The notes under the pieces: generated by a model | Databases searched by the model: none | Told to the model about the DNA's origin: nothing | What the model saw: only the letters and a program-made list of their open reading frames with translations | Assembly (NCBI RefSeq): GCF_900232905.1 | Contig: NZ_OCTQ01000001.1 | Span: forward strand, 1 to 64,000 | Length of the DNA: 64,000 nt | Reading direction: 5' to 3' | Source of the DNA: Miniphocaeibacter massiliensis | Lineage (GTDB): Bacteria > Bacillota > Clostridia > Tissierellales > Peptoniphilaceae | Shown here: positions 1-64,000 of the stretch, piece after piece | Layout of the letters: the number at the start of each line of letters is the position of its first letter | Numbering within the stretch: position 1 is the first letter of the stretch | Made by a program: the position numbers and the translations under genes

Positions 1-122
1 GGGCTTCATAGGGTGAAGATAGCGAAAGGGATACACCTGTACCCATCTCGAACACAGAAGTTAAGCCTTTCTACGCTGATGGTACTATGATGGCGACGTC
101 ATGGGAGAGTAGGTATTCGCCC
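1..122 (+). rRNA. rrf: 5S ribosomal RNA (5' end at or just before the window edge)
   Basis: The stretch has the 5S core, including CGAACACAGAAGTTAAG in loop B/C, GATGGTACTATG-type helices and GGGAGAGTAGG near the 3' end. The first bases GGGC pair with GCCC at 119-122 as the end of helix I, so at most a few 5' nucleotides are missing. This is probably the last gene of an rRNA operon whose 16S and 23S lie outside the window. Confidence 0.93.
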
Positions 123-132
123 AACAATTAAG

Positions 133-165
133 TTCCCTATACGATGGTCGTATGGGGAATTTTTT
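133..165 (+). terminator. Intrinsic terminator of the rRNA operon
   Basis: A 12-bp stem (133-144 with 148-159, one G-U pair) with a three-base loop is followed by a T run. It lies 10 bases after the 5S gene. A second, weaker hairpin (205-211 with 221-227) followed by CTTTTCTTT may act as backup. Confidence 0.88.
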
Positions 166-364
166 ATTGTAAAAAATTATTGGAAATATATATACACAAA
201 AAACAAAGAGTTCTATTTTTACTCTTTCTTTTCTTTATAGCTGAGTTTATAAATTTAGCTATTATAATTTTTGAAATATTATTACGAATTCTAAATTTTT
301 TATTAATATTAAAGTCTTTTAATTTTAGGTATATTATATTTGTAAATTAAAATGATTAATGATA
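166..364. other. AT-rich spacer, no gene recognised
   Basis: This very AT-rich gap lies between the rRNA terminator and the phosphate transporter promoter. The only open frame across it starts inside the terminator stem, has no ribosome-binding site and has a low-complexity hydrophobic translation, so I do not call it a gene. Confidence 0.6.
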
Positions 365-393
365 TTTACATAATTTGTTATTTGCGATAAAAT
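365..393 (+). promoter_or_regulatory. Promoter of the phosphate transporter operon
   Basis: TTTACA (365-370), 17-base spacer, TAAAAT (388-393). The start codon follows 32 bases later, after an AAGGAG site at 414-419. Confidence 0.55.
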
Positions 394-424
394 CAATGGG
401 TGAGAATAAATATAAGGAGTAATT

Positions 425-1474
425 ATGACAATTTCATTTTCAGGTTTTTTAAGTCAAATGACGTCTAATCCTTCATTATTAATTACAGTAGTTTTAACCT
501 TGGCTGTAATTTTTGTTAATGGATGGACAGATGCACCAAATGCAATAGCGACTTGTGTATCAACAAGGGCTATGAAAGCAAAGCCAGCTATTTTGATGGC
601 AGCAGTTTTTAATTTTCTAGGGGTTTTAGTAATGACTATGATAAATTCTAAAGTTGCACAAACTATATATAATATGGTTGACTTTAGAGGTCATTCAGAT
701 GATGCACTAATTGCTTTATGTGCTGCGTTATTTGCAATTGTAATTTGGGCAACAGCCGCTTGGTACTTTGGAATACCAACAAGCGAATCTCATGCATTAA
801 TAGCAGGACTTTCTGGTGCAGCGATAGCATTACAAAATAGCCTTAGAGGTATAAATGGCAGTGAATGGATTAAAGTTGTATATGGACTAGGATTATCAAC
901 ATTATTAGGATTTGGATTCGGTTATGGAATAGTATGGATTGTGAAGATGCTATTTAGAAGAATTGATAGACGTAAAACTCAAGGGTTTTTTCAAGGAAGT
1001 CAGATAGCAGGTGGTGCGGCCATGGCATTTATGCATGGAGCTCAAGATGGACAGAAGTTCATGGGAGTTTTTATGTTAGGTATGTTTTTAGCTAAGGGTT
1101 CTGAAGCAACGAGTTTTGAAATACCTCTTTGGTTAATGGTACTTTGTTCTCTAGTTATGGGTATAGGAACTTCTATAGGAGGATATAAAATTATAAAATC
1201 AGTTGGTATGGATATGGTAAAACTTGAAAAGTATGAAGGTTTTTCTGCAGATTTAGGGGCAGCCCTCTGCTTGTTAGTATCTTCTGTTCTAGGTTTGCCA
1301 GTTAGTACTACTCATGTCAAAACAACTGCCATTATGGGAGTTGGAGCCTCAAAGAGACTTACTAATGTTAATTGGTCAGTAGTCAAGGAAATGGTGTTAA
1401 CTTGGGTATTAACTTTCCCAGGATGTGGAATTATTGGTTTTATAATGGCCAAAATATTTATGATTTTGTTTTAA
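425..1474 (+). CDS. pit: Inorganic phosphate transporter, PiT family
   Basis: Predicted low-affinity phosphate permease of the PiT (PF01384) family: a cation-coupled carrier in the cytoplasmic membrane. The 349-residue product is a chain of hydrophobic segments around a charged central loop. It carries the two inverted PiT signatures, NGWTDAPNAIAT near residue 30 and MHGAQDGQKFMG near residue 203. The first is a variant of the usual GANDxxNA: W and T replace A and N, while D and the final NA are kept. The start is supported by AAGGAG six bases upstream. Ten bases downstream follows a DUF47 gene, the usual operon partner of PiT carriers. Family membership is firm; phosphate as substrate is inferred from the family. 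Confidence 0.92.
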   Translation: MTISFSGFLSQMTSNPSLLITVVLTLAVIFVNGWTDAPNAIATCVSTRAMKAKPAILMAAVFNFLGVLVMTMINSKVAQTIYNMVDFRGHSDDALIALCAALFAIVIWATAAWYFGIPTSESHALIAGLSGAAIALQNSLRGINGSEWIKVVYGLGLSTLLGFGFGYGIVWIVKMLFRRIDRRKTQGFFQGSQIAGGAAMAFMHGAQDGQKFMGVFMLGMFLAKGSEATSFEIPLWLMVLCSLVMGIGTSIGGYKIIKSVGMDMVKLEKYEGFSADLGAALCLLVSSVLGLPVSTTHVKTTAIMGVGASKRLTNVNWSVVKEMVLTWVLTFPGCGIIGFIMAKIFMILF

Positions 1475-1483
1475 GGAGATAAT

Positions 1484-2098
1484 ATGTCAGTTTATAATTA
1501 TTATAATGGATTTGCTAAAATGTCAGAGAAGGCAAAAGAATGTGCTAAGTATTTAAACAATGAATTGAAGTCTTTTGACAAATCAACATTACCATCTAAG
1601 ATAGATGAGATTCATTTAATTGAGCATGAAAGTGATGAAATTAAACATGAAATTATGGAAAATTTAGTAAAAGAGTTTTTACCACCAATAGAGAGAGAAG
1701 ATATTATGGGATTAACTCATTACTTAGATAATGTTACAGATAATTTAGAAGAAGTTTTAAGAAGTATATATATGTATGGTATAGAAAATATTACTGATGA
1801 AGCTATTAAGTTAAGTGAGTTAATAATAAAATGTGTAGATTCTATGCATAAATGTATGGAAGAGTTACATAATTTTAAAAAGTCAAAATCTTTAAAAAGT
1901 TTAATTATTACAGTTAATAATATTGAAGAAGAAGGTGACGAATATTATTTAAAAACTATGAAAAACTTATATAGTAGTGAAAAAGATACTTTATATATTT
2001 TGTCATGGACTAAGATATATGATTTATTAGAAAAATGCTTAGACTCCTGTGAAACTGTAGCAGGAGAATTAGAAACTATAGTGTTAAAAAATAGTTAA
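1484..2098 (+). CDS. DUF47 family PhoU-like protein, PiT accessory
   Basis: This 204-residue, entirely helical and charged protein matches the DUF47/PhoU_div (PF01865) family in length, composition and position. These cytosolic proteins resemble PhoU and are thought to control activity or assembly of a neighbouring PiT carrier. Visible features are the acidic helix IDEIHLIEHESDEIKHEI (about residues 40-57) and LPPIEREDIMGL (about 68-79), a conserved DUF47 stretch. The start has AAGGAG seven bases upstream and lies 10 bases after the carrier gene. The biochemical mechanism of the family is not settled. Confidence 0.88.
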   Translation: MSVYNYYNGFAKMSEKAKECAKYLNNELKSFDKSTLPSKIDEIHLIEHESDEIKHEIMENLVKEFLPPIEREDIMGLTHYLDNVTDNLEEVLRSIYMYGIENITDEAIKLSELIIKCVDSMHKCMEELHNFKKSKSLKSLIITVNNIEEEGDEYYLKTMKNLYSSEKDTLYILSWTKIYDLLEKCLDSCETVAGELETIVLKNS

Positions 2099-2116
2099 TT
2101 CTTTAGGGGGAATTTA

Positions 2117-2764
2117 ATGAAGTTTTTTATAGATACAGCAAATGTAGAAGAAATTAAAGAGGTTGCTTCATGGGGAATAGTAGATGGAGTTACTACAAAT
2201 CCTTCACTCATTGCTAAAGAAGGCAGAATATTTAAAGATGTAATAAAGGAAATTACAAAAATAGTAGATGGACCAATATCAGCAGAAGTAATAAGTTTAG
2301 ATTCTGACGGTATGGTTAAAGAAGCTATGGACTTGGTTCCAATTAATAAAAATATAGTAATAAAGCTTCCAATGACTAAAGAAGGGCTTAAAGCTTGTAA
2401 ACAACTTTCAGATAAAGGTGTAAAAACAAATGTAACTTTAATTTTTTCAGCATCTCAAGCTTTAATGGCTGCTAAAGCTGGAGCAACTTATGTAAGTCCA
2501 TTTCTAGGAAGATTAGATGATATAAGCTCAGATGGTATGATATTGATTGAAGATATTGTAGAAATCTTTACTAATTATGATATAGATACAGAAATTATTT
2601 GTGCTTCAGTTAGACATCCAATTCACTTAGTAAATTGCGCAAAAATAGGAGCTGATATTGCCACAGTACCTTATAAAGTTTTTGAACAAATGCTAAAACA
2701 TCCTTTAACAGATATGGGAATAGAAAAGTTTTTAAAAGATTGGGAATCAGTAAAAGATTTATAA
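2117..2764 (+). CDS. fsa: Fructose-6-phosphate aldolase / transaldolase-like (FSA/TalC)
   Basis: A short 215-residue transaldolase-family enzyme. [15 protein letters not shown] at the start and [13 protein letters not shown] (about residues 25-37) are hallmarks of the FSA/TalC subgroup. The Schiff-base lysine is in NIVIKLPMT (about residue 86) and [10 protein letters not shown] follows. Such proteins either cleave fructose 6-phosphate to dihydroxyacetone and glyceraldehyde 3-phosphate or act as small transaldolases; sequence alone does not separate the two. A GGGGGAA site precedes the ATG. A terminator separates it from glpX, another sugar-phosphate enzyme. The order fsa-glpX-rho-rpmE is typical of clostridial genomes. 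Confidence 0.9.
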
Positions 2765-2770
2765 AATTAC

Positions 2771-2790
2771 GAGGGCAAAGCCCTCTTTTT
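2771..2790 (+). terminator. Short terminator or attenuator between fsa and glpX
   Basis: GAGGGC (2771-2776), three-base loop, GCCCTC (2780-2785), then TTTTTTA. The T run ends only a few bases before the glpX ribosome-binding site (GGAGG at 2795-2799). The stem is only 6 bp, so termination is probably partial. Confidence 0.65.
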
Positions 2791-2804
2791 TATTGGAGGA
2801 TATT

Positions 2805-3797
2805 ATGGATATAAATTTACCTTTAAACCTTGTTAGAGTAACAGAAGCAGCAGCGATTAGATCATTTAGATATATGGGGTTAGGAGATAAAAATGCTGCT
2901 GACCAAGCCGCTGTTGATGCAATGCATTTAATATTTAATGGACTTGATATGGACGGTACAGTTGTTATTGGTGAGGGAGAGATAGATGAAGCTCCAATGC
3001 TTTATATAGGTGAAAAACTAGGTACTGGAAGGGAAGGATCTGTTAAGTTAGATATAGCTGTTGATCCAGTTGAAGGAACTAATCTAGTAGCAAAAGGTCA
3101 GAATAATGCAATTTCTGTTATTGCAGCAGCTCCAAAGGGATGTCTGTTAAATGCTCCGGATATGTACATGGAAAAAATTGCATGTGGACCTGAAGGGGTT
3201 GGCTCAATACATTTAGATTTACCAATAGAAGAAAATATTAGAAGAATTGCAAAGATAAAAAATAAGGAAATTTCTGAAACAATAGTAATGGTTCAAGATA
3301 GGGCAAGGCATAAAGATTTAGTAGAAAAAATAAGAAATTATGGATCAAGAGTTAAATTATTTAACGATGGAGATGTTAATTCAAGTATCTCTACTTGTTT
3401 TAAGAGATCGGGAGTAGATTTGTTTGTAGGTATAGGAGGAGCACCTGAAGGAGTAATATCTGCAGCAGCAATTAAATCACTTGGAGGTTTATTTCAAGGA
3501 AGATTGAAGCCAAGAAATGATGAAGAAATTTCAAGATGCAAAACTATGGGTATAAATGACATAAATAAACTATTAAGCTTAGATGACTTGGTAAAAGGAA
3601 ACGAAGCCTTATTTGCAGCAACAGGTATAACAGATGGAGAATTTTTGAATGGTGTGGTTCAATATCCCAATAATACTGTAAAAACTCATTCAATAATGTT
3701 AAGAGCAGAAACAGGGACTATAAGATTTGTTGAAGCATTGCATAAATTGGATAATAAACCACAGCTATCACCAAGAAACTCAAATTGGAGGAAATAG
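2805..3797 (+). CDS. glpX: Fructose-1,6-bisphosphatase class II
   Basis: Hydrolyses fructose 1,6-bisphosphate to fructose 6-phosphate, the gluconeogenic step opposite to phosphofructokinase. The 330-residue product has the class II metal-site motifs [10 protein letters not shown] (about residues 54-63) and DPVEGTNL (about 84-91), plus [12 protein letters not shown] late in the protein, all typical of GlpX. I start at the ATG with GGAGG six bases upstream; an in-frame TTG four codons earlier would sit inside that ribosome-binding site. The stop is one base from the rho start, so the two are translationally close. Confidence 0.94.
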
Positions 3798-3798
3798 A

Positions 3799-5145
3799 TT
3801 GGACTTAGATGTGTTAAAAGACAAAAAGATAGATGACTTAAAGGTAATAGCAAAAGCTTTAGGTGTACCAGGAATATCAAAATATCGTAAAAATGAACTT
3901 ATAGAAGAGATTATAAAACAAGCAGAAATAAATGACAGGAACAATTCGGTAAAAGAAGAAACTATTTTCGTTCAAGAAGATAATTCTGATGTGGAAATAG
4001 AATCAAATGTAAAAGAAAATACTGGAGGAACTAAAGAAATATCGGGAATTTTAGATATTTTACCAGATGGATATGGATTTTTAAGATCTGACGGTTATAA
4101 TTCTGGAGATGAAGATATTTATGTACCACCAGTTCAAATAAGAAGATTTAGGTTAAAAACAGGAGATTATATAGTTGGACTAACGAGAGAAAAAAAAGAA
4201 AAAGAAAAGTTTTCTCCTCTTATATATGTAAATTCAGTAAATTATGAAGGACCAGAGAATCTAAGAAATAGAAGAAATTTTGAAGATTTAACGCCAATAT
4301 ACCCAACTAAAAGATTAAAGTTAGAGAATAATAAAAATGAATTATCTACAAGAATAATAGACTTGGTTTCTCCAATAGGAAAAGGGCAAAGGGGAATGAT
4401 AGTTGCACCACCAAAAACAGGAAAAACAACTTTACTTAAATCTATAGCAAATGCAATTTCAAAAAATAATCCAGAAGCTTTCTTAATAGTTTTATTAATC
4501 GATGAAAGACCAGAAGAAGTTACAGATATGCAAAGATCTGTAAATGGTGAAGTAGTAGCTTCAACATTTGATGAACTTCCTCAAAATCATACAAGAATTT
4601 CCGAAATAGTTTTAGAAAGAGCAAAAAGACTTGTTGAACATGGTAAAGATGTAGTTATATTAATGGACAGCTTAACAAGACTTTCAAGAGCATATAATAT
4701 TACTAGCCCATATTCAGGAAAAACTTTATCTGGAGGACTTGATCCTTTAGCTCTAAATCATCCAAAGAGGTTTTTTGGTGCAGCAAGAAATATAGAAGAA
4801 GGTGGCAGTTTAACAATATTAGCTACAGCATTAATAGATACAGGATCTAGAATGGATGATGTTATATTTGAAGAATTTAAAGGTACAGGTAATATGGAGG
4901 TACATTTAGATAGAAATCTTTCAGATTTAAGAGTATTTCCTGCAATAGATATTTATAAGTCAGGAACTCGAAAGGAAGAACTTTTACTTTCAAATGATGA
5001 GTTAGAGACTATGAGAAAGATTAGAAGAACACTATCTAAGAGTAGTAATCAACAAATTGCAGATAAAATAATGGAAATGCTGAAAAACACAAAAAGTAAC
5101 GAAGAATTTGTAAATTCAATAAATAAAGTTAATTTTAATAGTTGA
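3799..5145 (+). CDS. rho: Transcription termination factor Rho
   Basis: Hexameric RNA-dependent ATPase that ends transcription. Domains in order: a Rho_N SAP-like helical domain (about residues 1-45), a short acidic linker, a cold-shock-type RNA-binding domain ([18 protein letters not shown], about 80-97), and a RecA-type motor with Walker A in [12 protein letters not shown] (about 205), [10 protein letters not shown] (about 233) and [12 protein letters not shown] (about 287). I choose TTG at 3799 because GGAGG (3787-3791) lies seven bases upstream and it follows the glpX stop directly. The longer reading from 3727 would run through the glpX coding sequence. The product is then 448 residues, without the long insertions seen in some Rho proteins. 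Confidence 0.93.
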
Positions 5146-5170
5146 TTAAGAGAAAATACTATGGTATAAT
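5142..5170 (+). promoter_or_regulatory. Promoter of rpmE
   Basis: TTGATT (5142-5147), 17-base spacer, TATAAT (5165-5170). The -35 box overlaps the rho stop codon, so rpmE can be transcribed independently of rho. Confidence 0.75.
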
Positions 5171-5214
5171 TGTAAAGCTGAATGTTTGTAAACTATAACG
5201 AAAGAGGTGAAAGA

Positions 5215-5418
5215 ATGAAAGACGGAATTCATCCAGAATATCATGAAGCTACAGTAACTTGTGTTTCATGTGGAAATACTTTTAAAACAGGTTCAACAAA
5301 AGAAGAGATTAAAGTTGAAATTTGTTCAGAATGTCATCCTTTCTACACAGGTCGTCAAAGATTTGTAGAACGTGGTGGTAGAGTTGAGAAATTTAAGGAA
5401 AAATATAATATTAAATAG
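5215..5418 (+). CDS. rpmE: 50S ribosomal protein bL31
   Basis: Ribosomal protein bL31, bridging the large and small subunit heads. The 67-residue product starts [16 protein letters not shown] and keeps two CxxC-type pairs (CVSC about residues 16-19, CSEC about 36-39), so it is the zinc-binding C+ form expected under zinc-replete conditions. It ends with the conserved [20 protein letters not shown] block. The start is set by GAGGTGAAAG just upstream; an earlier ATG at 5182 has no good site. It has its own promoter and terminator. Confidence 0.95.
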
Positions 5419-5427
5419 TTCAAAAGG

Positions 5428-5453
5428 GCTAGTACGTAAAGTACTAGCTTTTT
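5428..5453 (+). terminator. Intrinsic terminator after rpmE
   Basis: A perfect 8-bp stem GCTAGTAC / GTACTAGC (5428-5435, 5441-5448) with a five-base loop and a T tail. Confidence 0.88.
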
Positions 5454-5470
5454 AAAATATAGGAGTATTT

Positions 5471-6394
5471 ATGGCAAATAAAAAAAAGACAACTATAGGT
5501 GGACAAGCATTATACGAAGGAATTTTAATGAGAGGTCCTTACAAAACTAGCATAGTAGTTAGAAAACCAGATAATGAATTAGAGATAACGGAAGAAGAAA
5601 ATAAAACAATAAGTTCTAAATATAAAATTTTAAGGATGCCTTTTATTAGAGGAATAGTATCTCTAATAGAGTCTTTAGTAATGGGAACAAAAGCCTTAGT
5701 CTATTCAATTTCCTTTTTTGATGATGAGGAAGATGAAGAAGAAAGTTTTTTAGAAAAAAAATTTGGTGAAAAGGCAGAGTCTATAGGGACGGCTTTATCG
5801 ATCATATCATCATTAGCTCTATCCATATTAATATTTTTCTTTATTCCCACAATAGTCACATCTTTGTTTAAGAAAATAGTCACAAATACTGTTTTATTAA
5901 ATTTAATAGAAGGATTTATAAGAATAATTATATTTTTAGCTTATATTTACTTAGTCTCAAAGCTTGAAGATATGAAAAGAGTTTTTATGTATCATGGTGC
6001 AGAGCATAAATCCATTCATTGTTATGAAAATGGAGAAGAATTGACAGTTGAAAATGTAAGAAAATGTTCAAGACTTCATAGAAGATGTGGTACAAGTTTT
6101 ATTTTTACTGTAATGATAACTTCAATATTAGTGTTGTCATTTTTTGGCTGGCCAAATCCATTAATGAGACTTGTAACTAGATTATTAGCATTACCGTTCA
6201 TAGCAGGTTTTTCTTATGAAATAAATAGACTGTTAGGTAGAGCTGATGGAATAATTTCAAAAATATTATCTGCACCAGGACTTTTGGTTCAAAAACTAGG
6301 TACAGTAAAAGAACCTACAGATGATATGATAGAAGTTGCAATAGTTGCACTAAAAAAAGTTATACCAGAAGATTCGAAGGCTGATATATGGTAG
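5471..6394 (+). CDS. DUF1385 family membrane protein (YqhQ-like)
   Basis: A 307-residue member of DUF1385 (PF07136), of unknown function. The start GGQALYEGILMRGP and the central MYHGAEHKSIHCYENGEEL block with RRCGTSF are the family's conserved segments. Hydrophobic segments lie at about residues 108-135, 140-160 and 205-245. Its His and Cys residues suggest metal binding, which is inference. In Clostridia this gene commonly sits between rpmE and prmC, as here. The ATG has AGGAG seven bases upstream. The coding end overlaps prmC by 7 bases, indicating one transcript. Confidence 0.85.
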   Translation: MANKKKTTIGGQALYEGILMRGPYKTSIVVRKPDNELEITEEENKTISSKYKILRMPFIRGIVSLIESLVMGTKALVYSISFFDDEEDEEESFLEKKFGEKAESIGTALSIISSLALSILIFFFIPTIVTSLFKKIVTNTVLLNLIEGFIRIIIFLAYIYLVSKLEDMKRVFMYHGAEHKSIHCYENGEELTVENVRKCSRLHRRCGTSFIFTVMITSILVLSFFGWPNPLMRLVTRLLALPFIAGFSYEINRLLGRADGIISKILSAPGLLVQKLGTVKEPTDDMIEVAIVALKKVIPEDSKADIW

Positions 6395-7188
6395 TAGATG
6401 ATGTTTTTAAACTCTTTGGAAGAGTAGATGGAGAAATTATATTAGAATACTTTTTTAACTTAGATAAAATTTCTATTTACTTAAATAGGAATAGGGTTTT
6501 AGAACAAAATGAAGAGAAAAAAATTCTAGAAATTTATGAAAAATATCAGGATAATTATCCCTTACAATATATTTTAGGAGAATGGAATTTTTATGGGCGA
6601 AATTTTTATGTAGAAGAAGGAGTTTTAATTCCTCGTTTTGAAACAGAAATCTTGGTAGAAAAAATTTTGAAATTAAATTCTAATATTAAAGATATTTTAG
6701 AAATTGGTGTTGGCACAGGAATAGTATCTTTAACATTAGCTTTAGAAAATATAAACTTAAACATAGTAGGAGTAGATATATCTAAGAAGGCTATTGAATT
6801 AGCAAATAAAAATAAAAAAAGATATAATATTAGAAATTGTAGTTTTGTAGAGAGTGATTTGTACTCCAATTTAGATAGAGAATTAAAGTATGATTTGATA
6901 GTTTCAAATCCTCCATATATAGATAATAAAGATATGAAAAAACTCGATAGAAAACTTGATTATGAACCGCAAAATGCACTATATGGTGGAGAAGATGGTT
7001 TATACTTTTATAAGAAAATAATAGAAGGTTCTATAAATTTTCTAAAAGAGAATTCTTATATTGCATTTGAAATAGGATATAATCAAGCTGAGGATATAAG
7101 TAAAGAATTAAAAAAATATAAATTTACAGATATAAAAATATACAAGGATTATAATAACTTTGATAGATGTATAATAGCTAGGAGATAA
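6388..7188 (+). CDS. prmC: Release factor glutamine methyltransferase PrmC
   Basis: S-adenosylmethionine-dependent methyltransferase that modifies the glutamine of the GGQ motif in release factors. The 266-residue protein has a helical N-terminal substrate domain, the SAM-binding ILEIGVGTGIVSLTLA (about residues 103-118), VGVDISKKAIELA, and the catalytic NPPY in VSNPPYIDN (about 173-181). It starts inside the DUF1385 gene, with an overlap of 7 bases. Its substrate gene prfA lies 1.1 kb downstream, separated only by two tightly packed transporter genes. Confidence 0.93.
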   Translation: MVVDDVFKLFGRVDGEIILEYFFNLDKISIYLNRNRVLEQNEEKKILEIYEKYQDNYPLQYILGEWNFYGRNFYVEEGVLIPRFETEILVEKILKLNSNIKDILEIGVGTGIVSLTLALENINLNIVGVDISKKAIELANKNKKRYNIRNCSFVESDLYSNLDRELKYDLIVSNPPYIDNKDMKKLDRKLDYEPQNALYGGEDGLYFYKKIIEGSINFLKENSYIAFEIGYNQAEDISKELKKYKFTDIKIYKDYNNFDRCIIARR

Positions 7189-7190
7189 AT

Positions 7191-7709
7191 ATGATTTTAT
7201 TAAAAATATTTATTACCTTTTTCAAAATAGGAGCTTTTAGTTTTGGAGGAGGATATGCAATGCTACCATTGATAATGCAAGAAGTAGTCTATACAAATGG
7301 TTGGATTAGCAAAGAGGTACTACTAAATATGGTATCAATATCCCAAGTAACTCCAGGACCAATAGCTATTAATATGGCAACATTTGTTGGATATCTAAAA
7401 ACAGGAGCCATAGGATCTTTAATAGCTACAATTGCTGTGATTTTGCCTTCAATAGTACTAGTGAGCATTATGTATTTATTTATACAAAAATTTAAAGGTA
7501 ATATATATTTAGAATGGTTTTTGAATGGAATACAAGTCGTAATAATAGGGTTAATAGCAGCAGGATTTTTATCTGTTTTTCTAGAAGGAGTAGATAGCTT
7601 AATATCAACATTGATATTTATTGTAAGCTTCTATTTAGTAGGATATAAAAAGGTACATCCTATACCTGTAATATTTGTTGCGGGATTATTGGGCACTGTG
7701 TTATTATAA
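7191..7709 (+). CDS. Chromate transporter family protein, first half-subunit
   Basis: A 172-residue half-size CHR (PF02417) protein. The N-terminal FKIGAFSFGGGYAMLPLI and the QVTPGPIAINMATFVGY block are CHR signatures, and several hydrophobic segments follow. Short-chain CHR proteins work as heteromeric pairs; the next gene encodes the second half. Known members export chromate, but many in anaerobes have no tested substrate. The start codon follows the prmC stop by two bases, and the ribosome-binding site lies within prmC. Confidence 0.88.
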   Translation: MILLKIFITFFKIGAFSFGGGYAMLPLIMQEVVYTNGWISKEVLLNMVSISQVTPGPIAINMATFVGYLKTGAIGSLIATIAVILPSIVLVSIMYLFIQKFKGNIYLEWFLNGIQVVIIGLIAAGFLSVFLEGVDSLISTLIFIVSFYLVGYKKVHPIPVIFVAGLLGTVLL

Positions 7710-7719
7710 TGGAGGCAGT

Positions 7720-8268
7720 ATGCTGTATTTTGAAATGTTTAGAGTGTTTTTTATGATAGGAGCATTTACCATAGGCGGAGGATATGCCATGGTACCTATA
7801 ATAGAAAAGGAAGTAGTAGATAAGAAAAAATGGTTAAACAATAAGGAATTTATGGAAGCATTAGCAGTAGCACAAAGTCTTCCAGGAGTATTAGCTGTCA
7901 ATTTAAGTATTTATATAGGGTTAAAGATAAAAGGATATAAGGGAGCTTTTTCTTGTATGATAGGAGCTGTTCTTCCATCGTTTTTAATAATTTTATTAGT
8001 GGCTAATTTTTATAACAAACTGGCAGATACAAAAATAGTAGATAAAATTTTTAAAGGAGCTCTTCCAGCGGTAGCTGCAGTTATAGCTGCAGCAGTATAT
8101 ACATTAGGTAAAAAATCCAAATTTAAGTATTATCATTATATTGTTGCCATTTTAGTAGCATTATCTGTAGAATTATTAAATTTAAGTCCTATATTCTTGA
8201 TTTTAGTGTTTGGAATAGGATATATAATATATAAAAAATTAGTCCTAAGTAATAGGAGAGGGGATTAA
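7720..8268 (+). CDS. Chromate transporter family protein, second half-subunit
   Basis: The 182-residue partner of the preceding half-transporter. It shows the same signature ([38 protein letters not shown]) and again four to six membrane segments. The ATG is set by GGAGG at 7711-7715; the longer frame from 7675 would overlap the first half and lacks a site. It ends one base before prfA, so both halves are embedded in the prmC-prfA translation-termination operon. Confidence 0.88.
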
Positions 8269-8269
8269 A

Positions 8270-9337
8270 ATGTTTGAAAATTTAGCACAAATAGAAGAAA
8301 AATATTCTGACTTAGAAACAAAAATTTCTAATCCAGAAGTTATGAAAGATATGAATAATTGGCAAAAATTAGTTAAAGAACATTCTGATTTAAAACCAAT
8401 TGTAGAAAAATATAAAGAATATGATCATGCAAAAAATATCTTAGAAGAAGATAAAGTTATGTTAAGTGAAAAGATTGATGATGATATGAAAGAGCTATTA
8501 AAAGAAGAAATATCTAACCTTGAAGAAGATATAGTAAAATTTGAAGATGAATTAAAAATTTTATTGCTTCCTAAAGATCCGAATGACCATAAGAATGTAT
8601 TCTTGGAAATAAGAGCAGGTGCGGGTGGTGATGAAGCAGGACTATTTGCAGGGGAATTACTTAGAATGTATCAAATGTTTTCAGACAAACAAGGTTGGAA
8701 AACAGAAGTTATGGAGATAGCAGAGCAAGGTGTAGGTGGAATCAAAGAAGCAATAATAATGATAAAAGGCGAGGGAGCATACTCAAAATTAAAATATGAA
8801 TCAGGAGTTCATAGAGTTCAAAGAGTTCCAACAACTGAGTCTAGTGGTAGAATTCATACATCAGCAGCAACAGTTGCAGTTTTACCAGAAGCTGATGATG
8901 TCGATGTTCAAATAGAACAAAAAGATATTAGAGTTGATGTATTTAGATCTTCAGGTAATGGTGGTCAGTCAGTAAATACAACAGATTCTGCTGTAAGGAT
9001 TACTCATATACCAACAGGACTTGTAGTTTCTTGCCAAGATGAAAAGTCTCAATTAAAAAACAAAGATAAAGCTATGAAAATACTTAAATCTAGACTTTAT
9101 GATTTAATGCAAGAAGAACAAAATAAAGATATAGCTGATTCAAGAAAGTCACAAGTAGGTTCTGGAGATAGATCTGAAAGAATTAGAACTTATAATTTTC
9201 CTCAAGGAAGAGTTACAGATCATAGAATTAATTTAACATTATATAGATTACAAGATTTCTTAGATGGAAATATTGAAGAAATGTTGGATGCATTAATAAC
9301 GTATGACCAAACCGAAAAATTAAAATTAGTAAGTTAA
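8270..9337 (+). CDS. prfA: Peptide chain release factor 1
   Basis: Recognises UAA and UAG and triggers peptidyl-tRNA hydrolysis. Of its 355 residues, the first ~100 form the helical domain 1. [21 protein letters not shown] follows (about 113-133). The codon-recognition loop [18 protein letters not shown] carries the RF1-type PxT motif (PTT rather than the common PAT). The catalytic GGQ lies in [16 protein letters not shown] (about 229). This GGQ is the substrate of the upstream prmC product. The ATG has GGAGAGGGG upstream, overlapping the end of the transporter gene. Confidence 0.95.
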
Positions 9338-9354
9338 TTTGTGAATAAAATAAT

Positions 9355-9394
9355 AAAAAATAGAAGTTGTAAATTTATAACTTCTATTTTTTTT
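9355..9394. terminator. Bidirectional terminator between prfA and the GNAT gene
   Basis: TAGAAGTT / AACTTCTA (9361-9368, 9379-9386), flanked by an A run on the left and a T run on the right, so it can stop transcription from both convergent genes. Confidence 0.82.
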
Positions 9395-9414
9395 ATTATA
9401 AGTTATAGTACATG

Positions 9415-9843
9415 TTAATTATCATAAAATATAAAACCGAATTTTGAGTAGAGTTTAAGACCATCTTTAGATGCTTTAAGTATTACATCAGAAAAATTTA
9501 AATTTTTAGCTTCAGATAATATTTTGGTTAAAAGTATAGTTGCTAAACCCATTCTTCTATATTTTTTTAAGGTATACATATTAGTAATATATGCTTTTTT
9601 GCCAGATGGATTGGCATAAGTAGGAGGTAATTGATATATACATAAACCACTTGTTGCAATAATATTACCTTGTTCAATAGCTATCCAAGATATATAGGAA
9701 TTATTATTAAAATTATGATAAAAATATTCCTTAAGTTCATTGTCTATATTTTTATCATCTAACATCCCTTCATCAATAAGTTGTTGTTTTCTCAATTCTA
9801 CTAAAGCTTCAATATCATTTGTAGTAGCCTTTCTAAATTTCAT
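9415..9843 (-). CDS. GNAT family N-acetyltransferase
   Basis: A 142-residue GCN5-related acetyltransferase. The acetyl-CoA site is the YTLKKYRRMGLATILL segment (about residues 88-103, QxxGx[GA]-like), followed by the C-terminal LYSKFGF that closes the fold. KFRKATTNDIEALVELRKQQ is a typical N-terminus. The substrate cannot be predicted. I start at the ATG with GGAGGAA just upstream, four codons inside the longest frame. It is a single-gene unit facing away from folC. Confidence 0.8.
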   Translation of the reverse strand: MKFRKATTNDIEALVELRKQQLIDEGMLDDKNIDNELKEYFYHNFNNNSYISWIAIEQGNIIATSGLCIYQLPPTYANPSGKKAYITNMYTLKKYRRMGLATILLTKILSEAKNLNFSDVILKASKDGLKLYSKFGFIFYDN

Positions 9844-9923
9844 AAGTTCCTCCATAAAGTTTTTTATATTATGTCATAAGCAGTTTGATTTTTCAAATCA
9901 TAATATAGAATAAATTTTTTAAT

Positions 9924-9962
9924 CATAGATATTCTTATAGGCATTAATATCTATGGTATAAT
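9924..9962 (+). promoter_or_regulatory. folC promoter region with a 10-bp inverted repeat
   Basis: CATAGATATT (9924-9933) and AATATCTATG (9946-9955) form a perfect 10-bp inverted repeat with a 12-base centre. It ends one base before the TATAAT -10 box (9957-9962). No good -35 box is visible, which suggests either activator dependence or an operator that overlaps the polymerase site. Confidence 0.5.
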
Positions 9963-9980
9963 TTTTAAGTGGAGAAGATT

Positions 9981-11234
9981 ATGAAAAATAAAAACAAAGA
10001 TATATTAAATATTTCAAATGAGGAAAGGTCTTATAATGGAGCTGAAAATATTAAACCGATCTTAGAATATTTAGAAAACCCTCAAAATAAATTAAAAATT
10101 ATACACATAGCAGGAACAAATGGAAAGGGTTCAACAGCGAATTTTATTAATAATATTTTAATAGAAAACAATTATACAGTTGGAATGTTCTCTTCACCTG
10201 CAGTGTATGCTCCAAATGACAGATTTAAAATTAATAATATAAATATTAATGATACTGATTTATACAGTTACTATGAAAAAGTTAATAATATTTCTAAGAA
10301 ATTAAATATAAAGCTTCATGAATTTGAAAAAGCTACAATTATTTCTTTTTTGTATTTTTATGATAAAAAATGCGATTTTGCAATAATAGAGGTAGGAATA
10401 GGTGGAACAATTGATGCTACTAATGTTATGACGAGTACAGTAGTTTCTTTAATTTGCAAAATAGGAAAAGATCACACAGATATGTTAGGAAATACAATAC
10501 AAGAGATTACTGAACAAAAGGCAGGAATAATTAAAGAAAATGGAACTGTAATATTATATAAACAAGAAGAAGATGTCATGAATATTTTGATAAAAAAAGC
10601 TAAGGATAAAAATAATACCATTATTATTCCAGATTTTAATATTATAAAAATTTTAAAACATGATAAAAATAACTTAAAAATAACTTATAAAGATTTTATA
10701 ATTAATTTGAAAATGATTAATGAAGTGCAAATTTACAATGCTGTTATGGCGATAGAAACAGTTACTTATTTAAATAAAATTGGGTATAAAATTGAAGAAG
10801 AAAAAGTATTGAAAGGACTAGAGAATTCCAAAATGGAAGGTAGATTTCAAAAAGTTAATGATAATCCTGTTGTAATAATAGATGGAGCACATAATATAGA
10901 TAGTGTAAAAGCTTTGAATAAAACATTAAAAGAAGTTTATCCAAATGAAAATTTCGTGTTCATTGTAGGATTTTATGATGATAAAGAATATGCAAAATTA
11001 ATAGAGATTATGGCACCATTGGGCTATGCATTTATATCATGTATGCCTGAAAGCGAAAGAGCTGTTGAAAGTTCTGATATATATAATTTAGTGGGGCTAT
11101 TTTGTGACAAAGTGCATAATGGAAAGACCTTGGAGAACAGTCTAGATATAGCAATTAATAATTATATGGATAAGAAAATAATAATTTATGGTTCTCTTTC
11201 TTTAATAAGAAATGTAATAGAGTATTTTAAATAG
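9981..11234 (+). CDS. folC: Folylpolyglutamate synthase / dihydrofolate synthase (FolC)
   Basis: Mur-ligase-family enzyme adding glutamate to folates, and possibly to dihydropteroate. The 417-residue product has the P-loop IAGTNGKGSTANFI (about residues 44-57), YFYDKKCDFAIIEVGIGG (about 114-131), the conserved KIGKDHTDMLG and, in the C-terminal domain, VVIIDGAHNIDSVKAL. I start at the ATG ten bases after GGAGA rather than the upstream in-frame GTG. No other folate gene is adjacent; murB follows 10 bases downstream. The folate coenzymes would serve the glycine cleavage system 14 kb away. Whether it has dihydrofolate synthase activity cannot be told here. Confidence 0.88.
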   Translation: MKNKNKDILNISNEERSYNGAENIKPILEYLENPQNKLKIIHIAGTNGKGSTANFINNILIENNYTVGMFSSPAVYAPNDRFKINNININDTDLYSYYEKVNNISKKLNIKLHEFEKATIISFLYFYDKKCDFAIIEVGIGGTIDATNVMTSTVVSLICKIGKDHTDMLGNTIQEITEQKAGIIKENGTVILYKQEEDVMNILIKKAKDKNNTIIIPDFNIIKILKHDKNNLKITYKDFIINLKMINEVQIYNAVMAIETVTYLNKIGYKIEEEKVLKGLENSKMEGRFQKVNDNPVVIIDGAHNIDSVKALNKTLKEVYPNENFVFIVGFYDDKEYAKLIEIMAPLGYAFISCMPESERAVESSDIYNLVGLFCDKVHNGKTLENSLDIAINNYMDKKIIIYGSLSLIRNVIEYFK

Positions 11235-11244
11235 TGGAGGAAAC

Positions 11245-12153
11245 ATGTTAAAAGATTTTGAAATAATATTCCCAAAAGAATTAGTTGGAAATATTAAAAT
11301 TAATGAACCTATGAAAAATCATACGACTTTTAAAATAGGAGGTCCATGTGATGTAATGATAGAGCCTAAAAGCTATGAACAATTACTTAATGCTCTAAAA
11401 ATAATAAAGGATAATAATTTAGAATACTACATTATAGGTAATGGTAGTAACTTATTAGTTACCGATAAAGGACTTAGAAAAGTAGTAATTAAAATTAATG
11501 AAAAATTGTCAAATATAGAAGTTAATGGAGAAACAATTATAGCTCAAGCAGGGGCACTACTTTCTACAGTAGCTAAAAAATCATTTAAATATAATTTAAC
11601 AGGTCTTGAACCTATGTCTGGAATTCCAGGAGGAATAGGTGGAGCAATAACTATGAATGCAGGAGCCTATGGAGGAGAAATGAAAGATGTAGTTTCTTCT
11701 GTAAAAGTTATTACAAAGGATCTTGAAATAAAAGACTATAATCTAGAAGAAATGAATTTAAGGTATAGAAATTCTAGAGTGCAAGATGAAGGGTTAATAG
11801 TTTTGGAAGTTACTATGAAATTACAAAAGGGAGATCCTATAAAAATAAAAGAAATCTACGATGATTTGACAGAAAAAAGGGTGACAAAACAACCTTTAGA
11901 ATTTGCATCAGCAGGTTCTACTTTTAAGCGACCAGAAGGTTACTTTGCAGGTAAATTGATTGATGATAGTGGTTTAAGAGGATATAGATACAATGATGCA
12001 CAGGTAAGTGAAAAACATTGTGGATTTGTTATAAATAGAGGAAATGCGACATATAAAGATATTATGGAAGTTATTCATCATGTACAAAATATTGTAATGG
12101 ATAATTTTGGAGTTAAATTGGAACCGGAGATAAGGATAATTGGAGAACAATAA
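11245..12153 (+). CDS. murB: UDP-N-acetylenolpyruvoylglucosamine reductase
   Basis: FAD enzyme reducing UDP-GlcNAc-enolpyruvate to UDP-MurNAc in peptidoglycan synthesis. The 302-residue product shows NHTTFKIGGPCDV (about residues 26-38), YYIIGNGSNLLVTDKG (about 65-80), GLEPMSGIPGGIGGAITMNAG (shown in two parts in the family: GIPG and GAITMNAG), the catalytic serine in ASAGSTFKRPEG (about 227-238) and SEKHCGFVIN. The lack of an insertion in the C-terminal domain fits type II MurB. GGAGG precedes the ATG by six bases. Confidence 0.94.
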   Translation: MLKDFEIIFPKELVGNIKINEPMKNHTTFKIGGPCDVMIEPKSYEQLLNALKIIKDNNLEYYIIGNGSNLLVTDKGLRKVVIKINEKLSNIEVNGETIIAQAGALLSTVAKKSFKYNLTGLEPMSGIPGGIGGAITMNAGAYGGEMKDVVSSVKVITKDLEIKDYNLEEMNLRYRNSRVQDEGLIVLEVTMKLQKGDPIKIKEIYDDLTEKRVTKQPLEFASAGSTFKRPEGYFAGKLIDDSGLRGYRYNDAQVSEKHCGFVINRGNATYKDIMEVIHHVQNIVMDNFGVKLEPEIRIIGEQ

Positions 12154-12901
12154 ATATAAATTAACAGCAGACTATCACACACATACTATTTATAGTAAAA
12201 ATAATCATGGTAAAGGTACAATAAGACAAAATGTTGAGCAAGCTATTAGATTGGGAATTAAAGAAATTTATATTACAGATCATGGTCCAGGACATCCACT
12301 TTATGGAATTAGCAGAAAAAAACTTCCACAAATAAGGACAGAAATAGATAAACTTAAGGAAGAATACAAAGATAAAATAAATATAGTATTAGGTGTGGAA
12401 GCAAATATAGTAGATTATAATGGGAAATATGATATAAGAGATGAAGATTTAAAATATTTTGACAAAATTAATTTAGGATATCATAGTGGAGTATGGTTTA
12501 AAAATATAAAAAGTTTTTTTATTTATCATATATTAAATAGGATAGCAAAATATAATAAGAAGATTAAAGATTATTGTATTAAAGTTAATACAGATGCAGT
12601 TATAAAAATAATAAAAGAGAAAAATATTAATTTAATAACTCATCCAGGCGATAAAGTAAAAGTAGATATTTTAAGATTAGCTAGAGTTTGTGAAGAGTAT
12701 GATGTGATTATGGAAATTAACAATCATCATACACATTTAAATGTTCAAGAAATAAAAGAAGCAATGAAGACAGGGGTTAAATTTAGTGTAGGAAGTGATG
12801 CACATAAACCAGAAGATGTTGGAGTTGTTGATAGAGCAATACAAAGAATAGAAGAAGCGAATTTAGATATAGATAGAGTGATAAATTTAGAACATAGGTA
12901 G
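12140..12901 (+). CDS. PHP-domain metal-dependent phosphoesterase (YcdX-like)
   Basis: A 253-residue PHP (PF02811) protein. Metal-site motifs are ADYHTHTIYS (about residues 9-18), YITDHGPGHP (about 45-54), the mid-protein NLGYHSG, LITHPGD (about 168) and the late SVGSDAHKPEDVG. Function is probably a phosphatase, substrate unknown. No ATG lies near the beginning; the best start is TTG at 12140 with AAGGA just upstream, overlapping murB by 14 bases. Placement between murB and rapZ is a recurrent clostridial arrangement. A second PHP gene lies at 56728. Confidence 0.83.
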   Translation: MENNKYKLTADYHTHTIYSKNNHGKGTIRQNVEQAIRLGIKEIYITDHGPGHPLYGISRKKLPQIRTEIDKLKEEYKDKINIVLGVEANIVDYNGKYDIRDEDLKYFDKINLGYHSGVWFKNIKSFFIYHILNRIAKYNKKIKDYCIKVNTDAVIKIIKEKNINLITHPGDKVKVDILRLARVCEEYDVIMEINNHHTHLNVQEIKEAMKTGVKFSVGSDAHKPEDVGVVDRAIQRIEEANLDIDRVINLEHR

Positions 12902-12911
12902 GAGTTAATTA

Positions 12912-13775
12912 ATGGAAATTGTAATTGTAACGGGTATGTCAGGAGCTGGAAAGACAGCTGCATTAAATGTATTTGAAGATTTAGGATATTATGCAATGGA
13001 TAACTTACCTCCTGCACTAATTAAAGAGTTCGTAGCATTAATAAGAAGTAGCAAAGATAATATAACTAAAATAGCAATAGTTGTAGATATAAGAACTAGA
13101 TCGCTTTATGAGGAATTAATAGATGAGGTATTGTATTTAAGAGAGGATGGAGAAGATATATCCATTTTGTTCTTGGATTCAAAAGATGAAACATTAATTA
13201 GAAGATATAAGGAATTAAGAAGGCCACATCCATTAAGTAGAACAGGAAATATTATATCTGGAATAGAGGCGGAAAGAAAACTTTTAGAAAAAGTAAGAAT
13301 TAATTCCACATATATACTAGATACTTCAGATTTAAAGCTAGGAGAATTAAAGAATAGAATATCTACACTTTACAATTTAACTGAAGAAGATTCAAATAAA
13401 CTAAATGTAGCTATTGTGTCATTTGGATTTAAACATGGTATTATTTTAGATGCGGATTTAGTTTTTGATGTTAGATTTTTACCAAATCCATTTTATATAG
13501 AAGGGCTAAAACAAAAAAATGGAACAAATAAAGAAGTGTATGATTTTGTATTTAGTTATGAACAAAGTGGTGTTTTTATAGAAAAGGTAGTGGATATGTT
13601 AGAATTTCTTATTCCTCATTATGAGGAGGAAGGTAAAACTAACTTAGTCATAGGTATAGGATGTACCGGAGGAAAGCATAGATCAGTAGCTATAGCAGAG
13701 GAATTAGATAAAAGGCTTTCTCAAAAAGGAGAGGTAACTTATGTATCCCATAGAGATTCAAAATATTGGAAATAA
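12912..13775 (+). CDS. rapZ: RNase adapter RapZ / nucleotide-binding protein YvcJ
   Basis: A 287-residue P-loop protein. VIVTGMSGAGKTAALNVFED (residues 4-23) contains Walker A, followed by YYAMDNLPPALI. The C-terminal half carries FGFKHGIILDADLVFDVRFL and GIGCTGGKHRSVAIAE, the RapZ hallmark for metabolite binding. In E. coli RapZ controls glmS mRNA by sensing glucosamine 6-phosphate; the Gram-positive homologue YvcJ binds nucleotides and is less well understood. The downstream yvcK gene overlaps by 35 bases, indicating coupled translation. Confidence 0.93.
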   Translation: MEIVIVTGMSGAGKTAALNVFEDLGYYAMDNLPPALIKEFVALIRSSKDNITKIAIVVDIRTRSLYEELIDEVLYLREDGEDISILFLDSKDETLIRRYKELRRPHPLSRTGNIISGIEAERKLLEKVRINSTYILDTSDLKLGELKNRISTLYNLTEEDSNKLNVAIVSFGFKHGIILDADLVFDVRFLPNPFYIEGLKQKNGTNKEVYDFVFSYEQSGVFIEKVVDMLEFLIPHYEEEGKTNLVIGIGCTGGKHRSVAIAEELDKRLSQKGEVTYVSHRDSKYWK

Positions 13776-14748
13776 AGATTTGAAAATAGTAACAATCGGT
13801 GGAGGAACAGGAAACTCTACAATCCTTAGAGGTCTTAAAAAATTTACTACAAATATAACTACAATAGTTACAGTTGCAGATGATGGCGGAGGGTCAGGTG
13901 TACTTAGGGAAGAACTTGGAATACTTCCTCCAGGTGATATAAGAGCATGTCTGATAGCACTTGCAAATACAGAACCAGCAATGGAAAAACTTATGCAATA
14001 TAGATTTAATGAGGGTAAATTAAAAGGCCAATCATTTGGAAATCTATTTTTAGCAGCAATGAATGATATATATGGTGATTTTGATAAAGCTGTTAAGGAA
14101 GCGGGGGAAGTACTTGCAATAACAGGTAAAGTTTTACCAATGACACTTGAAGATGTAGTATTATATGCTGAACTTGAAGGCGGAATTACTTTAAAGGGTG
14201 AGTCTAATATAACAGAAAAAAATAAAGATTTTAAGAAAAAGATAAATAGAGTATATATAGAACCAAAGTTATCTGATCCTTTAGATGAAGCAATTGATGA
14301 TATTATGGATGCTGACTTAATCATAATAGGACCAGGAAGTTTGTATACTTCAATTATTCCAAATCTTTTAGTAAAGAATATAGCAGAAGCTTTAAATAGA
14401 ACAAATGCTAAAATTTATTATGTTTGTAATATAATGACACAAGATGGTGAAACAGATAATATGGGAGTAAAAGAACATGTTGAAGCTATAAATAGGCATT
14501 TAGGATATGATATAATAGATAAAATTGTTGTAAACAATGATATTATACCTAATGAAGTATTACAGAAATATGAAGCTAAACCTATTTATTATACAAAAGC
14601 TGACGAAGAAAAATTAGATAATTATGAAGTATTATTATGTCCATGTTACTATTTGCTAGATAAGTATATAAGGCATGATGCAGAAAGAATAAGCAAATAT
14701 ATAATAGATGACTTTAATAAAGATATAGTAAAAATATATGATATGTAA
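13741..14748 (+). CDS. yvcK: Gluconeogenesis factor YvcK (GlmR/CofD-like)
   Basis: UDP-GlcNAc-binding protein needed for growth on gluconeogenic carbon sources and for wall synthesis in other Firmicutes. The 335-residue protein shows the CofD-like fold with VTIGGGTGNSTILRGLKKF (about residues 17-35), VADDGGGSGVLREELG, PPGDIRACL and IIGPGSLYTSIIPNLLV. The ATG at 13741 has AAGGAGAGG six bases upstream and overlaps rapZ. In many Firmicutes whiA follows directly; here whiA is 5.4 kb away. A strong terminator follows. Confidence 0.92.
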   Translation: MYPIEIQNIGNKDLKIVTIGGGTGNSTILRGLKKFTTNITTIVTVADDGGGSGVLREELGILPPGDIRACLIALANTEPAMEKLMQYRFNEGKLKGQSFGNLFLAAMNDIYGDFDKAVKEAGEVLAITGKVLPMTLEDVVLYAELEGGITLKGESNITEKNKDFKKKINRVYIEPKLSDPLDEAIDDIMDADLIIIGPGSLYTSIIPNLLVKNIAEALNRTNAKIYYVCNIMTQDGETDNMGVKEHVEAINRHLGYDIIDKIVVNNDIIPNEVLQKYEAKPIYYTKADEEKLDNYEVLLCPCYYLLDKYIRHDAERISKYIIDDFNKDIVKIYDM

Positions 14749-14778
14749 ACGAGTATTTTCATATACTCGTTTTTTTTA
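14749..14778 (+). terminator. Intrinsic terminator after yvcK
   Basis: ACGAGTAT / ATACTCGT (14749-14756, 14763-14770), six-base loop, then nine T. Confidence 0.87.
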
Positions 14779-14795
14779 TAACTATCTTTTACAAC

Positions 14796-14824
14796 TTGAA
14801 AAGAAAAAGTTATATATGTAAAAT
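14796..14824 (+). promoter_or_regulatory. Promoter of the double-cubane protein pair
   Basis: TTGAAA (14796-14801), 17-base spacer, TAAAAT (14819-14824) preceded by TG. AGGAGGAGG follows before the ATG. Confidence 0.65.
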
Positions 14825-14842
14825 GATACAAGGAGGAGGAAT

Positions 14843-15631
14843 ATGAATTTTATAGGTATAGGTATAGATATTGGTTCAACTGCAAGTAAGGTAGCAATAA
14901 GAGGTGACTATATAAATGAATTTGTGCTTCCAACTGGCTGGAATAGTAAGGAAACAGCGCTACATATAAAAAGAAAATTGCTCGAAGAACACAGTATAAA
15001 TGTAGAAGAAGAAAATGTATTTGTAATTTCTACAGGCTATGGACGTGTTTCTGTACCTTATTCTAATAAAGAAATAACAGAAATTACATGCCATGGAGTA
15101 GGTGTGAAAGAACAATTTAAATATGATCTTTGTACTATAATTGATGTTGGTGGACAAGATACTAAAGTAATTAATTTAAAAGATGGGTTTGTAGATGATT
15201 TCATAATGAATGATAAATGTTCTGCCGGAACAGGTAAGTTTTTAGAAATTATGGCAAATAGATTAAATATTACTTTAGAAGAGTTGTTTGAACTTGCAGA
15301 TATGGGAGAAAAGATAAAAATTAGTTCAATGTGCACTGTATTTGCAGAGTCAGAAATAATATCTTTGATGGGAGAAGGAGAAAAAATAGAGAATATTGCC
15401 TCTGGGATAGTTGATTCTGTAGTAACGAAAGTATCACAATTGGTGAAAAGACAGGGAATACAAGGACAAGTAATTTTAACAGGGGGGCTTTCAACAAATA
15501 AATTTTTCAAGAAATATTTGACAGAAAAACTTGGAGAAAATGTTGAAGGTTATGAAAAAGGAAGATTTGCAGGAGCTATAGGAGCAGCCTTAATAGCAGA
15601 AGAAAAATTTAACAAAAGGGGTAGAGTATGA
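14843..15631 (+). CDS. ATP-dependent activator of a double-cubane protein (DCCP-R, YjiL-like)
   Basis: A 262-residue BadF/BadG/HgdC-type (PF01869) ASKHA ATPase. It shows IGIDIGSTASKVAIRG (residues 5-20), IIDVGGQDTKVI (about 98-109), the [4Fe-4S]-ligating cysteines in NDKCSAGTGKFLE (about 125) and SSMCTVFAESEI (about 164), and VILTGGLSTN. Homodimers of this type hold one cluster between subunits and use ATP hydrolysis to push an electron into a partner 2-hydroxyacyl-CoA dehydratase or double-cubane protein. The partner is the next gene, overlapping by 4 bases. The partner's likeness to YjiM makes YjiL the best label. It has its own promoter. Confidence 0.87.
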   Translation: MNFIGIGIDIGSTASKVAIRGDYINEFVLPTGWNSKETALHIKRKLLEEHSINVEEENVFVISTGYGRVSVPYSNKEITEITCHGVGVKEQFKYDLCTIIDVGGQDTKVINLKDGFVDDFIMNDKCSAGTGKFLEIMANRLNITLEELFELADMGEKIKISSMCTVFAESEIISLMGEGEKIENIASGIVDSVVTKVSQLVKRQGIQGQVILTGGLSTNKFFKKYLTEKLGENVEGYEKGRFAGAIGAALIAEEKFNKRGRV

Positions 15632-16773
15632 TTGATATAAGAAAAGAATTACCAGAAATATTTGATGATTTTGCAGATGGTAGGAAAAATGCATTTCTAA
15701 AAGTAAGAGATGTTAAAGAAAATGGAAATCCTTTAATAGGAGTTTTTTGCACATTTTTTCCACAAGAACTTGCTTTAGCAATTGGAGGAACTTCTGTATC
15801 ACTTTGTTCAACATCAGATGAAACAATATCAGAAGCAGAAAAAGATTTACCAAGAAACTTATGTCCATTAATAAAATCTAGTTATGGGTTTGCAATAACA
15901 GATAAATGTCCGTTCTTCTATTTTTCAGATTTGATAGTTGGAGAAACTACTTGCGATGGTAAAAAGAAAATGTACGAATACTTAGGGGAAACAAAAAATG
16001 TTCATGTAATGGAACTTCCAAATACTCAAAGTGAAGAAGGACTTGTACTTTGGGAAAAAGAAATACATAAGATGATAAATATATTAGAAGAACAATTTGG
16101 TAGAAAAATTACAAAAGAAAAATTAGAAGAAGCTATTAAAATAAAAAATGCAGAAAGATCAGCAGTAAAAGATTTTTATGGAATAATGAAAGAAGAGGAA
16201 ATTCCAGTAACAGGGTTGGAATTATGGCATGTGTTAACAGGAATAACATTTGAGTTTAATAAACAAAATATACCAGAACAATTGAAAGAATTAAAAGAAA
16301 AAATATACTCAGAAAATAAAAAAATAACAGGAAGACCAAGAATATTAATAACAGGATGTCCAATAGGAGCTGCTACAGAGAAAGTTATTGAAGCAGTAGA
16401 AAATAATGGTGGAATAGTAGTAGGATATGAAAATTGTGGTGGTGCAAAAGCTATTGACAGAAATGTTGAAGAAGGAACAGATGACCCAGTAAGAGCTATT
16501 GCAGAAAAATATATTCAAATTGGTTGCGCGTGTATGTCACCAAATCCAAATAGAATAGAACTATTAAATAGACTAATAGATGAGTACAAAGTAGATGGCG
16601 TTATAGATATGCATTTACAGGCTTGTCAGCCATTCCAAGTAGAATCTTTAAAAATAAAAAGATTTGCGAATAATGATAAAAATATTCCTTATATTAGTGT
16701 AGAAACAGATTATTCACAATCAGATGTAGGACAATTAAATACAAGAATAGCAGCATTTATAGAAATGCTGTAA
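15628..16773 (+). CDS. Double-cubane-cluster protein, YjiM-like 2-hydroxyacyl-CoA dehydratase family
   Basis: A 381-residue member of the HgdB/FldB (PF06050) superfamily. Long segments agree with my memory of E. coli YjiM: SLCSTSDETISEAEKDLPRN, LCPLIKSSYGF, TDKCPFFYFSDL, VGETTCDGKKKMYEYLGE, ILITGCPIGAA, VVGYENCGGAKA, ETDYSQSDVGQLNTR. That group, rather than the true amino-acid dehydratases, contains proteins characterised as carrying a [8Fe-9S] double-cubane cluster. Candidate cluster cysteines are in CTFFP, LCP, KCP, TTCDG, GCP, NCGG, GCACMSP and QACQ. There is no second dehydratase subunit gene, as expected for this group. Known members reduce small molecules such as acetylene in vitro; the natural reaction is unknown. 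Confidence 0.85.
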   Translation: MIDIRKELPEIFDDFADGRKNAFLKVRDVKENGNPLIGVFCTFFPQELALAIGGTSVSLCSTSDETISEAEKDLPRNLCPLIKSSYGFAITDKCPFFYFSDLIVGETTCDGKKKMYEYLGETKNVHVMELPNTQSEEGLVLWEKEIHKMINILEEQFGRKITKEKLEEAIKIKNAERSAVKDFYGIMKEEEIPVTGLELWHVLTGITFEFNKQNIPEQLKELKEKIYSENKKITGRPRILITGCPIGAATEKVIEAVENNGGIVVGYENCGGAKAIDRNVEEGTDDPVRAIAEKYIQIGCACMSPNPNRIELLNRLIDEYKVDGVIDMHLQACQPFQVESLKIKRFANNDKNIPYISVETDYSQSDVGQLNTRIAAFIEML

Positions 16774-16775
16774 AA

Positions 16776-16805
16776 AATAAGGAATGATTTTTCATTCCTT
16801 ATTTT
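16776..16805. terminator. Bidirectional terminator
   Basis: A 12-bp stem AATAAGGAATGA / TCATTCCTTATT (16776-16787, 16792-16803) with a four-base loop. It serves the double-cubane operon and the convergent hydrolase gene, whose stop codon lies within the right arm. Confidence 0.85.
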
Positions 16806-17803
16806 AATAATGGTAGAATATATTTTTTTATAAAAATCCATCTATTTCTAGCTTTAGGAATATAATCGGAAACAATAGAAATAACAGTATCCATTTTAGG
16901 TATAATACAAATACATCGGCCACCTGTTCCCATAGCACAATATGCATCAATATCTTCATATTTATAAAGCCACCACAAATAACCATAATCATATTTTAGT
17001 TTTGTTGTGGATTCTTCAACCCAATTATTAGGCAGGACTTTTACTCCATTCCACACACCATTATTTAAATATAAGAAACCGAACTTAGCCATTTCTCTAG
17101 GAGTTAGACTTAACCCATAGCCTCCAATAGTATAATTTTGGGGATCGTGTTGCCAACCTCTGGCATTTTTTCCAAATATATAATTAGCAGTATAACTTTC
17201 CATCTTGAAATTTGGAATAATATCTATACCAATTTTATTAAATAATTCTTTATTAGCATATTCTCTTGCTGTAAATCCACTAGATTTTGTAAGGACTCCA
17301 GAAAGGATATGAGTTCCTATAGTAGAATATTTAAATGTTCTGCGTCCTTTGTTAGCAGCGAGAATATTTAAGGAATACTTCATCCAATGAGAAGAATCTA
17401 TAAGTTCTCCAATAGGTTCATTAATAGATTCAAATGGATATGGTGCTACACAGGTAAGTAAATCTAAGATTCTAATATCTTTTTTTATAGGATTGTCAGT
17501 CTTATAATCTGGAAAATAATTTAAAATTTTTTCATCTAACGTTTTAATATATCCATCCTTCATTGAAATACCAATTAAAGATGATAAAACAGATTTAGTT
17601 ACAGAAGCCACAGAATATTTTTGCTCTTTATTATGACCATTAAAATATTTTTCGTATTTTATATAACCATTTTTCACAACTACAATTCCAGCAATATTTT
17701 TGAATCCTTTTTCTATGTTGGATTCTAAATTTTGTTGTTCTTCTTCAGTAAATCCTTTACTAGAAAACTTCCAATCGTCAGTAGGCCAGTAATCTCTTTG
17801 CAT
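16799..17803 (-). CDS. Serine hydrolase, beta-lactamase/NylB-like family
   Basis: A 334-residue protein of the beta-lactamase (PF00144) fold. The nucleophile lies in the SxxK motif SVASVTKSVLSSLIG (about residues 83-97). FKYSTIGTHILSG (about 156-168) takes the place of the class C YxN motif, with T replacing N. GTGGRCICII replaces KTG. This pattern resembles 6-aminohexanoate-dimer hydrolase-type esterases more than true beta-lactamases, so I do not predict antibiotic resistance. No signal peptide is visible, so it is likely cytosolic. The ATG has GAGGAG eight bases upstream. Confidence 0.82.
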   Translation of the reverse strand: MQRDYWPTDDWKFSSKGFTEEEQQNLESNIEKGFKNIAGIVVVKNGYIKYEKYFNGHNKEQKYSVASVTKSVLSSLIGISMKDGYIKTLDEKILNYFPDYKTDNPIKKDIRILDLLTCVAPYPFESINEPIGELIDSSHWMKYSLNILAANKGRRTFKYSTIGTHILSGVLTKSSGFTAREYANKELFNKIGIDIIPNFKMESYTANYIFGKNARGWQHDPQNYTIGGYGLSLTPREMAKFGFLYLNNGVWNGVKVLPNNWVEESTTKLKYDYGYLWWLYKYEDIDAYCAMGTGGRCICIIPKMDTVISIVSDYIPKARNRWIFIKKYILPLLK

Positions 17804-17852
17804 TTGCTCTCCTCAATTTAAATAATTATATAATATATGATAACACAATAAA

Positions 17853-17881
17853 TTGACCACATAAAATAAATAGAATATAAT
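17853..17881 (+). promoter_or_regulatory. Promoter of the frameshifted lipoprotein gene
   Basis: TTGACC (17853-17858), 17-base spacer, TATAAT (17876-17881). The near-consensus promoter 23 bases before the ATG argues that the gene downstream is, or recently was, functional. Confidence 0.75.
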
Positions 17882-17903
17882 TGAGTACTATATAGGGGGA
17901 TAT

Positions 17904-18379
17904 ATGAGAAGAAAACTTACATAATATATATTATATTAATACTAATTTTATTGGTATCTTGTACGCCAAAAAGACAAGCTAAAATTTATGATGATAATAA
18001 CAGAATAGCTGAAATGAAAGATAATTGTACTATAAAAAATATGCAAGGAAAAGAGACAGAAGATGAAAAATCTCTTGACTATAAACTAAATTTCACAGGG
18101 GTTTTTACAATATGGGAAATTGAAGTAAAGGAAGACAGTAAAATAACAGCAGATATATATTCTGTGCTTGATAATGAATATATAAAAGTTGTATTAGTAA
18201 ATTCAAAAAAAGAAGTAATAAATTTGAGTGAAGGAAATTTTAATGAAAAGGTAGATGTAAATTTATCAAGAGGGAAGAACTACATAAAACTTGTTAGTAA
18301 AGGTAGCAAAGGAAGATTAAAAATGAGTATAAGTGAAGATGATAGTATCAGTTTTAAAAGAATTGATTTGGAGCATTAA
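17904..18379 (+). CDS. Small lipoprotein, start region frameshifted
   Basis: The open frame (first possible start TTG 17951, 142 residues) begins MVSCTPKRQ, which is the end of a lipoprotein signal: extending the frame upstream reads IIYIILILILLVSC with a lipobox at the Cys. The only ATG with a good site (GGGGGA, then ATG at 17904) reads MRRKLT and stops. One extra A in the AAAA run at 17912-17915 would join them as MRRKTYIIYIILILILLVSC. So the gene either carries a real frameshift, is switched by slippage in the A run, or contains a sequence error. The mature part is hydrophilic and matches no family I know. A good promoter and a terminator flank it. Confidence 0.7.
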
Positions 18380-18389
18380 TATTTAGAAT

Positions 18390-18417
18390 AAAATAACACC
18401 AAGATTGGTGTTATTTT
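18390..18417. terminator. Bidirectional terminator
   Basis: An 11-bp stem AAAATAACACC / GGTGTTATTTT (18390-18400, 18407-18417). It stands between the lipoprotein and the convergent M42 gene and overlaps the stop codon of the latter. Confidence 0.85.
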
Positions 18418-19448
18418 ATTGATTCAACAAATCCTATTCCAAGATTCATAGTATTTAATATTCCATTTATGTGTGTTCTTTCAAAAGCATGAGAAGCATC
18501 TACACCAGGTCCTATTAGTCCAACTTTAAAATCGTACCCTGCTCTAAGCGCAGCAGAAGCATCTGAACCATAATTAATAAAAATATCTATTTTATAGTCT
18601 AAACTTTTTTCTTTAGCAACTTTTTCTAAAATTCTTCTAGTTTCTAAATCATAAGGTCCACTTCCATCTTTTACACATATAGTTGTTGCAGTTTCTTCTG
18701 AAGTTTGAGTATTTCCAATAGCTGCCATATCTATGGCAATAAAATACTCTGTACTTGTAGGTAAAGCAGAAGAACTACCGTGTCCGACTTCTTCATAATT
18801 ACTAATAAAGAAATTAACAGTATATTCAGGCTTTATATTATTTTCAACAAAATATTTAGCTATTCCTATAATTGCAGCTACACCAGCCTTGTCATCTAAA
18901 TGGCGTGATTTAATATAACCATTTTCTAAAATTTCTACATTAGGATTAAGATAGATGAAATCTCCAACTTGTATTCCAAGTTTTTCTACATCTTCTTTAG
19001 ATTTTACAACTTCATCTATTCTTATCTCTATATTGTCTAAAGTTCGTTCTAAAGAATTGACATCGTTATAAACGTGAACAGATTGGTGTTCGAAAATTAC
19101 AGTACCACTATAATTTCTGTTTTCTGATGTATTAATTGTTACATAATTTCCTTCTATTGTAGAAAGAGAATATCCACCAATTTTTGTAACTTTAAGTCTT
19201 CCATTTGTTTTGATTTCTTTTACCATTAATCCAAGAGTATCAACATGTCCTGAAAAAGTAATAGCTTCTTTTTTCTTCCCTTCTATTGAAGCAATTAGAG
19301 CACCTTTTGTTGTTTTATAGGTTTGTAATCCTAGATTTTTAAATTCAGATTCTACAAATTTTATAGCTTTTTCAGTATCTCCAGTAGGACTAGGTATTAA
19401 TAGTAAATCTTTTAAAAACTTAGTAATATAATTTTTGTCTATACTCAT
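18411..19448 (-). CDS. M42 family metallopeptidase (aminopeptidase)
   Basis: A 345-residue M42 (PF05343) peptidase, normally a cytosolic dodecamer removing N-terminal residues from peptides. Metal and catalytic motifs in order: TFSGHVDTLGLMV (about residues 59-71), SRHLDDKAGVAA (about 180-191), YEEVGHGSS (about 213-221), AIDMAA (about 234) and NYGSDASAALRAGYD. The late THINGI segment supplies the last metal ligand. The start ATG has AAGGAGAG seven bases upstream. Together with the M18 enzyme at 50661 it points to peptide-based nutrition. Confidence 0.92.
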   Translation of the reverse strand: MSIDKNYITKFLKDLLLIPSPTGDTEKAIKFVESEFKNLGLQTYKTTKGALIASIEGKKKEAITFSGHVDTLGLMVKEIKTNGRLKVTKIGGYSLSTIEGNYVTINTSENRNYSGTVIFEHQSVHVYNDVNSLERTLDNIEIRIDEVVKSKEDVEKLGIQVGDFIYLNPNVEILENGYIKSRHLDDKAGVAAIIGIAKYFVENNIKPEYTVNFFISNYEEVGHGSSSALPTSTEYFIAIDMAAIGNTQTSEETATTICVKDGSGPYDLETRRILEKVAKEKSLDYKIDIFINYGSDASAALRAGYDFKVGLIGPGVDASHAFERTHINGILNTMNLGIGFVESIK

Positions 19449-19633
19449 ATAGTCTCTCCTTATTAAATTAAATATGTACAGATATATTATAGCAAGAAAG
19501 ATTAAAAATTAACAATAATTTACATTAAATGAATAATATTTAAATGAAATGCATATCTTAAATAAGGATACATAAGCTCAGCGAAAATTATAATATATTC
19601 AAATTTCACAGTATAGTTGTTTGATAGAAAATA

Positions 19634-19662
19634 CTGACTTTATTTTTTAGATAGGTTATAAT
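19634..19662 (+). promoter_or_regulatory. Promoter of the NUDIX-whiA unit
   Basis: CTGACT (19634-19639), 17-base spacer, TATAAT (19657-19662), followed by AAGGAGG before the ATG at 19703. Confidence 0.6.
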
Positions 19663-19702
19663 AAATTATAGTTTACGTATTTTTCAGATAAGGAGGAAAA
19701 AC

Positions 19703-20116
19703 ATGGAAGAGGTAAGCGCAGGTGGAATAGTTGTCCATAAAGGTAATGTCGCTGTATTAAGAAAGTTTCGTGGTGATTGGGTACTTCCAAAAGGGCGCTT
19801 AGAAAAAGGAGAAACCAGAGAAGAGGCTGCTTTAAGAGAAGTAAATGAAGAATCTGGTGTAAAAGCAGAAATAGTTAGATATATTGGTTATGTAAAATAT
19901 TGGTACAAACATATAGATGGTATAAAAGTTCAAAAAACGGTACATTATTATTATATGAAAACAACAGATACAAAGCTTATTCCTCAAAGGGAAGAAGGCT
20001 TTACAGAAGCTGCATATATGCCTTTTGAAAAAGCAATGCATTATTTAAAACACGATGCTGAAAAAAATATGGTTAATAAGGTTAAAGATTTTTACAAAAA
20101 AGAAAGTAAGGGATAA
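19703..20116 (+). CDS. NUDIX hydrolase
   Basis: A 137-residue NUDIX protein hydrolysing a nucleoside diphosphate linked to another moiety, Mg-dependent. The full NUDIX box is present: G-x5-E-x7-REV-x-EE-x-GV over about residues 31-54. The opening EVSAGGIVVHKGNVAVLR resembles small cytosolic housekeeping NUDIX enzymes. The substrate is not predictable; oxidised nucleotides, Ap4A or NDP-sugars are all possible. It lies two bases before whiA and has AAGGAGG upstream. Confidence 0.88.
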   Translation: MEEVSAGGIVVHKGNVAVLRKFRGDWVLPKGRLEKGETREEAALREVNEESGVKAEIVRYIGYVKYWYKHIDGIKVQKTVHYYYMKTTDTKLIPQREEGFTEAAYMPFEKAMHYLKHDAEKNMVNKVKDFYKKESKG

Positions 20117-20118
20117 AA

Positions 20119-21048
20119 ATGTCTTTTTCCGTTGATGTAAAAAATGAGGTTTCTAGAATAAAAGTAGATTCTAAAGAAGAAATTTTAGCCGAATTAGGAG
20201 CTATGTTTAGAGTAAATGGAACTATACTAAAAAACAATCAAAATTTAAAATTGAAATTTACAACAGAAATTAATTTAATTGCTAGAAGAATATTTACAGA
20301 AATAAAACAAATTTATGATTATGATTCTGTAATAGAAGTTAGTAAAAATAATCAGTTGAGAAAGAAAAGTTCTTATAGGATATATTTAGAAGGAGAAATT
20401 GCACAAAATTTTTTGTTTGATATAGGTTTGGATGATGATCCATTTTCATTTATGTTTTTAGATGTTCCAGAAAAATTAGTAGATACTAAAAAAAAGAAAA
20501 AAGCATATATTAGAGGGAGCTTTTTAGGAGCAGGTTCTATTTCTAGTCCAGAAAAAGCATATCATTTGGAAATTATTACAGGAGAACTCAATTACAGTAA
20601 AGAATTTGTAAAATTATTAAATTCATATAATATCTTAGCAAGCATAGTAGAAAGAAATGAGAACTATGTTATATATATAAAAGATAGTGAGATGATTTCT
20701 GATTTTTTATCACTAATAGAAGCTTTTCAAAATCTATTTAAGTTTGAGAATATCAGAGTAGTAAAAGAAATAAAGAATAATGTGAATAGAGTCATGAATT
20801 GTGAATCTGCGAATATGGATAAAACAATAGAAGCTTCATTAAAACAAATAGAAGATATAGAGTTAATTGATGAGAATATTGGATTAGAAAATATTGATAT
20901 AAATTTACAAGAGATTGCAGAAATTAGAAGGTCTAATCCGGAGTATTCATTGAAGCAAATTGGAGAAATGTTAAATCCTTCAGTTGGAAAATCTGGAATA
21001 AATCATAGGTTTAAAAAGTTAAGAGCTATAGCTGACAAATTTAGATAG
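20119..21048 (+). CDS. whiA: DNA-binding protein WhiA
   Basis: The 309-residue protein starts SFSVDVKNEVSRI, as WhiA proteins do. It has a LAGLIDADG-like N-terminal domain (GAMFRVNGTI; YIRGSFLGAGSISSPEKAYHLEI about residues 131-153) and a C-terminal helix-turn-helix (LQEIAEIRRSNPEYSLKQIGEML, then GKSGINHRFKKLRAIA). It regulates sporulation division genes in Streptomyces and affects cell division and chromosome segregation in Bacillus; the role in this coccus-like lineage is unknown. It usually follows yvcK; here it pairs with NUDIX instead. Confidence 0.93.
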   Translation: MSFSVDVKNEVSRIKVDSKEEILAELGAMFRVNGTILKNNQNLKLKFTTEINLIARRIFTEIKQIYDYDSVIEVSKNNQLRKKSSYRIYLEGEIAQNFLFDIGLDDDPFSFMFLDVPEKLVDTKKKKKAYIRGSFLGAGSISSPEKAYHLEIITGELNYSKEFVKLLNSYNILASIVERNENYVIYIKDSEMISDFLSLIEAFQNLFKFENIRVVKEIKNNVNRVMNCESANMDKTIEASLKQIEDIELIDENIGLENIDINLQEIAEIRRSNPEYSLKQIGEMLNPSVGKSGINHRFKKLRAIADKFR

Positions 21049-21065
21049 GCTATGGCTCTATTTTT
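21022..21065 (+). terminator. Terminator overlapping the 3' end of whiA
   Basis: AGAGCTATAG (21022-21031, inside the coding sequence) can pair with CTATGGCTCT (21050-21059, one G-U) across an 18-base loop, followed by ATTTTTAT. Confidence 0.55.
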
Positions 21066-21129
21066 ATAAAAATAATTAAATTTGAAAAATTTGTAACTTT
21101 ATTGTAGTAATGTTAAATAAATTTTAGTA

Positions 21130-21135
21130 TATAAT
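21130..21135 (+). promoter_or_regulatory. -10 element upstream of the two-component operon
   Basis: TATAAT at 21130-21135. No recognisable -35 box lies at the right distance. Confidence 0.4.
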
Positions 21136-21152
21136 AAATTTGGGTGATGTAT

Positions 21153-21842
21153 ATGTATAATATTTTAGTTTGTGATGATGAAAAGGATATAGTTGATGCT
21201 ATATCTATTTACTTAGTACAACAAGATTATGAAGTTCATAAAGCTTATAATGGAAAAGAAGCTTTGGATATAATTAATAAAGAAGATATTGACTTACTTT
21301 TAGTTGATATAATGATGCCGGTAATGAATGGAATAGAATTGACAAGAGAAGTTAGGGAAATTTCAGCAATGCCGATTATTATTTTATCTGCTAAAGGGGA
21401 GCTTGAAGATAAAGTTGAAGGTTTAGAAGTTGGAGCGGATGATTATATTACAAAACCATTTGATCCAGTAGAACTTTTAGCAAGAGTAAAATCAAATATA
21501 AGACGAATAGAGCTTGCAAAAGATAAGGGATCATTTATTGACCAAGAAATTTATACTTCGGGAAGAATTAGGGTAAATAATACAAAGAAAGAAGTTTTGG
21601 TAGATGGTGAACCAATAAAAATTACACCTTATGAATATGGAATACTGCTTCTTTTAATATCCAATAAAGGTATGGTTTTTAACTCTGACCAAATTTATGA
21701 AAAAGTGTGGGATAGTCCACCTTATGATGTAAAAAAAATAGTGTCAGTACATATTTCTAGACTTAGAGATAAGATAGAGATAAATCCTAGAAAACCAGAT
21801 CATTTAAAATCAGTGTATGGTATGGGGTATAAAATTGAATGA
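21153..21842 (+). CDS. Response regulator, OmpR/PhoB family
   Basis: A 229-residue DNA-binding regulator. The receiver domain has the acidic pair CDDE (about residues 7-10), the phosphorylated Asp in LLLVDIMMPVMNG (about 52), a Thr/Ser switch in IILSAK and the conserved Lys in YITKPFDP. The C-terminal winged helix includes ITPYEYGILLLL and VHISRLRDKIE. I start at the second ATG because GGGTGATGTAT lies at the usual distance, the same layout as at 23201. The stop overlaps the kinase start by 4 bases. The signal is unknown. Confidence 0.88.
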   Translation: MYNILVCDDEKDIVDAISIYLVQQDYEVHKAYNGKEALDIINKEDIDLLLVDIMMPVMNGIELTREVREISAMPIIILSAKGELEDKVEGLEVGADDYITKPFDPVELLARVKSNIRRIELAKDKGSFIDQEIYTSGRIRVNNTKKEVLVDGEPIKITPYEYGILLLLISNKGMVFNSDQIYEKVWDSPPYDVKKIVSVHISRLRDKIEINPRKPDHLKSVYGMGYKIE

Positions 21843-23167
21843 TAAAGAAAGTATTTGGAAAAATTTTATTATTGTTTAAAAAGTTATTTAGTTGGATTAA
21901 AAATATCTATTTTAAAATAGATGGTTATATTGAAGACCAGATATTTTATTTATTTTTATTTTTTTCTGTCCAATATTTTGTATATATGACAATATTAGAT
22001 ATCATATTTGGATTAGATGTTTATGGAAATAGTCTAACACCTGAAATTTTTTCTAAAATATTTATTATTTATGTATTTACGCTTGTTTTATACAAGATAT
22101 ATCAAACTATAAAAAAATATGGAGTTCATAGTTTTTTAATATTTGATTTTTTTGCAGGTTTTAGATTTAAATATTTTTTAGTTTATTTTGAATGCTTGGT
22201 AATTGAAACTTTTTTGGTTACAGCATATATTAGTATTATAGATGTAAATAGCGATAATTTGGTTAAAATTTTGATAATATTCATTATTCAAAAAATTTCT
22301 ATATCTATTATGAAAAATTATCTGGGAAAAGTTTTATTAAACAGAAAAATTGAGGCATTGAATAATGGCAATAAAATAAAAGTAAATATTTTAGAGAAAA
22401 CATATAGTGAATCTATATATTTAATAGACAACTTGTATAGCTCTATGAAAAAATCTTTGGATTCTAAATATAAGAGTGAAAGGTTGAAAACAGATTTAAT
22501 TACAAATATATCTCATGATATTAAAACTCCTTTAACTTCTATTATTAACTATGTTGATTTAGTAAAAAATAGCAATAATACAGAAGAAAGGAATGAATAT
22601 ATAAAAACTTTAGATTATAATGCTAAAAGATTAAAGACAATGGTAATTGATTTGATAGATGCTTCAAAAACAGGAACTGGAAATATTGATCTAAATTATG
22701 AAATAATAGAGTTGAATGAGTTAATATTACAAGTTTATGGGCAGTTTGATTCAGCATTCGAAGATAAAAATCTTGAATTTGAATATAAGAGTTTTAGTGA
22801 TAATATATTTATAAATGTAGATGGTGATCAATTAAGTAGAGTTTTTGAAAATATAATTACAAATGCAGTAAAATATTGTAAAGAAAATTCAACAATATCG
22901 ATAAGAATTGAAGTAAAAGATAGTAAACTTATGGTTTCAATAAGTAATATATCTAAGGAACCTTTGGTTGTTAAATCGGAAGATTTACTAGAACAATTTG
23001 TAAGAGGAGAACAATCAAGGAGCTCAGAAGGTAGTGGATTAGGATTGTATATATCTAAAAACCTGATAGAATTAATGAAAGGGAAATTTGAAATAAATAT
23101 AGAAGAAGATATTTTTACGGTTATTATTTCATTTAAGATAAAGACTAATAAGAAAAAAATTGGTTAA
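21839..23167 (+). CDS. Membrane sensor histidine kinase
   Basis: The 442-residue cognate kinase of the preceding regulator. About four membrane segments occupy the first ~165 residues (around 42-62, 70-85, 108-132, 137-155). The H-box LITNISHDIKTPLTSIINYV has the phosphorylated His at about 226. The N-box is in ITNAVKYCKEN and the G-box in GSGLGLYISKNL. No extracytoplasmic domain of note is visible, so it probably senses a membrane or intramembrane signal. No transporter is adjacent to suggest a target. Confidence 0.87.
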   Translation: MIKKVFGKILLLFKKLFSWIKNIYFKIDGYIEDQIFYLFLFFSVQYFVYMTILDIIFGLDVYGNSLTPEIFSKIFIIYVFTLVLYKIYQTIKKYGVHSFLIFDFFAGFRFKYFLVYFECLVIETFLVTAYISIIDVNSDNLVKILIIFIIQKISISIMKNYLGKVLLNRKIEALNNGNKIKVNILEKTYSESIYLIDNLYSSMKKSLDSKYKSERLKTDLITNISHDIKTPLTSIINYVDLVKNSNNTEERNEYIKTLDYNAKRLKTMVIDLIDASKTGTGNIDLNYEIIELNELILQVYGQFDSAFEDKNLEFEYKSFSDNIFINVDGDQLSRVFENIITNAVKYCKENSTISIRIEVKDSKLMVSISNISKEPLVVKSEDLLEQFVRGEQSRSSEGSGLGLYISKNLIELMKGKFEINIEEDIFTVIISFKIKTNKKKIG

Positions 23168-23200
23168 TAACAGTAAAAATTTTGATAAAAGGTGATGTAA

Positions 23201-23647
23201 ATGAATAAAAATGAAAATGAAAAACTTTCTTTAAGATTATTTATAGATTTAACCAGATCTAATATGACAGTCCAAAGGGAATTGAGTAATAGCTTAAAAG
23301 ATTCAGGAATAACTTTAACACAATTTGCAGTTATAGAAGCTCTTTACCACAAGGGTAATTTGTGTGTAGGAGAAATTAAGGATTTAATACTTACAACAAG
23401 TGGTAACATAACTGTTGTAATTTCTAACTTAGAAAAAGATAAATATATAGAGAGAGTAAAAGATGAAATAGATAAAAGAAAGTTTATAATTTCCCTAACA
23501 GATAAAGGAGCTAAATTAGTAGAAAAAATATATCCAATTCAGAAAGTTAAGATTATAGAATTACTTTCTTGCATAGATGAAGAAAATAAAAAAATAATAT
23601 CTGAGAATTTAAATAAAATATGGTACAAAAAACAATCTAATGAATAG
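23201..23647 (+). CDS. MarR family transcriptional regulator
   Basis: A 148-residue winged-helix dimeric repressor type. LTQFAVIEALYHKGNLCVGEIKD and TTSGNITVVISNLEKDKYIERVKDEIDKRKFIISLTDKG are the recognition helix and wing with the conserved DxRxxxxxLT-like motif (DKRKFIISLT). AGGTGATGTAA precedes the ATG. The ligand is unknown. It is followed by a terminator, then the glycine cleavage operon, which it might regulate; no evidence beyond position. Confidence 0.85.
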   Translation: MNKNENEKLSLRLFIDLTRSNMTVQRELSNSLKDSGITLTQFAVIEALYHKGNLCVGEIKDLILTTSGNITVVISNLEKDKYIERVKDEIDKRKFIISLTDKGAKLVEKIYPIQKVKIIELLSCIDEENKKIISENLNKIWYKKQSNE

Positions 23648-23658
23648 GTTGTTTTTTT
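23627..23658 (+). terminator. Terminator at the end of the marR gene
   Basis: A 13-bp stem AAAAAACAATCTA / TAGGTTGTTTTTT (23627-23639, 23645-23657, one G-U) overlapping the stop codon. Confidence 0.75.
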
Positions 23659-23848
23659 ATAATCAATAGTAAAGTATATTTGAAACGACATAAGCAAACG
23701 TATCCCTAAAGGGATAAAAAAGTCCCGAAGAAACAATAGCCATATTTTAATGAAAATATATAGAAATTTACATTATTTTCACAATGAATTTGCTAATTTT
23801 AAAAATAAATATCAAAAAATCCATATAAATTATAATAAGGTTTTCATA
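23659..23848. other. Gene-free gap with an isolated hairpin
   Basis: No coding frame is supported. A 6-bp hairpin TATCCC-TAAA-GGGATA (23701-23716) is followed by purine-rich GTCCCGAAGAAACAAT. Farther on is the inverted repeat ATATTTT / AAAATAT (23742-23748, 23753-23759). None of this matches a riboswitch class I know; in particular the glycine riboswitch core is absent. Confidence 0.5.
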
Positions 23849-23877
23849 TTGTAATATTTATCACTTTACTTTATAAT
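23849..23877 (+). promoter_or_regulatory. Promoter of the glycine cleavage operon
   Basis: TTGTAA (23849-23854), 17-base spacer, TATAAT (23872-23877). The leader to the ATG at 23938 would be only about 55 bases. Confidence 0.65.
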
Positions 23878-23937
23878 AAGTGAGAGGGATACTTTCTTTT
23901 TTTAAAACAATTATTTCTATTCTAAGGAGGAATTATA

Positions 23938-25029
23938 ATGAGTGCAAAAAAAACACCACTATATGATCGTCATATAGCTGCGGGTGGAAATGTAGTTGAT
24001 TATGCAGGGTGGTTTTTACCTGTAGATTATGTAGGGCTTAAAGAAGAGCATAGTGCTGTAAGAGAAAATGTTGGTTTATTTGACGTTTCTCATATGGGAG
24101 AATTTACAGTTAAAGGGAAGGAAGCTGTAAAATTTTTGAATTATGTTTTTTCTAATGACTATTCAAAAGTAGCAGATGGTCAAGTGGCTTATACAATGTT
24201 ATTAAACGAAAATGGTGGAATAATTGATGATTTACTTATTTATAGGAAAAATTCTGAGGATTTTTTAATTATTCCAAATGCAGCAAATGTTGATAAAGAT
24301 TATAATCATTTAATTAAATTAACTAAAGATTATGATATTGAATTTAAAAACATCTCTGACGAAGTAGGAGAAGTTGCAATTCAAGGACCGAATGCACAAA
24401 AAGTACTTCAAAAATTAGTGGATTTTGACTTAGATAAAATAGAATATTATCATTTTGTTGATGGTATTGATTACAAAGGTCATAAGTTATTAATTTCTAG
24501 AACTGGTTATACAGGTGAAGATGGATTTGAGGTTTATACTACCAATGAAGGAATCTTACAAGTATGGGATGACTTATTAGAAGCAGGAAAAGAGTTTAGC
24601 ATGCAATTATGTGGTTTAGGATGTAGAGATACTTTAAGATTTGAAGCATCTATGCCACTATATGGAAACGAAATGGCTGATGATATTTCTCCATTAGAAG
24701 CAGGATTGAAATTTGCAGTGAAATTTGACAAAGATGATTTTATAGGAAAAACTGCATTAGAAAAAGAATTAGCTGAAGGTCCAAAGAGAAAAATTATAGG
24801 TCTTGAAATGAATGATAAAAGAATTCCAAGACATGGATATGAAATTCAAAAAGATGGAAAGACGATAGGAGTAATAACTACTGGGTATCTTTCACCAACA
24901 TTAAACAGACGTTTAGCTAATGTATTAATTGATATCGATGAAGCTGTTATAGGAAATGAAGTTGATGTAATTATTAGAAATAAACCATCAAAAGCAACTA
25001 TAATAAGCAAAAGATATATGAAAAAATAA
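23938..25029 (+). CDS. gcvT: Glycine cleavage system T protein (aminomethyltransferase)
   Basis: Takes the aminomethyl group from lipoyl-H protein and transfers its methylene to tetrahydrofolate, releasing ammonia. The 363-residue product has PLYDRHIAAGGNVVDYAGW, FDVSHMGEFTVKG (about residues 48-60), MLLNENGGIIDDLLIYR with the catalytic Asp (about 86-102), SRTGYTGEDGFEVY and the C-terminal domain RRKIIGLEM-type segment through LSPTLNR. AAGGAGG precedes the ATG. It is first of five genes that together make a complete glycine cleavage system. Confidence 0.96.
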   Translation: MSAKKTPLYDRHIAAGGNVVDYAGWFLPVDYVGLKEEHSAVRENVGLFDVSHMGEFTVKGKEAVKFLNYVFSNDYSKVADGQVAYTMLLNENGGIIDDLLIYRKNSEDFLIIPNAANVDKDYNHLIKLTKDYDIEFKNISDEVGEVAIQGPNAQKVLQKLVDFDLDKIEYYHFVDGIDYKGHKLLISRTGYTGEDGFEVYTTNEGILQVWDDLLEAGKEFSMQLCGLGCRDTLRFEASMPLYGNEMADDISPLEAGLKFAVKFDKDDFIGKTALEKELAEGPKRKIIGLEMNDKRIPRHGYEIQKDGKTIGVITTGYLSPTLNRRLANVLIDIDEAVIGNEVDVIIRNKPSKATIISKRYMKK

Positions 25030-25063
25030 TAAAATATAAATAATAAAATTTAGGAGGATTAAA

Positions 25064-25444
25064 ATGAACGTAGAAAAAGGATTATTATATACAAAAGACC
25101 ATGAGTGGGTAAAAGTTGATGGAGATGCTGCATATATAGGTATTGCAGATTTTGCACAATCAAATTTAGGGGATATAGTTTATGTTGAACTTCCAGAAGT
25201 TGATGATGATATAGATGCTGAAGATTCAGTAGCATCAGTAGAATCAGTTAAGGCAGCAGCAGAAGTATTTGCTCCATTTGGAGGAACTATCCTTGAAATT
25301 AATGAAGATTTAGAAGATGATCCAGCATTATTAAACAAAGCTCCTTATGAAAATTGGATTGCTAAAATTGAAATTTCAGATAAATCACAACTAGATGGTT
25401 TAATGAGTGACGCTGAGTATACAGAATTTTTAAAGGAGGCATAA
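25064..25444 (+). CDS. gcvH: Glycine cleavage system H protein
   Basis: The 126-residue lipoyl carrier shuttling the aminomethyl group between P, T and L proteins. The lipoylated lysine is in SVESVKAAAEVFAPFGG (Lys at about residue 63). The opening LLYTKDHEWVKVDGD and GIADFAQSNLGDIVYVELPE are standard. GGAGG precedes the ATG; the stop is three bases before gcvPA. No lipoate ligase gene is in the window. Confidence 0.96.
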   Translation: MNVEKGLLYTKDHEWVKVDGDAAYIGIADFAQSNLGDIVYVELPEVDDDIDAEDSVASVESVKAAAEVFAPFGGTILEINEDLEDDPALLNKAPYENWIAKIEISDKSQLDGLMSDAEYTEFLKEA

Positions 25445-25447
25445 TTA

Positions 25448-26800
25448 ATGTCTAATTATCCATATATTCCTCATACTGATGAAGAAATTAAGGAGATGTT
25501 GGATGTAGTAGGTGTTAATTCTCTTGATGATTTATTTTCAGATATACCAGCTGAAATGAAAATGAAAGGAGAATTGGATTTACCTAAATCAAAATCTGAA
25601 GGAGAAGTATTTTCTTATTTAAGTGGATTATCTAAGAAAAATAAATCTACAGCAGATTTAGCTTGTTTTATGGGTGGAGGAGCATATGATCATTATATTC
25701 CTACTGCCATTCACCATATAACTGGTAGATCAGAATTCTACACTGCATATACTCCTTATCAACCAGAAGTAAGTCAAGGTACATTACAATATATTTTTGA
25801 ATACCAAACATTAATGGCTAACTTAACTGGAATGGACTATGCAAATGCTTCATTATATGATGGTCAATCAGCAGTAGCTGAGGCAGCTATAATGACAGCT
25901 CAAATGTCAAAGAAAAATAAAATTGCTATTTCTGAAACAGCAGATCCTCAATCAATAACAGTTTTAAGAACTTATGCACATGCTAGAGGTATGGAATTAG
26001 TTATTATACCTAGAGATGGTATGGTTACAAGTTTAGAAAAAGCAAAAGAAATATTAGATGAAACAGTTGGAACTATTATAGTTCAAAGTCCTAACTTCTA
26101 TGGTTATATAGAGGATATGGCTCCTTTTGTTGAGCTTGCTCATTCACAAAAGAAAACTTATATTATTCAATCTACAGATCCAACTTCACTACCAATCATG
26201 AAAAAACCTGGAGAATTAGGTGTAGATGTCGTAGTTGGAGATGGACAAGCTTTGGGAATTCCTCTTCAATTCGGTGGACCATACTTAGGATTATTGGCTT
26301 TCAACAAGCAATTTTTAAGAAAAATTCCTGGAAGAATTGTTGGACAAACTGAAGATAATGAAGGAAGAAGAGCTTGGGTATTAACACTTTCAGCGAGAGA
26401 ACAACATATAAAAAGAGAAAGAGCTACTTCAAATATTTGTTCAAACCAAGGTTTAAACGTATTAGCAGCAACTGTATATATGTCATTGCTTGGAAAAACA
26501 GGTATGAAAGAAGTTGCTTACAATAGTACAGCTAAAGCGCATTACTTATATGATGAGCTAGCTAAATTAGATAAAGTAAAAGTGTTAACAGATAAACCGT
26601 TCTTTAAAGAATTTACAATTGGATTTGATAAAGATGCAGAAGAAGTTCTTGCTAAATTAGAAGAAAATGGAATCTTAGGTGGTATTAATTTGAGCAAAAT
26701 TAATAAAGACTTAGGTAATGGTCTAATAATAGCTGTAACAGAAAAGCGTACTAAGGAAGAAATGGATAAATTTGTTGAAACTTTGAAGGAGGTATTATAA
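25448..26800 (+). CDS. gcvPA: Glycine dehydrogenase (decarboxylating) subunit 1
   Basis: N-terminal half of the split P protein that decarboxylates glycine with pyridoxal phosphate. The 450-residue product starts YPYIPHTDEEIKEML and contains FMGGGAYDHYIPTAIHHI (about residues 75-92), YTAYTPYQPEVSQGTLQYIF and the late TSNICSNQGLNVLAATVYM. The PLP lysine sits in subunit 2, as usual in split systems. Stop and next start share one base, so production of the two subunits is coupled. Confidence 0.95.
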   Translation: MSNYPYIPHTDEEIKEMLDVVGVNSLDDLFSDIPAEMKMKGELDLPKSKSEGEVFSYLSGLSKKNKSTADLACFMGGGAYDHYIPTAIHHITGRSEFYTAYTPYQPEVSQGTLQYIFEYQTLMANLTGMDYANASLYDGQSAVAEAAIMTAQMSKKNKIAISETADPQSITVLRTYAHARGMELVIIPRDGMVTSLEKAKEILDETVGTIIVQSPNFYGYIEDMAPFVELAHSQKKTYIIQSTDPTSLPIMKKPGELGVDVVVGDGQALGIPLQFGGPYLGLLAFNKQFLRKIPGRIVGQTEDNEGRRAWVLTLSAREQHIKRERATSNICSNQGLNVLAATVYMSLLGKTGMKEVAYNSTAKAHYLYDELAKLDKVKVLTDKPFFKEFTIGFDKDAEEVLAKLEENGILGGINLSKINKDLGNGLIIAVTEKRTKEEMDKFVETLKEVL

Positions 26801-28266
26801 TGTCATACGATAAATTAATATTTGACTTATCCGAACCAGGAAAAATGGGATATAGATTACCTACTTTAGATGTTGAAGGCAAAGATTTAAGTTCATATAT
26901 TCCTGAAGAGTTTTTAGCTACAGAAGAACTAGATTTTCCAGAAGTAAGTGAAGTAGATGTAATTAGACATTTTACTAACCTTTCTATGAAAAACTATGGG
27001 TTAGATAGAGGATTTTATCCATTAGGATCTTGTACAATGAAGTACAATCCTAAAATAAATGAAGATGTTGTTTCATTAGAAGGATTTGCTAATCTTCATC
27101 CATATCAAAAAGATGATGATATACAGGGTACTTTAGAAGCTCTTTACAATGTAGGAGATGCTTTATCAGAAATTTCAGGTATGGATTTTATGACATTACA
27201 ACCAGCAGCAGGTGCTCATGGAGAAATAACAGGTGTAATGTTAATGAAGGCATATCATGAATTTAATGGACAAAACCAAAGAAACAAAATAATTGTTCCG
27301 GATTCAGCACATGGTACAAACCCAGCAACAGCTGCAATGGCAGGTTATGAAATAATTGAAATCAAATCAAAACCAAATGGAATGGTTGATATAGATGCAT
27401 TAAAAGCAGCAGTAGGAGAAGATACAGCAGGATTAATGCTTACAAATCCTAATACATTAGGAATTTATGATGAAAATATCAAAGCCATAACTGAGACAGT
27501 TCATAATGCTGGTGGTTTAGTTTATTATGATGGTGCCAATATGAATGCTATATTAGGACAAAGTAGACCAGGTGACATGGGCTTTGACATAGTTCATTAT
27601 AATGTTCATAAAACATTCTCAACACCTCATGGTGGTGGTGGTCCAGGAGCTGGTCCAGTAGGAGTTAAATCATTCTTGAAAAAATTCCTTCCAAAACCTT
27701 TAGTTGAGAAAAAAGAAGATGGAACATTCTATTTAGACTATGATCTTCCAAATTCACTTGGAAAAATGAAAGCAAATGTGGGACATGTTGGTATATTGTT
27801 AAGAACATATTCTTATATATTAACTATGGGTAGTGATGGACTTAAGGCTGCTAGTACAATGGCTGTTTTAAATGCCAATTATTTAGCTCAAAGCTTAAAA
27901 GAAAACTATAATTTACCATTGGATAGAATATATAAACATGAATTTGTTTTAGCAGGAATAAAAGATGATACTCATACTATAACAACAGCTGATGTATCTA
28001 AAAGAATTCTTGACAAAGGATTCCATGCTCCTACAGTATACTTCCCATTAATTGTACCTGAAGCATTAATGATTGAACCTACTGAATCTGAGCCAAAACA
28101 AACTTTGGATGAGTTTATTGCAGCAATGAATGAAATTGCTGATGAAGCAAAAACTAATCCTGAATTATTAAAATCAGCTCCTCATAATACTTTAATAGGT
28201 AGACCAGATGAGACTAAAGCTGCAAAAGATTTAATATTAAAGTATGAAGGAGAAATTAATGCCTAA
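26800..28266 (+). CDS. gcvPB: Glycine dehydrogenase (decarboxylating) subunit 2
   Basis: C-terminal half of the split P protein; 488 residues. It contains GFYPLGSCTMKYNPKINE (about residues 73-90), LQPAAGAHGEITG, PDSAHGTNPATAAMAGY, and the PLP-binding lysine in DIVHYNVHKTFSTPHGGGG (about 272). GGAGG precedes the ATG. It overlaps lpd by 8 bases. Confidence 0.95.
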   Translation: MSYDKLIFDLSEPGKMGYRLPTLDVEGKDLSSYIPEEFLATEELDFPEVSEVDVIRHFTNLSMKNYGLDRGFYPLGSCTMKYNPKINEDVVSLEGFANLHPYQKDDDIQGTLEALYNVGDALSEISGMDFMTLQPAAGAHGEITGVMLMKAYHEFNGQNQRNKIIVPDSAHGTNPATAAMAGYEIIEIKSKPNGMVDIDALKAAVGEDTAGLMLTNPNTLGIYDENIKAITETVHNAGGLVYYDGANMNAILGQSRPGDMGFDIVHYNVHKTFSTPHGGGGPGAGPVGVKSFLKKFLPKPLVEKKEDGTFYLDYDLPNSLGKMKANVGHVGILLRTYSYILTMGSDGLKAASTMAVLNANYLAQSLKENYNLPLDRIYKHEFVLAGIKDDTHTITTADVSKRILDKGFHAPTVYFPLIVPEALMIEPTESEPKQTLDEFIAAMNEIADEAKTNPELLKSAPHNTLIGRPDETKAAKDLILKYEGEINA

Positions 28267-29659
28267 GATTGTAGTAATAGGTGCTGGACCTGGTGGATAT
28301 GAGACTGCTATTAGAGCAGCTCAACTAGGTGCAGAGGTAGTATTAATAGAAAAAGGTAGAGCTGGAGGAACTTGTTTAAACATTGGATGCATTCCAACTA
28401 AAACTTTATGGAAAACGGCTGAATTATTTGAACAAGTAAAAGAATCTACTAGTTTTGGAATAAAATTAGAAAATCCTTCAGTTGATATGGCTGCTGTAAA
28501 AGCTAGAAAAGATTATGTAGCAGATAGAATGAATACAGGAGTTAACTTTTTAGTTGACTCATATCCAAACATAGAATATATAGAAGGATATGCTAGCTTT
28601 AAAGATGAAAATACAATTATTGTAGATAAAGGTGAAGAAAAAGTAGAAGTTGCAGGGGATTATTTTATAATAGCTACAGGATCAGCTCCTTTAGTTCCGA
28701 GCTTTGAAGGTTCAAGATTAGAAAATGTAATAACAAGTACTGAGTTATTAGATTTAGATTATTTACCAGAGAAATTAGTTGTAGTTGGAACTGGTGTTAT
28801 AGGAATGGAATTTGCTAGTATTTATAATTCATTTGGTACAGATGTTACTGTTATAGGTTCTGATATCTTAGGTGCTTGTGAGAGTGAAATCACTAAAAGA
28901 ATTCAGTCTATATTCAAACAAAAAGGTATGAAGATAGAAAAAGGGTATAGAGCTAGTAAAATAGAAAAATCAGCTAACGGATTGACTGTATTTGCTGAAA
29001 ATAAAAAAGGTAAAGTAGTTGAAGCAGAAGGCGACTTAGTATTACTTGCTATCGGTAGAATACCATTTACTGAAGGATTAAATCTTGAAGGTATAGGAAT
29101 TGAAACCAATAGAGGTGGAGTTGTAGTTGATAAAGATTTAAAAACTAGTAAAGATAATATCTTTGCAATAGGTGATTGTATTTCAGGAAACGTTCAATTA
29201 GCACATGTTGCTTCAAATCAAGGGTTAAATCTTGTTGAACGTTTAATGGGAAATACTCCTCATATTGTAGAAGATGTTGTTCCAGCAGCTACATTTACAT
29301 TACCAGAAATTGCTCAGGTTGGTAAAACTGAAGATCAATTAAAAGAAGAAGGTATTGAATATGACAAATCTAAATTTTTATTCTCTGGAAATGGTAAAGC
29401 TGTTTCTATGGGTGAAACAGATGGATTTGTAAAAATATTAGCTTCTAAAGATCATAAGAAAATTTTAGGCGTTCATATATTTGGACCGCATGCAAATGAT
29501 ATAGTGCATTTAGGTGCTGTAGCAATGGCAAATGATTTGCCAGTTTCAGCTTTAAATAAGACTATATTTGCACATCCAACTCTAAGTGAAACATTTATGG
29601 AAGCTTCTCATGGTTTAGAAGGAGCATCGATTCATACTGCAAAGGTAGCAAAAAAATAA
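28259..29659 (+). CDS. lpdA: Dihydrolipoyl dehydrogenase (L protein)
   Basis: Reoxidises the dihydrolipoyl arm of GcvH and passes electrons to NAD. The 466-residue flavoprotein has the FAD-binding IGAGPGGYETAIRAAQLG (about residues 7-24), the redox disulfide GGTCLNIGCIPTK (about 37-49), the NAD-binding VVVGTGVIGMEFASIY and the C-terminal HAHPTLSE-type active site, here FAHPTLSETFMEA with catalytic His and Glu. I start at the ATG with AAGGAG seven bases upstream. There is no N-terminal lipoyl domain. Position at the end of the gcv operon indicates a dedicated L protein. Confidence 0.94.
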   Translation: MPKIVVIGAGPGGYETAIRAAQLGAEVVLIEKGRAGGTCLNIGCIPTKTLWKTAELFEQVKESTSFGIKLENPSVDMAAVKARKDYVADRMNTGVNFLVDSYPNIEYIEGYASFKDENTIIVDKGEEKVEVAGDYFIIATGSAPLVPSFEGSRLENVITSTELLDLDYLPEKLVVVGTGVIGMEFASIYNSFGTDVTVIGSDILGACESEITKRIQSIFKQKGMKIEKGYRASKIEKSANGLTVFAENKKGKVVEAEGDLVLLAIGRIPFTEGLNLEGIGIETNRGGVVVDKDLKTSKDNIFAIGDCISGNVQLAHVASNQGLNLVERLMGNTPHIVEDVVPAATFTLPEIAQVGKTEDQLKEEGIEYDKSKFLFSGNGKAVSMGETDGFVKILASKDHKKILGVHIFGPHANDIVHLGAVAMANDLPVSALNKTIFAHPTLSETFMEASHGLEGASIHTAKVAKK

Positions 29660-29665
29660 ACTATT

Positions 29666-29693
29666 AAAAAGGAGATGTTATCTCCTTTTTTTT
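29666..29693 (+). terminator. Intrinsic terminator of the glycine cleavage operon
   Basis: AAAAAGGAGA / TCTCCTTTTT stem with a five-base loop and T tail. Confidence 0.88.
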
Positions 29694-29774
29694 GTTAAGA
29701 AATATACTATAAAAATATATTCGAATATATGATAGAATACCATTATATAGTTTTTGGTATAAGGGGTATAATTT

Positions 29775-30800
29775 ATGAAAAAAATCAGAGTAGAAGATGC
29801 AATTGGTCATATTTTACCACATGATATGACAAAGATTGTAAAGGATGAATATAAAGGAGTTGCTTTTAAAAAAGGTCATATAATTACAGAAGAAGATATT
29901 CCTAAATTATTAGATATGGGGAAAGAACATATTTATATATTAGAAAAAAATGAAAATATGGTTCATGAAAATGAAGCTGCACTCATCTTGGCAAATATTT
30001 GTAAAAATGATTATATGGATATTACAGATGTGGTGGAAGGAAAAATTGAAATTGTAGCAACAGAAGATGGATTTTTTGAAATAGATACAGAACGACTTTT
30101 TGAACTTAATTTTTTAGGCGATATTGCAATAGCAACTAGAACTGGAAATTTGCCAGTAAAAAAGGGCGATGTTTTAGCGGGAACTAGAATAATACCGCTG
30201 TTAATAGATAAAAAACAGCTAGATAGAGCTGAAAAAATAGGAGGAAATACACCGTTATTTAAAATAACGCCTTTTAAAAAGCTTAAAGTAGGAATAGTTA
30301 CTACTGGCTCAGAAGTATATAATGGAAGAATAACAGATAAATTCACACCTGTTGTCAAAGAAAAATTAAAAGAGTATAATTTAGAATTACTACATCATGA
30401 AGTTTGTGATGACAATACAGATATGATAAAAAGTGCAATTACTAAAATTAAAGATATGGGTGCAAATCTAATCTTGTGTACAGGAGGTATGAGTGTAGAT
30501 CCGGATGATTTAACACCAGCAGCGATTAGTAGAAGTGGAGCACAAATAATCACACATGGAACACCTACACTTCCGGGATCTATGTTTTTAGTAGGATATT
30601 TTAAAGATGAAACTGCTATTATGGGACTACCAGGATGCGTAATGTACACTAAAACTACGGTTTTTGATATTTTGTTTCCATATGTAGTAGCAGGTAAGAA
30701 AATAACAAGAGAGCAAATTGCAAGGCTAGGATATGGAGGATATTGCTTAAAATGTGATGTTTGCCATTATCCTAATTGTGAATTTGGCAAAGGAGTTTAA
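29775..30800 (+). CDS. MoCF-domain (molybdopterin-binding) protein with Cys-rich tail
   Basis: A 341-residue protein. The N-terminal half (about 1-165) includes KKIRVEDAIGHILPHDMT, reminiscent of MoeA domain I but lacking most of MoeA. A MoCF_biosynth domain (about 170-310) follows with VGIVTTGSEVYNG, LILCTGGMSVDPDDLTP and GLPGCVMY. The tail GGYCLKCDVCHYPNCEFGKG has four cysteines, suggestive of a metal or Fe-S site. This architecture occurs in Clostridia beside molybdenum hydroxylase genes, but no molybdenum genes are visible here. Role unassigned. A GGGG site precedes the ATG. Confidence 0.75.
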   Translation: MKKIRVEDAIGHILPHDMTKIVKDEYKGVAFKKGHIITEEDIPKLLDMGKEHIYILEKNENMVHENEAALILANICKNDYMDITDVVEGKIEIVATEDGFFEIDTERLFELNFLGDIAIATRTGNLPVKKGDVLAGTRIIPLLIDKKQLDRAEKIGGNTPLFKITPFKKLKVGIVTTGSEVYNGRITDKFTPVVKEKLKEYNLELLHHEVCDDNTDMIKSAITKIKDMGANLILCTGGMSVDPDDLTPAAISRSGAQIITHGTPTLPGSMFLVGYFKDETAIMGLPGCVMYTKTTVFDILFPYVVAGKKITREQIARLGYGGYCLKCDVCHYPNCEFGKGV

Positions 30801-31417
30801 TGATAGGTAGAAAGAGTAAAAATAAATTTTTAATTATTACATTAATTTTTGTGATTTTAGCAGGGATTTATTTTTCGAAATTTAATAATACTACAAAATT
30901 TGATATTAATGTGTTAAGTTTTATTAGAGAAAATATTTATCCGAGTAAATTTTTTTGGTTTTTCACAAGACTGGGAGATACTTCCACTTACTTGATTATA
31001 TTACTTCCAGTTGCTATTTATTTAATATATAAAAAAAATTATAAGCTGTTATTAGTACTAATATTTTCCGTAGTAGGATCAGCATTAACTATGAAAATAT
31101 TTAAGCATATATTTGAAAGAGAGAGACCGATAGAATTTTTTGTTTATAACCAAGGAGGATTTAGTTTTCCAAGTGGACATTCTACAGTTAGTGCAGCATT
31201 TTATTTTACATTGGCGCAAATTTATTATATTAATTATAAAAATAAAATTGTGACTTTTTTAATAATGCTTATACCTATATTTATAGGATTAAGTAGATTA
31301 GTATTAGGAGTACACTGGACTACAGATGTATTAACAGGATGGTTGTTAGGGATATCAATTTCTATTATAAGTTTAGAAATATATAATATTAATAATAAAG
31401 GATTTAAGAATGATTGA
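30800..31417 (+). CDS. PAP2-family membrane phosphatase, copy 1
   Basis: A 205-residue membrane acid phosphatase (PF01569). The three catalytic motifs are complete: KHIFERERP (about residues 99-107), FPSGHST (about 122-128) and SRLVLGVHWTTD (about 166-177), the two His being catalytic. There are about six hydrophobic segments. Likely substrates are undecaprenyl pyrophosphate or phosphatidic/phosphatidylglycerol phosphates; sequence does not decide. It shares its first base with the preceding stop and overlaps the next PAP2 gene by 8 bases. Confidence 0.87.
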   Translation: MIGRKSKNKFLIITLIFVILAGIYFSKFNNTTKFDINVLSFIRENIYPSKFFWFFTRLGDTSTYLIILLPVAIYLIYKKNYKLLLVLIFSVVGSALTMKIFKHIFERERPIEFFVYNQGGFSFPSGHSTVSAAFYFTLAQIYYINYKNKIVTFLIMLIPIFIGLSRLVLGVHWTTDVLTGWLLGISISIISLEIYNINNKGFKND

Positions 31418-32036
31418 TTTTTTTACATTAATGATAATAACAATAATAGTGTTTTTTGCTATTTTTTTATTTGGAATTATTATATATAAAAAAGGTGGAT
31501 TTAAAATAGATTATAGAGTTAGAGAAATATTTTATAATTATAATTTAGAATATTTAAAAAAAATTATGAATAAGATAACAGAATTTGCAAATATAGAAGT
31601 AATTTCTATGATATCAGTACCTATTCTATTCTATTTAATTCATGAAAAACAGTATATAGAAGCAACAACTATTATATTTTCAATAATGTTTTCTTTTATT
31701 AGTAGTCAATTATTAAAAGTTGTATTTAGAATAAAAAGACCTACAGAATCACAAAAATATAGTCATATTGGCTATTCGTTTCCAAGTGGACATTCATCAG
31801 TTGGAATGAGTTTTTACTTAACATTAAGCTTTATACTTATAAAAAGCATTGAAGGATCAATGGCTATACTAGCTTTAGCAGTTTTATTTGGAATTACAAT
31901 AGGTATATCTAGATTGGTATTAGGAGTACATTGGTTTACAGATGTGGTTATAGGATTGGCATTAGGATTACTGTGTAGTTTTTGGTCAATGTATTTTTAT
32001 AATATTGGATATTATTTTAAATTGTTATTTAATTAA
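31410..32036 (+). CDS. PAP2-family membrane phosphatase, copy 2
   Basis: A 208-residue paralogue of the preceding gene, with KVVFRIKRP, YSFPSGHSSVG and SRLVLGVHWFTDV. The near-identical last motif and same layout suggest tandem duplication followed by divergence. The start overlaps the end of copy 1. Confidence 0.87.
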   Translation: MIDFFTLMIITIIVFFAIFLFGIIIYKKGGFKIDYRVREIFYNYNLEYLKKIMNKITEFANIEVISMISVPILFYLIHEKQYIEATTIIFSIMFSFISSQLLKVVFRIKRPTESQKYSHIGYSFPSGHSSVGMSFYLTLSFILIKSIEGSMAILALAVLFGITIGISRLVLGVHWFTDVVIGLALGLLCSFWSMYFYNIGYYFKLLFN

Positions 32037-32048
32037 GGAGTGAAGAAT

Positions 32049-32492
32049 ATGACATTTTTGGAAAATTTAAGAAAAGATAAGATGAAAGCTATGAAAGATA
32101 AGGATAGAGATAAAGTTAATGTTATTACTTTATTAATGTCCTCTATATCATTAGCAGAAAAAGAAGAGAAGAAAACTTTAACAGATGAAGAAGCGATAGT
32201 TTTTGTACAGAAAGAACTTAAGCAAGCAAAAGATACTTTAGAGTCAACACCTAAAAATAGAGAAGATATTATAAAAGAAACTAATAGAAGGATAGAAATA
32301 ATAGAGTCTTATATGCCAGAACAAATGTCTGAAGATGAGTTGGAGAAAGAAATAAAAAATTTGGCAAATGACAAGAACTTGGAGCTTGGTATAAAAAGTA
32401 AGGGTATTTTGATAAAAGAAACTTTAGAAAAATTCAAAGGTAAAACTGATGGAAAAACAATTAACAAAATAATAGATAAAATATTGAAATAG
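32049..32492 (+). CDS. yqeY: GatB/YqeY domain-containing protein
   Basis: A 147-residue helical protein of the YqeY (PF09424) family, related to the tRNA-binding tail of GatB. It starts FLENLRKDKMKAMKDKDRDKVNVI and has LLMSSISLAEKEE and the central RRIEIIESYMPEQMSEDELE typical of the family. Function is unproven; it may bind tRNA. I use the ATG, since the in-frame GTG three codons earlier overlaps the AAGGAG site. Confidence 0.87.
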   Translation: MTFLENLRKDKMKAMKDKDRDKVNVITLLMSSISLAEKEEKKTLTDEEAIVFVQKELKQAKDTLESTPKNREDIIKETNRRIEIIESYMPEQMSEDELEKEIKNLANDKNLELGIKSKGILIKETLEKFKGKTDGKTINKIIDKILK

Positions 32493-32520
32493 TCTCGGAA
32501 ATCCGAGATTATTTATTTTT
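32493..32520 (+). terminator. Weak terminator after yqeY
   Basis: TCTCGG / CCGAGA hairpin (32493-32498, 32503-32508) followed by TTATTTATTTTT. Confidence 0.6.
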
Positions 32521-32524
32521 ATAG

Positions 32525-32551
32525 TTGACACACATGTGGTAAAATTATAAT
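32525..32551 (+). promoter_or_regulatory. Promoter of the cdaA-cdaR-glmM operon
   Basis: Consensus TTGACA (32525-32530) and TATAAT (32546-32551), with a short 15-base spacer that begins with the palindrome CACATGTG (32531-32538). Confidence 0.6.
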
Positions 32552-32578
32552 TGTAATATTTAAATAAGGAATGATTTG

Positions 32579-33409
32579 ATGAATGATTTTTTTAGTGAAT
32601 TAATAAGTACATTGTCTATGATTAGGATAAGAGATGTTATAGATATTCTTATAGTAGCTATTGCAATATATAAGATATATATTTTAATAAAAGAAACTAG
32701 AGCAGAACAATTAATGAAGGGTGTTCTGGCTATTTTCTTTTGTTCAATTTTAAGTAGAGCTCTTAACCTATATACCATTGCTTGGATATTAAAACAAGCT
32801 ATGACAGCTGGATTTGTATTAATAATAGTAGTATTTCAGCCTGAATTAAGAAAAATGTTGGAATATATTGGTACAAGTAATATATTTAGAAAATCATTTG
32901 TAGATTTGCAATATGAAGCAGCTAAAAAAAATACTGATGAAATAGTTCATGCATTAGCATCTTTATCTAGACAAAAAATAGGAGCACTTTTGGTTTTTGA
33001 AAGAAAAACTGGATTAAATGAAGTAATAGAAACAGGAACTTTATTAGATGCAAAAATTTCTAGTGAACTATTGATTAATATATTTATTCCAAACACTCCA
33101 TTGCATGATGGAGCAGTAATAATTAGAGAAGATATTATAAAAGCTGCATCGTGTTTTTTACCATTATCCGAAAATCAGTCAATATCTAAAGAATTGGGAA
33201 CGAGGCATAGGGCAGCACTAGGTATGTCTGAAAAATCTGATTCTCTTTCAATAGTTGTATCTGAAGAAACTGGAGATATATCTATTGCAGAGAGAGGCGA
33301 ACTTCAAAGGTATATTGATGAAGTTACATTAGAAAGTATATTGATGAAATTTTATAGTGCTAAATTTGTTAATAATGAGGAGGAAACTGATGGAAAGAAT
33401 AAAAAATAA
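32579..33409 (+). CDS. cdaA: Diadenylate cyclase CdaA
   Basis: Membrane enzyme making c-di-AMP from two ATP. The 276-residue protein has three N-terminal membrane helices (about residues 15-35, 40-58, 63-83), followed by a DisA_N domain with the catalytic NTPLHDGAVIIRED (DGA at about 178-180) and GTRHRAALGMSE (RHR). The ATG has AAGGA eight bases upstream. The order cdaA-cdaR-glmM is the conserved Firmicute cassette linking c-di-AMP to wall precursor supply. Confidence 0.95.
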   Translation: MNDFFSELISTLSMIRIRDVIDILIVAIAIYKIYILIKETRAEQLMKGVLAIFFCSILSRALNLYTIAWILKQAMTAGFVLIIVVFQPELRKMLEYIGTSNIFRKSFVDLQYEAAKKNTDEIVHALASLSRQKIGALLVFERKTGLNEVIETGTLLDAKISSELLINIFIPNTPLHDGAVIIREDIIKAASCFLPLSENQSISKELGTRHRAALGMSEKSDSLSIVVSEETGDISIAERGELQRYIDEVTLESILMKFYSAKFVNNEEETDGKNKK

Positions 33410-34631
33410 TTGGCCCATCAAATTGATTTCTCTAATATTTGCATTTGGTCTTTGGTATTATGTATTAATGGACGCTAATCCAGAAGGCACTAGAGAATTT
33501 AGAAATGTAGAAGTAAACATAAAAGGAAAAGAAGTTTTAGCAGAACTAGACAAAGATATAATAGCACCTATAGAACCTACAGTATATATTAAAGTAAGGG
33601 GAAAAAGAGATGTAATAAGTAAATTAAAAGAATCTGAAATAGAAGCAGAGATTGACTTAAATACTATAAAAGAAGATTTAAAAAGTGGAATAGATGAAAA
33701 AAGAATATACATTACTTATAAATTACCAACAGGGGTATTTAGAGAAGATGAGACAGAAAAGTTTTTAGATTTTAGATTCGATAATATTGTTTCAGCAGAA
33801 TATGATATTAAAGAAGAGCAAATTGGAAATTTACCATCGACAAATCTTGCAATTAAAAATATAGAAGTAGTACCTGATTCTGTAACTATTAAAGGACAAG
33901 AAAAAGCTATGAATAAAATAGACAAGGTTTGCGTATTAGTAGATGTTTCAAAGGAAACTGAAGATGTTACAAGAAATATTCCAATAGAAGTTTTTGATAA
34001 AAATGGTGACAAAATTGAAGATCTTGAAATTAGTGAAAAGAATGCGAAAGTTAATATATATATAACAAATAGTAAACAGGTGCCTATAAAATTAAAAATG
34101 ATTAATGAACTTCCAGAAGGCATTAGCATTGAAAGTAGTACTCCAAGCAAGGAAAAAATTACAATAATAGGTGATAAAAAAATACTTGATAAAATTTCTG
34201 AAATAGAAACAAGTCCAATAGATTTATCAAAAATAAAAAATAATATGGTAGTTGATGCAAGGTTGATGTTGCCAGATGGTGTTGGGCTTATGCAAGAAGA
34301 AAATATAACTATTGATATAGTGGTTAAATCAGAAGAAGAGAGTTCAGATGGATTGGCTAATAAGACTTTTGTAATTAAAAAAGAAAAAATAGAAATTCTA
34401 AAAAATACAAAAGATTATGAAGTTATTTTTCCAGCTGATATTAAAGATATAACAGTAACATTAGAAGGAAAAGAGGAAACAATAAATAAGGTAAAAGAAG
34501 AGGAAGTTAAATTAAGTATTGATATAGGTGGATTATGGAGAGGTAAGCACAAAGTAGATATAGAAACTAATAGTTTAAAGGATATAACTAAGACTATAAA
34601 TCCAGCAAGTATAGAAATTGAGTTAAAATAG
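33390..34631 (+). CDS. cdaR: CdaA regulatory protein CdaR (YbbR domains)
   Basis: The 413-residue protein has one N-terminal membrane helix (NWPIKLISLIFAFGLWYYVL, about residues 6-25) and an extracytoplasmic part made of about four YbbR repeats (each ending in a V-x-I/V-x-G type strand, e.g. VTIKGQEK, ITIIGDKK, VTLEGKEE). CdaR binds and modulates CdaA. The start is set by GAGGAGG six bases upstream; it overlaps cdaA by 20 bases. Confidence 0.92.
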   Translation: MERIKNNWPIKLISLIFAFGLWYYVLMDANPEGTREFRNVEVNIKGKEVLAELDKDIIAPIEPTVYIKVRGKRDVISKLKESEIEAEIDLNTIKEDLKSGIDEKRIYITYKLPTGVFREDETEKFLDFRFDNIVSAEYDIKEEQIGNLPSTNLAIKNIEVVPDSVTIKGQEKAMNKIDKVCVLVDVSKETEDVTRNIPIEVFDKNGDKIEDLEISEKNAKVNIYITNSKQVPIKLKMINELPEGISIESSTPSKEKITIIGDKKILDKISEIETSPIDLSKIKNNMVVDARLMLPDGVGLMQEENITIDIVVKSEEESSDGLANKTFVIKKEKIEILKNTKDYEVIFPADIKDITVTLEGKEETINKVKEEEVKLSIDIGGLWRGKHKVDIETNSLKDITKTINPASIEIELK

Positions 34632-34647
34632 AAAATTAGGAGGACTT

Positions 34648-35991
34648 ATGGGGAAATATTTTGGAACAGATGGAATTAGAGGAATAGCAAATACAGAGCT
34701 TACACCTGAATTAGCTTTTAAAGTGGCAAGAGCTTCTGCGCATAAATTAGAAAATAATCATAAAAAGTTAATTATTATAGGAAAAGATACTAGAAAATCT
34801 GGTGATTTATTAGAAAGTGCATTAGTAGCGGGATATACTTCAATGGGATTTGATGTATATCTGTTAGGAGTTATTCCAACCCCGGCGGTTGCATACTTAA
34901 CAAGATATTATAACGCAGCAGCAGGAATTGTAATATCAGCATCACATAATCCAGCAGAATTTAATGGAATAAAATATTTTGGACCAAATGGATTTAAGTT
35001 ACCAGATGAAGTTGAAGATGATATAGAAAAATTAATGGATGAATATAAAACCATAGAATTAAGACCAACGGGTTCAGAGGTTGGAATTGTAGAAAGAAAA
35101 GAAGAAGCTATAGATATTTATATAAAATTTTTGGAATCTACAGTTAAACTAGATTTAACTGGTAAAAAGATAGCTTTAGATTGTGGCAATGGAGCAACTT
35201 ATAGTATTGCACCAAAACTATTCAAAGATTTAGGAGCTGAAGTAGAATATATATCTGTTGAACCTAATGGATTAAATATAAATGATAATTGTGGATCAAC
35301 TAATCCTTCACTAGCACAGGAATTGGTTAAAAAAATGGGAGCAGATATTGGATTTACATTTGACGGTGACGGTGATAGACTAATTACAATAGATGAAAAT
35401 GGAGAAATATTAGATGGAGACCATTTTCTAGCAGCATGTGCTTTTCACATGAAAAATAATGGTACTTTGAAAAACAATGGAATAGTTGGTACTGTTATGA
35501 CTAATATTGGTTTAGATGAATATGCTAATTCGATTGAAGTTAAAGTAGAAAAAGCATCTGTGGGAGATAGGTATGTTCTTGAATTAATGCAAGAAGGTGG
35601 ATATAATCTTGGAGGAGAACAATCTGGACATATTATTTTTCTAGATAACAATACAACAGGGGATGGTATTTTATCAGCTTTAAAAATATCTGAAACAATG
35701 ATGGATTCTGGCAAAAAAATGTCAGATTTGAATAAGCTTATGATTACTTACCCTCAGGTGTTGGTAAATGCTAAAGTAAAAAATGATAATAAACATAGTT
35801 ACATGGAAGATGAAGTAATTGTTAAAGAGATTAAAGAGTTAGAAGATAAATTTAATGGTTCAGGAAGAGTATTAATAAGACCATCAGGAACAGAACCTTT
35901 AGTAAGGGTTATGATTGAAGGTAAAGATCAATCTATTTTGGAGAAAGAAGCAAATAGGTTAGCTTCTATAATAGAAGAAAGGTTGTCTTAG
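34648..35991 (+). CDS. glmM: Phosphoglucosamine mutase
   Basis: Converts glucosamine 6-phosphate to glucosamine 1-phosphate for UDP-GlcNAc. The 447-residue enzyme has GKYFGTDGIRGIAN at the start, the phosphoserine in ISASHNPAEFNGIK (Ser about residue 100), the metal site TFDGDGDRLI (about 239-248), GGEQSGHI, and the phosphate-binding RPSGTEPLVRVM. GGAGG precedes the ATG. Confidence 0.96.
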   Translation: MGKYFGTDGIRGIANTELTPELAFKVARASAHKLENNHKKLIIIGKDTRKSGDLLESALVAGYTSMGFDVYLLGVIPTPAVAYLTRYYNAAAGIVISASHNPAEFNGIKYFGPNGFKLPDEVEDDIEKLMDEYKTIELRPTGSEVGIVERKEEAIDIYIKFLESTVKLDLTGKKIALDCGNGATYSIAPKLFKDLGAEVEYISVEPNGLNINDNCGSTNPSLAQELVKKMGADIGFTFDGDGDRLITIDENGEILDGDHFLAACAFHMKNNGTLKNNGIVGTVMTNIGLDEYANSIEVKVEKASVGDRYVLELMQEGGYNLGGEQSGHIIFLDNNTTGDGILSALKISETMMDSGKKMSDLNKLMITYPQVLVNAKVKNDNKHSYMEDEVIVKEIKELEDKFNGSGRVLIRPSGTEPLVRVMIEGKDQSILEKEANRLASIIEERLS

Positions 35992-35999
35992 GTAAAAAA

Positions 36000-36833
36000 A
36001 TGAGTGATAGAATAATAATAGCTGATTCAAGCTGTGATTTAAATAAAGGGCTTAGTAAAAAATTAAATGTAGAGTTGGTTCCTTTCAACATAGATGTAAA
36101 TGGAACTAGTTATATGGATGATGGTACTATGAGTATAGTTGACTTTCTAAAAGAAGTTGACAAGTCAGCAAAAGCACCTACAACAGCAGCGCCTTCACCG
36201 AATTTGTTTATGAGTAAATTTAAAGGTGCTAAAGAGATATTTATTATAACAATATCATCTAAATTAAGTGCAACTTATGGGAATGCAAAGCTTGGAAAAA
36301 CTATGTATTTAGAAGATAATGATGCTAAGATTCATGTATTTGATAGTAAGTCGGCAGTTTCTGGTGAAACAGCAATAGCAATAAAAATAAAAGAATGTTT
36401 AGATAAAAACTTATCTTTTGGAGAAATAGTAGAAACAGTAGAAAAATTTATATCTAATATGAAAACATATTTTATACTAGACAAATTTGATACATTAGTT
36501 AAAAATGGAAGAATGTCTAAATTTACAGGAACATTAGCAAAAGCTTTATCGTTTAAACCAGTTATGACAGCAACAAATGGTGAAATAGAAGTTCATACAA
36601 AAACAAGAGGGTACAATAAGGCGGCTAGCAAATTAGTTGAAATTATTGGAGAAGAAGGCAATGATTTTGAGAACAGAACATTAGTAATAGGACATTGTCA
36701 AGCTCCAGATAAAGCAAAAGCATTGAAAAAAGATATTGCAAAAAAATACAATTTTATAGATATTGAAATTGTAGAAACAGGAATGCTATCCTCTGTATAT
36801 GCTAATACAGGAGGAATAGTTTTAGCATTTTAA
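36000..36833 (+). CDS. DegV family fatty-acid-binding protein
   Basis: A 277-residue DegV (PF02645) protein: IIADSSCDLNKGLSKKL at the start, VPFNIDVNGTSYMD, TTAAPSP, a serine-rich ISSKLSATYGNA and LDKFDTLVKNGRMS, and HCQAPDKA near the end. Members act as FakB subunits that present bound fatty acids to the kinase FakA, although no fakA is nearby. It lies nine bases after glmM with a weak ribosome-binding site. Confidence 0.9.
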   Translation: MSDRIIIADSSCDLNKGLSKKLNVELVPFNIDVNGTSYMDDGTMSIVDFLKEVDKSAKAPTTAAPSPNLFMSKFKGAKEIFIITISSKLSATYGNAKLGKTMYLEDNDAKIHVFDSKSAVSGETAIAIKIKECLDKNLSFGEIVETVEKFISNMKTYFILDKFDTLVKNGRMSKFTGTLAKALSFKPVMTATNGEIEVHTKTRGYNKAASKLVEIIGEEGNDFENRTLVIGHCQAPDKAKALKKDIAKKYNFIDIEIVETGMLSSVYANTGGIVLAF

Positions 36834-36842
36834 GGAGAATAA

Positions 36843-37919
36843 ATGAATAATAAAGTAGTTCTTGGAATGAGTGGTGGCGTGGATAGTTCTGTCGCCGCTT
36901 ATTTATTGAAAGAAAAAGGTTATGATGTAATTGGTGTAACAATGTCATTAGTGCCCAAAGGAGTTCTTTATAATGAAGATAGAGGTTGCTGTTCAATAAC
37001 AGCTGTAAATGAAGCGAAAATGGTTGCAGAAGATATGGGGATTCCTCATTATACAATGAATTTTAGAGAAGAATTTGATAAAAAGATTATAGATAGTTTT
37101 GTTAAAGAGTATTCACTAGGATATACTCCAAATCCTTGTATAGCTTGTAATAAATATATAAAATTCGAATCTTTTAGGAAAAAAATTCATGAATTAGGAG
37201 CAGATTATATATCAACAGGTCACTATGCAGCAATTGAATATAGCGAAGAAAGACAAAGATACTTGCTTAAGAAAGCAAAAGATGCTAAAAAGGATCAAAC
37301 ATACTTTTTATATAACTTATCTCAAGAAGCATTAAGCGAAACTATATTACCATTAGGCATATATACAAAAGATGAAGTTAGAAAAATTGGCAAAGAAACG
37401 GGTATTATCACATACAATAAGCAAGATAGTGAAGAAATATGTTTCGTCCAAAATAATGATCATGGTAAGTTTATACAAGAACGAAATCCAGAGCTTATAG
37501 GAGAAGGCAATTTTATAGATGAAAAAGGAAATATATTAGGAAAACATAAAGGAATAGTATATTATACATTAGGTCAAAGAAAAGGACTAGGAATTGCCTT
37601 AGGTAAAAGAGTTTTTGTAAGCAAAATAAATGGTAAAACAAAGAATATAACGCTATCAGATGAAGATACTTTATATAAAAGAGAAATAGAAATAAAAGAT
37701 TTCAATTTAATAGCAGTTGATGAAATTAAAGAATATAAGGAAGTTACAGTAAAGATTAGACATGGAGTTAATGAACATTTAGGAGAAATAATACAAAAAG
37801 GTTCTAGGTTATTTGTTGAATTTGAAAAAACAGTTAGAGCACCATCAAAAGGACAATCAGCAGTTATATATGATGGGGATATAGTTGTAGGTGGGGGAAT
37901 AATAGAAAATGCAAGGTGA
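36843..37919 (+). CDS. mnmA: tRNA-specific 2-thiouridylase MnmA
   Basis: Thiolates U34 of Lys, Glu and Gln tRNAs. The 358-residue protein has the PP-loop LGMSGGVDSSVAAYLL (about residues 6-21), the catalytic cysteines in NPCIACNKYIKF (first about 99) and SEEICFVQNNDHG (about 198), STGHYA, KDQTYFLYNLSQ and LGQRKGLGIA. AAGGAG precedes the ATG. The 3' end overlaps mtnN by 11 bases. Confidence 0.95.
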   Translation: MNNKVVLGMSGGVDSSVAAYLLKEKGYDVIGVTMSLVPKGVLYNEDRGCCSITAVNEAKMVAEDMGIPHYTMNFREEFDKKIIDSFVKEYSLGYTPNPCIACNKYIKFESFRKKIHELGADYISTGHYAAIEYSEERQRYLLKKAKDAKKDQTYFLYNLSQEALSETILPLGIYTKDEVRKIGKETGIITYNKQDSEEICFVQNNDHGKFIQERNPELIGEGNFIDEKGNILGKHKGIVYYTLGQRKGLGIALGKRVFVSKINGKTKNITLSDEDTLYKREIEIKDFNLIAVDEIKEYKEVTVKIRHGVNEHLGEIIQKGSRLFVEFEKTVRAPSKGQSAVIYDGDIVVGGGIIENAR

Positions 37920-38595
37920 TATAGAAATCATAGGTATAGTATCGGCTTTAAAAAGTGAAATAGAAGGTTTTAAAGAAAAACTAAGAGATATTAAAGAAAT
38001 TAATTTAAAAAATCATAAATTTAATGTAGGATATTTAGATAATAAAAAAATTGCCTTTACAGACTCAGGAATAGGCAAAGTGAATGCCGCAATAGCTACT
38101 CAAATGCTAATAGATAATTTTAATCCTAATATAATAATTAATACAGGAATAGCTGGAGGATTGGATAAAAAATTAAAGCATACAAGTCTGGTTGTAGCGG
38201 ATGAATTAATGTACCATGATTTTGATAAAAGACTACTTGAAGAGTATTATCCGTTTACAAAAAGTTTTAAAGTGGAGAAAAAATATTTAGAGATAGCAAA
38301 AAATGTATTAAAAAATGAAGAATATTTTGAAGGACTTATAATTACTGGAGACCAGTTTATTTCTGACTCAAAAGTGCAATTAAACTTAAGAGAAGAATTT
38401 GGAGCATTATGTGTAGAGATGGAAGGAGCTGCTATAGCACATACATCGTACGCTAATGATATTCCATTTATGGTAATTAGATGTATATCTGATTTTGCAG
38501 ATGATGATGGTGAAACTGATTATGATAATCTTGAAATAGTAGCAGCTAATAAAGCGTCAAAATTTACAATAAATTTTATAAAAGAATTAAAATAA
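37909..38595 (+). CDS. mtnN: 5'-methylthioadenosine/S-adenosylhomocysteine nucleosidase
   Basis: Cleaves adenine from MTA and SAH. The 228-residue protein has IGIVSALKSEIEGFK (about residues 4-18), INTGIAGGLDKKLK, ALCVEMEGAAIAHTSY with the Glu that contacts ribose (about 175), and RCISDFADDD with the catalytic Asp. It detoxifies the SAH left by methyltransferases such as PrmC. It overlaps mnmA. Confidence 0.93.
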   Translation: MQGDIEIIGIVSALKSEIEGFKEKLRDIKEINLKNHKFNVGYLDNKKIAFTDSGIGKVNAAIATQMLIDNFNPNIIINTGIAGGLDKKLKHTSLVVADELMYHDFDKRLLEEYYPFTKSFKVEKKYLEIAKNVLKNEEYFEGLIITGDQFISDSKVQLNLREEFGALCVEMEGAAIAHTSYANDIPFMVIRCISDFADDDGETDYDNLEIVAANKASKFTINFIKELK

Positions 38596-38623
38596 AAAAC
38601 CTATATTACTATATAGGTTTTTT
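38595..38623. terminator. Bidirectional terminator between mtnN and the YczE-like gene
   Basis: AAAAACCTATAT / ATATAGGTTTTT with a four-base loop (38595-38606, 38611-38622). The right end overlaps the stop of the convergent gene. Confidence 0.85.
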
Positions 38624-39257
38624 ATTTTCGAAATGTATAGATATATTTTTTTATTAAAGGATTACTTATTTTTACATAAAAGAAATCTATAAACGGACCA
38701 TTGAAGAAAGAGTTAATTATAGTTCCAATACCAACAGGACCTCCTAAGAACAGAGCTAAAATCATAAATAAAACATCTTGAGCAACTCTTATATATTTGT
38801 ATTTAATTTTAGAATAATCGACTAAAATCATTGTTATTGCATCATAAGGAGCCACACCTAGATTTGCTGCTATATAAAAAGAGACACCAAAAGTAAATAA
38901 TAATGTTCCTATTATTAAAAATAATATTTTGATAAAAATAGTTAGCTCAAAAAATATAAGGTTAGAAAATATATTTGTAAAGAAATCAATAAGAAAACCT
39001 ATAGAAGTCATAGTAATTAAAGTCCCAATTCCCATATATTTTTTGCCAAATAAAAAAATAAATAGAATAAATACTAAATTAATCAATAATTGGAACTGTC
39101 CTAAAGATAAACCTAATATTTTCCCCATAGAAATATTAAAAGCCGTGAAATTATCTACTCCAACATTGCCGACATTTAAAAAAGCAACACCTAATGTTAT
39201 AATAATTACTCCAGCAAGAGAGAATATACATCTAAATAAAATTTCTTTTATTTTCAA
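38622..39257 (-). CDS. YczE/YitT-type integral membrane protein
   Basis: A 211-residue protein with about five hydrophobic segments. Two similar halves each contain a short motif (NVGNVGVDNFTAF near residue 27; AANLGVAPYDAITM near 130), characteristic of the YczE/YyaS/YitT group, of unknown function. The start is TTG with AGGTGAT upstream; no ATG is available. A minus-strand single gene, convergent with mtnN. Confidence 0.8.
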   Translation of the reverse strand: MKIKEILFRCIFSLAGVIIITLGVAFLNVGNVGVDNFTAFNISMGKILGLSLGQFQLLINLVFILFIFLFGKKYMGIGTLITMTSIGFLIDFFTNIFSNLIFFELTIFIKILFLIIGTLLFTFGVSFYIAANLGVAPYDAITMILVDYSKIKYKYIRVAQDVLFMILALFLGGPVGIGTIINSFFNGPFIDFFYVKISNPLIKKYIYTFRK

Positions 39258-39340
39258 AAAATCACCTCAGTCAACATAGCATCTCAAATTTTCAACAAAA
39301 AGTCAAAGGATAAATTTAATGAAAATAAATATAAAAAAAC

Positions 39341-39369
39341 TTGCATTATTTTTTCAATTATAATATAAT
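39341..39369 (+). promoter_or_regulatory. Promoter of tRNA-Pro
   Basis: TTGCAT (39341-39346), 17-base spacer, TATAAT (39364-39369). Confidence 0.75.
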
Positions 39370-39398
39370 GAAATAGTCGTCAGTTGAGATGACACTTT

Positions 39399-39475
39399 CG
39401 GGGTGTGGCGCAGTCCGGTAGCGCACGTGGTTTGGGACCATGGGGCCGGGGGTTCAAATCCTCTCACCCCGACCA
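39399..39475 (+). tRNA. tRNA-Pro (anticodon TGG), CCA encoded
   Basis: A 77-base cloverleaf. The acceptor arm CGGGGTG pairs with CACCCCG and ends in ACCA. The D-arm includes GCGCAGTCCGGTAGCGC and the anticodon loop is TTTGGGA with TGG. The T-loop is GGTTCAAATC. It is a single tRNA with its own promoter and terminator. Confidence 0.97.
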
Positions 39476-39486
39476 TTTAAATTTAA

Positions 39487-39523
39487 CCATCTAAGTCAAT
39501 TAGACTTAGGTGGATTTTTATTT
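39487..39523 (+). terminator. Terminator of tRNA-Pro
   Basis: An 11-bp stem CCATCTAAGTC / GACTTAGGTGG (one G-U) followed by ATTTTTATTTC. Confidence 0.85.
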
Positions 39524-39567
39524 CTTGTAGATAAAAGGCAAATATGTTTATCTACAAGATTTTTTTA
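39524..39567 (+). terminator. Second terminator hairpin directly behind the first
   Basis: A perfect 12-bp stem CTTGTAGATAAA / TTTATCTACAAG (39524-39535, 39547-39558), 11-base loop, then ATTTTTTTA. No gene lies between the two terminators. Confidence 0.8.
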
Positions 39568-39807
39568 TTTAAACAGATAAATCACTATAATGAATAGTTT
39601 ATGTGAAGTTTTTGTTTTGAGATAAATCAAGTACAGCTCTGGTAGTTTTATGATTAAATTTGTAAATCAAAATATTTTATTCATTACTTTCCTATGTTTC
39701 TAATTTTTGTATATATTTATTAAAATATTTTTTTATTACTTTAACCATGAAAGTAGTCTTGAATTATAATATAGATTTATATCTTAAATTTAACTAAAAT
39801 TATATTA
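39568..39807. other. AT-rich gap, no gene recognised
   Basis: About 240 bases with stops in all frames and no convincing hairpin or repeat. Confidence 0.55.
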
Positions 39808-39836
39808 TTTACATGTGATTTTGATAGTAGTATACT
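39808..39836 (+). promoter_or_regulatory. Promoter of the membrane protein at 39880
   Basis: TTTACA (39808-39813), 17-base spacer, TATACT (39831-39836). Confidence 0.65.
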
Positions 39837-39879
39837 ATTAAAGTAATTTATATATTATTAAAACAAGAATTGGAGAAAT

Positions 39880-40659
39880 ATGAAAGAAAGATATATAGAA
39901 GTATTAATAGCTTTTGCATTTATAATAATAGTATTTAGTATTCCATTTTTTGGGAGGATATTTATTAGATTATTTGTTAGCAATCCTTGGCTAAAAAGTT
40001 TAGTCATATTATTAGTTTTTGTATATGTAATTTTAAGGGAAATTAAAAATAGCAGTTATAAAAATGTTAATTTACCTAAAGAAGATAGAATAAAAAAACT
40101 AAATGATACAATATTATCAATAGTAATATTGTTTACGATTATTGGAACTTTAATAGATATAAGTGGTAATTTTATATATAATAAGCCATTGGAGTTTATA
40201 TTAAGTCCATTTGGAACTTTAGAGGGTACAACTTCTATGTATAATATAGGAGCAACATACTATTTTAATAGTGATTTTTACCTAATATTAAAGGATGGAG
40301 CAGAGGTTAGCATAAGTAAAATATTTATTATTATGTATAGATTTATACAGTATTTAATTATGTTGAATTTTATTGCATATATAGTTAAGAAGATAAAGAG
40401 TAAATACCTTAATAAAGTATTAATTACTCAACGTCATGAAGAAAAACTATCAGAAGAGTTAAAAGAAAAAGTTCAGCAAGAAATGAATAATAGAAAAAAT
40501 GCTGAAATACATAAGAAAGATGTTGATGTAGAATTAATAAAGGTATTATTAAAAATGAGAGAAGAAAATAAACTAGTTGAGGCAATAAAATTGTTGCGAA
40601 AAGATACAAACTATGAATATTCGGTAGAAGAAGCAAAAGAATATATAAAAAATCTTTAA
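39880..40659 (+). CDS. Unrecognised membrane protein with bL12-like C-terminal motif
   Basis: I do not recognise the whole protein (259 residues). Hydrophobic segments are at about 8-27, 36-52, 78-98 and 143-166, and a basic, coiled-coil-like stretch rich in K, E and Q covers about 170-212. The last ~40 residues (LVEAIKLLRKDTNYEYSVEE, then AKEYIKNL) resemble the helix pattern of the ribosomal L7/L12 C-terminal domain, VxAIKxxR...LxEAKxxV, a motif known to occur outside L12 in small membrane proteins. Start: GGAGAA six bases before ATG. It has its own promoter and terminator. Function unknown. Confidence 0.75.
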   Translation: MKERYIEVLIAFAFIIIVFSIPFFGRIFIRLFVSNPWLKSLVILLVFVYVILREIKNSSYKNVNLPKEDRIKKLNDTILSIVILFTIIGTLIDISGNFIYNKPLEFILSPFGTLEGTTSMYNIGATYYFNSDFYLILKDGAEVSISKIFIIMYRFIQYLIMLNFIAYIVKKIKSKYLNKVLITQRHEEKLSEELKEKVQQEMNNRKNAEIHKKDVDVELIKVLLKMREENKLVEAIKLLRKDTNYEYSVEEAKEYIKNL

Positions 40660-40663
40660 AATA

Positions 40664-40707
40664 AAAAGATCGTTAGTATTGTTTTTATTCTACTAAGGAT
40701 CTTTTTT
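40664..40707 (+). terminator. Terminator after the 39880 gene
   Basis: A long stem AAAAAGATC-x-TTAGTA / TACTAA-x-GATCTTTTT with one mismatch, then T tail. It also lies just behind the 3' end of the small minus-strand gene. Confidence 0.8.
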
Positions 40708-40710
40708 ATT

Positions 40711-40881
40711 TTAAAGTACTTGAAAAATATATATTATAGTTAAAATAATGTATAATACAATTAAAAATAATCCTATAAAAGCAATGATTTTATTTTTCAA
40801 TGATAGACCTAATATCAATAGTAAAACACCAATAATAGATATTATGTTTCTAGCTATTATAAACGGAAGAGTATCTAACAA
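40711..40881 (-). CDS. Small two-helix membrane peptide (56 residues), unrecognised
   Basis: A short frame on the minus strand starting at TTG: MLDTLPFIIARNIISIIGVL..., ending ...LYIILTIIYIFQVL. Two hydrophobic stretches (about residues 13-27 and 31-54) are joined by the polar SLKNK turn. GGAG lies eight bases upstream of the TTG, and an extended -10 (TGC-TATAAT) is found 23 bases farther up. No stop interrupts the frame and the hydrophobic pattern is coherent, so I believe it is a gene. Function unknown; a toxin-like or regulatory membrane peptide is possible but unproven. Confidence 0.62.
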   Translation of the reverse strand: MLDTLPFIIARNIISIIGVLLLILGLSLKNKIIAFIGLFLIVLYIILTIIYIFQVL

Positions 40882-40903
40882 AACATCATCTCCTAACCAG
40901 TAA

Positions 40904-40909
40904 ATTATA
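40904..40909 (-). promoter_or_regulatory. Extended -10 box of the small membrane peptide gene
   Basis: On the minus strand this reads TATAAT preceded by TGC. The -35 region (TTATGT) is weak. Confidence 0.5.
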
Positions 40910-41027
40910 GCATAATTTGCTTTTTAACATAATAAAAATAGTTTTTTAAGTTGTAGTTAATGTATAATTAAGATGGCTACTATTAAATTGATAGGTTACT
41001 AAAAATTAAATATACATGGAGGAATAA

Positions 41028-41525
41028 TTGAAGAAATATATATCTTATATAATTCTTATTATATTAATTTTTACTACAACATCTTGTAGCAGAAACTATA
41101 AAGAAGGTTCGGTAGAAACCATTATAAATATAAATGAATTTTATGGAATAGAATATGAAGATGCTGTAGAAAAACTAGGTGAATTAAAACACATAGAAAC
41201 TATGGATTCATTAACAAAAGGAAAAAGTAAATATATTACGAATGATGGAAAAATAGAAATAATATTTGAGGATAATAATAAAAAGTTATCAGTTATTTCT
41301 ATAAATAGAGAGAAAGACAATCCAATTATTTTAAATGAAGAAAATGACATATTCAATATGCTAAATATATCAAAAGGAAAAAATATAAAGTATGCTAAAT
41401 TTTATCCTATATTTTTTGATGTAGATGATAATGGATATATTAGTGAAATTCGTTTAGAAAGTGAAGATAGAGAATATCCAAAAAGTGGATTAAAGTTGTC
41501 AGTATTTTTTAAATATAACGAATAA
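41028..41525 (+). CDS. Putative lipoprotein, unknown function
   Basis: A 165-residue protein with a lipoprotein signal: KKY, then ISYIILIILIFTTTSC with the lipidated Cys at about residue 21. The mature part has no motif I know, with alternating charged and hydrophobic residues suggesting a small beta-rich domain. The start is TTG at 41028 with GGAGG six bases upstream; no ATG competes. It has its own terminator, and a TATAAT at 40963-40968. Confidence 0.75.
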   Translation: MKKYISYIILIILIFTTTSCSRNYKEGSVETIININEFYGIEYEDAVEKLGELKHIETMDSLTKGKSKYITNDGKIEIIFEDNNKKLSVISINREKDNPIILNEENDIFNMLNISKGKNIKYAKFYPIFFDVDDNGYISEIRLESEDREYPKSGLKLSVFFKYNE

Positions 41526-41553
41526 AAAACTATACAAATTGTATAGTTTTTTA
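41525..41553 (+). terminator. Terminator after the lipoprotein
   Basis: AAAAACTATAC / GTATAGTTTTT stem with a five-base loop, overlapping the stop codon. Confidence 0.85.
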
Positions 41554-41608
41554 TTTTTACAAATAGTTGAATTAATAAATGATATTTTAATAAAAATAGC
41601 ATAAATTT

Positions 41609-41637
41609 TTCACAAATTAAGAATTATATGTTATAGT
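41609..41637 (+). promoter_or_regulatory. Promoter of the CWB2-NlpC/P60 gene
   Basis: TTCACA (41609-41614), 17-base spacer, TATAGT (41632-41637). In the leader, GTTACA occurs twice (around 41650 and 41662), the second followed by CGGTGTGTAA, which forms a TTACA/TGTAA inverted repeat. Confidence 0.55.
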
Positions 41638-41697
41638 ATTATTTAGAAAAGTTACAAAAAGGTTACAACGGTGTGTAAGTTATAAAGGGAGGATTTA

Positions 41698-43458
41698 ATG
41701 TACAAAGTAACAAAAAAATTCATATCAGCTTTTCTTGCTGCAATATTTGTATTTTTAAGTTTTATTAATTTAAATACTACAGCATATGCTGATGAAACAA
41801 GTGATTATTTAATAGATGGTAAAGAAGTTCAGATAAACGGAGAAATGACTGTGTATTCTGAGGTTAATAAAATAAAAGAAGATTCTGTCATTGAGTACGT
41901 AACAGAAGATAATGAAACTTTTAAATTTGAATCACAAAAAGTAGAAAATAGTGAAGATTACTATTTTATAATTAGAGCAAGTAAATCTGGTATATGGAAA
42001 GCTGTATCAATTGATGGTGTAAAAGTAAAAAATGATATATTGGATTTTAAAGTTTACACTTCTCAAGAAGAATTGGAAGCAGATTATCCAGTAGAACAAA
42101 AAATTGAAAAATCTACAATGAGTATCAATGCACAAAACTATTCTCAAAAAAAAGTAAATAGATATAGTGGAGCAAACAGATATGCTACTGCTGTTAAAAT
42201 TTCTAAGGATAAGTTTTCATCATCTAAGAATGTAATAATAACAAGTGGTATAGATTATCCAGATGCTTTATCTGCTGTAAGTTTATCAAAGCAATTAAAT
42301 GCACCAATTCTTTTTGCAGACAAAAAAACTTTACCAAGTGAAACTAAGGCAGAAATAAAACGATTAGGTGCAAAAAAAGTATTTGTAATAGGTGGAGATG
42401 CAGCAGTTAATAATACTGTGTTTAATGAACTAAAAAAAACAGCGGGAACAGCTGAAAGAATTGCAGGAGCAAACAGGACTGGAACTGCAGTAAAAGTGGC
42501 TAAAAAGACAGAAGAGTATGCAAAAAATGTAAGTATAGCTATTTTAGTATCTAATGAAAGTTATGCAGATGCGTTATCATCTGGACCAGTTTCTGGAAAT
42601 AATGCATATCCAATACTATTTTCATCACCTTCAAATAAAGATGGAATAGATGATGTTACAAAAGAATATATTAAAAATAATGTAGACAAAATTTATATTG
42701 TTGGTGGAACAGCTAGTGTTGGAGAAGAAGTAGATAAGGCCTTAAAAAATAAATTAGGTAAAAAGGTAGAAAGAATAGTTGGAAGTAACAGGTATGATAC
42801 AAGTATAAAAGTTTCCAATAAATTTTTTAGCAATTCAGATACAGCATATTTAGCTACAGGTAGTCAATTTGCTGATGCTTTAGCTGGTGGTGCAGCAGGT
42901 GCTAAAGATATTGCACCTATGTATTTAGTTGATGGAGATAGCATATCAGATTCGTTAAAAAACAATATAAAGAACAAAAAGGTTAGTGAAGCAAATATTT
43001 TAGGAGGAACAGCTAGTGTATCTTCTAAATTTGAAAATTCACTAAAATCTGCTTTAGGAATTGAAGTTCCTGTTCAAAAAAACACTAGAGATAAAATTGT
43101 AGAAAAGGCAAAGCAACAGTTAGGTATTCCATATAAATACGGTGGTTCTTTACCAAGTACAGGATTTGATTGTTCAGGATTTGTTAAGTATGTATTTAAA
43201 GAAGTTACTGGAAAGACTTTTTACCACAAAGCTTCAGAACAAGCTAAACTTGGTAAATATGTTTCTAAAGATAAGTTACAGCCAGGGGATTTACTTTTCT
43301 TTAACGGCTATGGATCAACTATAACTCATACAGGAATATATATTGGAAATAATCAAATGATACATTCTCCAAAACCAGGAAGAACAGTAGAAATAGTAAA
43401 TATTAAAAGTGGGTATTATTCAGATACATACCATACTTCAAGAAATGTAATAGATTAA
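41698..43458 (+). CDS. Cell-wall hydrolase: CWB2 repeats plus NlpC/P60 peptidase
   Basis: A 586-residue exported protein. Signal peptide about 1-31 (KFISAFLAAIFVFLSFINLN, then TTAYA). A small beta-domain (about 35-130) also occurs in the amidase at 61916. Three CWB2 (PF04122) repeats follow at about 158-250, 255-350 and 358-450, each opening with an R-x-x-G-x-N-R-Y/T type motif (RYSGANRYATAVKIS, RIAGANRTGTAVKVA, RIVGSNRYDTSIKVS). The C-terminal NlpC/P60 domain has Cys492 in FDCSGFVKY, His544 in THTGIYIG and His556 in MIHSPK. It should cut peptidoglycan stem peptides while CWB2 holds it to a wall polymer. GGGAGG precedes the ATG. Confidence 0.93.
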   Translation: MYKVTKKFISAFLAAIFVFLSFINLNTTAYADETSDYLIDGKEVQINGEMTVYSEVNKIKEDSVIEYVTEDNETFKFESQKVENSEDYYFIIRASKSGIWKAVSIDGVKVKNDILDFKVYTSQEELEADYPVEQKIEKSTMSINAQNYSQKKVNRYSGANRYATAVKISKDKFSSSKNVIITSGIDYPDALSAVSLSKQLNAPILFADKKTLPSETKAEIKRLGAKKVFVIGGDAAVNNTVFNELKKTAGTAERIAGANRTGTAVKVAKKTEEYAKNVSIAILVSNESYADALSSGPVSGNNAYPILFSSPSNKDGIDDVTKEYIKNNVDKIYIVGGTASVGEEVDKALKNKLGKKVERIVGSNRYDTSIKVSNKFFSNSDTAYLATGSQFADALAGGAAGAKDIAPMYLVDGDSISDSLKNNIKNKKVSEANILGGTASVSSKFENSLKSALGIEVPVQKNTRDKIVEKAKQQLGIPYKYGGSLPSTGFDCSGFVKYVFKEVTGKTFYHKASEQAKLGKYVSKDKLQPGDLLFFNGYGSTITHTGIYIGNNQMIHSPKPGRTVEIVNIKSGYYSDTYHTSRNVID

Positions 43459-43484
43459 AAGATAGGATTTTCCTATCTTTTTTC
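43457..43484 (+). terminator. Terminator after the CWB2-NlpC/P60 gene
   Basis: AAAAGATAGGA / TCCTATCTTTT, three-base loop, T tail. Confidence 0.88.
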
Positions 43485-43556
43485 TTGTTTAATATTTGGT
43501 TTATTTAACAATATAAAGTATAATTTTATGGTAAGATTTGTATATTTTGGAAGTAG

Positions 43557-44264
43557 GTGAAAGTTATAAAAAAACTAGGAATAATTGGAGGAATGGGTCC
43601 ATTAGCAACAGCCCTATTTATGAAAAGAATTGTTGAAAATACTAAGGCAAGCAAAGATCAAGATCATATAGATTCTATAGTTTCGAATCATGCTACTTTG
43701 CCAGATAGAACTGAAATTATTCAAAAAGGAACTTCTGAGGAATTTCTAAATAAAATTGTAGATGATATAGAATTAATGGAGTTTGCAAAAGTAGAAAATA
43801 TTGCTATACCATGTAACACTTCTCATTATTTTTATGATGAAATTCAGAAAATGACGGAAATTAATATAATTAATATGGTTGAAGAGACTATTAAGTTTAT
43901 AAAAAATGATACTAAATTTAAAAAAATTGCAATTTTAGGTACATATGGAACCATGAATTGTAAAGTTTATGATAAATATGCTACTTTAAATGACTTAGAT
44001 ATTTATACTTTATCACAAGAAGAGGAAAAAATTTCAGTAGATACTATTTATAATGTAAAGGAAAACATGGTTTTAGAATCTGCTAAATTCAATGATTTAT
44101 TAAAAAATCTTTCAGAAGAAAAGGTAATATCTATTCTTGCTTGTACAGAGCTTAGTTGTTTAGAAATACCAACGGAATTAGAAGACTATTGTATAGACGC
44201 AATGGATATTCTTGTTAATAAAGCTATAGAGTATTCAGGAGGAATTATAAATAAAAAACCCTAA
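43557..44264 (+). CDS. Aspartate/glutamate racemase family protein
   Basis: A 235-residue cofactor-independent racemase (PF01177): LGIIGGMGPLATALFMKRIV at the start, first catalytic Cys in IAIPCNTSHYFYD (about residue 85), second in ISILACTELSCLE (about 198). The YgeA/RacX-type length and two-Cys layout suggest amino-acid racemisation, perhaps supplying D-amino acids for peptidoglycan. I keep the GTG at 43557, preceded by GGAAG; no nearby ATG exists. Flanked by terminators on both sides. Confidence 0.87.
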   Translation: MKVIKKLGIIGGMGPLATALFMKRIVENTKASKDQDHIDSIVSNHATLPDRTEIIQKGTSEEFLNKIVDDIELMEFAKVENIAIPCNTSHYFYDEIQKMTEINIINMVEETIKFIKNDTKFKKIAILGTYGTMNCKVYDKYATLNDLDIYTLSQEEEKISVDTIYNVKENMVLESAKFNDLLKNLSEEKVISILACTELSCLEIPTELEDYCIDAMDILVNKAIEYSGGIINKKP

Positions 44265-44277
44265 ATTAGGGTTTTTT
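44254..44277 (+). terminator. Terminator overlapping the racemase stop codon
   Basis: AAAAAACCCTAA / TTAGGGTTTTTT, nearly loop-closing, then ATT-rich tail. Confidence 0.82.
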
Positions 44278-44364
44278 ATTTATTTAAAAGTAATAATTGG
44301 GAATTTAATATTATAAATTTTATTAGTTAATTATTACAACATTAAGAAAACATACAAAGTATTT

Positions 44365-45447
44365 TTATCTAGAATAAGAAAAATCACCTTTTTTGTATCT
44401 TGTAAGAATAGAATTTAAAAGTATTAAAACTATAGTCATTATTCCTTGTATTACAAAAACTTTTGTAAGTGAACTATAATTAGATTTTGCAACTGCTGTA
44501 ATTCCTTCCATATACCAGTAAGGTGGGAAAATGGAAGATATTTTAAGCAAATATTCTGGTAAAAATTCTTGTTGTACAAATACACCAGAAATAAAACATA
44601 AGACAAGACTTATTATATTGTTCATTGAACCGTTTAATTTAACGTTTTTTGATAGTGAACTTATTATATAAGCTGCTATTGATATAGGTATTGCAAATAA
44701 TACTAAATTTAAGAAAAATAAAGGTAATTTTTCAATAGAAGATTTGTTTGTAAAGAATTCAAATAGTGAAAAGCCTAAACAAAATACAATTATAAGTATG
44801 GTCGATGACAAATAAAGTGACAAATTAAATTTACTTAATTTGGTCTTAGATATTCTAATTCTATTTTGTACACCGTCTTTTAAAAAAGAGTAGTAAGCTA
44901 AGAGTACAACTGACAAGATTATTATTAATATTATATAAGTAAGGTATATATAGTATCCTTCTGTTATACTCTTGTCTGAAGAATTTAATATTTCAAAGTC
45001 AGTGTCATCTGACAAGATATCAACAGTAGTTTTATAAGAGTTTTCTATATTAAAAGTATTTAAAGTTCTTGTGGTACTTAGATATTCGTTTATACTCATA
45101 TTTATTTCAACAGAATCCATAGTATTTTCGTTTGCAAAATAAGATATATTATTATCTTTACCGATAAATAGTACGTAAGATGACATATGACCAAATAGTA
45201 AATCTTTAGCCTCTTCTTTTGACATGTCTGAAATTGTAACCCTATATTTATCATCTAAAAAGTTAATTAAATTTTTGCTATCTTCATTTTTAACTTTATC
45301 TACTATATTTATTCTATAATTACTGTGTAAATCTTCTTCCGTTGAATAATTAGTTATACTTAATAAAGCTACAAACATAGCAATATATAAAAGAATGCTA
45401 AATTTATTTTTATATATAATTTTAAAGTAATTTTTAAGTGTTCTCAT
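44365..45447 (-). CDS. ABC-2 type transporter permease, subunit 2
   Basis: A 360-residue membrane protein with one N-terminal helix (about residues 13-32), a large extracytoplasmic loop to about 165, and five C-terminal helices: the ABC-2 (PF12698) topology. I start at the ATG with AGGAG upstream, seven codons inside the longest frame; it overlaps the preceding permease by 14 bases. Third gene of a minus-strand operon with an ATPase and another permease. Substrate unknown. Confidence 0.86.
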   Translation of the reverse strand: MRTLKNYFKIIYKNKFSILLYIAMFVALLSITNYSTEEDLHSNYRINIVDKVKNEDSKNLINFLDDKYRVTISDMSKEEAKDLLFGHMSSYVLFIGKDNNISYFANENTMDSVEINMSINEYLSTTRTLNTFNIENSYKTTVDILSDDTDFEILNSSDKSITEGYYIYLTYIILIIILSVVLLAYYSFLKDGVQNRIRISKTKLSKFNLSLYLSSTILIIVFCLGFSLFEFFTNKSSIEKLPLFFLNLVLFAIPISIAAYIISSLSKNVKLNGSMNNIISLVLCFISGVFVQQEFLPEYLLKISSIFPPYWYMEGITAVAKSNYSSLTKVFVIQGIMTIVLILLNSILTRYKKGDFSYSR

Positions 45448-46540
45448 ATTTTTTTCTCCTATATACAAATAAAGTTATAGTCAAAAATACTACAAATAAT
45501 AAGACCGTATTGATTAACCCACTGAAAAACCGTTCGGAATTTTCAAAGTAATATATTGATTTAAAAGTATTTGTAATAATTGTTGCTGGATTTATATAGT
45601 TTAATAATGGAAAATTTTCATTTACTAGGTAAGGTATGTTATTACTCATTAAACCAGCCAAGAATGAACTAAAAACGTAAAGTACAGCATTTATATTGTA
45701 TTTAGTAATAAGTTTTGCTTTTACCAAAGCAGATACTAACATTCCTTGAGAAAGCCCAAGTATAGTTCCCAAAGTTACTGCTGTAATAATTTTAGGTAAG
45801 TAGTCTATAATTGGAATTTTCAATATTAACATATATAAAACAGTTATATATGATACAAATAGAGAAAATGTCAACGCTCCCAGAAAGTGGGACATAAGTA
45901 ATTTAAATTTTTGCACAGGGGAGATTAATATTCTTTTTACATATTCCATGTCAGACTTAGGGTTTAAAATCTCTCCAACGTCAACACCTTGATTAGAAGC
46001 TGAAAGACAAGTCATTGCAAGTAATGAAAAGAAATATATTAAAGAAGATTTTTTATTTGAAGAATCAAATTTGTTAGTAATATTATTTTCTTCATTATAT
46101 GTTTTTGAAATTTCTTCCACATCTACATTAATATCACTGGTCATAACTTTTTCATATGTTTTTTGTATGTGATTATACATATTTACAGTTTCATATACTA
46201 TTGAAGCTGAAGTATCATTATCATAAACTATAACTTTTAAATTTTCGTTTCCTTTAATATAGGCTTTTATATTTTTATTTTTTAAATCATTTTCGTAATT
46301 TTTAGTATTTACTATTTTAAATAATTTCTTTTCTTTTGAAGCTTCAATATCTTTAAAAGTTTCTGATATAGAACTATTTTCTACCGCTATTGGAATAGAA
46401 GTAAAAGCTTCAGCATTATCCATTCTTGCAATAGTTAGATAAAATAATGTAGTTAGTATTATTGGGAACAGCAAACTAAAAAACATAGTTGATTTATTTT
46501 GGGCAAATTCTTTTATTTTTAAAATATAATTATTAAGCAT
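45434..46540 (-). CDS. ABC-2 type transporter permease, subunit 1
   Basis: A 368-residue permease with the same topology as its neighbour: one helix at about residues 18-38, a loop to about 175, then five or six helices (about 178-365) with DVGEILNPKSDMEYVKRILISP between them, a stretch typical of ABC-2 drug and lipid exporters. The ATG has AGGGA upstream and overlaps the ATPase gene by 8 bases. Confidence 0.86.
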   Translation of the reverse strand: MLNNYILKIKEFAQNKSTMFFSLLFPIILTTLFYLTIARMDNAEAFTSIPIAVENSSISETFKDIEASKEKKLFKIVNTKNYENDLKNKNIKAYIKGNENLKVIVYDNDTSASIVYETVNMYNHIQKTYEKVMTSDINVDVEEISKTYNEENNITNKFDSSNKKSSLIYFFSLLAMTCLSASNQGVDVGEILNPKSDMEYVKRILISPVQKFKLLMSHFLGALTFSLFVSYITVLYMLILKIPIIDYLPKIITAVTLGTILGLSQGMLVSALVKAKLITKYNINAVLYVFSSFLAGLMSNNIPYLVNENFPLLNYINPATIITNTFKSIYYFENSERFFSGLINTVLLFVVFLTITLFVYRRKKYENT

Positions 46541-47465
46541 TATCCCTTAACTCCCTTCCAGTAATATCTAAGAAAACATCATTAAGAGTAGGTGTTTTTA
46601 TATTTAGTGAATCATAAATAATATTATTTTGATTTAAATGATTTATAATATTGCTAATTACCATGTCATTGTCAACTATTATCTTTAGATTGTTACTTGT
46701 TTTTAGTAATTTATTTACTCCATTAATAGCACGAAGAGAATTTTCTAATCCATTTGATAGGTCAATATTATTTACTTCTAAAGAATTTCCAAGGCCAACA
46801 AAGTTTTTAAGTTCTTTAGTAGTGCCAGAAACAAGTATTTGACCTTTATCTATAATAGAGATTTTAGTAGAAAGATACTCTACCTCTTCCATATAGTGAG
46901 AAGTATAAATTATGGTTGCACCATTTCTATTTAGTTCTTTTATTCCTTCAAGTATTTTGTTTCTACTTTGAGGGTCAACTGCAACAGTTGGTTCGTCAAA
47001 AATTATAAGTTCAGGTTTGTGTGCAATACCACAAGCTATATTTAATCTTCTTCTAAGTCCACCACTTAACTTTGCTGGTAAAAACTTTCTAAATTCATTT
47101 AGTCCCGCAAATTCAATAGCTTCTTCAACATATTTTTTTCTTGTCGCTTTGTCAGATATATAAAGTCCACAGAAGAAATCTATGTTATCATACACATTTA
47201 AATCGTAAATAACTGAAATATCTTGAGGTATGTAACCTATTTTTGCTTTTAAGTCACTCCTTGAATCTGACATTTTTTTACCAAATAAGTAAACCTCACC
47301 TTTATCATATTTTAGAAGAGATAACATACAGTTAATAGAAGTGGTTTTTCCAGAACCATTTGGACCAACAAGCCCATAAATTTCTCCATATTCAACTGTT
47401 AAATTAAAATTATTTAAAGCTAAAACTTCCTTATATTGTTTGAATAAATTTTTTATTTCTATCAT
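46533..47465 (-). CDS. ABC transporter ATP-binding protein (exporter)
   Basis: A 310-residue ATPase: Walker A LVGPNGSGKTTSINCML (about residues 32-48), Q-loop GYIPQDISVIYDL, signature LSGGLRRRLNIACG (about 134-147), Walker B LIIFDEPTVAVDPQ, and His switch YTSHYMEEVE. The ~90-residue C-terminal extension fits DrrA/LnrL-type exporters. It is first in a minus-strand operon with two ABC-2 permeases and is divergent from a NarL-type two-component system, the layout of linearmycin-resistance-like systems. Hence export of, or resistance to, a membrane-active compound is likely but inferred. Confidence 0.9.
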   Translation of the reverse strand: MIEIKNLFKQYKEVLALNNFNLTVEYGEIYGLVGPNGSGKTTSINCMLSLLKYDKGEVYLFGKKMSDSRSDLKAKIGYIPQDISVIYDLNVYDNIDFFCGLYISDKATRKKYVEEAIEFAGLNEFRKFLPAKLSGGLRRRLNIACGIAHKPELIIFDEPTVAVDPQSRNKILEGIKELNRNGATIIYTSHYMEEVEYLSTKISIIDKGQILVSGTTKELKNFVGLGNSLEVNNIDLSNGLENSLRAINGVNKLLKTSNNLKIIVDNDMVISNIINHLNQNNIIYDSLNIKTPTLNDVFLDITGRELRDNA

Positions 47466-47759
47466 AATTAACCTCCTAGGGTATTTAAATTTTTACTGTT
47501 TAAAAGAATTAACTTTTAATGTAATTATATTATCGGTTAAATAGACAAATTATAGTAGTGAAAAAAATCACAACTTATATGACAAATGTCATAATAGTTA
47601 TTAATATATATATAAATCAAAACAAAGTTTAGAATGATACAAGAAGTTACTAAATAATTAAAAAGTTAAAATGTAAGTAATAAGTAATTTTATATGGATT
47701 TAGGTATGTTAATGTTAAATTAAATATTGTTAATATGCTAAAATAAGGGTGGAGGAAGT
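47466..47759. promoter_or_regulatory. Divergent control region between ABC exporter and two-component system, with palindrome
   Basis: TATGAC-aaat-GTCATA (47578-47593) is a 6-bp inverted repeat with a four-base spacer, about 113 bases from the ATPase start and 167 from the kinase start. TATAAT on the minus strand (47549-47554) may be the -10 of the ABC operon, with the palindrome just upstream of it. TAAAAT at 47742-47747 may serve the kinase. The palindrome fits in size a NarL-type dimer site. Confidence 0.5.
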
Positions 47760-48821
47760 ATGAGTAATATAAAAAGTTCTTTAATTATTTGGCTTGTGAC
47801 AACAATATATTTAATATTAAATTTTCCTATAGGCAATTCTTTAATAGCTGTAATTTGTCTAGGATTTTTGGGGATTTTATTTTTATGTAAAAATAAAATT
47901 TACCAGAATTTAACCTGTATTTTATTTTTTGCATTAATATTTTATGAATATAAATTTGCTTTTTTTATTCCTGTATTTATGTATTATTTATTAAGAGAAG
48001 AAAATTTTATAAATATAATATTATTTACAATATCTGAAGTTTTAGTGTTTTATGCATTAGAATATAAGTATTTCACTTTTGTTTCAGTAGTGATAATTTT
48101 TGCTTTTACAATAAAAATGAAAGATATAAAAAATTACCTTATAGAAGAAAAATATAGGAATTTTGTAATAGATTCAAAAGAGACACAGATATTTTTACAG
48201 AAAGAAAATAACAGACTAATAGATCAACAAGATAAAGGTATAGAAAACGCTATTCTAAATGAGAGAAATAGAATTGCAAGAGATATACACGATGGGGTAG
48301 GACATATTATTTCAAGAACTATCCTTCAAATAGGAGCAATGCTTGTTATAGAAAAAGATGAGAATAAAAAGCAAAATTTAAATAGTATAAAAAGTTCTTT
48401 GAACGAATCTATGACAGAACTTAGAAGAAGTTTACACAATTTGCAGGAAGATAATATTGACTTAAGGTATGAGCTACAAAAAATAGTTGAAGACTATACT
48501 TTTTCAGATATAGTATTTAATTATAGTTTAGATGAAGAAAAAGACTTAAACTTTAAATATTCTATTATATATATAATAAATGAGAGCTTAAATAATATTA
48601 TTAAACATTCAGATGCTACAATTGTAGAAATTAATTTACGAGAAACAGAAGATAATATTTATATTTTGGTAAAAGATAATGGTAGTAAGAAAAGTTCATT
48701 AAAGTATGGGATAGGGCTAAATTCTATAGAAGCTAGAGTGAAAACTATTAATGGACAACTACAAGTGTCAAATGAAAATGGATTTAGAATATTTATAAAT
48801 ATAGAAAAAGAGGAAATATGA
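47760..48821 (+). CDS. Sensor histidine kinase, NarL/LuxR-type partner (HisKA_3)
   Basis: A 353-residue kinase. About five hydrophobic segments fill the first ~120 residues, with no sizeable outside domain. The HisKA_3 box is ERNRIARDIHDGVGHIISRT (phospho-His about residue 179). The N-box is NESLNNIIKHSDAT and the G-box KYGIGLNSIEAR. This is the intramembrane-sensing type that senses membrane stress. GGAGG precedes the ATG; the stop overlaps the regulator by 4 bases. Confidence 0.88.
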   Translation: MSNIKSSLIIWLVTTIYLILNFPIGNSLIAVICLGFLGILFLCKNKIYQNLTCILFFALIFYEYKFAFFIPVFMYYLLREENFINIILFTISEVLVFYALEYKYFTFVSVVIIFAFTIKMKDIKNYLIEEKYRNFVIDSKETQIFLQKENNRLIDQQDKGIENAILNERNRIARDIHDGVGHIISRTILQIGAMLVIEKDENKKQNLNSIKSSLNESMTELRRSLHNLQEDNIDLRYELQKIVEDYTFSDIVFNYSLDEEKDLNFKYSIIYIINESLNNIIKHSDATIVEINLRETEDNIYILVKDNGSKKSSLKYGIGLNSIEARVKTINGQLQVSNENGFRIFINIEKEEI

Positions 48822-49429
48822 AAATAATTATTGTAGATGATGACAAAATGATAACATATGCTCTAAAAACGATAGTTGAGTCTGATGAAGAAATAGAAGT
48901 AAAAGGTATAGGATATGGATATGATGATGCTATAAATCTTTTAGAAACAAATAAAATTGACATAGCACTACTCGATATTAGAATGGGAGAAAAAACAGGG
49001 TTAGATATCTTAAATTATATAGTATCTAAAAAATTAGCTGTAAAGGTATTATTTTTAACTACTTTTATGGATGATGAATATATAAAGTCTGCAATTTCTT
49101 TAGGTGCTTATGGATATATATTAAAAGATGATTTCGAAAATATTGTACCAGCGATAAAAGCGGTGTGTGCAGGTCAAAAAGTATTTGGTGGTGATGTAAT
49201 AAATGCCATTTACGAAAATAAACCAAGTAAAGTAGATTTAAGCAATGAATTGACACAAAAGGAAATAGGTATATTAAAAGAAGTTTCTGAAGGTTTAAAT
49301 AACAAAGAAATAGCAGCAAAGTTATTTTTAAGTGAAGGAACAGTAAGAAACTATATAAGTGTTATTTTAGAAAAATTAAATTTAAGAGATAGAACACAAC
49401 TTGCAATATATTATCTCAATAATAAATAA
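48818..49429 (+). CDS. Response regulator, NarL/LuxR family
   Basis: A 203-residue regulator. The receiver has IVDDDKM (about residues 4-10), phospho-Asp in IALLDIRMGEKTG (about 53), and LFLTTF. The C-terminal LuxR helix-turn-helix is LTQKEIGILKEVSEGLNNKE followed by IAAKLFLSEGTVRNYIS. Its probable target is the divergent ABC operon. Overlaps the kinase gene. Confidence 0.9.
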   Translation: MKIIIVDDDKMITYALKTIVESDEEIEVKGIGYGYDDAINLLETNKIDIALLDIRMGEKTGLDILNYIVSKKLAVKVLFLTTFMDDEYIKSAISLGAYGYILKDDFENIVPAIKAVCAGQKVFGGDVINAIYENKPSKVDLSNELTQKEIGILKEVSEGLNNKEIAAKLFLSEGTVRNYISVILEKLNLRDRTQLAIYYLNNK

Positions 49430-49440
49430 AGAGGCGAGAA

Positions 49441-50094
49441 TTGATAGTAAATGTAAACGGTATAAATATAAATTACGAAAAATATGGAACAGGTGAAAAA
49501 TCTATAATATTCTTACATGGTAATGGAGAAACTTTAGACATATACAAAGATATTCCTAAACATTTAAAAGAATATACAATTTATATGTTAGATACAAGAA
49601 GTCATGGAAAAAGTGAAGAGGTAAAAGAACTATATTATGAAGATATGGCAGAAGATGTAGCAGCATTTTTAGATAGACTTAAAATACAAAATCCAATTTT
49701 ATTTGGGTTTTCAGATGGTGGAAACTCTGGACTTATACTTGTAGGAAAATATCCGAATGTACTATCAAAACTAATAATAGCAGGAGCAAATATGTATCCA
49801 TCTGGTATGAAAAATAAATTTTTAATACCAATAAAACTAGCGTATATATTTAATAAAAGTCCTAAGGTTAAATTAATGGCAACAGAACCAAATATAAAAA
49901 AAGAATTTTTACGTAAAATACAAGTACCAGTAATAGTTTTGGCAGGATCTAAAGATATAGTTAGGGAGAGTCATACTAAAAAAATAGCTAGAAATATAAA
50001 AAATTCTAAATTAGAAATAATTGAAGGAGAAAGTCATTCTTCTTATATTTTAAATAATGAAAAACTTTATAATGTAATAAAAAAATACTTGTAA
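49441..50094 (+). CDS. Alpha/beta hydrolase
   Basis: A 217-residue alpha/beta hydrolase: oxyanion-hole segment FLHGNGETLD (about residues 24-33), nucleophile Ser in FGFSDGGNSG (about 92), acidic residue in LAGSKDIVR (about 175) and His in GESHSSYI (about 200). Substrate unknown. The start is TTG with GAGGCGAGAA upstream; it follows the two-component pair by 11 bases and is probably in the same transcript. Confidence 0.83.
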   Translation: MIVNVNGININYEKYGTGEKSIIFLHGNGETLDIYKDIPKHLKEYTIYMLDTRSHGKSEEVKELYYEDMAEDVAAFLDRLKIQNPILFGFSDGGNSGLILVGKYPNVLSKLIIAGANMYPSGMKNKFLIPIKLAYIFNKSPKVKLMATEPNIKKEFLRKIQVPVIVLAGSKDIVRESHTKKIARNIKNSKLEIIEGESHSSYILNNEKLYNVIKKYL

Positions 50095-50162
50095 TTATTA
50101 AATTAAAAAACAGTTGTTGATGTTAAACTAAATATATATAAATATATGTTAGGAGATATCTA

Positions 50163-50624
50163 ATGGAAATTTGTTCAGAATGTTATAGTAGCAACAGTAG
50201 AATAACCCCAGTATTAAAAGCTAAAGAATGTCTTGAAAAACATACACAATATATTTGTGGAACTTGTGGTAGATGTATATGTATAGAAAAAGATAAAAAG
50301 CGTGGACTTAGAAGGTGGAATTTCCCATTCAAGTCTTTAGAATTAGCTATTTTATATTTACGAACGGCAGAAGCAAAAGAGAAGAAAATTTGTGGTATAT
50401 ATGAAATAATTGCAAAAAATGGAAGAAAGTCTTATAAGATATTTTCAAGTGAAGAGGACTTTAAAAAGTATTTGTCAAAAAATAAAGATAAAAAAGGAAA
50501 CTTTAAAAATCCAGTTTATTCAAATAAAGAATATAAAGTATATCCTAATACTGAAATAAGAAAATTAAGTAACTGTGAAATAAAAGAGTATTTAGAAGAA
50601 CAAAGTGAAAAAAATTGCAAATAA
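50163..50624 (+). CDS. Small protein with two zinc-knuckle-like Cys pairs, unknown
   Basis: I do not recognise a family with certainty. The 153-residue protein opens MEICSECYSS and has CGTCGRCIC at about residues 32-40, so a CxxC...CxxCxxC zinc site is likely in the first 42 residues. The rest is basic and helical (DKKRGLRRWNFPFKSLELAI) with a C-terminal Lys- and Glu-rich part. It might bind nucleic acid. AGGAGA precedes the ATG. A strong terminator follows. Confidence 0.7.
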   Translation: MEICSECYSSNSRITPVLKAKECLEKHTQYICGTCGRCICIEKDKKRGLRRWNFPFKSLELAILYLRTAEAKEKKICGIYEIIAKNGRKSYKIFSSEEDFKKYLSKNKDKKGNFKNPVYSNKEYKVYPNTEIRKLSNCEIKEYLEEQSEKNCK

Positions 50625-50656
50625 AAATCAGCTATATTTAAATATAGCTGATTTTT
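50624..50656. terminator. Strong bidirectional terminator
   Basis: About 16 bp of perfect stem AAAAATCAGCTATATT / AATATAGCTGATTTTT between two convergent genes. Confidence 0.9.
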
Positions 50657-50660
50657 TCTC

Positions 50661-51947
50661 TTATTTATAAAACTCTAAAAAAACTTTATAAATATATTCT
50701 TGGTCTTTTACACCACCTAATTCTCTTATAGAGTGCATAGAAAGTATAGGGTTTCCAATATCTACAGATTTAATATTTAAATTTTGAGTCGTCATTGGTC
50801 CAATTGTAGATCCTCCTAAAATATCAGAGCGATTTACAAAGTATTGGACAGGAACATTTGCCTTTTTACATAGGTTAGCAAATATTGCAGATGAATATGC
50901 ATCGCTAGTATAGTTCATTCTTGCAGATACTTTTACAACAGGACCTTGGTTGATTAAAGAAAAGTTAGTAGGATCATTTTTTTCAAGATAATTAGGGTGA
51001 ACACTATGTGCTTGGTCAGAAGAAATTATAAAAGATTTATCTATGGCTATGTCAAAATCTTCAAAATTACCACCAGTTGAAGTAATTATTCTTTCTAGAG
51101 TATCCCTTAAAAATGGAGAACCAGCACCTTGTTTAGTTTGAGAACCTATTTCTTCATTATCGGAAACTAAAATTACTTTTGTAAATTCAGAAATATCAGA
51201 ATCTAAAAGAGCTTCCATACTAACATGAGCCATACCTAAATTATCAATTTTACCAATGGTATAAAACTCATTGTTATTTCCAACATATTCACCTTTTTGC
51301 CTATCATAAAGAAATAGATCAAAGTCCAAAATATCTTCTATATCTACATTTAATTCTTCGGAAAGTATATTTAAAAGATAATTTTCTTTTTCTAATTCAT
51401 CGTTAATTAACCCAATTAAAGGAAGAGTATCTTTTTGTTTATTGTAAGTATAGCCATTATTTATTTCACGATTCATATGAATAGCTAAGTTTGGAATAAT
51501 TAATAAATTTTTATCTATATTTACATTTTCAGATTCTGGATTAAATAAATCATTGGATTTTAAAGTAACTCTACCAGCTAAAGAAAGTGGTCTATCAAAC
51601 CAAGTACTTAAAATAGGACTACCATAAACTTCTGTATTTAATTTTACAAAATGTTTTTTCTCAAACATCTCAGGTGATGGTTTAACTCTAAAAGTAGGAG
51701 AGTCGCTGTGAGAGCCTATAATTCTAAAAAAATTATTTTCTAAATCACTTCCTAATTGAAAAGCAATCAATGTACTACTATTATTTGTTAAATAATATTT
51801 TCCTTTTTTTTCTAAATTCCATTTTTCATCTCGTTGTAGTTTTTTATAACCTTTTGACATTAAAGATTTTTCAAAGTTTTCAATTACATGAAAAACAGAA
51901 GGACTATTATCTATAAAATTCATTAATTTATCAGTTAAATTATTCAT
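50661..51947 (-). CDS. apeB: M18 family aminopeptidase
   Basis: A 428-residue M18 (PF02127) zinc aminopeptidase. Motifs in order: GSHSDSPTFRVKPSPE (about residues 77-92), AIHMNREINNGY, DNLGMAH (metal), VSDNEEIGSQTKQGAGSPFL (catalytic Glu), SSDQAHSVHPNY and SMHSIRELGG with the final His ligand. It removes N-terminal residues from peptides in the cytosol. The ATG has AGGTG upstream. Confidence 0.93.
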   Translation of the reverse strand: MNNLTDKLMNFIDNSPSVFHVIENFEKSLMSKGYKKLQRDEKWNLEKKGKYYLTNNSSTLIAFQLGSDLENNFFRIIGSHSDSPTFRVKPSPEMFEKKHFVKLNTEVYGSPILSTWFDRPLSLAGRVTLKSNDLFNPESENVNIDKNLLIIPNLAIHMNREINNGYTYNKQKDTLPLIGLINDELEKENYLLNILSEELNVDIEDILDFDLFLYDRQKGEYVGNNNEFYTIGKIDNLGMAHVSMEALLDSDISEFTKVILVSDNEEIGSQTKQGAGSPFLRDTLERIITSTGGNFEDFDIAIDKSFIISSDQAHSVHPNYLEKNDPTNFSLINQGPVVKVSARMNYTSDAYSSAIFANLCKKANVPVQYFVNRSDILGGSTIGPMTTQNLNIKSVDIGNPILSMHSIRELGGVKDQEYIYKVFLEFYK

Positions 51948-52015
51948 AATTACACCTCATTAAAATATTTTTTCATAAATGATTATATCATTAAATATAA
52001 CAGTAATTAATATGT

Positions 52016-52021
52016 TATAAT
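52016..52021 (+). promoter_or_regulatory. Extended -10 box upstream of the STM3941-like pair
   Basis: TGT-TATAAT (52013-52021), with no clear -35. Confidence 0.45.
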
Positions 52022-52048
52022 CGTCTAGGCTATAATTAGGAGGATAAT

Positions 52049-52627
52049 ATGAATGATTTTAATGAAACATATGAAATAATAGAAATTTTCGAGAGTAAAT
52101 TTAAAAATATAGTTTTGTTTTTTATGTCTTTAATTATGACATTAATGGGAGCACTTATTATTTTTGTCATTTTGGATAATGGAATTGAATCTATAAAAAT
52201 GGTATTTATGTTTGTAGCAGGTGTAGTAGTAATTTTATTTTTTGGATTTTGTTTTATTTTTATATTTAAACAATCATTTAGAAGAGACCCAGTTATTGTA
52301 TTGAACAAAGAAGGATTTTTAAATAAAAAACAATCTTATTCAAAAGAGATACCATTTATACCTTGGTCTAGAGTTAAAAAAGTTTCTTTGAAAGATATGT
52401 TTACTGAAAGTTTTGTTTGTATTGATATAGAGGATGAAGAAGAATATGTTGAGAGTATGAGTAAAACTATGAGAATGGGAATAAAAGCAAATATAAAAAT
52501 GGGATTTCCAGCTATATGTCTTTCAGCAAATTCTTTAAAAGGGTTCAATAATAAGGAACTATTTCATTTATTTGGAACTTTTTATAGCAGATATAAATAT
52601 GAAAATGGGATAGAAGAACAATATTAA
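52049..52627 (+). CDS. STM3941-like two-helix membrane protein, copy 1
   Basis: A 192-residue protein: a short acidic N-terminus, two membrane helices (about residues 25-46 and 52-74), then a cytosolic PH-like segment with VIVLNKEGFLNKKQ, IPFIPWSRVKKVSL and MGFPAICLSANSLKG. The pattern of ending in a short conserved P-x-x-x-L-S/x-A-x-x-L element fits the STM3941 family as I remember it. Function is unknown. GGAGG precedes the ATG. A paralogue follows. Confidence 0.72.
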   Translation: MNDFNETYEIIEIFESKFKNIVLFFMSLIMTLMGALIIFVILDNGIESIKMVFMFVAGVVVILFFGFCFIFIFKQSFRRDPVIVLNKEGFLNKKQSYSKEIPFIPWSRVKKVSLKDMFTESFVCIDIEDEEEYVESMSKTMRMGIKANIKMGFPAICLSANSLKGFNNKELFHLFGTFYSRYKYENGIEEQY

Positions 52628-52647
52628 AGAAAGGATGTTAAGTAAAT

Positions 52648-53238
52648 TTGGAAAATTTTGGACTTGAAGATTTAAATATAGAGAATAAAGTAATAGAGAT
52701 ATATGAAAGTAAGATGAAAAATGTAGGAGTGCTTTTTTTAGCGCTATTACTTGTAGTTGCTTCAATTTACTTAGGAATATATAGAAACAAGATAGATATT
52801 TTTACCCCGTTAATATCGATAATTTTTTCAGTAGTAGGAACAGTAGTTTTTATTGTAGCAATAGTATATAGTGTTAAAAATTTATTTAAAAGAGAACCTG
52901 TACTTATATTTAACAAAGATGGATATTATAATAAGTATCAATCTTATTCTGAAAAATATCCTTTTATATGTTGGAAAGACGTGAAAGATATATCTATGGG
53001 AGAAGTAGCATCAACAAAATTAATATGTATAGAGATAGAGAATGAAGAAGAGTATGTTGAAAGCATGGATAAAAATGTACGATTTGGAGCTAAAACAAAT
53101 ATAAAAATGGGATTCCCAGCAATAACTTTGTCAGCAAAGACATTAAAAGGAGTACAGATTGATGATTTATTTGGGATTTTTGCAGTTTTTTATGGCAATT
53201 ATAATGGAAATTTAGAAATAATAGATGAAGAAGAGTAA
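52648..53238 (+). CDS. STM3941-like two-helix membrane protein, copy 2
   Basis: A 196-residue tandem paralogue of copy 1. The strongest shared part is EEEYVESM followed by R-x-G-x-K-T/A-NIKMGFPAI near residue 150. The start is TTG, with AAGGA rather far upstream (about 13 bases), so translation may be coupled to copy 1. Two helices at about 28-48 and 55-76. Confidence 0.72.
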   Translation: MENFGLEDLNIENKVIEIYESKMKNVGVLFLALLLVVASIYLGIYRNKIDIFTPLISIIFSVVGTVVFIVAIVYSVKNLFKREPVLIFNKDGYYNKYQSYSEKYPFICWKDVKDISMGEVASTKLICIEIENEEEYVESMDKNVRFGAKTNIKMGFPAITLSAKTLKGVQIDDLFGIFAVFYGNYNGNLEIIDEEE

Positions 53239-53263
53239 TAAAATTCAAAAAGATTAATATATC

Positions 53264-53292
53264 TTGAATAAGATAAATTGTAATGCTATAAT
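53264..53292 (+). promoter_or_regulatory. Promoter of the ribU riboswitch transcript
   Basis: TTGAAT (53264-53269), 17-base spacer, TATAAT (53287-53292) with an extended TGC. The start site falls at the first base of the riboswitch. Confidence 0.8.
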
Positions 53293-53297
53293 AAGTA

Positions 53298-53405
53298 TAT
53301 CTTCAGGGCGAGGTTAAATTCCTCACCGGCGGTAAAGTCCGCGAGCCGAAAGGTTGAATTGGTGTAATTCCAATACCGACAGTATAGTCTGGATGAAAGA
53401 AGAGA
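53298..53405 (+). promoter_or_regulatory. FMN riboswitch (RFN element)
   Basis: All RFN hallmarks are present in order: ATCTTCAGGGCGAGGT, CTCACCGGCGGTAAAGTCC, GCGAGCC, AATACCGACAGTATAGTC and GGATGAAAGAAGAG, with P1 formed by TATCTTC and GAAGAGA. FMN binding is expected to turn off ribU. The downstream hairpins are described separately. Confidence 0.96.
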
Positions 53406-53432
53406 GCTTTTAAATATCTAGTATATTAAAAT

Positions 53433-53459
53433 GCCCCGAAGAATATTTGGGGCTTTTTT
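53433..53459 (+). terminator. Riboswitch-controlled terminator
   Basis: GCCCCGAA / TTTGGGGC (53433-53440, 53446-53453) followed by six T. It sits between the FMN aptamer and the ribU ribosome-binding site. Confidence 0.85.
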
Positions 53460-53464
53460 ACGCC

Positions 53465-53481
53465 CCTCAATATTGAGGAGG
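53465..53481 (+). promoter_or_regulatory. RBS-sequestering palindrome before ribU
   Basis: CCTCAATATTGAGG (53465-53478) can fold on itself and hide part of the ribosome-binding site GAGGAGG (53475-53481). Confidence 0.5.
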
Positions 53482-53491
53482 AAGATATAAA

Positions 53492-54073
53492 ATGAGAAAC
53501 GAAAGTTTGTCAAGGATGATTAAAGTAGCATTATTAGGTGCTATAGCTATGATTTTAATGTTTGCTAAGGTTCCACTTCCGTTTGCACCACCATTTATGA
53601 GTGTGGATATAGCAGAGGTGCCAGCTATCATAGCAGGTTTTACATTTGGTCCATTATATGGTTTTTTAGTAATAGTTATTAAACTTATATTAAATCTTAT
53701 AGTTCAAGGTTCTTCAACAGGTGGAATTGGTGAAATATCTAATTTAGTTGTATCATCTGCGTTTGTACTAACAGCATCCTTTATTTACAAAAGAAAAAGA
53801 ACACTTAAAAGTGCTATATTTGCTCTTAGTACAGGAGTAATGTTAATGACGATTTTAGCAGTAATAAGTAATTATTATGTAATATTTCCATTATATGGAG
53901 CCAATATGTCAGATTGGGCAAAAATTATTTCTAAGACAAATCCACTAGTAAATAGTGTTCCAACATTTTTATTGTTTTCTATAGTACCATTTAATGTGGT
54001 AAAGGGAGTTTTAAATGCAGTAGTAGCAACTACGCTCTACAAGCCACTAAGACCAGTTTTAAATAAAAAATAA
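53492..54073 (+). CDS. ribU: Riboflavin ECF transporter S component
   Basis: A 193-residue membrane protein of the ECF S-component fold with about six hydrophobic segments. VPLPFAPPFMSVDIAEVPAI (about residues 26-45) and the following GFTFGPLYGF match RibU. The KVPLPF...FMSVDIAEVPA stretch contributes the flavin pocket. The FMN riboswitch upstream makes riboflavin the confident substrate. No riboflavin synthesis genes are in this window; the general EcfAAT module is elsewhere. Confidence 0.94.
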   Translation: MRNESLSRMIKVALLGAIAMILMFAKVPLPFAPPFMSVDIAEVPAIIAGFTFGPLYGFLVIVIKLILNLIVQGSSTGGIGEISNLVVSSAFVLTASFIYKRKRTLKSAIFALSTGVMLMTILAVISNYYVIFPLYGANMSDWAKIISKTNPLVNSVPTFLLFSIVPFNVVKGVLNAVVATTLYKPLRPVLNKK

Positions 54074-54097
54074 AAGAACCCACAGGTTCTTTTTTTT
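54072..54097 (+). terminator. Terminator after ribU
   Basis: AAAAGAACC / GGTTCTTTT stem, four-base loop, T tail. Confidence 0.87.
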
Positions 54098-54118
54098 ATG
54101 ATAGATTAAGGAGGTAAA

Positions 54119-54592
54119 ATGTTTAAATATATATCCAAGAACGAAATTGATACAAATAAATTTGCAAAAGCAATATCTAAATATATAGATAATGGAACAT
54201 TAATCTCTCTAAATGGAGAGATGGGAGCTGGAAAAACAACTTTTACAAAAATGTTTGCAGATGCTTTAAATATACAAAATTATGTAACTAGTCCAACTTT
54301 TTCGCTTGTAAATAGTTATAATGGAGATAAAGAATTAAACCATTTAGATCTTTATAGAATTGAAGATGAAAGTGAAGTAGAGAGTATAGATATAGATACT
54401 TACTATTATCCAGATGGGATAACTTTAGTTGAATGGGCAGAAAGAGCTAGCAGTTACTTGCCAAAATATTATATAGAAATTAAAATTAATAAAGTAGGAG
54501 ATACTCAAAGAGAATTTGTTATTGAGGGAAAAAATAAACTAGAAAATAAATTGATAGAAAGATTAGAAAAAGATGAAAATATTAAGTATTGA
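54119..54592 (+). CDS. tsaE: tRNA t6A biosynthesis ATPase TsaE
   Basis: A 157-residue P-loop protein: SLNGEMGAGKTTFTKMFADAL (Walker A about residues 35-44), TSPTFSLVNSY, HLDLYRIEDESE, and LVEWAER. It drives cycles of the TsaBDE complex in threonylcarbamoyladenosine formation on ANN-decoding tRNAs. Its partners tsaB and tsaD follow. GGAGG precedes the ATG; it overlaps tsaB by 20 bases. Confidence 0.94.
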   Translation: MFKYISKNEIDTNKFAKAISKYIDNGTLISLNGEMGAGKTTFTKMFADALNIQNYVTSPTFSLVNSYNGDKELNHLDLYRIEDESEVESIDIDTYYYPDGITLVEWAERASSYLPKYYIEIKINKVGDTQREFVIEGKNKLENKLIERLEKDENIKY

Positions 54593-55271
54593 TACTTCTA
54601 CAATGATTTCAAGCTGTTCTGTTATGGAAGATGGGATTATTGTAGGAGATTATAATGTAAATCAAAAATTGACACATAGTGAAACTTTAGTTCCAATGGT
54701 AAATGATTTATTGGAGAAATTAAATATAAAACTATCAGAGATAGATCTTTATGTAGTAGGTAAAGGTCCAGGATCTTTTACAGGACTAAGAATAGGAATG
54801 ACTGTTGCAAAAACATTTGCACAAATAAATGAAAAACCTATTATTGGGATATCTACATTAGAAGCCATATCCTCACAAATTGTTACAGAAAAATTGATAG
54901 TTCCAATTTTAGATGCTAGAGGTGGTAGAGTTTACTATGGTATTTATAAAAATGATAATGGAAAGATTATTAATATAGAAAAAGATAATTTAATATATTT
55001 TGAAGAATTGGTAGAGAAATTAAAAAATTTAAATGAAGAAATTATTTTTGTAGGAGAATTCACAGAAGATATTTTAGAAGAAATATCTGGTAATAGTAAA
55101 TCTTTTATAGCACCTTCATCAATTAATAGCTGCATAGGGAGAAGTTTATGTTCTTTAGCCTTTGAAAAAAAAGAAGAATTAAATGATGAAAATTACCTGA
55201 GCTTAAAACCTGAATATATTAGAAAATCTCAAGCAGAGAGAGATTTAGAGAAAAGGAAGAAAACTTGCTAG
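54573..55271 (+). CDS. tsaB: t6A biosynthesis protein TsaB
   Basis: A 232-residue ASKHA-fold protein that dimerises with TsaD: LSIDTSTMISSCSVMEDG at the start, VVGKGPGSFTGLRIGMTVAK (about residues 61-80), GISTLEAI and VPILDARGGRVYYGIY. The active ATPase site is degenerate as usual. It overlaps tsaE and rimI, indicating a single translational unit. Confidence 0.94.
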   Translation: MKILSIDTSTMISSCSVMEDGIIVGDYNVNQKLTHSETLVPMVNDLLEKLNIKLSEIDLYVVGKGPGSFTGLRIGMTVAKTFAQINEKPIIGISTLEAISSQIVTEKLIVPILDARGGRVYYGIYKNDNGKIINIEKDNLIYFEELVEKLKNLNEEIIFVGEFTEDILEEISGNSKSFIAPSSINSCIGRSLCSLAFEKKEELNDENYLSLKPEYIRKSQAERDLEKRKKTC

Positions 55272-55717
55272 CTATAAGAAAAATGAAATATGATGATTTA
55301 TATCGTGTTTCAGATATAGAAAAGAAAATTTTTTCAAGTCCATGGTCGTATAATAGTTTTAGAGAAATAATAAAATATGAGTACAATCATTACTTTGCGA
55401 TAGTAAAAAACAATGAAATTATAGGATATTTTGGTATGCAAATTATTATAGATGAATGTCAAATACACAATATAGGAATTTTAGAAGAAGAGCGTGGAAA
55501 AGGATATGGAAAGAGAGCATTTGAGTTTATAATAGATTATTGCAATGATATAGGAATAAATAACATTACTTTAGAAGTAAGGCAAGGAAACGTTGAAGCT
55601 ATAGGTCTATATGAAAAATATGGATTTAAAAAGATGTCAAAAATAAAAGATTACTATAAAAATCCAGTAGAAGATGGATTTTTAATGAGATTAGATTTAG
55701 GAGAAAGATTTGAATAA
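55265..55717 (+). CDS. rimI: Ribosomal protein uS-alanine N-acetyltransferase RimI
   Basis: A 150-residue GNAT enzyme: AIRKMKYDDLYRVSDIEKKI, FSSPWSYNSF (typical RimI), the acetyl-CoA loop EERGKGYGKRAFEFII (about residues 74-89), and EVRQGNVEAIGLYEKYGFKK. The start is TTG at 55265 with AAGGAAG six bases upstream, giving the normal RimI N-terminus; the later ATG would truncate it. Sits in the tsa operon as in most bacteria. Confidence 0.92.
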   Translation: MLAIRKMKYDDLYRVSDIEKKIFSSPWSYNSFREIIKYEYNHYFAIVKNNEIIGYFGMQIIIDECQIHNIGILEEERGKGYGKRAFEFIIDYCNDIGINNITLEVRQGNVEAIGLYEKYGFKKMSKIKDYYKNPVEDGFLMRLDLGERFE

Positions 55718-56726
55718 TTTAAATATTCTAGCTATTGAAACATCATGTGATGAAACATCAGTTGCTGTTTTAAGAAATGGAAGAGAAATATTGTCAAATA
55801 TAATATCATCGCAAATAACAACTCATAGAGTTTATGGTGGTGTTGTACCAGAAATAGCAAGTAGAATGCATTTGGAAAGTATCAATTTAATAATAGAAGA
55901 AGCGTTAAGAGAAGCAAATATGGATTTTAAAGATTTAGATATGGTAGCTTGTACTAAAGGCCCAGGGCTTATAGGGGCTTTATTAGTAGGGATTTCATCA
56001 GCAAAGGCTATTTCTTATGCTTTAGATATTCCTTTGGTGGGAGTTAATCATATGGAAGGACATATTTGTGCAAACTATCTTGCTCATAAAGATTTAGAGC
56101 CTCCATTTATTGGTCTTGTGGTTTCTGGAGGACATACTTATTTAATAGATGTAAAAAATTATAATGATTATGAAATAATAGGAAGGACTAGGGATGATGC
56201 GGCAGGAGAATCTTTTGATAAGATTGCAAGAGCTTTAGGTCTTTCATATCCAGGAGGTCCTGAAATAGATAAACTTGCAAAGATTGGAGATGCTAGTGCA
56301 ATTGAGTTTCCTAGAGTAATAATAGACAAGAAAACTTATGATTTTAGTTTTAGTGGTTTAAAAACAGCTGTTTTGAATTATATAAACAACGAAAAACAAA
56401 AGGGGAATGAAATAAATATAGCAGATGTTTGTGCTAGCTTCCAACAGGCTGTATTAGATGTATTAATAGAAAAATCATTTAGATTATTAAAAGAAAAGGA
56501 TATGAAAAAACTTGTTATTTCAGGAGGAGTTGCAGCAAATTCAAAATTGATAGAAATGGCTGAAAAAGTTGGCAAAGAGCAAGGAATAAAAGTGTATTAT
56601 CCTAGTAAAATTCTTTGTACTGATAATGCTGCAATGATAGGAAGTGCAGCCTATTATGATTATGTTAATGGAAAAAAAGATGAATTAGATTTAAAGGTAT
56701 ATCCAAACTTAGAGTTAGGAGAATAA
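55710..56726 (+). CDS. tsaD: tRNA N6-adenosine threonylcarbamoyltransferase TsaD
   Basis: Catalytic subunit of t6A synthesis. The 338-residue ASKHA protein has AIETSCDETSVAVLRNG (about residues 7-23), GGVVPEIASRMH, KGPGLIGALLVG, the metal-binding NHMEGHICANYL (His at about 112 and 116), FIGLVVSGGHT, GESFDKIARALGL and CTDNAAMIG. The start is TTG with GGAGAAAG upstream; it overlaps rimI by 8 bases. Confidence 0.95.
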   Translation: MNNLNILAIETSCDETSVAVLRNGREILSNIISSQITTHRVYGGVVPEIASRMHLESINLIIEEALREANMDFKDLDMVACTKGPGLIGALLVGISSAKAISYALDIPLVGVNHMEGHICANYLAHKDLEPPFIGLVVSGGHTYLIDVKNYNDYEIIGRTRDDAAGESFDKIARALGLSYPGGPEIDKLAKIGDASAIEFPRVIIDKKTYDFSFSGLKTAVLNYINNEKQKGNEINIADVCASFQQAVLDVLIEKSFRLLKEKDMKKLVISGGVAANSKLIEMAEKVGKEQGIKVYYPSKILCTDNAAMIGSAAYYDYVNGKKDELDLKVYPNLELGE

Positions 56727-56727
56727 T

Positions 56728-57441
56728 ATGAAAAATTTAATGGATTTGCATACACATACAATAGCTTGCAGTCATGCCTATTCAACGTTAAATGAAAATA
56801 TAGCTAGGGCTTCTGAAATAGGATTAGAGGTTTTTGGTTGGTCAGAACATGGATATGGAATGAAAGATACAACCAATAGATTTGTTTTTTCAAATTTCAA
56901 AGTAATACCTAAGGTTATAAATGATGTTAGAATATTAAAGGGAATGGAAGCTAATATATTTGATTTTAGGGGTACAATATATGAGCAAGACATGCTACCA
57001 GTTGTAGATTATGTTATTGCAAGTCTTCATAGAAATTGTATAGCTGCAGGTAGCAAAAAAGAAAATACTACAGCAGTTATTGGAGCAATAGAAAATAAAT
57101 ATGTTAATATTCTAGGACATTTAGATGATGGATATTATATAATGGATTTTGATGAAATAGCTAGAGTAGCTAAGGAATACAATGTAGCTATAGAAATTAA
57201 CAATTCTTCATTGGTAGAAGAAAGTTTTAGGATTAATAGCAAAAGTAATATATTGGAAATGTTGGAAAAATGTGATAAATATGGAACTACAATAATTATG
57301 AATACCGATACACATTTTTCAACAGAAGTTGGAGATGTTTCAAAATCAGAAGAAATTATTAAAGAGTATGGATTTAATAAAAATTTAATTTTAAATTATA
57401 ATATTAAAAATTTAGAATATTTTATTAATACGGAATTGTAA
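56728..57441 (+). CDS. PHP-domain phosphoesterase, second copy
   Basis: A 237-residue PHP protein related to the one at 12140: MDLHTHTIACSHAYSTLNEN (residues 4-23), GWSEHGYGMKD, GMEANIFDFRGT, ILGHLDDGYY and MNTDTHFSTEVGD. It begins one base after tsaD and so closes the t6A operon. The substrate is unknown; the YcdX-like layout suggests a phosphatase. Confidence 0.84.
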   Translation: MKNLMDLHTHTIACSHAYSTLNENIARASEIGLEVFGWSEHGYGMKDTTNRFVFSNFKVIPKVINDVRILKGMEANIFDFRGTIYEQDMLPVVDYVIASLHRNCIAAGSKKENTTAVIGAIENKYVNILGHLDDGYYIMDFDEIARVAKEYNVAIEINNSSLVEESFRINSKSNILEMLEKCDKYGTTIIMNTDTHFSTEVGDVSKSEEIIKEYGFNKNLILNYNIKNLEYFINTEL

Positions 57442-57465
57442 GAAATAAATTTTACGGAGAAATTT

Positions 57466-57953
57466 ATGAATAAAAATCAAGTTACAGGTTTTATTTTAGG
57501 CATTACTTTTATTTTATAATCAGTAATATTTACAATTATTCCTGATTATTTGGTAATAAAACTGTTACTTTTATCATAAATATAATTTGTATTATTATTG
57601 GATTTGTAGGATTAGGGATAGAAGCTAAAAAATTACCAAAGGGAGAGGGATTAGACTCCATTGGAATGGGAATTATATTTTTTAAGTTTCTAATAATTAC
57701 GATATAGAAAATATTTTTATAATATTAAGAATAATTTCAAATTTATTTTTGATGCTTGGTATTTTTGGAACTACGGTAGGTTTTTTGAACAAATAGGTTT
57801 AGAATTACTAGGGATAAAAATATTAAAATAAATGAAAACAATATATAACCAATTAAGGCAGATAAAACGAAAAAAATTATTACTATATTAGCAAAAATAA
57901 TTGGGATATTTTCTGGAATAATTGCAATTTTACAGGCTTTTGATATAGTTTAG
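57466..57953 (+). pseudogene. Decayed small membrane-protein gene
   Basis: An ATG with GGAGAA upstream begins MNKNQVTGFILGITFIL and meets a stop, but the frame continues (SVIFTIIPDYLVIKLLLLS). Coherent hydrophobic protein then continues in other frames: IINIICIIIGFVGLGIEAKK, DSIGMGIIFFKFLIITI, FIILRIISNLFLMLGIFGTT and, at the end, KIITILAKIIGIFSGIIAIL. At least two stops and two frame changes interrupt what looks like a four- or five-helix protein of about 160 residues. I do not recognise the family. Confidence 0.65.
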
Positions 57954-58065
57954 TAAAGAATTAATTATAAACTATAATAAAGAAAATTAACACTTAAATT
58001 TACAAGATAGAAAGCATAATATTTTAATATTTTATATAAGAAAACGGCAATGTTAAAAAATAGTA

Positions 58066-58094
58066 TTGATAAAAAATATCAATGGGTATATAAT
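58066..58094 (+). promoter_or_regulatory. feo promoter P1 with overlapping Fur-like box
   Basis: TTGATA (58066-58071), 17-base spacer, TATAAT (58089-58094). TGATAAAAAATATCA (58067-58081) covers the -35 box and fits the 7-1-7 pattern TGATAAT-N-ATTATCA with two mismatches. Confidence 0.55.
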
Positions 58095-58104
58095 TAAATT
58101 GTAA

Positions 58105-58119
58105 AAATAATTATTATCA
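58105..58119 (+). promoter_or_regulatory. Second Fur-like box
   Basis: AAATAATTATTATCA matches TGATAATTATTATCA at 13 of 15 positions. It lies just downstream of the expected P1 start (about 58101), a position where a repressor would block transcription. Confidence 0.5.
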
Positions 58120-58132
58120 ATTAGGCTTTTGC

Positions 58133-58160
58133 TTGACAGAATACAGTGTAATTTTATACT
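58133..58160 (+). promoter_or_regulatory. feo-region promoter P2
   Basis: Consensus TTGACA (58133-58138), 16-base spacer, TATACT (58155-58160). Confidence 0.6.
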
Positions 58161-58185
58161 AAATGGTTATTGTTTGATAGAAGTA

Positions 58186-58213
58186 TTGGAGAATTGAATT
58201 TTTGTTGTATAAT
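58186..58213 (+). promoter_or_regulatory. feo-region promoter P3 (weaker)
   Basis: TTGGAG (58186-58191), 16-base spacer, TATAAT (58208-58213). Confidence 0.4.
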
Positions 58214-58251
58214 ATTTAGTAGAATATATTTATATTTTATCGTACATTAGC

Positions 58252-58275
58252 AAGCCTTAGTAGGCTTTTTTTTTG
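58252..58275 (+). terminator. Leader terminator directly before feoA
   Basis: AAGCCT-tagt-AGGCTT (58252-58257, 58262-58267) followed by a run of T, 32 bases before the feoA start. Since no promoter is visible after it, the feo operon must be read through it. Confidence 0.75.
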
Positions 58276-58306
58276 CAATTATTTATTTTGATTTAAGGAG
58301 AATTTT

Positions 58307-58525
58307 ATGATATTAACAATAGCGCCAATAGGTGTACCCTTAAAAATAATAAAAATTAAGGGAAAAGATGCACAACAAAAACAATTAACTAATTTAGGAT
58401 TTGTCATTGATTCAGAAGTATCTATAGTTAACGAAGTACAAGGAAACTTAATTATTAGTGTTAAGGGTAGTAGAGTTGCTATAGGAAAAGAGTTAAGCAA
58501 TAGGATAATGGTAGATACCATTTAG
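58307..58525 (+). CDS. feoA: FeoA domain protein, first copy
   Basis: A 72-residue SH3-like FeoA (PF04023) protein, the cytosolic partner of the FeoB iron carrier: PLKIIKIKGKDAQQKQLTNL, then GFVIDSEVSIVNEVQGNLII and VKGSRVAIGKELSNRIMV. AAGGAG lies six bases before the ATG. It is followed by a second FeoA, a common clostridial layout. Confidence 0.9.
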   Translation: MILTIAPIGVPLKIIKIKGKDAQQKQLTNLGFVIDSEVSIVNEVQGNLIISVKGSRVAIGKELSNRIMVDTI

Positions 58526-58539
58526 GAGGTGTGTGTTTA

Positions 58540-58767
58540 TTGATTACATTGAATAATTCTGAAGTAGGCAAATATTACAAAGTCAGTAAAATTAATGGTA
58601 CTGGCGCAGTAAGACGTAGAATTATGGATATGGGGATAACAAAAGGTGCCGAAATTCATATAAGAAAAGTTGCTCCATTAGGAGATCCTGTTCAAATAAC
58701 AATTAGGGGTTATGAATTAACATTAAGAAAACAAGATGCTGAAATTATTGAAGTAGAGGAGATTTAA
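58540..58767 (+). CDS. feoA: FeoA domain protein, second copy
   Basis: A 75-residue FeoA: ITLNNSEVGKYYKVSKINGT, AVRRRIMDMGITKGAEIHIR, PLGDPVQITIRGYELTLRKQ. I choose the TTG ten bases after GGAGG; the in-frame GTG at 58531 is only one base from that site. It ends directly before feoB. Confidence 0.88.
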   Translation: MITLNNSEVGKYYKVSKINGTGAVRRRIMDMGITKGAEIHIRKVAPLGDPVQITIRGYELTLRKQDAEIIEVEEI

Positions 58768-60894
58768 ATGAGTATTACGATAGCTTTAGCAGGTAACCCC
58801 AACAGTGGTAAAACTACATTATTTAATTTATTAACAGGAAGTTCTCAATATGTAGGAAACTGGCCAGGGGTAACTGTAGAAAGAAAAGAAGGATTATATA
58901 AAAAAGAGCAAGATATTAGGATTGTAGATTTACCTGGTATTTATTCTTTATCACCGTACACTTTAGAAGAAGTGGTATCAAGAGATTATTTAATAAATGA
59001 GAAGCCAGATGTTATTATTAACATTATAGATGCAACTAATTTGGAAAGAAATTTATATTTAACAACTCAATTGATAGAGCTAGGGCTTCCTGTAGTGGTT
59101 GCCTTAAATATGATGGATTTAGTTGACAAAACAGGAGAGAAGATTTTAACAGATGAACTTGAAGATCATTTAGGCTGTAAAGTGGTAAAAATATCTGCGC
59201 TGAGAAAAACAGGTATTGAAGAATTAATAGATACATGTAAAAAGGAAAAAGATAGAAAAGTAGTAATAAAAGAAGAGTATAGTGCTGAACTAGAAAAATT
59301 TATAACATCTACAGAAGAAGTTTCATCAAAAATAAAGAATAGTATAGCTTCAAGATTTTTAGCAATAAAATTATTGGAAAATGATGAAAAAATATTTGAA
59401 AAATTAAACTTGGACAGTTCTGAACTAAGTAAGGTAAAAGAAATTACAGAACGAATGGAAAACGAGTTTGATGATGACGGTGAAGGAATTATTACCGATG
59501 CTAGATATACATTTGTAAGTAAAATTACAAAGCATATAGTAAAGAATAAGAGAGCTGGACTTACTACATCAGATAAAATAGATAGAGTTGTAACAAATAG
59601 ATTTTTAGCCATTCCTATATTTGCAGTTTTTATGTTTGCTATTTACTACATATCAATTAAGGTAGGAAATGATATTGTAGGAGAATGGGTTAATGGAACT
59701 TTAATAGAAGGAATAATTCAAGGTGGAGCAACAAATCTACTTGAAGGCTGGGGAGTAGCAGACTGGTTAATTAGTTTAGTAGTTGATGGTATTATTGGTG
59801 GTGTTGGTGGTGTAATAGGATTCTTGCCAGTAATTGCTTTCTTGTATTTCTTCATAGCAATACTAGAAGATATAGGATATATGTCTAGAATTGCATTTAT
59901 ACTAGATAGAGTTCTTAGAAAATTTGGACTTTCTGGTAAATCTTTTATTCCTATTCTAATAGGAATGGGATGCTCGATTCCAGGAATTATGGCAACTAGA
60001 ACAATTGAGTCAGACAAAGATAGAAGACTTACAATAATGGTTGCAAGTTTTATGCCTTGTGGTGCAAAAACAGATATTATAGCGTTGTTTGCAGGGGCAA
60101 TATTTGTTGGGAAATGGTGGTTTGCACCAATTTGTTACTTTGCAGGTATTTTAGCAGTAATAATAAGTGGTGTAATTTTAAAGAAAACAAAAGCATTTAT
60201 TGGAGAGGCAGCACCATTTGTAATGGAATTGCCAGCATATCATATGCCGATTTTAAGTAATATTTTAAGAACAACTTGGCAAAGACTTAAGGCATTTATT
60301 ATAAAAGCTGGAACTATAATTTTACTTTCATCAATAGTTATTTGGTTATTAAGTAATATTAGTACAACTGGAAAATTTGTTGAGTTCTCTGACGATAGCC
60401 ATTCAATATTAGAAGCTATAGGTAGATTTATAGCACCAATATTTGCTCCTTTAGGATTTGGAGATTGGACAGCTACGGTTGCTTCAATAATGGGACTTGT
60501 TGCTAAAGAAATGGTAGTTGGAACGTATGGTGTAGTTTCAGGACTTGGAGAATTAGGAGCAGATGATCCTACTTTATTGGAATTTGCAGCTAAATCTTTT
60601 ACAACTGTTACAGCAATGAGTTTTATGATGTTTAACCAATTAACAGTTCCTTGTTTTGCAGCTGTAGGAGCAATAAGATCTGAAATGAAGAGTGCAAAAT
60701 GGACATTGGCTACAATTGCTTATCAAGTATTGTTTTCATATACAATTGCACTTATGATATATCAATTTGGTAGAATTCTAATTTTAGGAGAAGCTTTAAA
60801 TATTTGGACAGGAGTTGCAATAGTAATATTGTTGGTTTATTTATTCTTGCTATTTAGAGCAAGTAAGAAAAGAGAACTTACAGGAAAATTATAA
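58768..60894 (+). CDS. feoB: Ferrous iron transporter FeoB
   Basis: A 708-residue GTP-gated Fe(II) permease. The N-terminal G domain has G1 GNPNSGKTTLFNLLTG (residues 8-23), GNWPGVTVERKEG, G3 DLPGIYSLSPYTLEEVVSRD, G4 NMMD (about 114-117) and G5 SALRKTG, followed by the helical GDI domain. The membrane part contains two Gate motifs (GYMSRIAFILDRVLRKFGLS, then GKSFIPILIGMGCSIPG, and VPCFAAVGAIRSE) and conserved Cys in MPCGAKTD. GAGGAG precedes the ATG. Confidence 0.96.
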   Translation: MSITIALAGNPNSGKTTLFNLLTGSSQYVGNWPGVTVERKEGLYKKEQDIRIVDLPGIYSLSPYTLEEVVSRDYLINEKPDVIINIIDATNLERNLYLTTQLIELGLPVVVALNMMDLVDKTGEKILTDELEDHLGCKVVKISALRKTGIEELIDTCKKEKDRKVVIKEEYSAELEKFITSTEEVSSKIKNSIASRFLAIKLLENDEKIFEKLNLDSSELSKVKEITERMENEFDDDGEGIITDARYTFVSKITKHIVKNKRAGLTTSDKIDRVVTNRFLAIPIFAVFMFAIYYISIKVGNDIVGEWVNGTLIEGIIQGGATNLLEGWGVADWLISLVVDGIIGGVGGVIGFLPVIAFLYFFIAILEDIGYMSRIAFILDRVLRKFGLSGKSFIPILIGMGCSIPGIMATRTIESDKDRRLTIMVASFMPCGAKTDIIALFAGAIFVGKWWFAPICYFAGILAVIISGVILKKTKAFIGEAAPFVMELPAYHMPILSNILRTTWQRLKAFIIKAGTIILLSSIVIWLLSNISTTGKFVEFSDDSHSILEAIGRFIAPIFAPLGFGDWTATVASIMGLVAKEMVVGTYGVVSGLGELGADDPTLLEFAAKSFTTVTAMSFMMFNQLTVPCFAAVGAIRSEMKSAKWTLATIAYQVLFSYTIALMIYQFGRILILGEALNIWTGVAIVILLVYLFLLFRASKKRELTGKL

Positions 60895-60931
60895 AAGATT
60901 TATATTTTAGAGCAAGGAAAGAAGGGGTAAT

Positions 60932-61078
60932 ATGTTACCAACTCTAATAATTTTAGGAATAATAATAGTTGCAGTGGTATTTGCAATTATTCATGTCAAA
61001 AAAAAGGGAACTACTTGTGATTGTGGATGCAGTTCATGCAAAATAAACAGTTGTAGTCCTAAAGGAAAAGAAAAATAA
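60932..61078 (+). CDS. FeoB-associated Cys-rich membrane protein
   Basis: A 48-residue peptide: one membrane helix (LPTLIILGIIIVAVVFAIIH, residues 2-21), a basic turn, then TTCDCGCSSCKINSC with five Cys. Matches the FeoB_associated (PF12669) family, encoded after feoB in many Clostridia, function not known (metal binding is plausible). GAAGGGG lies six bases before the ATG. Confidence 0.9.
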   Translation: MLPTLIILGIIIVAVVFAIIHVKKKGTTCDCGCSSCKINSCSPKGKEK

Positions 61079-61080
61079 AT

Positions 61081-61115
61081 ATATAAAAGCCAGAGTGTAG
61101 CTCTGGCTTTTATAT
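61081..61115. terminator. Bidirectional terminator after the feo operon
   Basis: A 15-bp perfect stem ATATAAAAGCCAGAG / CTCTGGCTTTTATAT with a five-base loop. Confidence 0.9.
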
Positions 61116-61772
61116 ATTTTTGTAATTTTTTGCTCTAAATTGTTTTGGTGTTAAATTATGAACATTTTTAAATTGATGACAAAAATAAGATGTACTATCA
61201 AAACCTGAAAGTTTTGAAATTTCATTAATAGGTAAGTTACTGTCTATTAACAACGTTTTTGCTTTTTCCATTCTAAAATTAAGTAAAATTATAGGTAAAC
61301 TTATGCTCACGTGTCTTGAAATTAGATTTGAAACGTAAGATTTACTTAAATGGAAAGTACAAGCTAATAAGTCTAATGAGATTTTTTGATTACAATTATT
61401 ATAAATATAAATAAGCATAGTTTTGACTAATGAATTTTTACAATTGTATATTAATTCATTTTGAGAAGCTGTATAAAAGTCTATCATTCTTTCAAAAACT
61501 TTATTTAAAGAATTCATATCAAAAGTATTAAGAATATTTAATAAAAAATTATTTCTCTCTTTTAAAATAGAATTTGTAAATTCAAAGTCGGTTATATTTT
61601 TTATCGTATTCCAATAAAAAATACCATTAAATTGTACAAGATATGACTTGAAGTATTCAAAACTAGCGCTATTTTCAGATATGTATCTAACTATTGATTC
61701 TGATAAAGTCCTAGCCTTATCTCTGTCTTTTATCAAAACAGCGCGTATTAATTGATTTTCTAATATTTCCAA
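61110..61772 (-). CDS. AraC family transcriptional regulator
   Basis: A 220-residue regulator. The C-terminal AraC double helix-turn-helix includes ISLDLLACTFHLSKSYVSNL (about residues 134-153), MEKAKTLLIDSNLPINEISK and LSGFDSTSYFCHQFKNVHNL, ending TPKQFRAKN. The N-terminal ~110 residues are helical, of the YesN/SdiA-regulated type without a receiver domain. The start is TTG with AGGAG upstream; an out-of-frame ATG lies just before it. It is divergent from the amidase gene, which may be its target (position only). Confidence 0.83.
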   Translation of the reverse strand: MEILENQLIRAVLIKDRDKARTLSESIVRYISENSASFEYFKSYLVQFNGIFYWNTIKNITDFEFTNSILKERNNFLLNILNTFDMNSLNKVFERMIDFYTASQNELIYNCKNSLVKTMLIYIYNNCNQKISLDLLACTFHLSKSYVSNLISRHVSISLPIILLNFRMEKAKTLLIDSNLPINEISKLSGFDSTSYFCHQFKNVHNLTPKQFRAKNYKNI

Positions 61773-61850
61773 AACATACTCCTAATAGTGATATTTTTAT
61801 ATTAATAATGTCATTTTAACATATTTTATAAAAATATCCATCATATAAAT

Positions 61851-61880
61851 TTGATTTTATAGGTAGGAGTATTATATAAT
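61851..61880 (+). promoter_or_regulatory. Promoter of the CWB2-amidase gene
   Basis: TTGATT (61851-61856), 18-base spacer, TATAAT (61875-61880); AGGAGGAG before the ATG. Confidence 0.65.
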
Positions 61881-61915
61881 GGTGGTTACAAATGGGAGAA
61901 AATTAGGAGGAGAAC

Positions 61916-64000
61916 ATGAATAAAACAAAAGAGAGAATAATAACAATTATTTTATTGATTTCTTTGTTGCTTTCTGTATTTATTGGAGTGGTTACCAGTA
62001 GTAAAGTTTCATATGCAGAAGATAATAAGATGCTTAATATAAGCGATACAAAAATTGTTAAAGGAAATTCAACCTATATTAATTCTATAAGTGGGGATAA
62101 TATAACTGAAGGATCAAAATTAATATTTGAAGATGGGAATGGAAATAATAAAGAATTTACAGCAGAGCTCAATGAGGATACTGGTTTTTATTATTTTAAA
62201 TTAAAATTTGATGAAGTGGGAACTTGGAAATTAATTGAATCTAGCCTTTCTGAAGTAAACCATGAGGAAGTTATCGTATACAATAGCTTAGAAGAAATGA
62301 CGGGAAGAAAAGATGGTTATATAGATATTTCTGGAATAGATAATACATCTATTGAAGGTAAGAATTTAGAGTATAGTTTAACAAAGATAAAGGGATATAA
62401 TAATCTTGGAAATTATGTAGAAGTTAAAGCTACTATATCAGATGATAATAATTCAGGAGAGTTTTTTATTTTTAATGATGGATTTTCCTCAACAATATCA
62501 GTTCCAGAAAACTATACTTTAAATTCTGGAAATTATAAAGTTAATTTAGAAGTCCAAGGATATAGTACTTCTATAGATATTACATTAAAATCAACTTATA
62601 CAACAGTTGTAGAAGATGTTGTTGAGAAGAAACAAGTAACAAGAAGTACAATGTCAGCATCTACAACAAGTACATCATCGACATTATTTGAAAGATACCA
62701 AGGGGCTAACAGATACTCAACAGCAGTTAAAGTATCAAAATCTAAATATACACCTAAGGGTTCAGGGAAAGGAACTGAAGCTAAAGCTGTAGTATTGGTA
62801 AACGGAAACAGCCCTAGTGATATGTCAGTTGCGGCAGCTTTTGCAAAACAAAAGAGTGCACCAATATTATTAGTACAAAAAGATTCATTGACTTCAGATA
62901 CACTTAATGAAATTAAAAGGTTAAAAGTTAAGGATATATATATAATTGGTGGAAAAGCGGTAATAAGTGAAAAAGTAGAAAAAGAATTAAAGAATAATGG
63001 TATATCTGCTAAAAAAAGATTTGCAGGAAAAGACGCTTATGATACTTCAGTACTAGTATCTAAAGATTTAATAAGTATAACAAACAGAGGAACAGTTATT
63101 ATAATGTCAGGTACAAGTTACTATGATTCTTTGTCAGCAGCATCTTTGTCAGCAAGTAAAGCTTACCCAGTATTATGCGTATCAAAAAATTCTATGACAT
63201 CTGGTGTCAAATCAGCTATAAAATCAGCAGGTTATAAAGATGCAATTATTATAGGTGGAGATGCAACAATAAGTGAAAAAGTAAAAAAAGAAGTAGATAC
63301 TGTAATTAAGAGCAAAAAATCTAGTAGAGTATTTGGAGCGGATAGATATGGAACAAGCATGGCTATTGCAAAAAAATATTTTCCAAATACTAAGATAATA
63401 AATATTGCAACAGGAACAACTTATGCAGATGCACTTCCAGGAGCTGCAGTTGCTGGAGTTAATGATTCACCTATAATTGTAGTAGAAGGAAATACAGTTA
63501 GTAGTAATTTGAAAACATATATAAATGGGATTAAAGAATTAAAAGGGGTTTATATATTTGGAGGAACAGCTGCTGTAAGTGCAAAATTTGAGACTAATTT
63601 AAGAAATATTGTATTTTCGACAAGTACTGGTGGTGGATCTGGTTCTGGAGGAGTTAGTAAAGTAAGTATATTATTAGATCCTGGTCATGGTGCAGGCTCA
63701 ACTCATAATAGAGGTTATGTAGGTCCAAAGTGGAAAAACGAAGGTGATGGAAATTATTATTTTTCATTACTTTTAAAGAAAGAATTGGAAGCTTATGGAA
63801 TTAAAGTAGGAACTACAAGATCTAGTATAAGTGCGAATCCTGACTTAGCACCTAGGGGAGAAGCGGCTAAAGGATACAATTTATTTATATCATTACACAC
63901 TAATGCAGGTGGAGGAACAGGTGTTGAAATATATAATGATGTTCAAAGAACAGGAGCTGAAAAACTTGCTAGTAATTTAACGTCTAATATTTCAAGCACA
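61916..64000 (+). CDS. N-acetylmuramoyl-L-alanine amidase with CWB2 repeats (3' end outside window)
   Basis: The frame runs open for 695 codons to the window edge. Signal peptide about 1-39 (IITIILLISLLLSVFIGVVT, then cleavage near YAE). An N-terminal beta-domain like that of the 41698 protein (YYFKLKFDEVGTWKLIES, VYNSLEEM) spans about 40-135; a second such domain (about 140-225) is possible. A Ser/Thr-rich linker follows (about 235-256), then three CWB2 repeats: about 258-355 (RYQGANRYSTAVKVS), 362-455 (RFAGKDAYDTSVLVS) and 458-560 (VFGADRYGTSMAIA). A Gly/Ser linker leads to an Amidase_3 domain from about 583: zinc ligands His591 in LLDPGHGAG, the Glu in WKNEGDGNYY and the His in FISLHTNAGG. 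It should cleave the amide between MurNAc and L-Ala. Confidence 0.92.
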   Translation, partial: MNKTKERIITIILLISLLLSVFIGVVTSSKVSYAEDNKMLNISDTKIVKGNSTYINSISGDNITEGSKLIFEDGNGNNKEFTAELNEDTGFYYFKLKFDEVGTWKLIESSLSEVNHEEVIVYNSLEEMTGRKDGYIDISGIDNTSIEGKNLEYSLTKIKGYNNLGNYVEVKATISDDNNSGEFFIFNDGFSSTISVPENYTLNSGNYKVNLEVQGYSTSIDITLKSTYTTVVEDVVEKKQVTRSTMSASTTSTSSTLFERYQGANRYSTAVKVSKSKYTPKGSGKGTEAKAVVLVNGNSPSDMSVAAAFAKQKSAPILLVQKDSLTSDTLNEIKRLKVKDIYIIGGKAVISEKVEKELKNNGISAKKRFAGKDAYDTSVLVSKDLISITNRGTVIIMSGTSYYDSLSAASLSASKAYPVLCVSKNSMTSGVKSAIKSAGYKDAIIIGGDATISEKVKKEVDTVIKSKKSSRVFGADRYGTSMAIAKKYFPNTKIINIATGTTYADALPGAAVAGVNDSPIIVVEGNTVSSNLKTYINGIKELKGVYIFGGTAAVSAKFETNLRNIVFSTSTGGGSGSGGVSKVSILLDPGHGAGSTHNRGYVGPKWKNEGDGNYYFSLLLKKELEAYGIKVGTTRSSISANPDLAPRGEAAKGYNLFISLHTNAGGGTGVEIYNDVQRTGAEKLASNLTSNISST

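Follow-up and report, generated by a model that had tools for sequence, protein, structure and literature searches.

The window, that is, the whole stretch of 64,000 nucleotides of the Miniphocaeibacter massiliensis genome analyzed here, contains on its forward strand a gene for an ASKHA activase (262 aa, 14843..15631), of the ATP-dependent reductase type that serves double-cubane cluster proteins (DCCPs), followed by a gene for a DCCP of the YjiM type (381 aa, 15628..16773). According to the list of open reading frames, the two genes overlap by 4 bases, and their boundaries are exactly those of the original prediction. The pair is located between yvcK and a convergent gene encoding a beta-lactamase-like protein, and its surroundings are otherwise of a housekeeping nature. 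The upstream genes are presumably murB, PHP, rapZ and yvcK, as named on reading the ORFs; on the downstream side, the beta-lactamase-like, M42 peptidase, NUDIX and WhiA genes were named from profile searches. No metabolic or selenium gene adjoins the pair at this locus.

The pair had been predicted to possess its own promoter and terminator, and the terminator part of this prediction was borne out by hairpins on both sides. An intrinsic terminator 3' of yvcK (14747..14772, forward strand; pattern scan and folding, -11 kcal/mol, z -4.95) sets the pair apart from the upstream genes. Directly after the pair, a 14-bp hairpin common to the convergent gene (16774..16805; -16.4 kcal/mol, z -6.5) was detected by folding and missed by the pattern scan; it is probably a two-way terminator. 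As for the promoter, the scan found a match, TTGAAA-17-TAAAAT (10/12 positions; 14796..14824, forward strand), which is weak evidence because such matches are no commoner in the stretch than chance allows (55 observed vs 52.8 expected from shuffles). A Shine-Dalgarno-like sequence, AAGGAGGAGG, was read 5' of the activase ATG (14830..14839, forward strand). The Rfam scan of positions 14000-20500 at gathering scores returned no RNA element.

In a sister species of the same genus (genome G002), the pair occupies the same site, with amino acid identities of 81% for the activase and 85% for the DCCP. The dN/dS values against this species were 0.096 and 0.068, respectively, which indicates purifying selection, although the values are only rough since dS exceeds 1; they are comparable to or below those of yvcK, whiA, the M42 peptidase and the beta-lactamase-like gene (0.095 to 0.128). 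That the two frames are chance ORFs was rejected on the basis of this purifying selection in the genus comparison. The closest named relatives are Lagierella and Ezakiella. A separate observation concerns positions 17903-18379 of the window, where a small ORF begins with TTG and a lipoprotein-like ILLVSC stretch lies upstream in frame; the closest ATG belongs to a different frame, which soon stops, and the start of the counterpart in G002 is intact. A frameshift or a sequencing slip is possible at this place.

The product of the first gene matches TIGR00241 with 222.5 bits (cut-off 125.4) as well as PF01869, and it aligns over nearly its full length with 1hux (HgdC), 4eht and the DCCP reductase (DCCP-R) 7yyl_E. 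Both CSAGTG and SSMC, the cysteine sites named in the original prediction, are present in the 14843-15631 product, and the cluster cysteines in them both align with those of 1hux. Of the three activase-domain matches in the whole genome, one is the gene of the pair; the other two are domains of a single 1410-aa protein encoded elsewhere (L122:1972-6204, contig C9 of the window's genome, G000), which has no HGD-D match.

The product of the second gene is almost certainly a DCCP. It scores 517 bits with NF040772 (double_cubane; cut-off 350) and 393 bits with PF06050, and its best solved relatives are 6eno/7yyl (E 2.6e-74), with BzdN, HadC and MbdN next at 4e-17 or weaker. The AlphaFold model (pLDDT 84.8, 24 sequences) superimposes on 7yzm with Z 47.5 and on 6eno with Z 47.4 (rmsd 2.0, 373 residues aligned), compared with Z 40.8 for BzdN and Z 39.6 for HadC; rows of the structure comparison below Z 9, which represent single Rossmann-like domains, were taken as generic. 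Six cysteines, C41, C79, C109, C270, C300 and C333, are Cys in all 131 of the gathered DCCPs, in 6eno and in BzdN. These columns would be the ligands of the [8Fe-9S] cluster, as judged from the common set and from an excerpt of PMC11971306 on BzdN, which presents that protein as the only one reported to carry such a cluster besides DCCP. The profile score, the six cysteines and the predicted fold matching 6eno thus uphold the original view of a stand-alone DCCP with its ATP-driven reductase. The long exact segments shared with E. coli YjiM were likewise found: 208 of 380 aligned residues are identical (54.7%), with runs including EAEKDLPRNLCPLIKSSYGF and VGETTCDGKKKMYEY, and YjiM (b4335), itself matching NF040772 with 531 bits, falls into the same short-type clade. 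Overall, the pair is a regular representative of an established family about which little is understood.

The DCCP belongs to the superfamily of the 2-hydroxyacyl-CoA dehydratases and benzoyl-CoA reductases, as shown by the PF06050 match, the 20-22% identity and the fold common with HadC and BzdN, which would fit a subunit of such an enzyme with its partner encoded elsewhere. The window protein nevertheless scores far below the cut-offs of the dehydratase models (HadB/HadC, 96.7 vs 700 and 31.9 vs 750 bits) and of the benzoyl-CoA reductase models (BzdN, TIGR03190, 73.7 vs 453.8; BcrC, 43.3 vs 421.15; BcrB, 33.8 vs 486.55 bits). The only HGD-D (PF06050) match in the whole genome, which is 98% complete, is the DCCP itself; the lack of a second HGD-D gene fits a predicted homodimer and speaks against a subunit of this kind. 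Among 24 dehydratase-type proteins, C79, C109 and C333 are each kept in 19, in contrast to C41 (2), C270 (5) and C300 (4). In the phylogenetic tree of 95 proteins, the window DCCP and E. coli YjiM belong to a short, YjiM-like clade of 53 members (support 99) that contains no dehydratases, and 6eno belongs to a long clade of 25 members (support 99). The branch parting all DCCPs from the dehydratases received a support of only 66 (quick method, long branches flagged); it is therefore the short-type clade, the cysteines and the gene count that argue against a dehydratase. Placement inside a dehydratase clade with the second subunit encoded elsewhere, which would have refuted the original prediction, was not observed, and as far as sequence allows, a dehydratase or benzoyl-CoA reductase subunit was rejected by profile scores, gene count, cysteines and tree; we regard this reading as extremely improbable.

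The DCCP of Carboxydothermus hydrogenoformans, the organism of the DCCP/DCCP-R structures (PDB 6eno, 7yyl, 7yzm) that is named in an excerpt of PMC7306483, resembles the window protein in its fold (Z 47, rmsd 2.0), in having the six ligand cysteines together with C60 and C94 and in its ATP-driven activase partner, with 38% identity; it differs in being long-type with an N-terminal extension and in having Thr283 where the window protein has Cys244. BzdN (8s02, class I benzoyl-CoA reductase) shares the six aligned cysteines but only 22% identity, works with BzdO and has Ser239 at the channel position of C244. HadC (3o3m, 2-hydroxyisocaproyl-CoA dehydratase) shares the fold and the activase mechanism, whereas of the six cysteine columns it has four (C79, C109, C300, C333), needs HadB and is 22% identical.

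The two clades differ at C244, which lies in the motif RILITGCPIG of the window protein. Among 103 short-type proteins, the residue at this position is Cys in 90, Ser in 11 and Gly in 2, compared with Thr in 24, Cys in 3 and Ser in 1 of the 28 proteins with a long N-terminus; the position aligns with Ser239 of BzdN and Thr283 of 6eno. According to an excerpt of PMC11971306, Ser239 of BzdN is one of two residues named along a narrow channel that forms the sole access to the double cubane. The YjiM-type clade would thus have a thiol at the cluster-channel position where the crystallised DCCP has a hydroxyl.

The distribution of the two types varies even within the genus: the genome of the window (G000) has a short DCCP only, G002 has a short and a long one, and G001, whose assembly is fragmented and 9% contaminated, has a long one only. 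In long-type operons of family relatives, an extra protein of 244-315 aa is encoded between activase and DCCP, with nine intact cases (L121:6942-7724, L041:6281-7045, L160-L166). It resembles a shortened DCCP relative, had no Pfam match in the two members tested and is missing from the remaining long-type loci compared, including L167 and L179 of the same family; in G002 its gene is split into two ORFs of 136 and 91 aa (L120:6990-7782), and in G001 it is intact. At three loci (L069, L089, L175), an operon runs from a long DCCP through PF11823 and a single activase to a short DCCP, and this activase may serve both DCCP types.

Absence of a metabolic neighbour had led to the proposal of an undescribed reduction. 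The premise holds at the locus itself, but relatives of the pair are repeatedly located beside genes for a putative selenium/sulfur carrier, YedF and SelD. In E. coli, the operon is yjiM-yjiL-ytiA, in which the DCCP gene (b4335) is followed by the activase gene yjiL (b4334) and by ytiA, encoding a PF11823 protein (DUF3343, putative Se/S carrier); in the window, by contrast, the activase gene comes first and no carrier gene follows. Among 61 genomes around that of the window, 51 DCCPs were found over the cut-off, 22 of them long-type and 29 short-type. All 22 long-type DCCPs have PF11823 at a distance of 9-190 bp; of the 29 short-type ones, 5 have it within 1.5 kb and the other 24 do not (one row of this count was reassigned by hand). 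In the long-type loci compared, PF11823 adjoins the DCCP in 27 of 27 cases, most of them also with an activase. None of the dehydratase-type matches in the 61 genomes has PF11823 beside it, as coordinates compared by eye indicate.

For the short type, loci in named genomes were taken from the best 80 of 574 relatives; as these are the best-scoring ones, they sample the close end of the family. Nineteen of the 80 have PF11823, YedF or SelD within 4 kb, one of them additionally with a SelD-linked oxidoreductase, and 61 have no selenium-linked gene within this distance. The labels within 4 kb of these 80 DCCPs comprise 15 PF11823, 12 YedF-like and 7 SelD, and further 13 class-V desulfurase/Sec-lyase-like proteins and 7 MtaA-like methyltransferases. 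The PF11823 proteins have one invariant cysteine (43/43), as would be expected of a persulfide or perselenide carrier; the protein may carry sulfur and not selenium. In Ezakiella peruensis, a gene for a pyridine-nucleotide oxidoreductase (L041:9146-10213) overlaps the end of the short DCCP gene; its product, a relative of the N-terminal half of SelD fusions (TIGR03169, 252 bits vs 310), is a possible electron-transfer partner. L093 and L098 carry short DCCPs of Veillonellaceae, and in L098 the next gene encodes an MtaA-like methyltransferase; an MtaA-like gene near short DCCPs recalls the type I mlp clusters described in an excerpt of PMC10418091.

The host itself is a selenium user. Its genome encodes a SelD of the Sec type, with an in-frame TGA, and SelB; one group of genes comprises YedE, TusA-like and PF11823 genes, and YedF is found with a second PF11823 gene. 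The YedE, TusA-like and YedF names are those that we presume from reading the ORFs, not from a family search. The two PF11823 genes lie on contigs C8 and C11, away from the pair, so that in this host any carrier must act in trans.

The phylum set of 199 genomes, 66 with and 133 without a DCCP, was scored for SelD over its cut-off. SelD was present in 65 of the 66 DCCP genomes, with one DCCP genome lacking it, and in 74 of the 133 others (Fisher 5.5e-12); in the host's family, the figures were 17/17 and 9/20 (p 2e-4). PF11823 occurred in 59 of the 66 DCCP genomes of the phylum set, being absent from 7, and in 68 of the 133 others. Within the genomes having SelD, the association of DCCP with PF11823 was not significant (58/65 vs 58/74, p 0.11). 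As a control, genomes with a HadC-type dehydratase were considered: phylum-wide, 12 of 13 have SelD (p 0.11), and among DCCP-negative genomes SelD is present in 4 of 5 with a dehydratase vs 70 of 128 without (p 0.38). The phylum-wide control did not cleanly show that DCCP alone tracks SelD; in the host's family, dehydratases were not linked to SelD (8/13 vs 18/24). The co-occurrence is confounded by lifestyle, and the genomes are not independent. The distribution is supportive, not decisive, and the neighbourhood of the long type is stronger evidence for a selenium/sulfur role.

On the basis of gene context, the pair probably carries out ATP-driven reductions at low potential within the selenium/sulfur economy. 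By analogy with the family, from which the cluster type, the ATP-driven transfer and the electron donor are presumed, ferredoxin or flavodoxin would pass an electron to the [4Fe-4S] cluster shared by the two subunits of the activase dimer, from where ATP binding and hydrolysis would push it onto the [8Fe-9S] double cubane of the DCCP; structure entries include DCCP:DCCP-R complexes with and without nucleotide. The DCCP would then reduce a small substrate at very low potential, the likeliest being Se(0)/S(0) delivered by a carrier, or an organic selenium or sulfur compound, brought to the hydride level. S(0)/HS- has a potential near -0.27 V, and Se(0)/HSe- one near -0.7 V at pH 7, an estimate from known constants that lies below ferredoxin and would explain the expenditure of ATP. 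For this reason Se(0), although improbable when taken by itself, is preferred as a single substrate. The narrowest form of this idea, which we consider quite unlikely as it stands, is that the YjiM-type DCCP is the cell's ATP-driven selenide maker: Se(0) would pass from the one invariant cysteine of a DUF3343 carrier to Cys244, situated where the cluster channel opens, be reduced to HSe- at the double cubane and be handed to SelD. Against a selenium/sulfur role, no selenium gene lies beside the pair, and most short-type loci are without one nearby (61/80 in the best 80 of 574 relatives; 24/29 in the 61 genomes).

These same observations fit the possibility that the pair performs an unrelated, undescribed low-potential reduction, the short-type DCCPs having left the selenium/sulfur context of the long type. 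Both here and at the corresponding site of the sister species the pair stands by itself, the short type differs at C244, and an excerpt of PMC11971306 reports that the characterised long-type DCCP reduces acetylene, hydrazine and azide. Yet YjiM of E. coli, itself short-type, is encoded beside PF11823, the 19 loci of the best 80 of 574 have selenium-linked genes, and all 17 DCCP genomes of the host's family have SelD; an unrelated reduction is possible, although on balance unlikely. The pair might instead be a valve that serves as an ATP-driven sink or store for surplus low-potential electrons, having no single specific substrate. Parts of two papers are in line with this: in the redox-buffering section of PMC7306483, the values for DCCP and its reductase in Calderihabitans maritimus fall under CO (-5.5, -4.5), and in a table on YgfI, a LysR regulator, in PMC9068703, E. 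coli yjiM and yjiL are listed with negative values together with hyc, hyp, pflB and dmsA. Spending ATP on lowering the potential of electrons would make a poor sink, however, and a valve would leave unexplained why a small carrier protein is so tightly linked; we consider the valve very unlikely. Of the readings set out here, that of a reductase of the selenium/sulfur economy is the one we prefer.

A link of DCCPs with selenium is not new. In excerpts of Lin et al. 2015 (PMC5322559), YedE, YedF and DUF3343 are proposed as selenium genes, and the linked genes of Table 1 include those for an activase and a 2-hydroxyglutaryl-CoA dehydratase subunit; an excerpt of PMC10418091 gives the DCCP-selenium link as provisional. 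New here, relative to the literature covered, are the counts, the split into two clades and C244. The search of incomplete coverage returned no report of a physiological DCCP substrate or of a selenium test of YjiM, which does not amount to a claim of absence from print; PMC11971306 states that double-cubane proteins carry a nitrogenase-like cluster and that their natural substrate and biological function are unknown.

The locus alone gives no answer to the question of the substrate, which is made more directly testable by these results. A small Sec-using genome in which a single DCCP is the sole HGD-D protein and one activase stands alone offers a clean setting for it, and the related YjiML(-YtiA) system is present in a standard laboratory strain of E. 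coli. If the selenium/sulfur role is true, the search could be confined to a few candidates instead of covering any small molecule, and C244 would be the residue to mutate; if the selenide-maker reading is true, the natural substrate of the double-cubane cofactor would be named.
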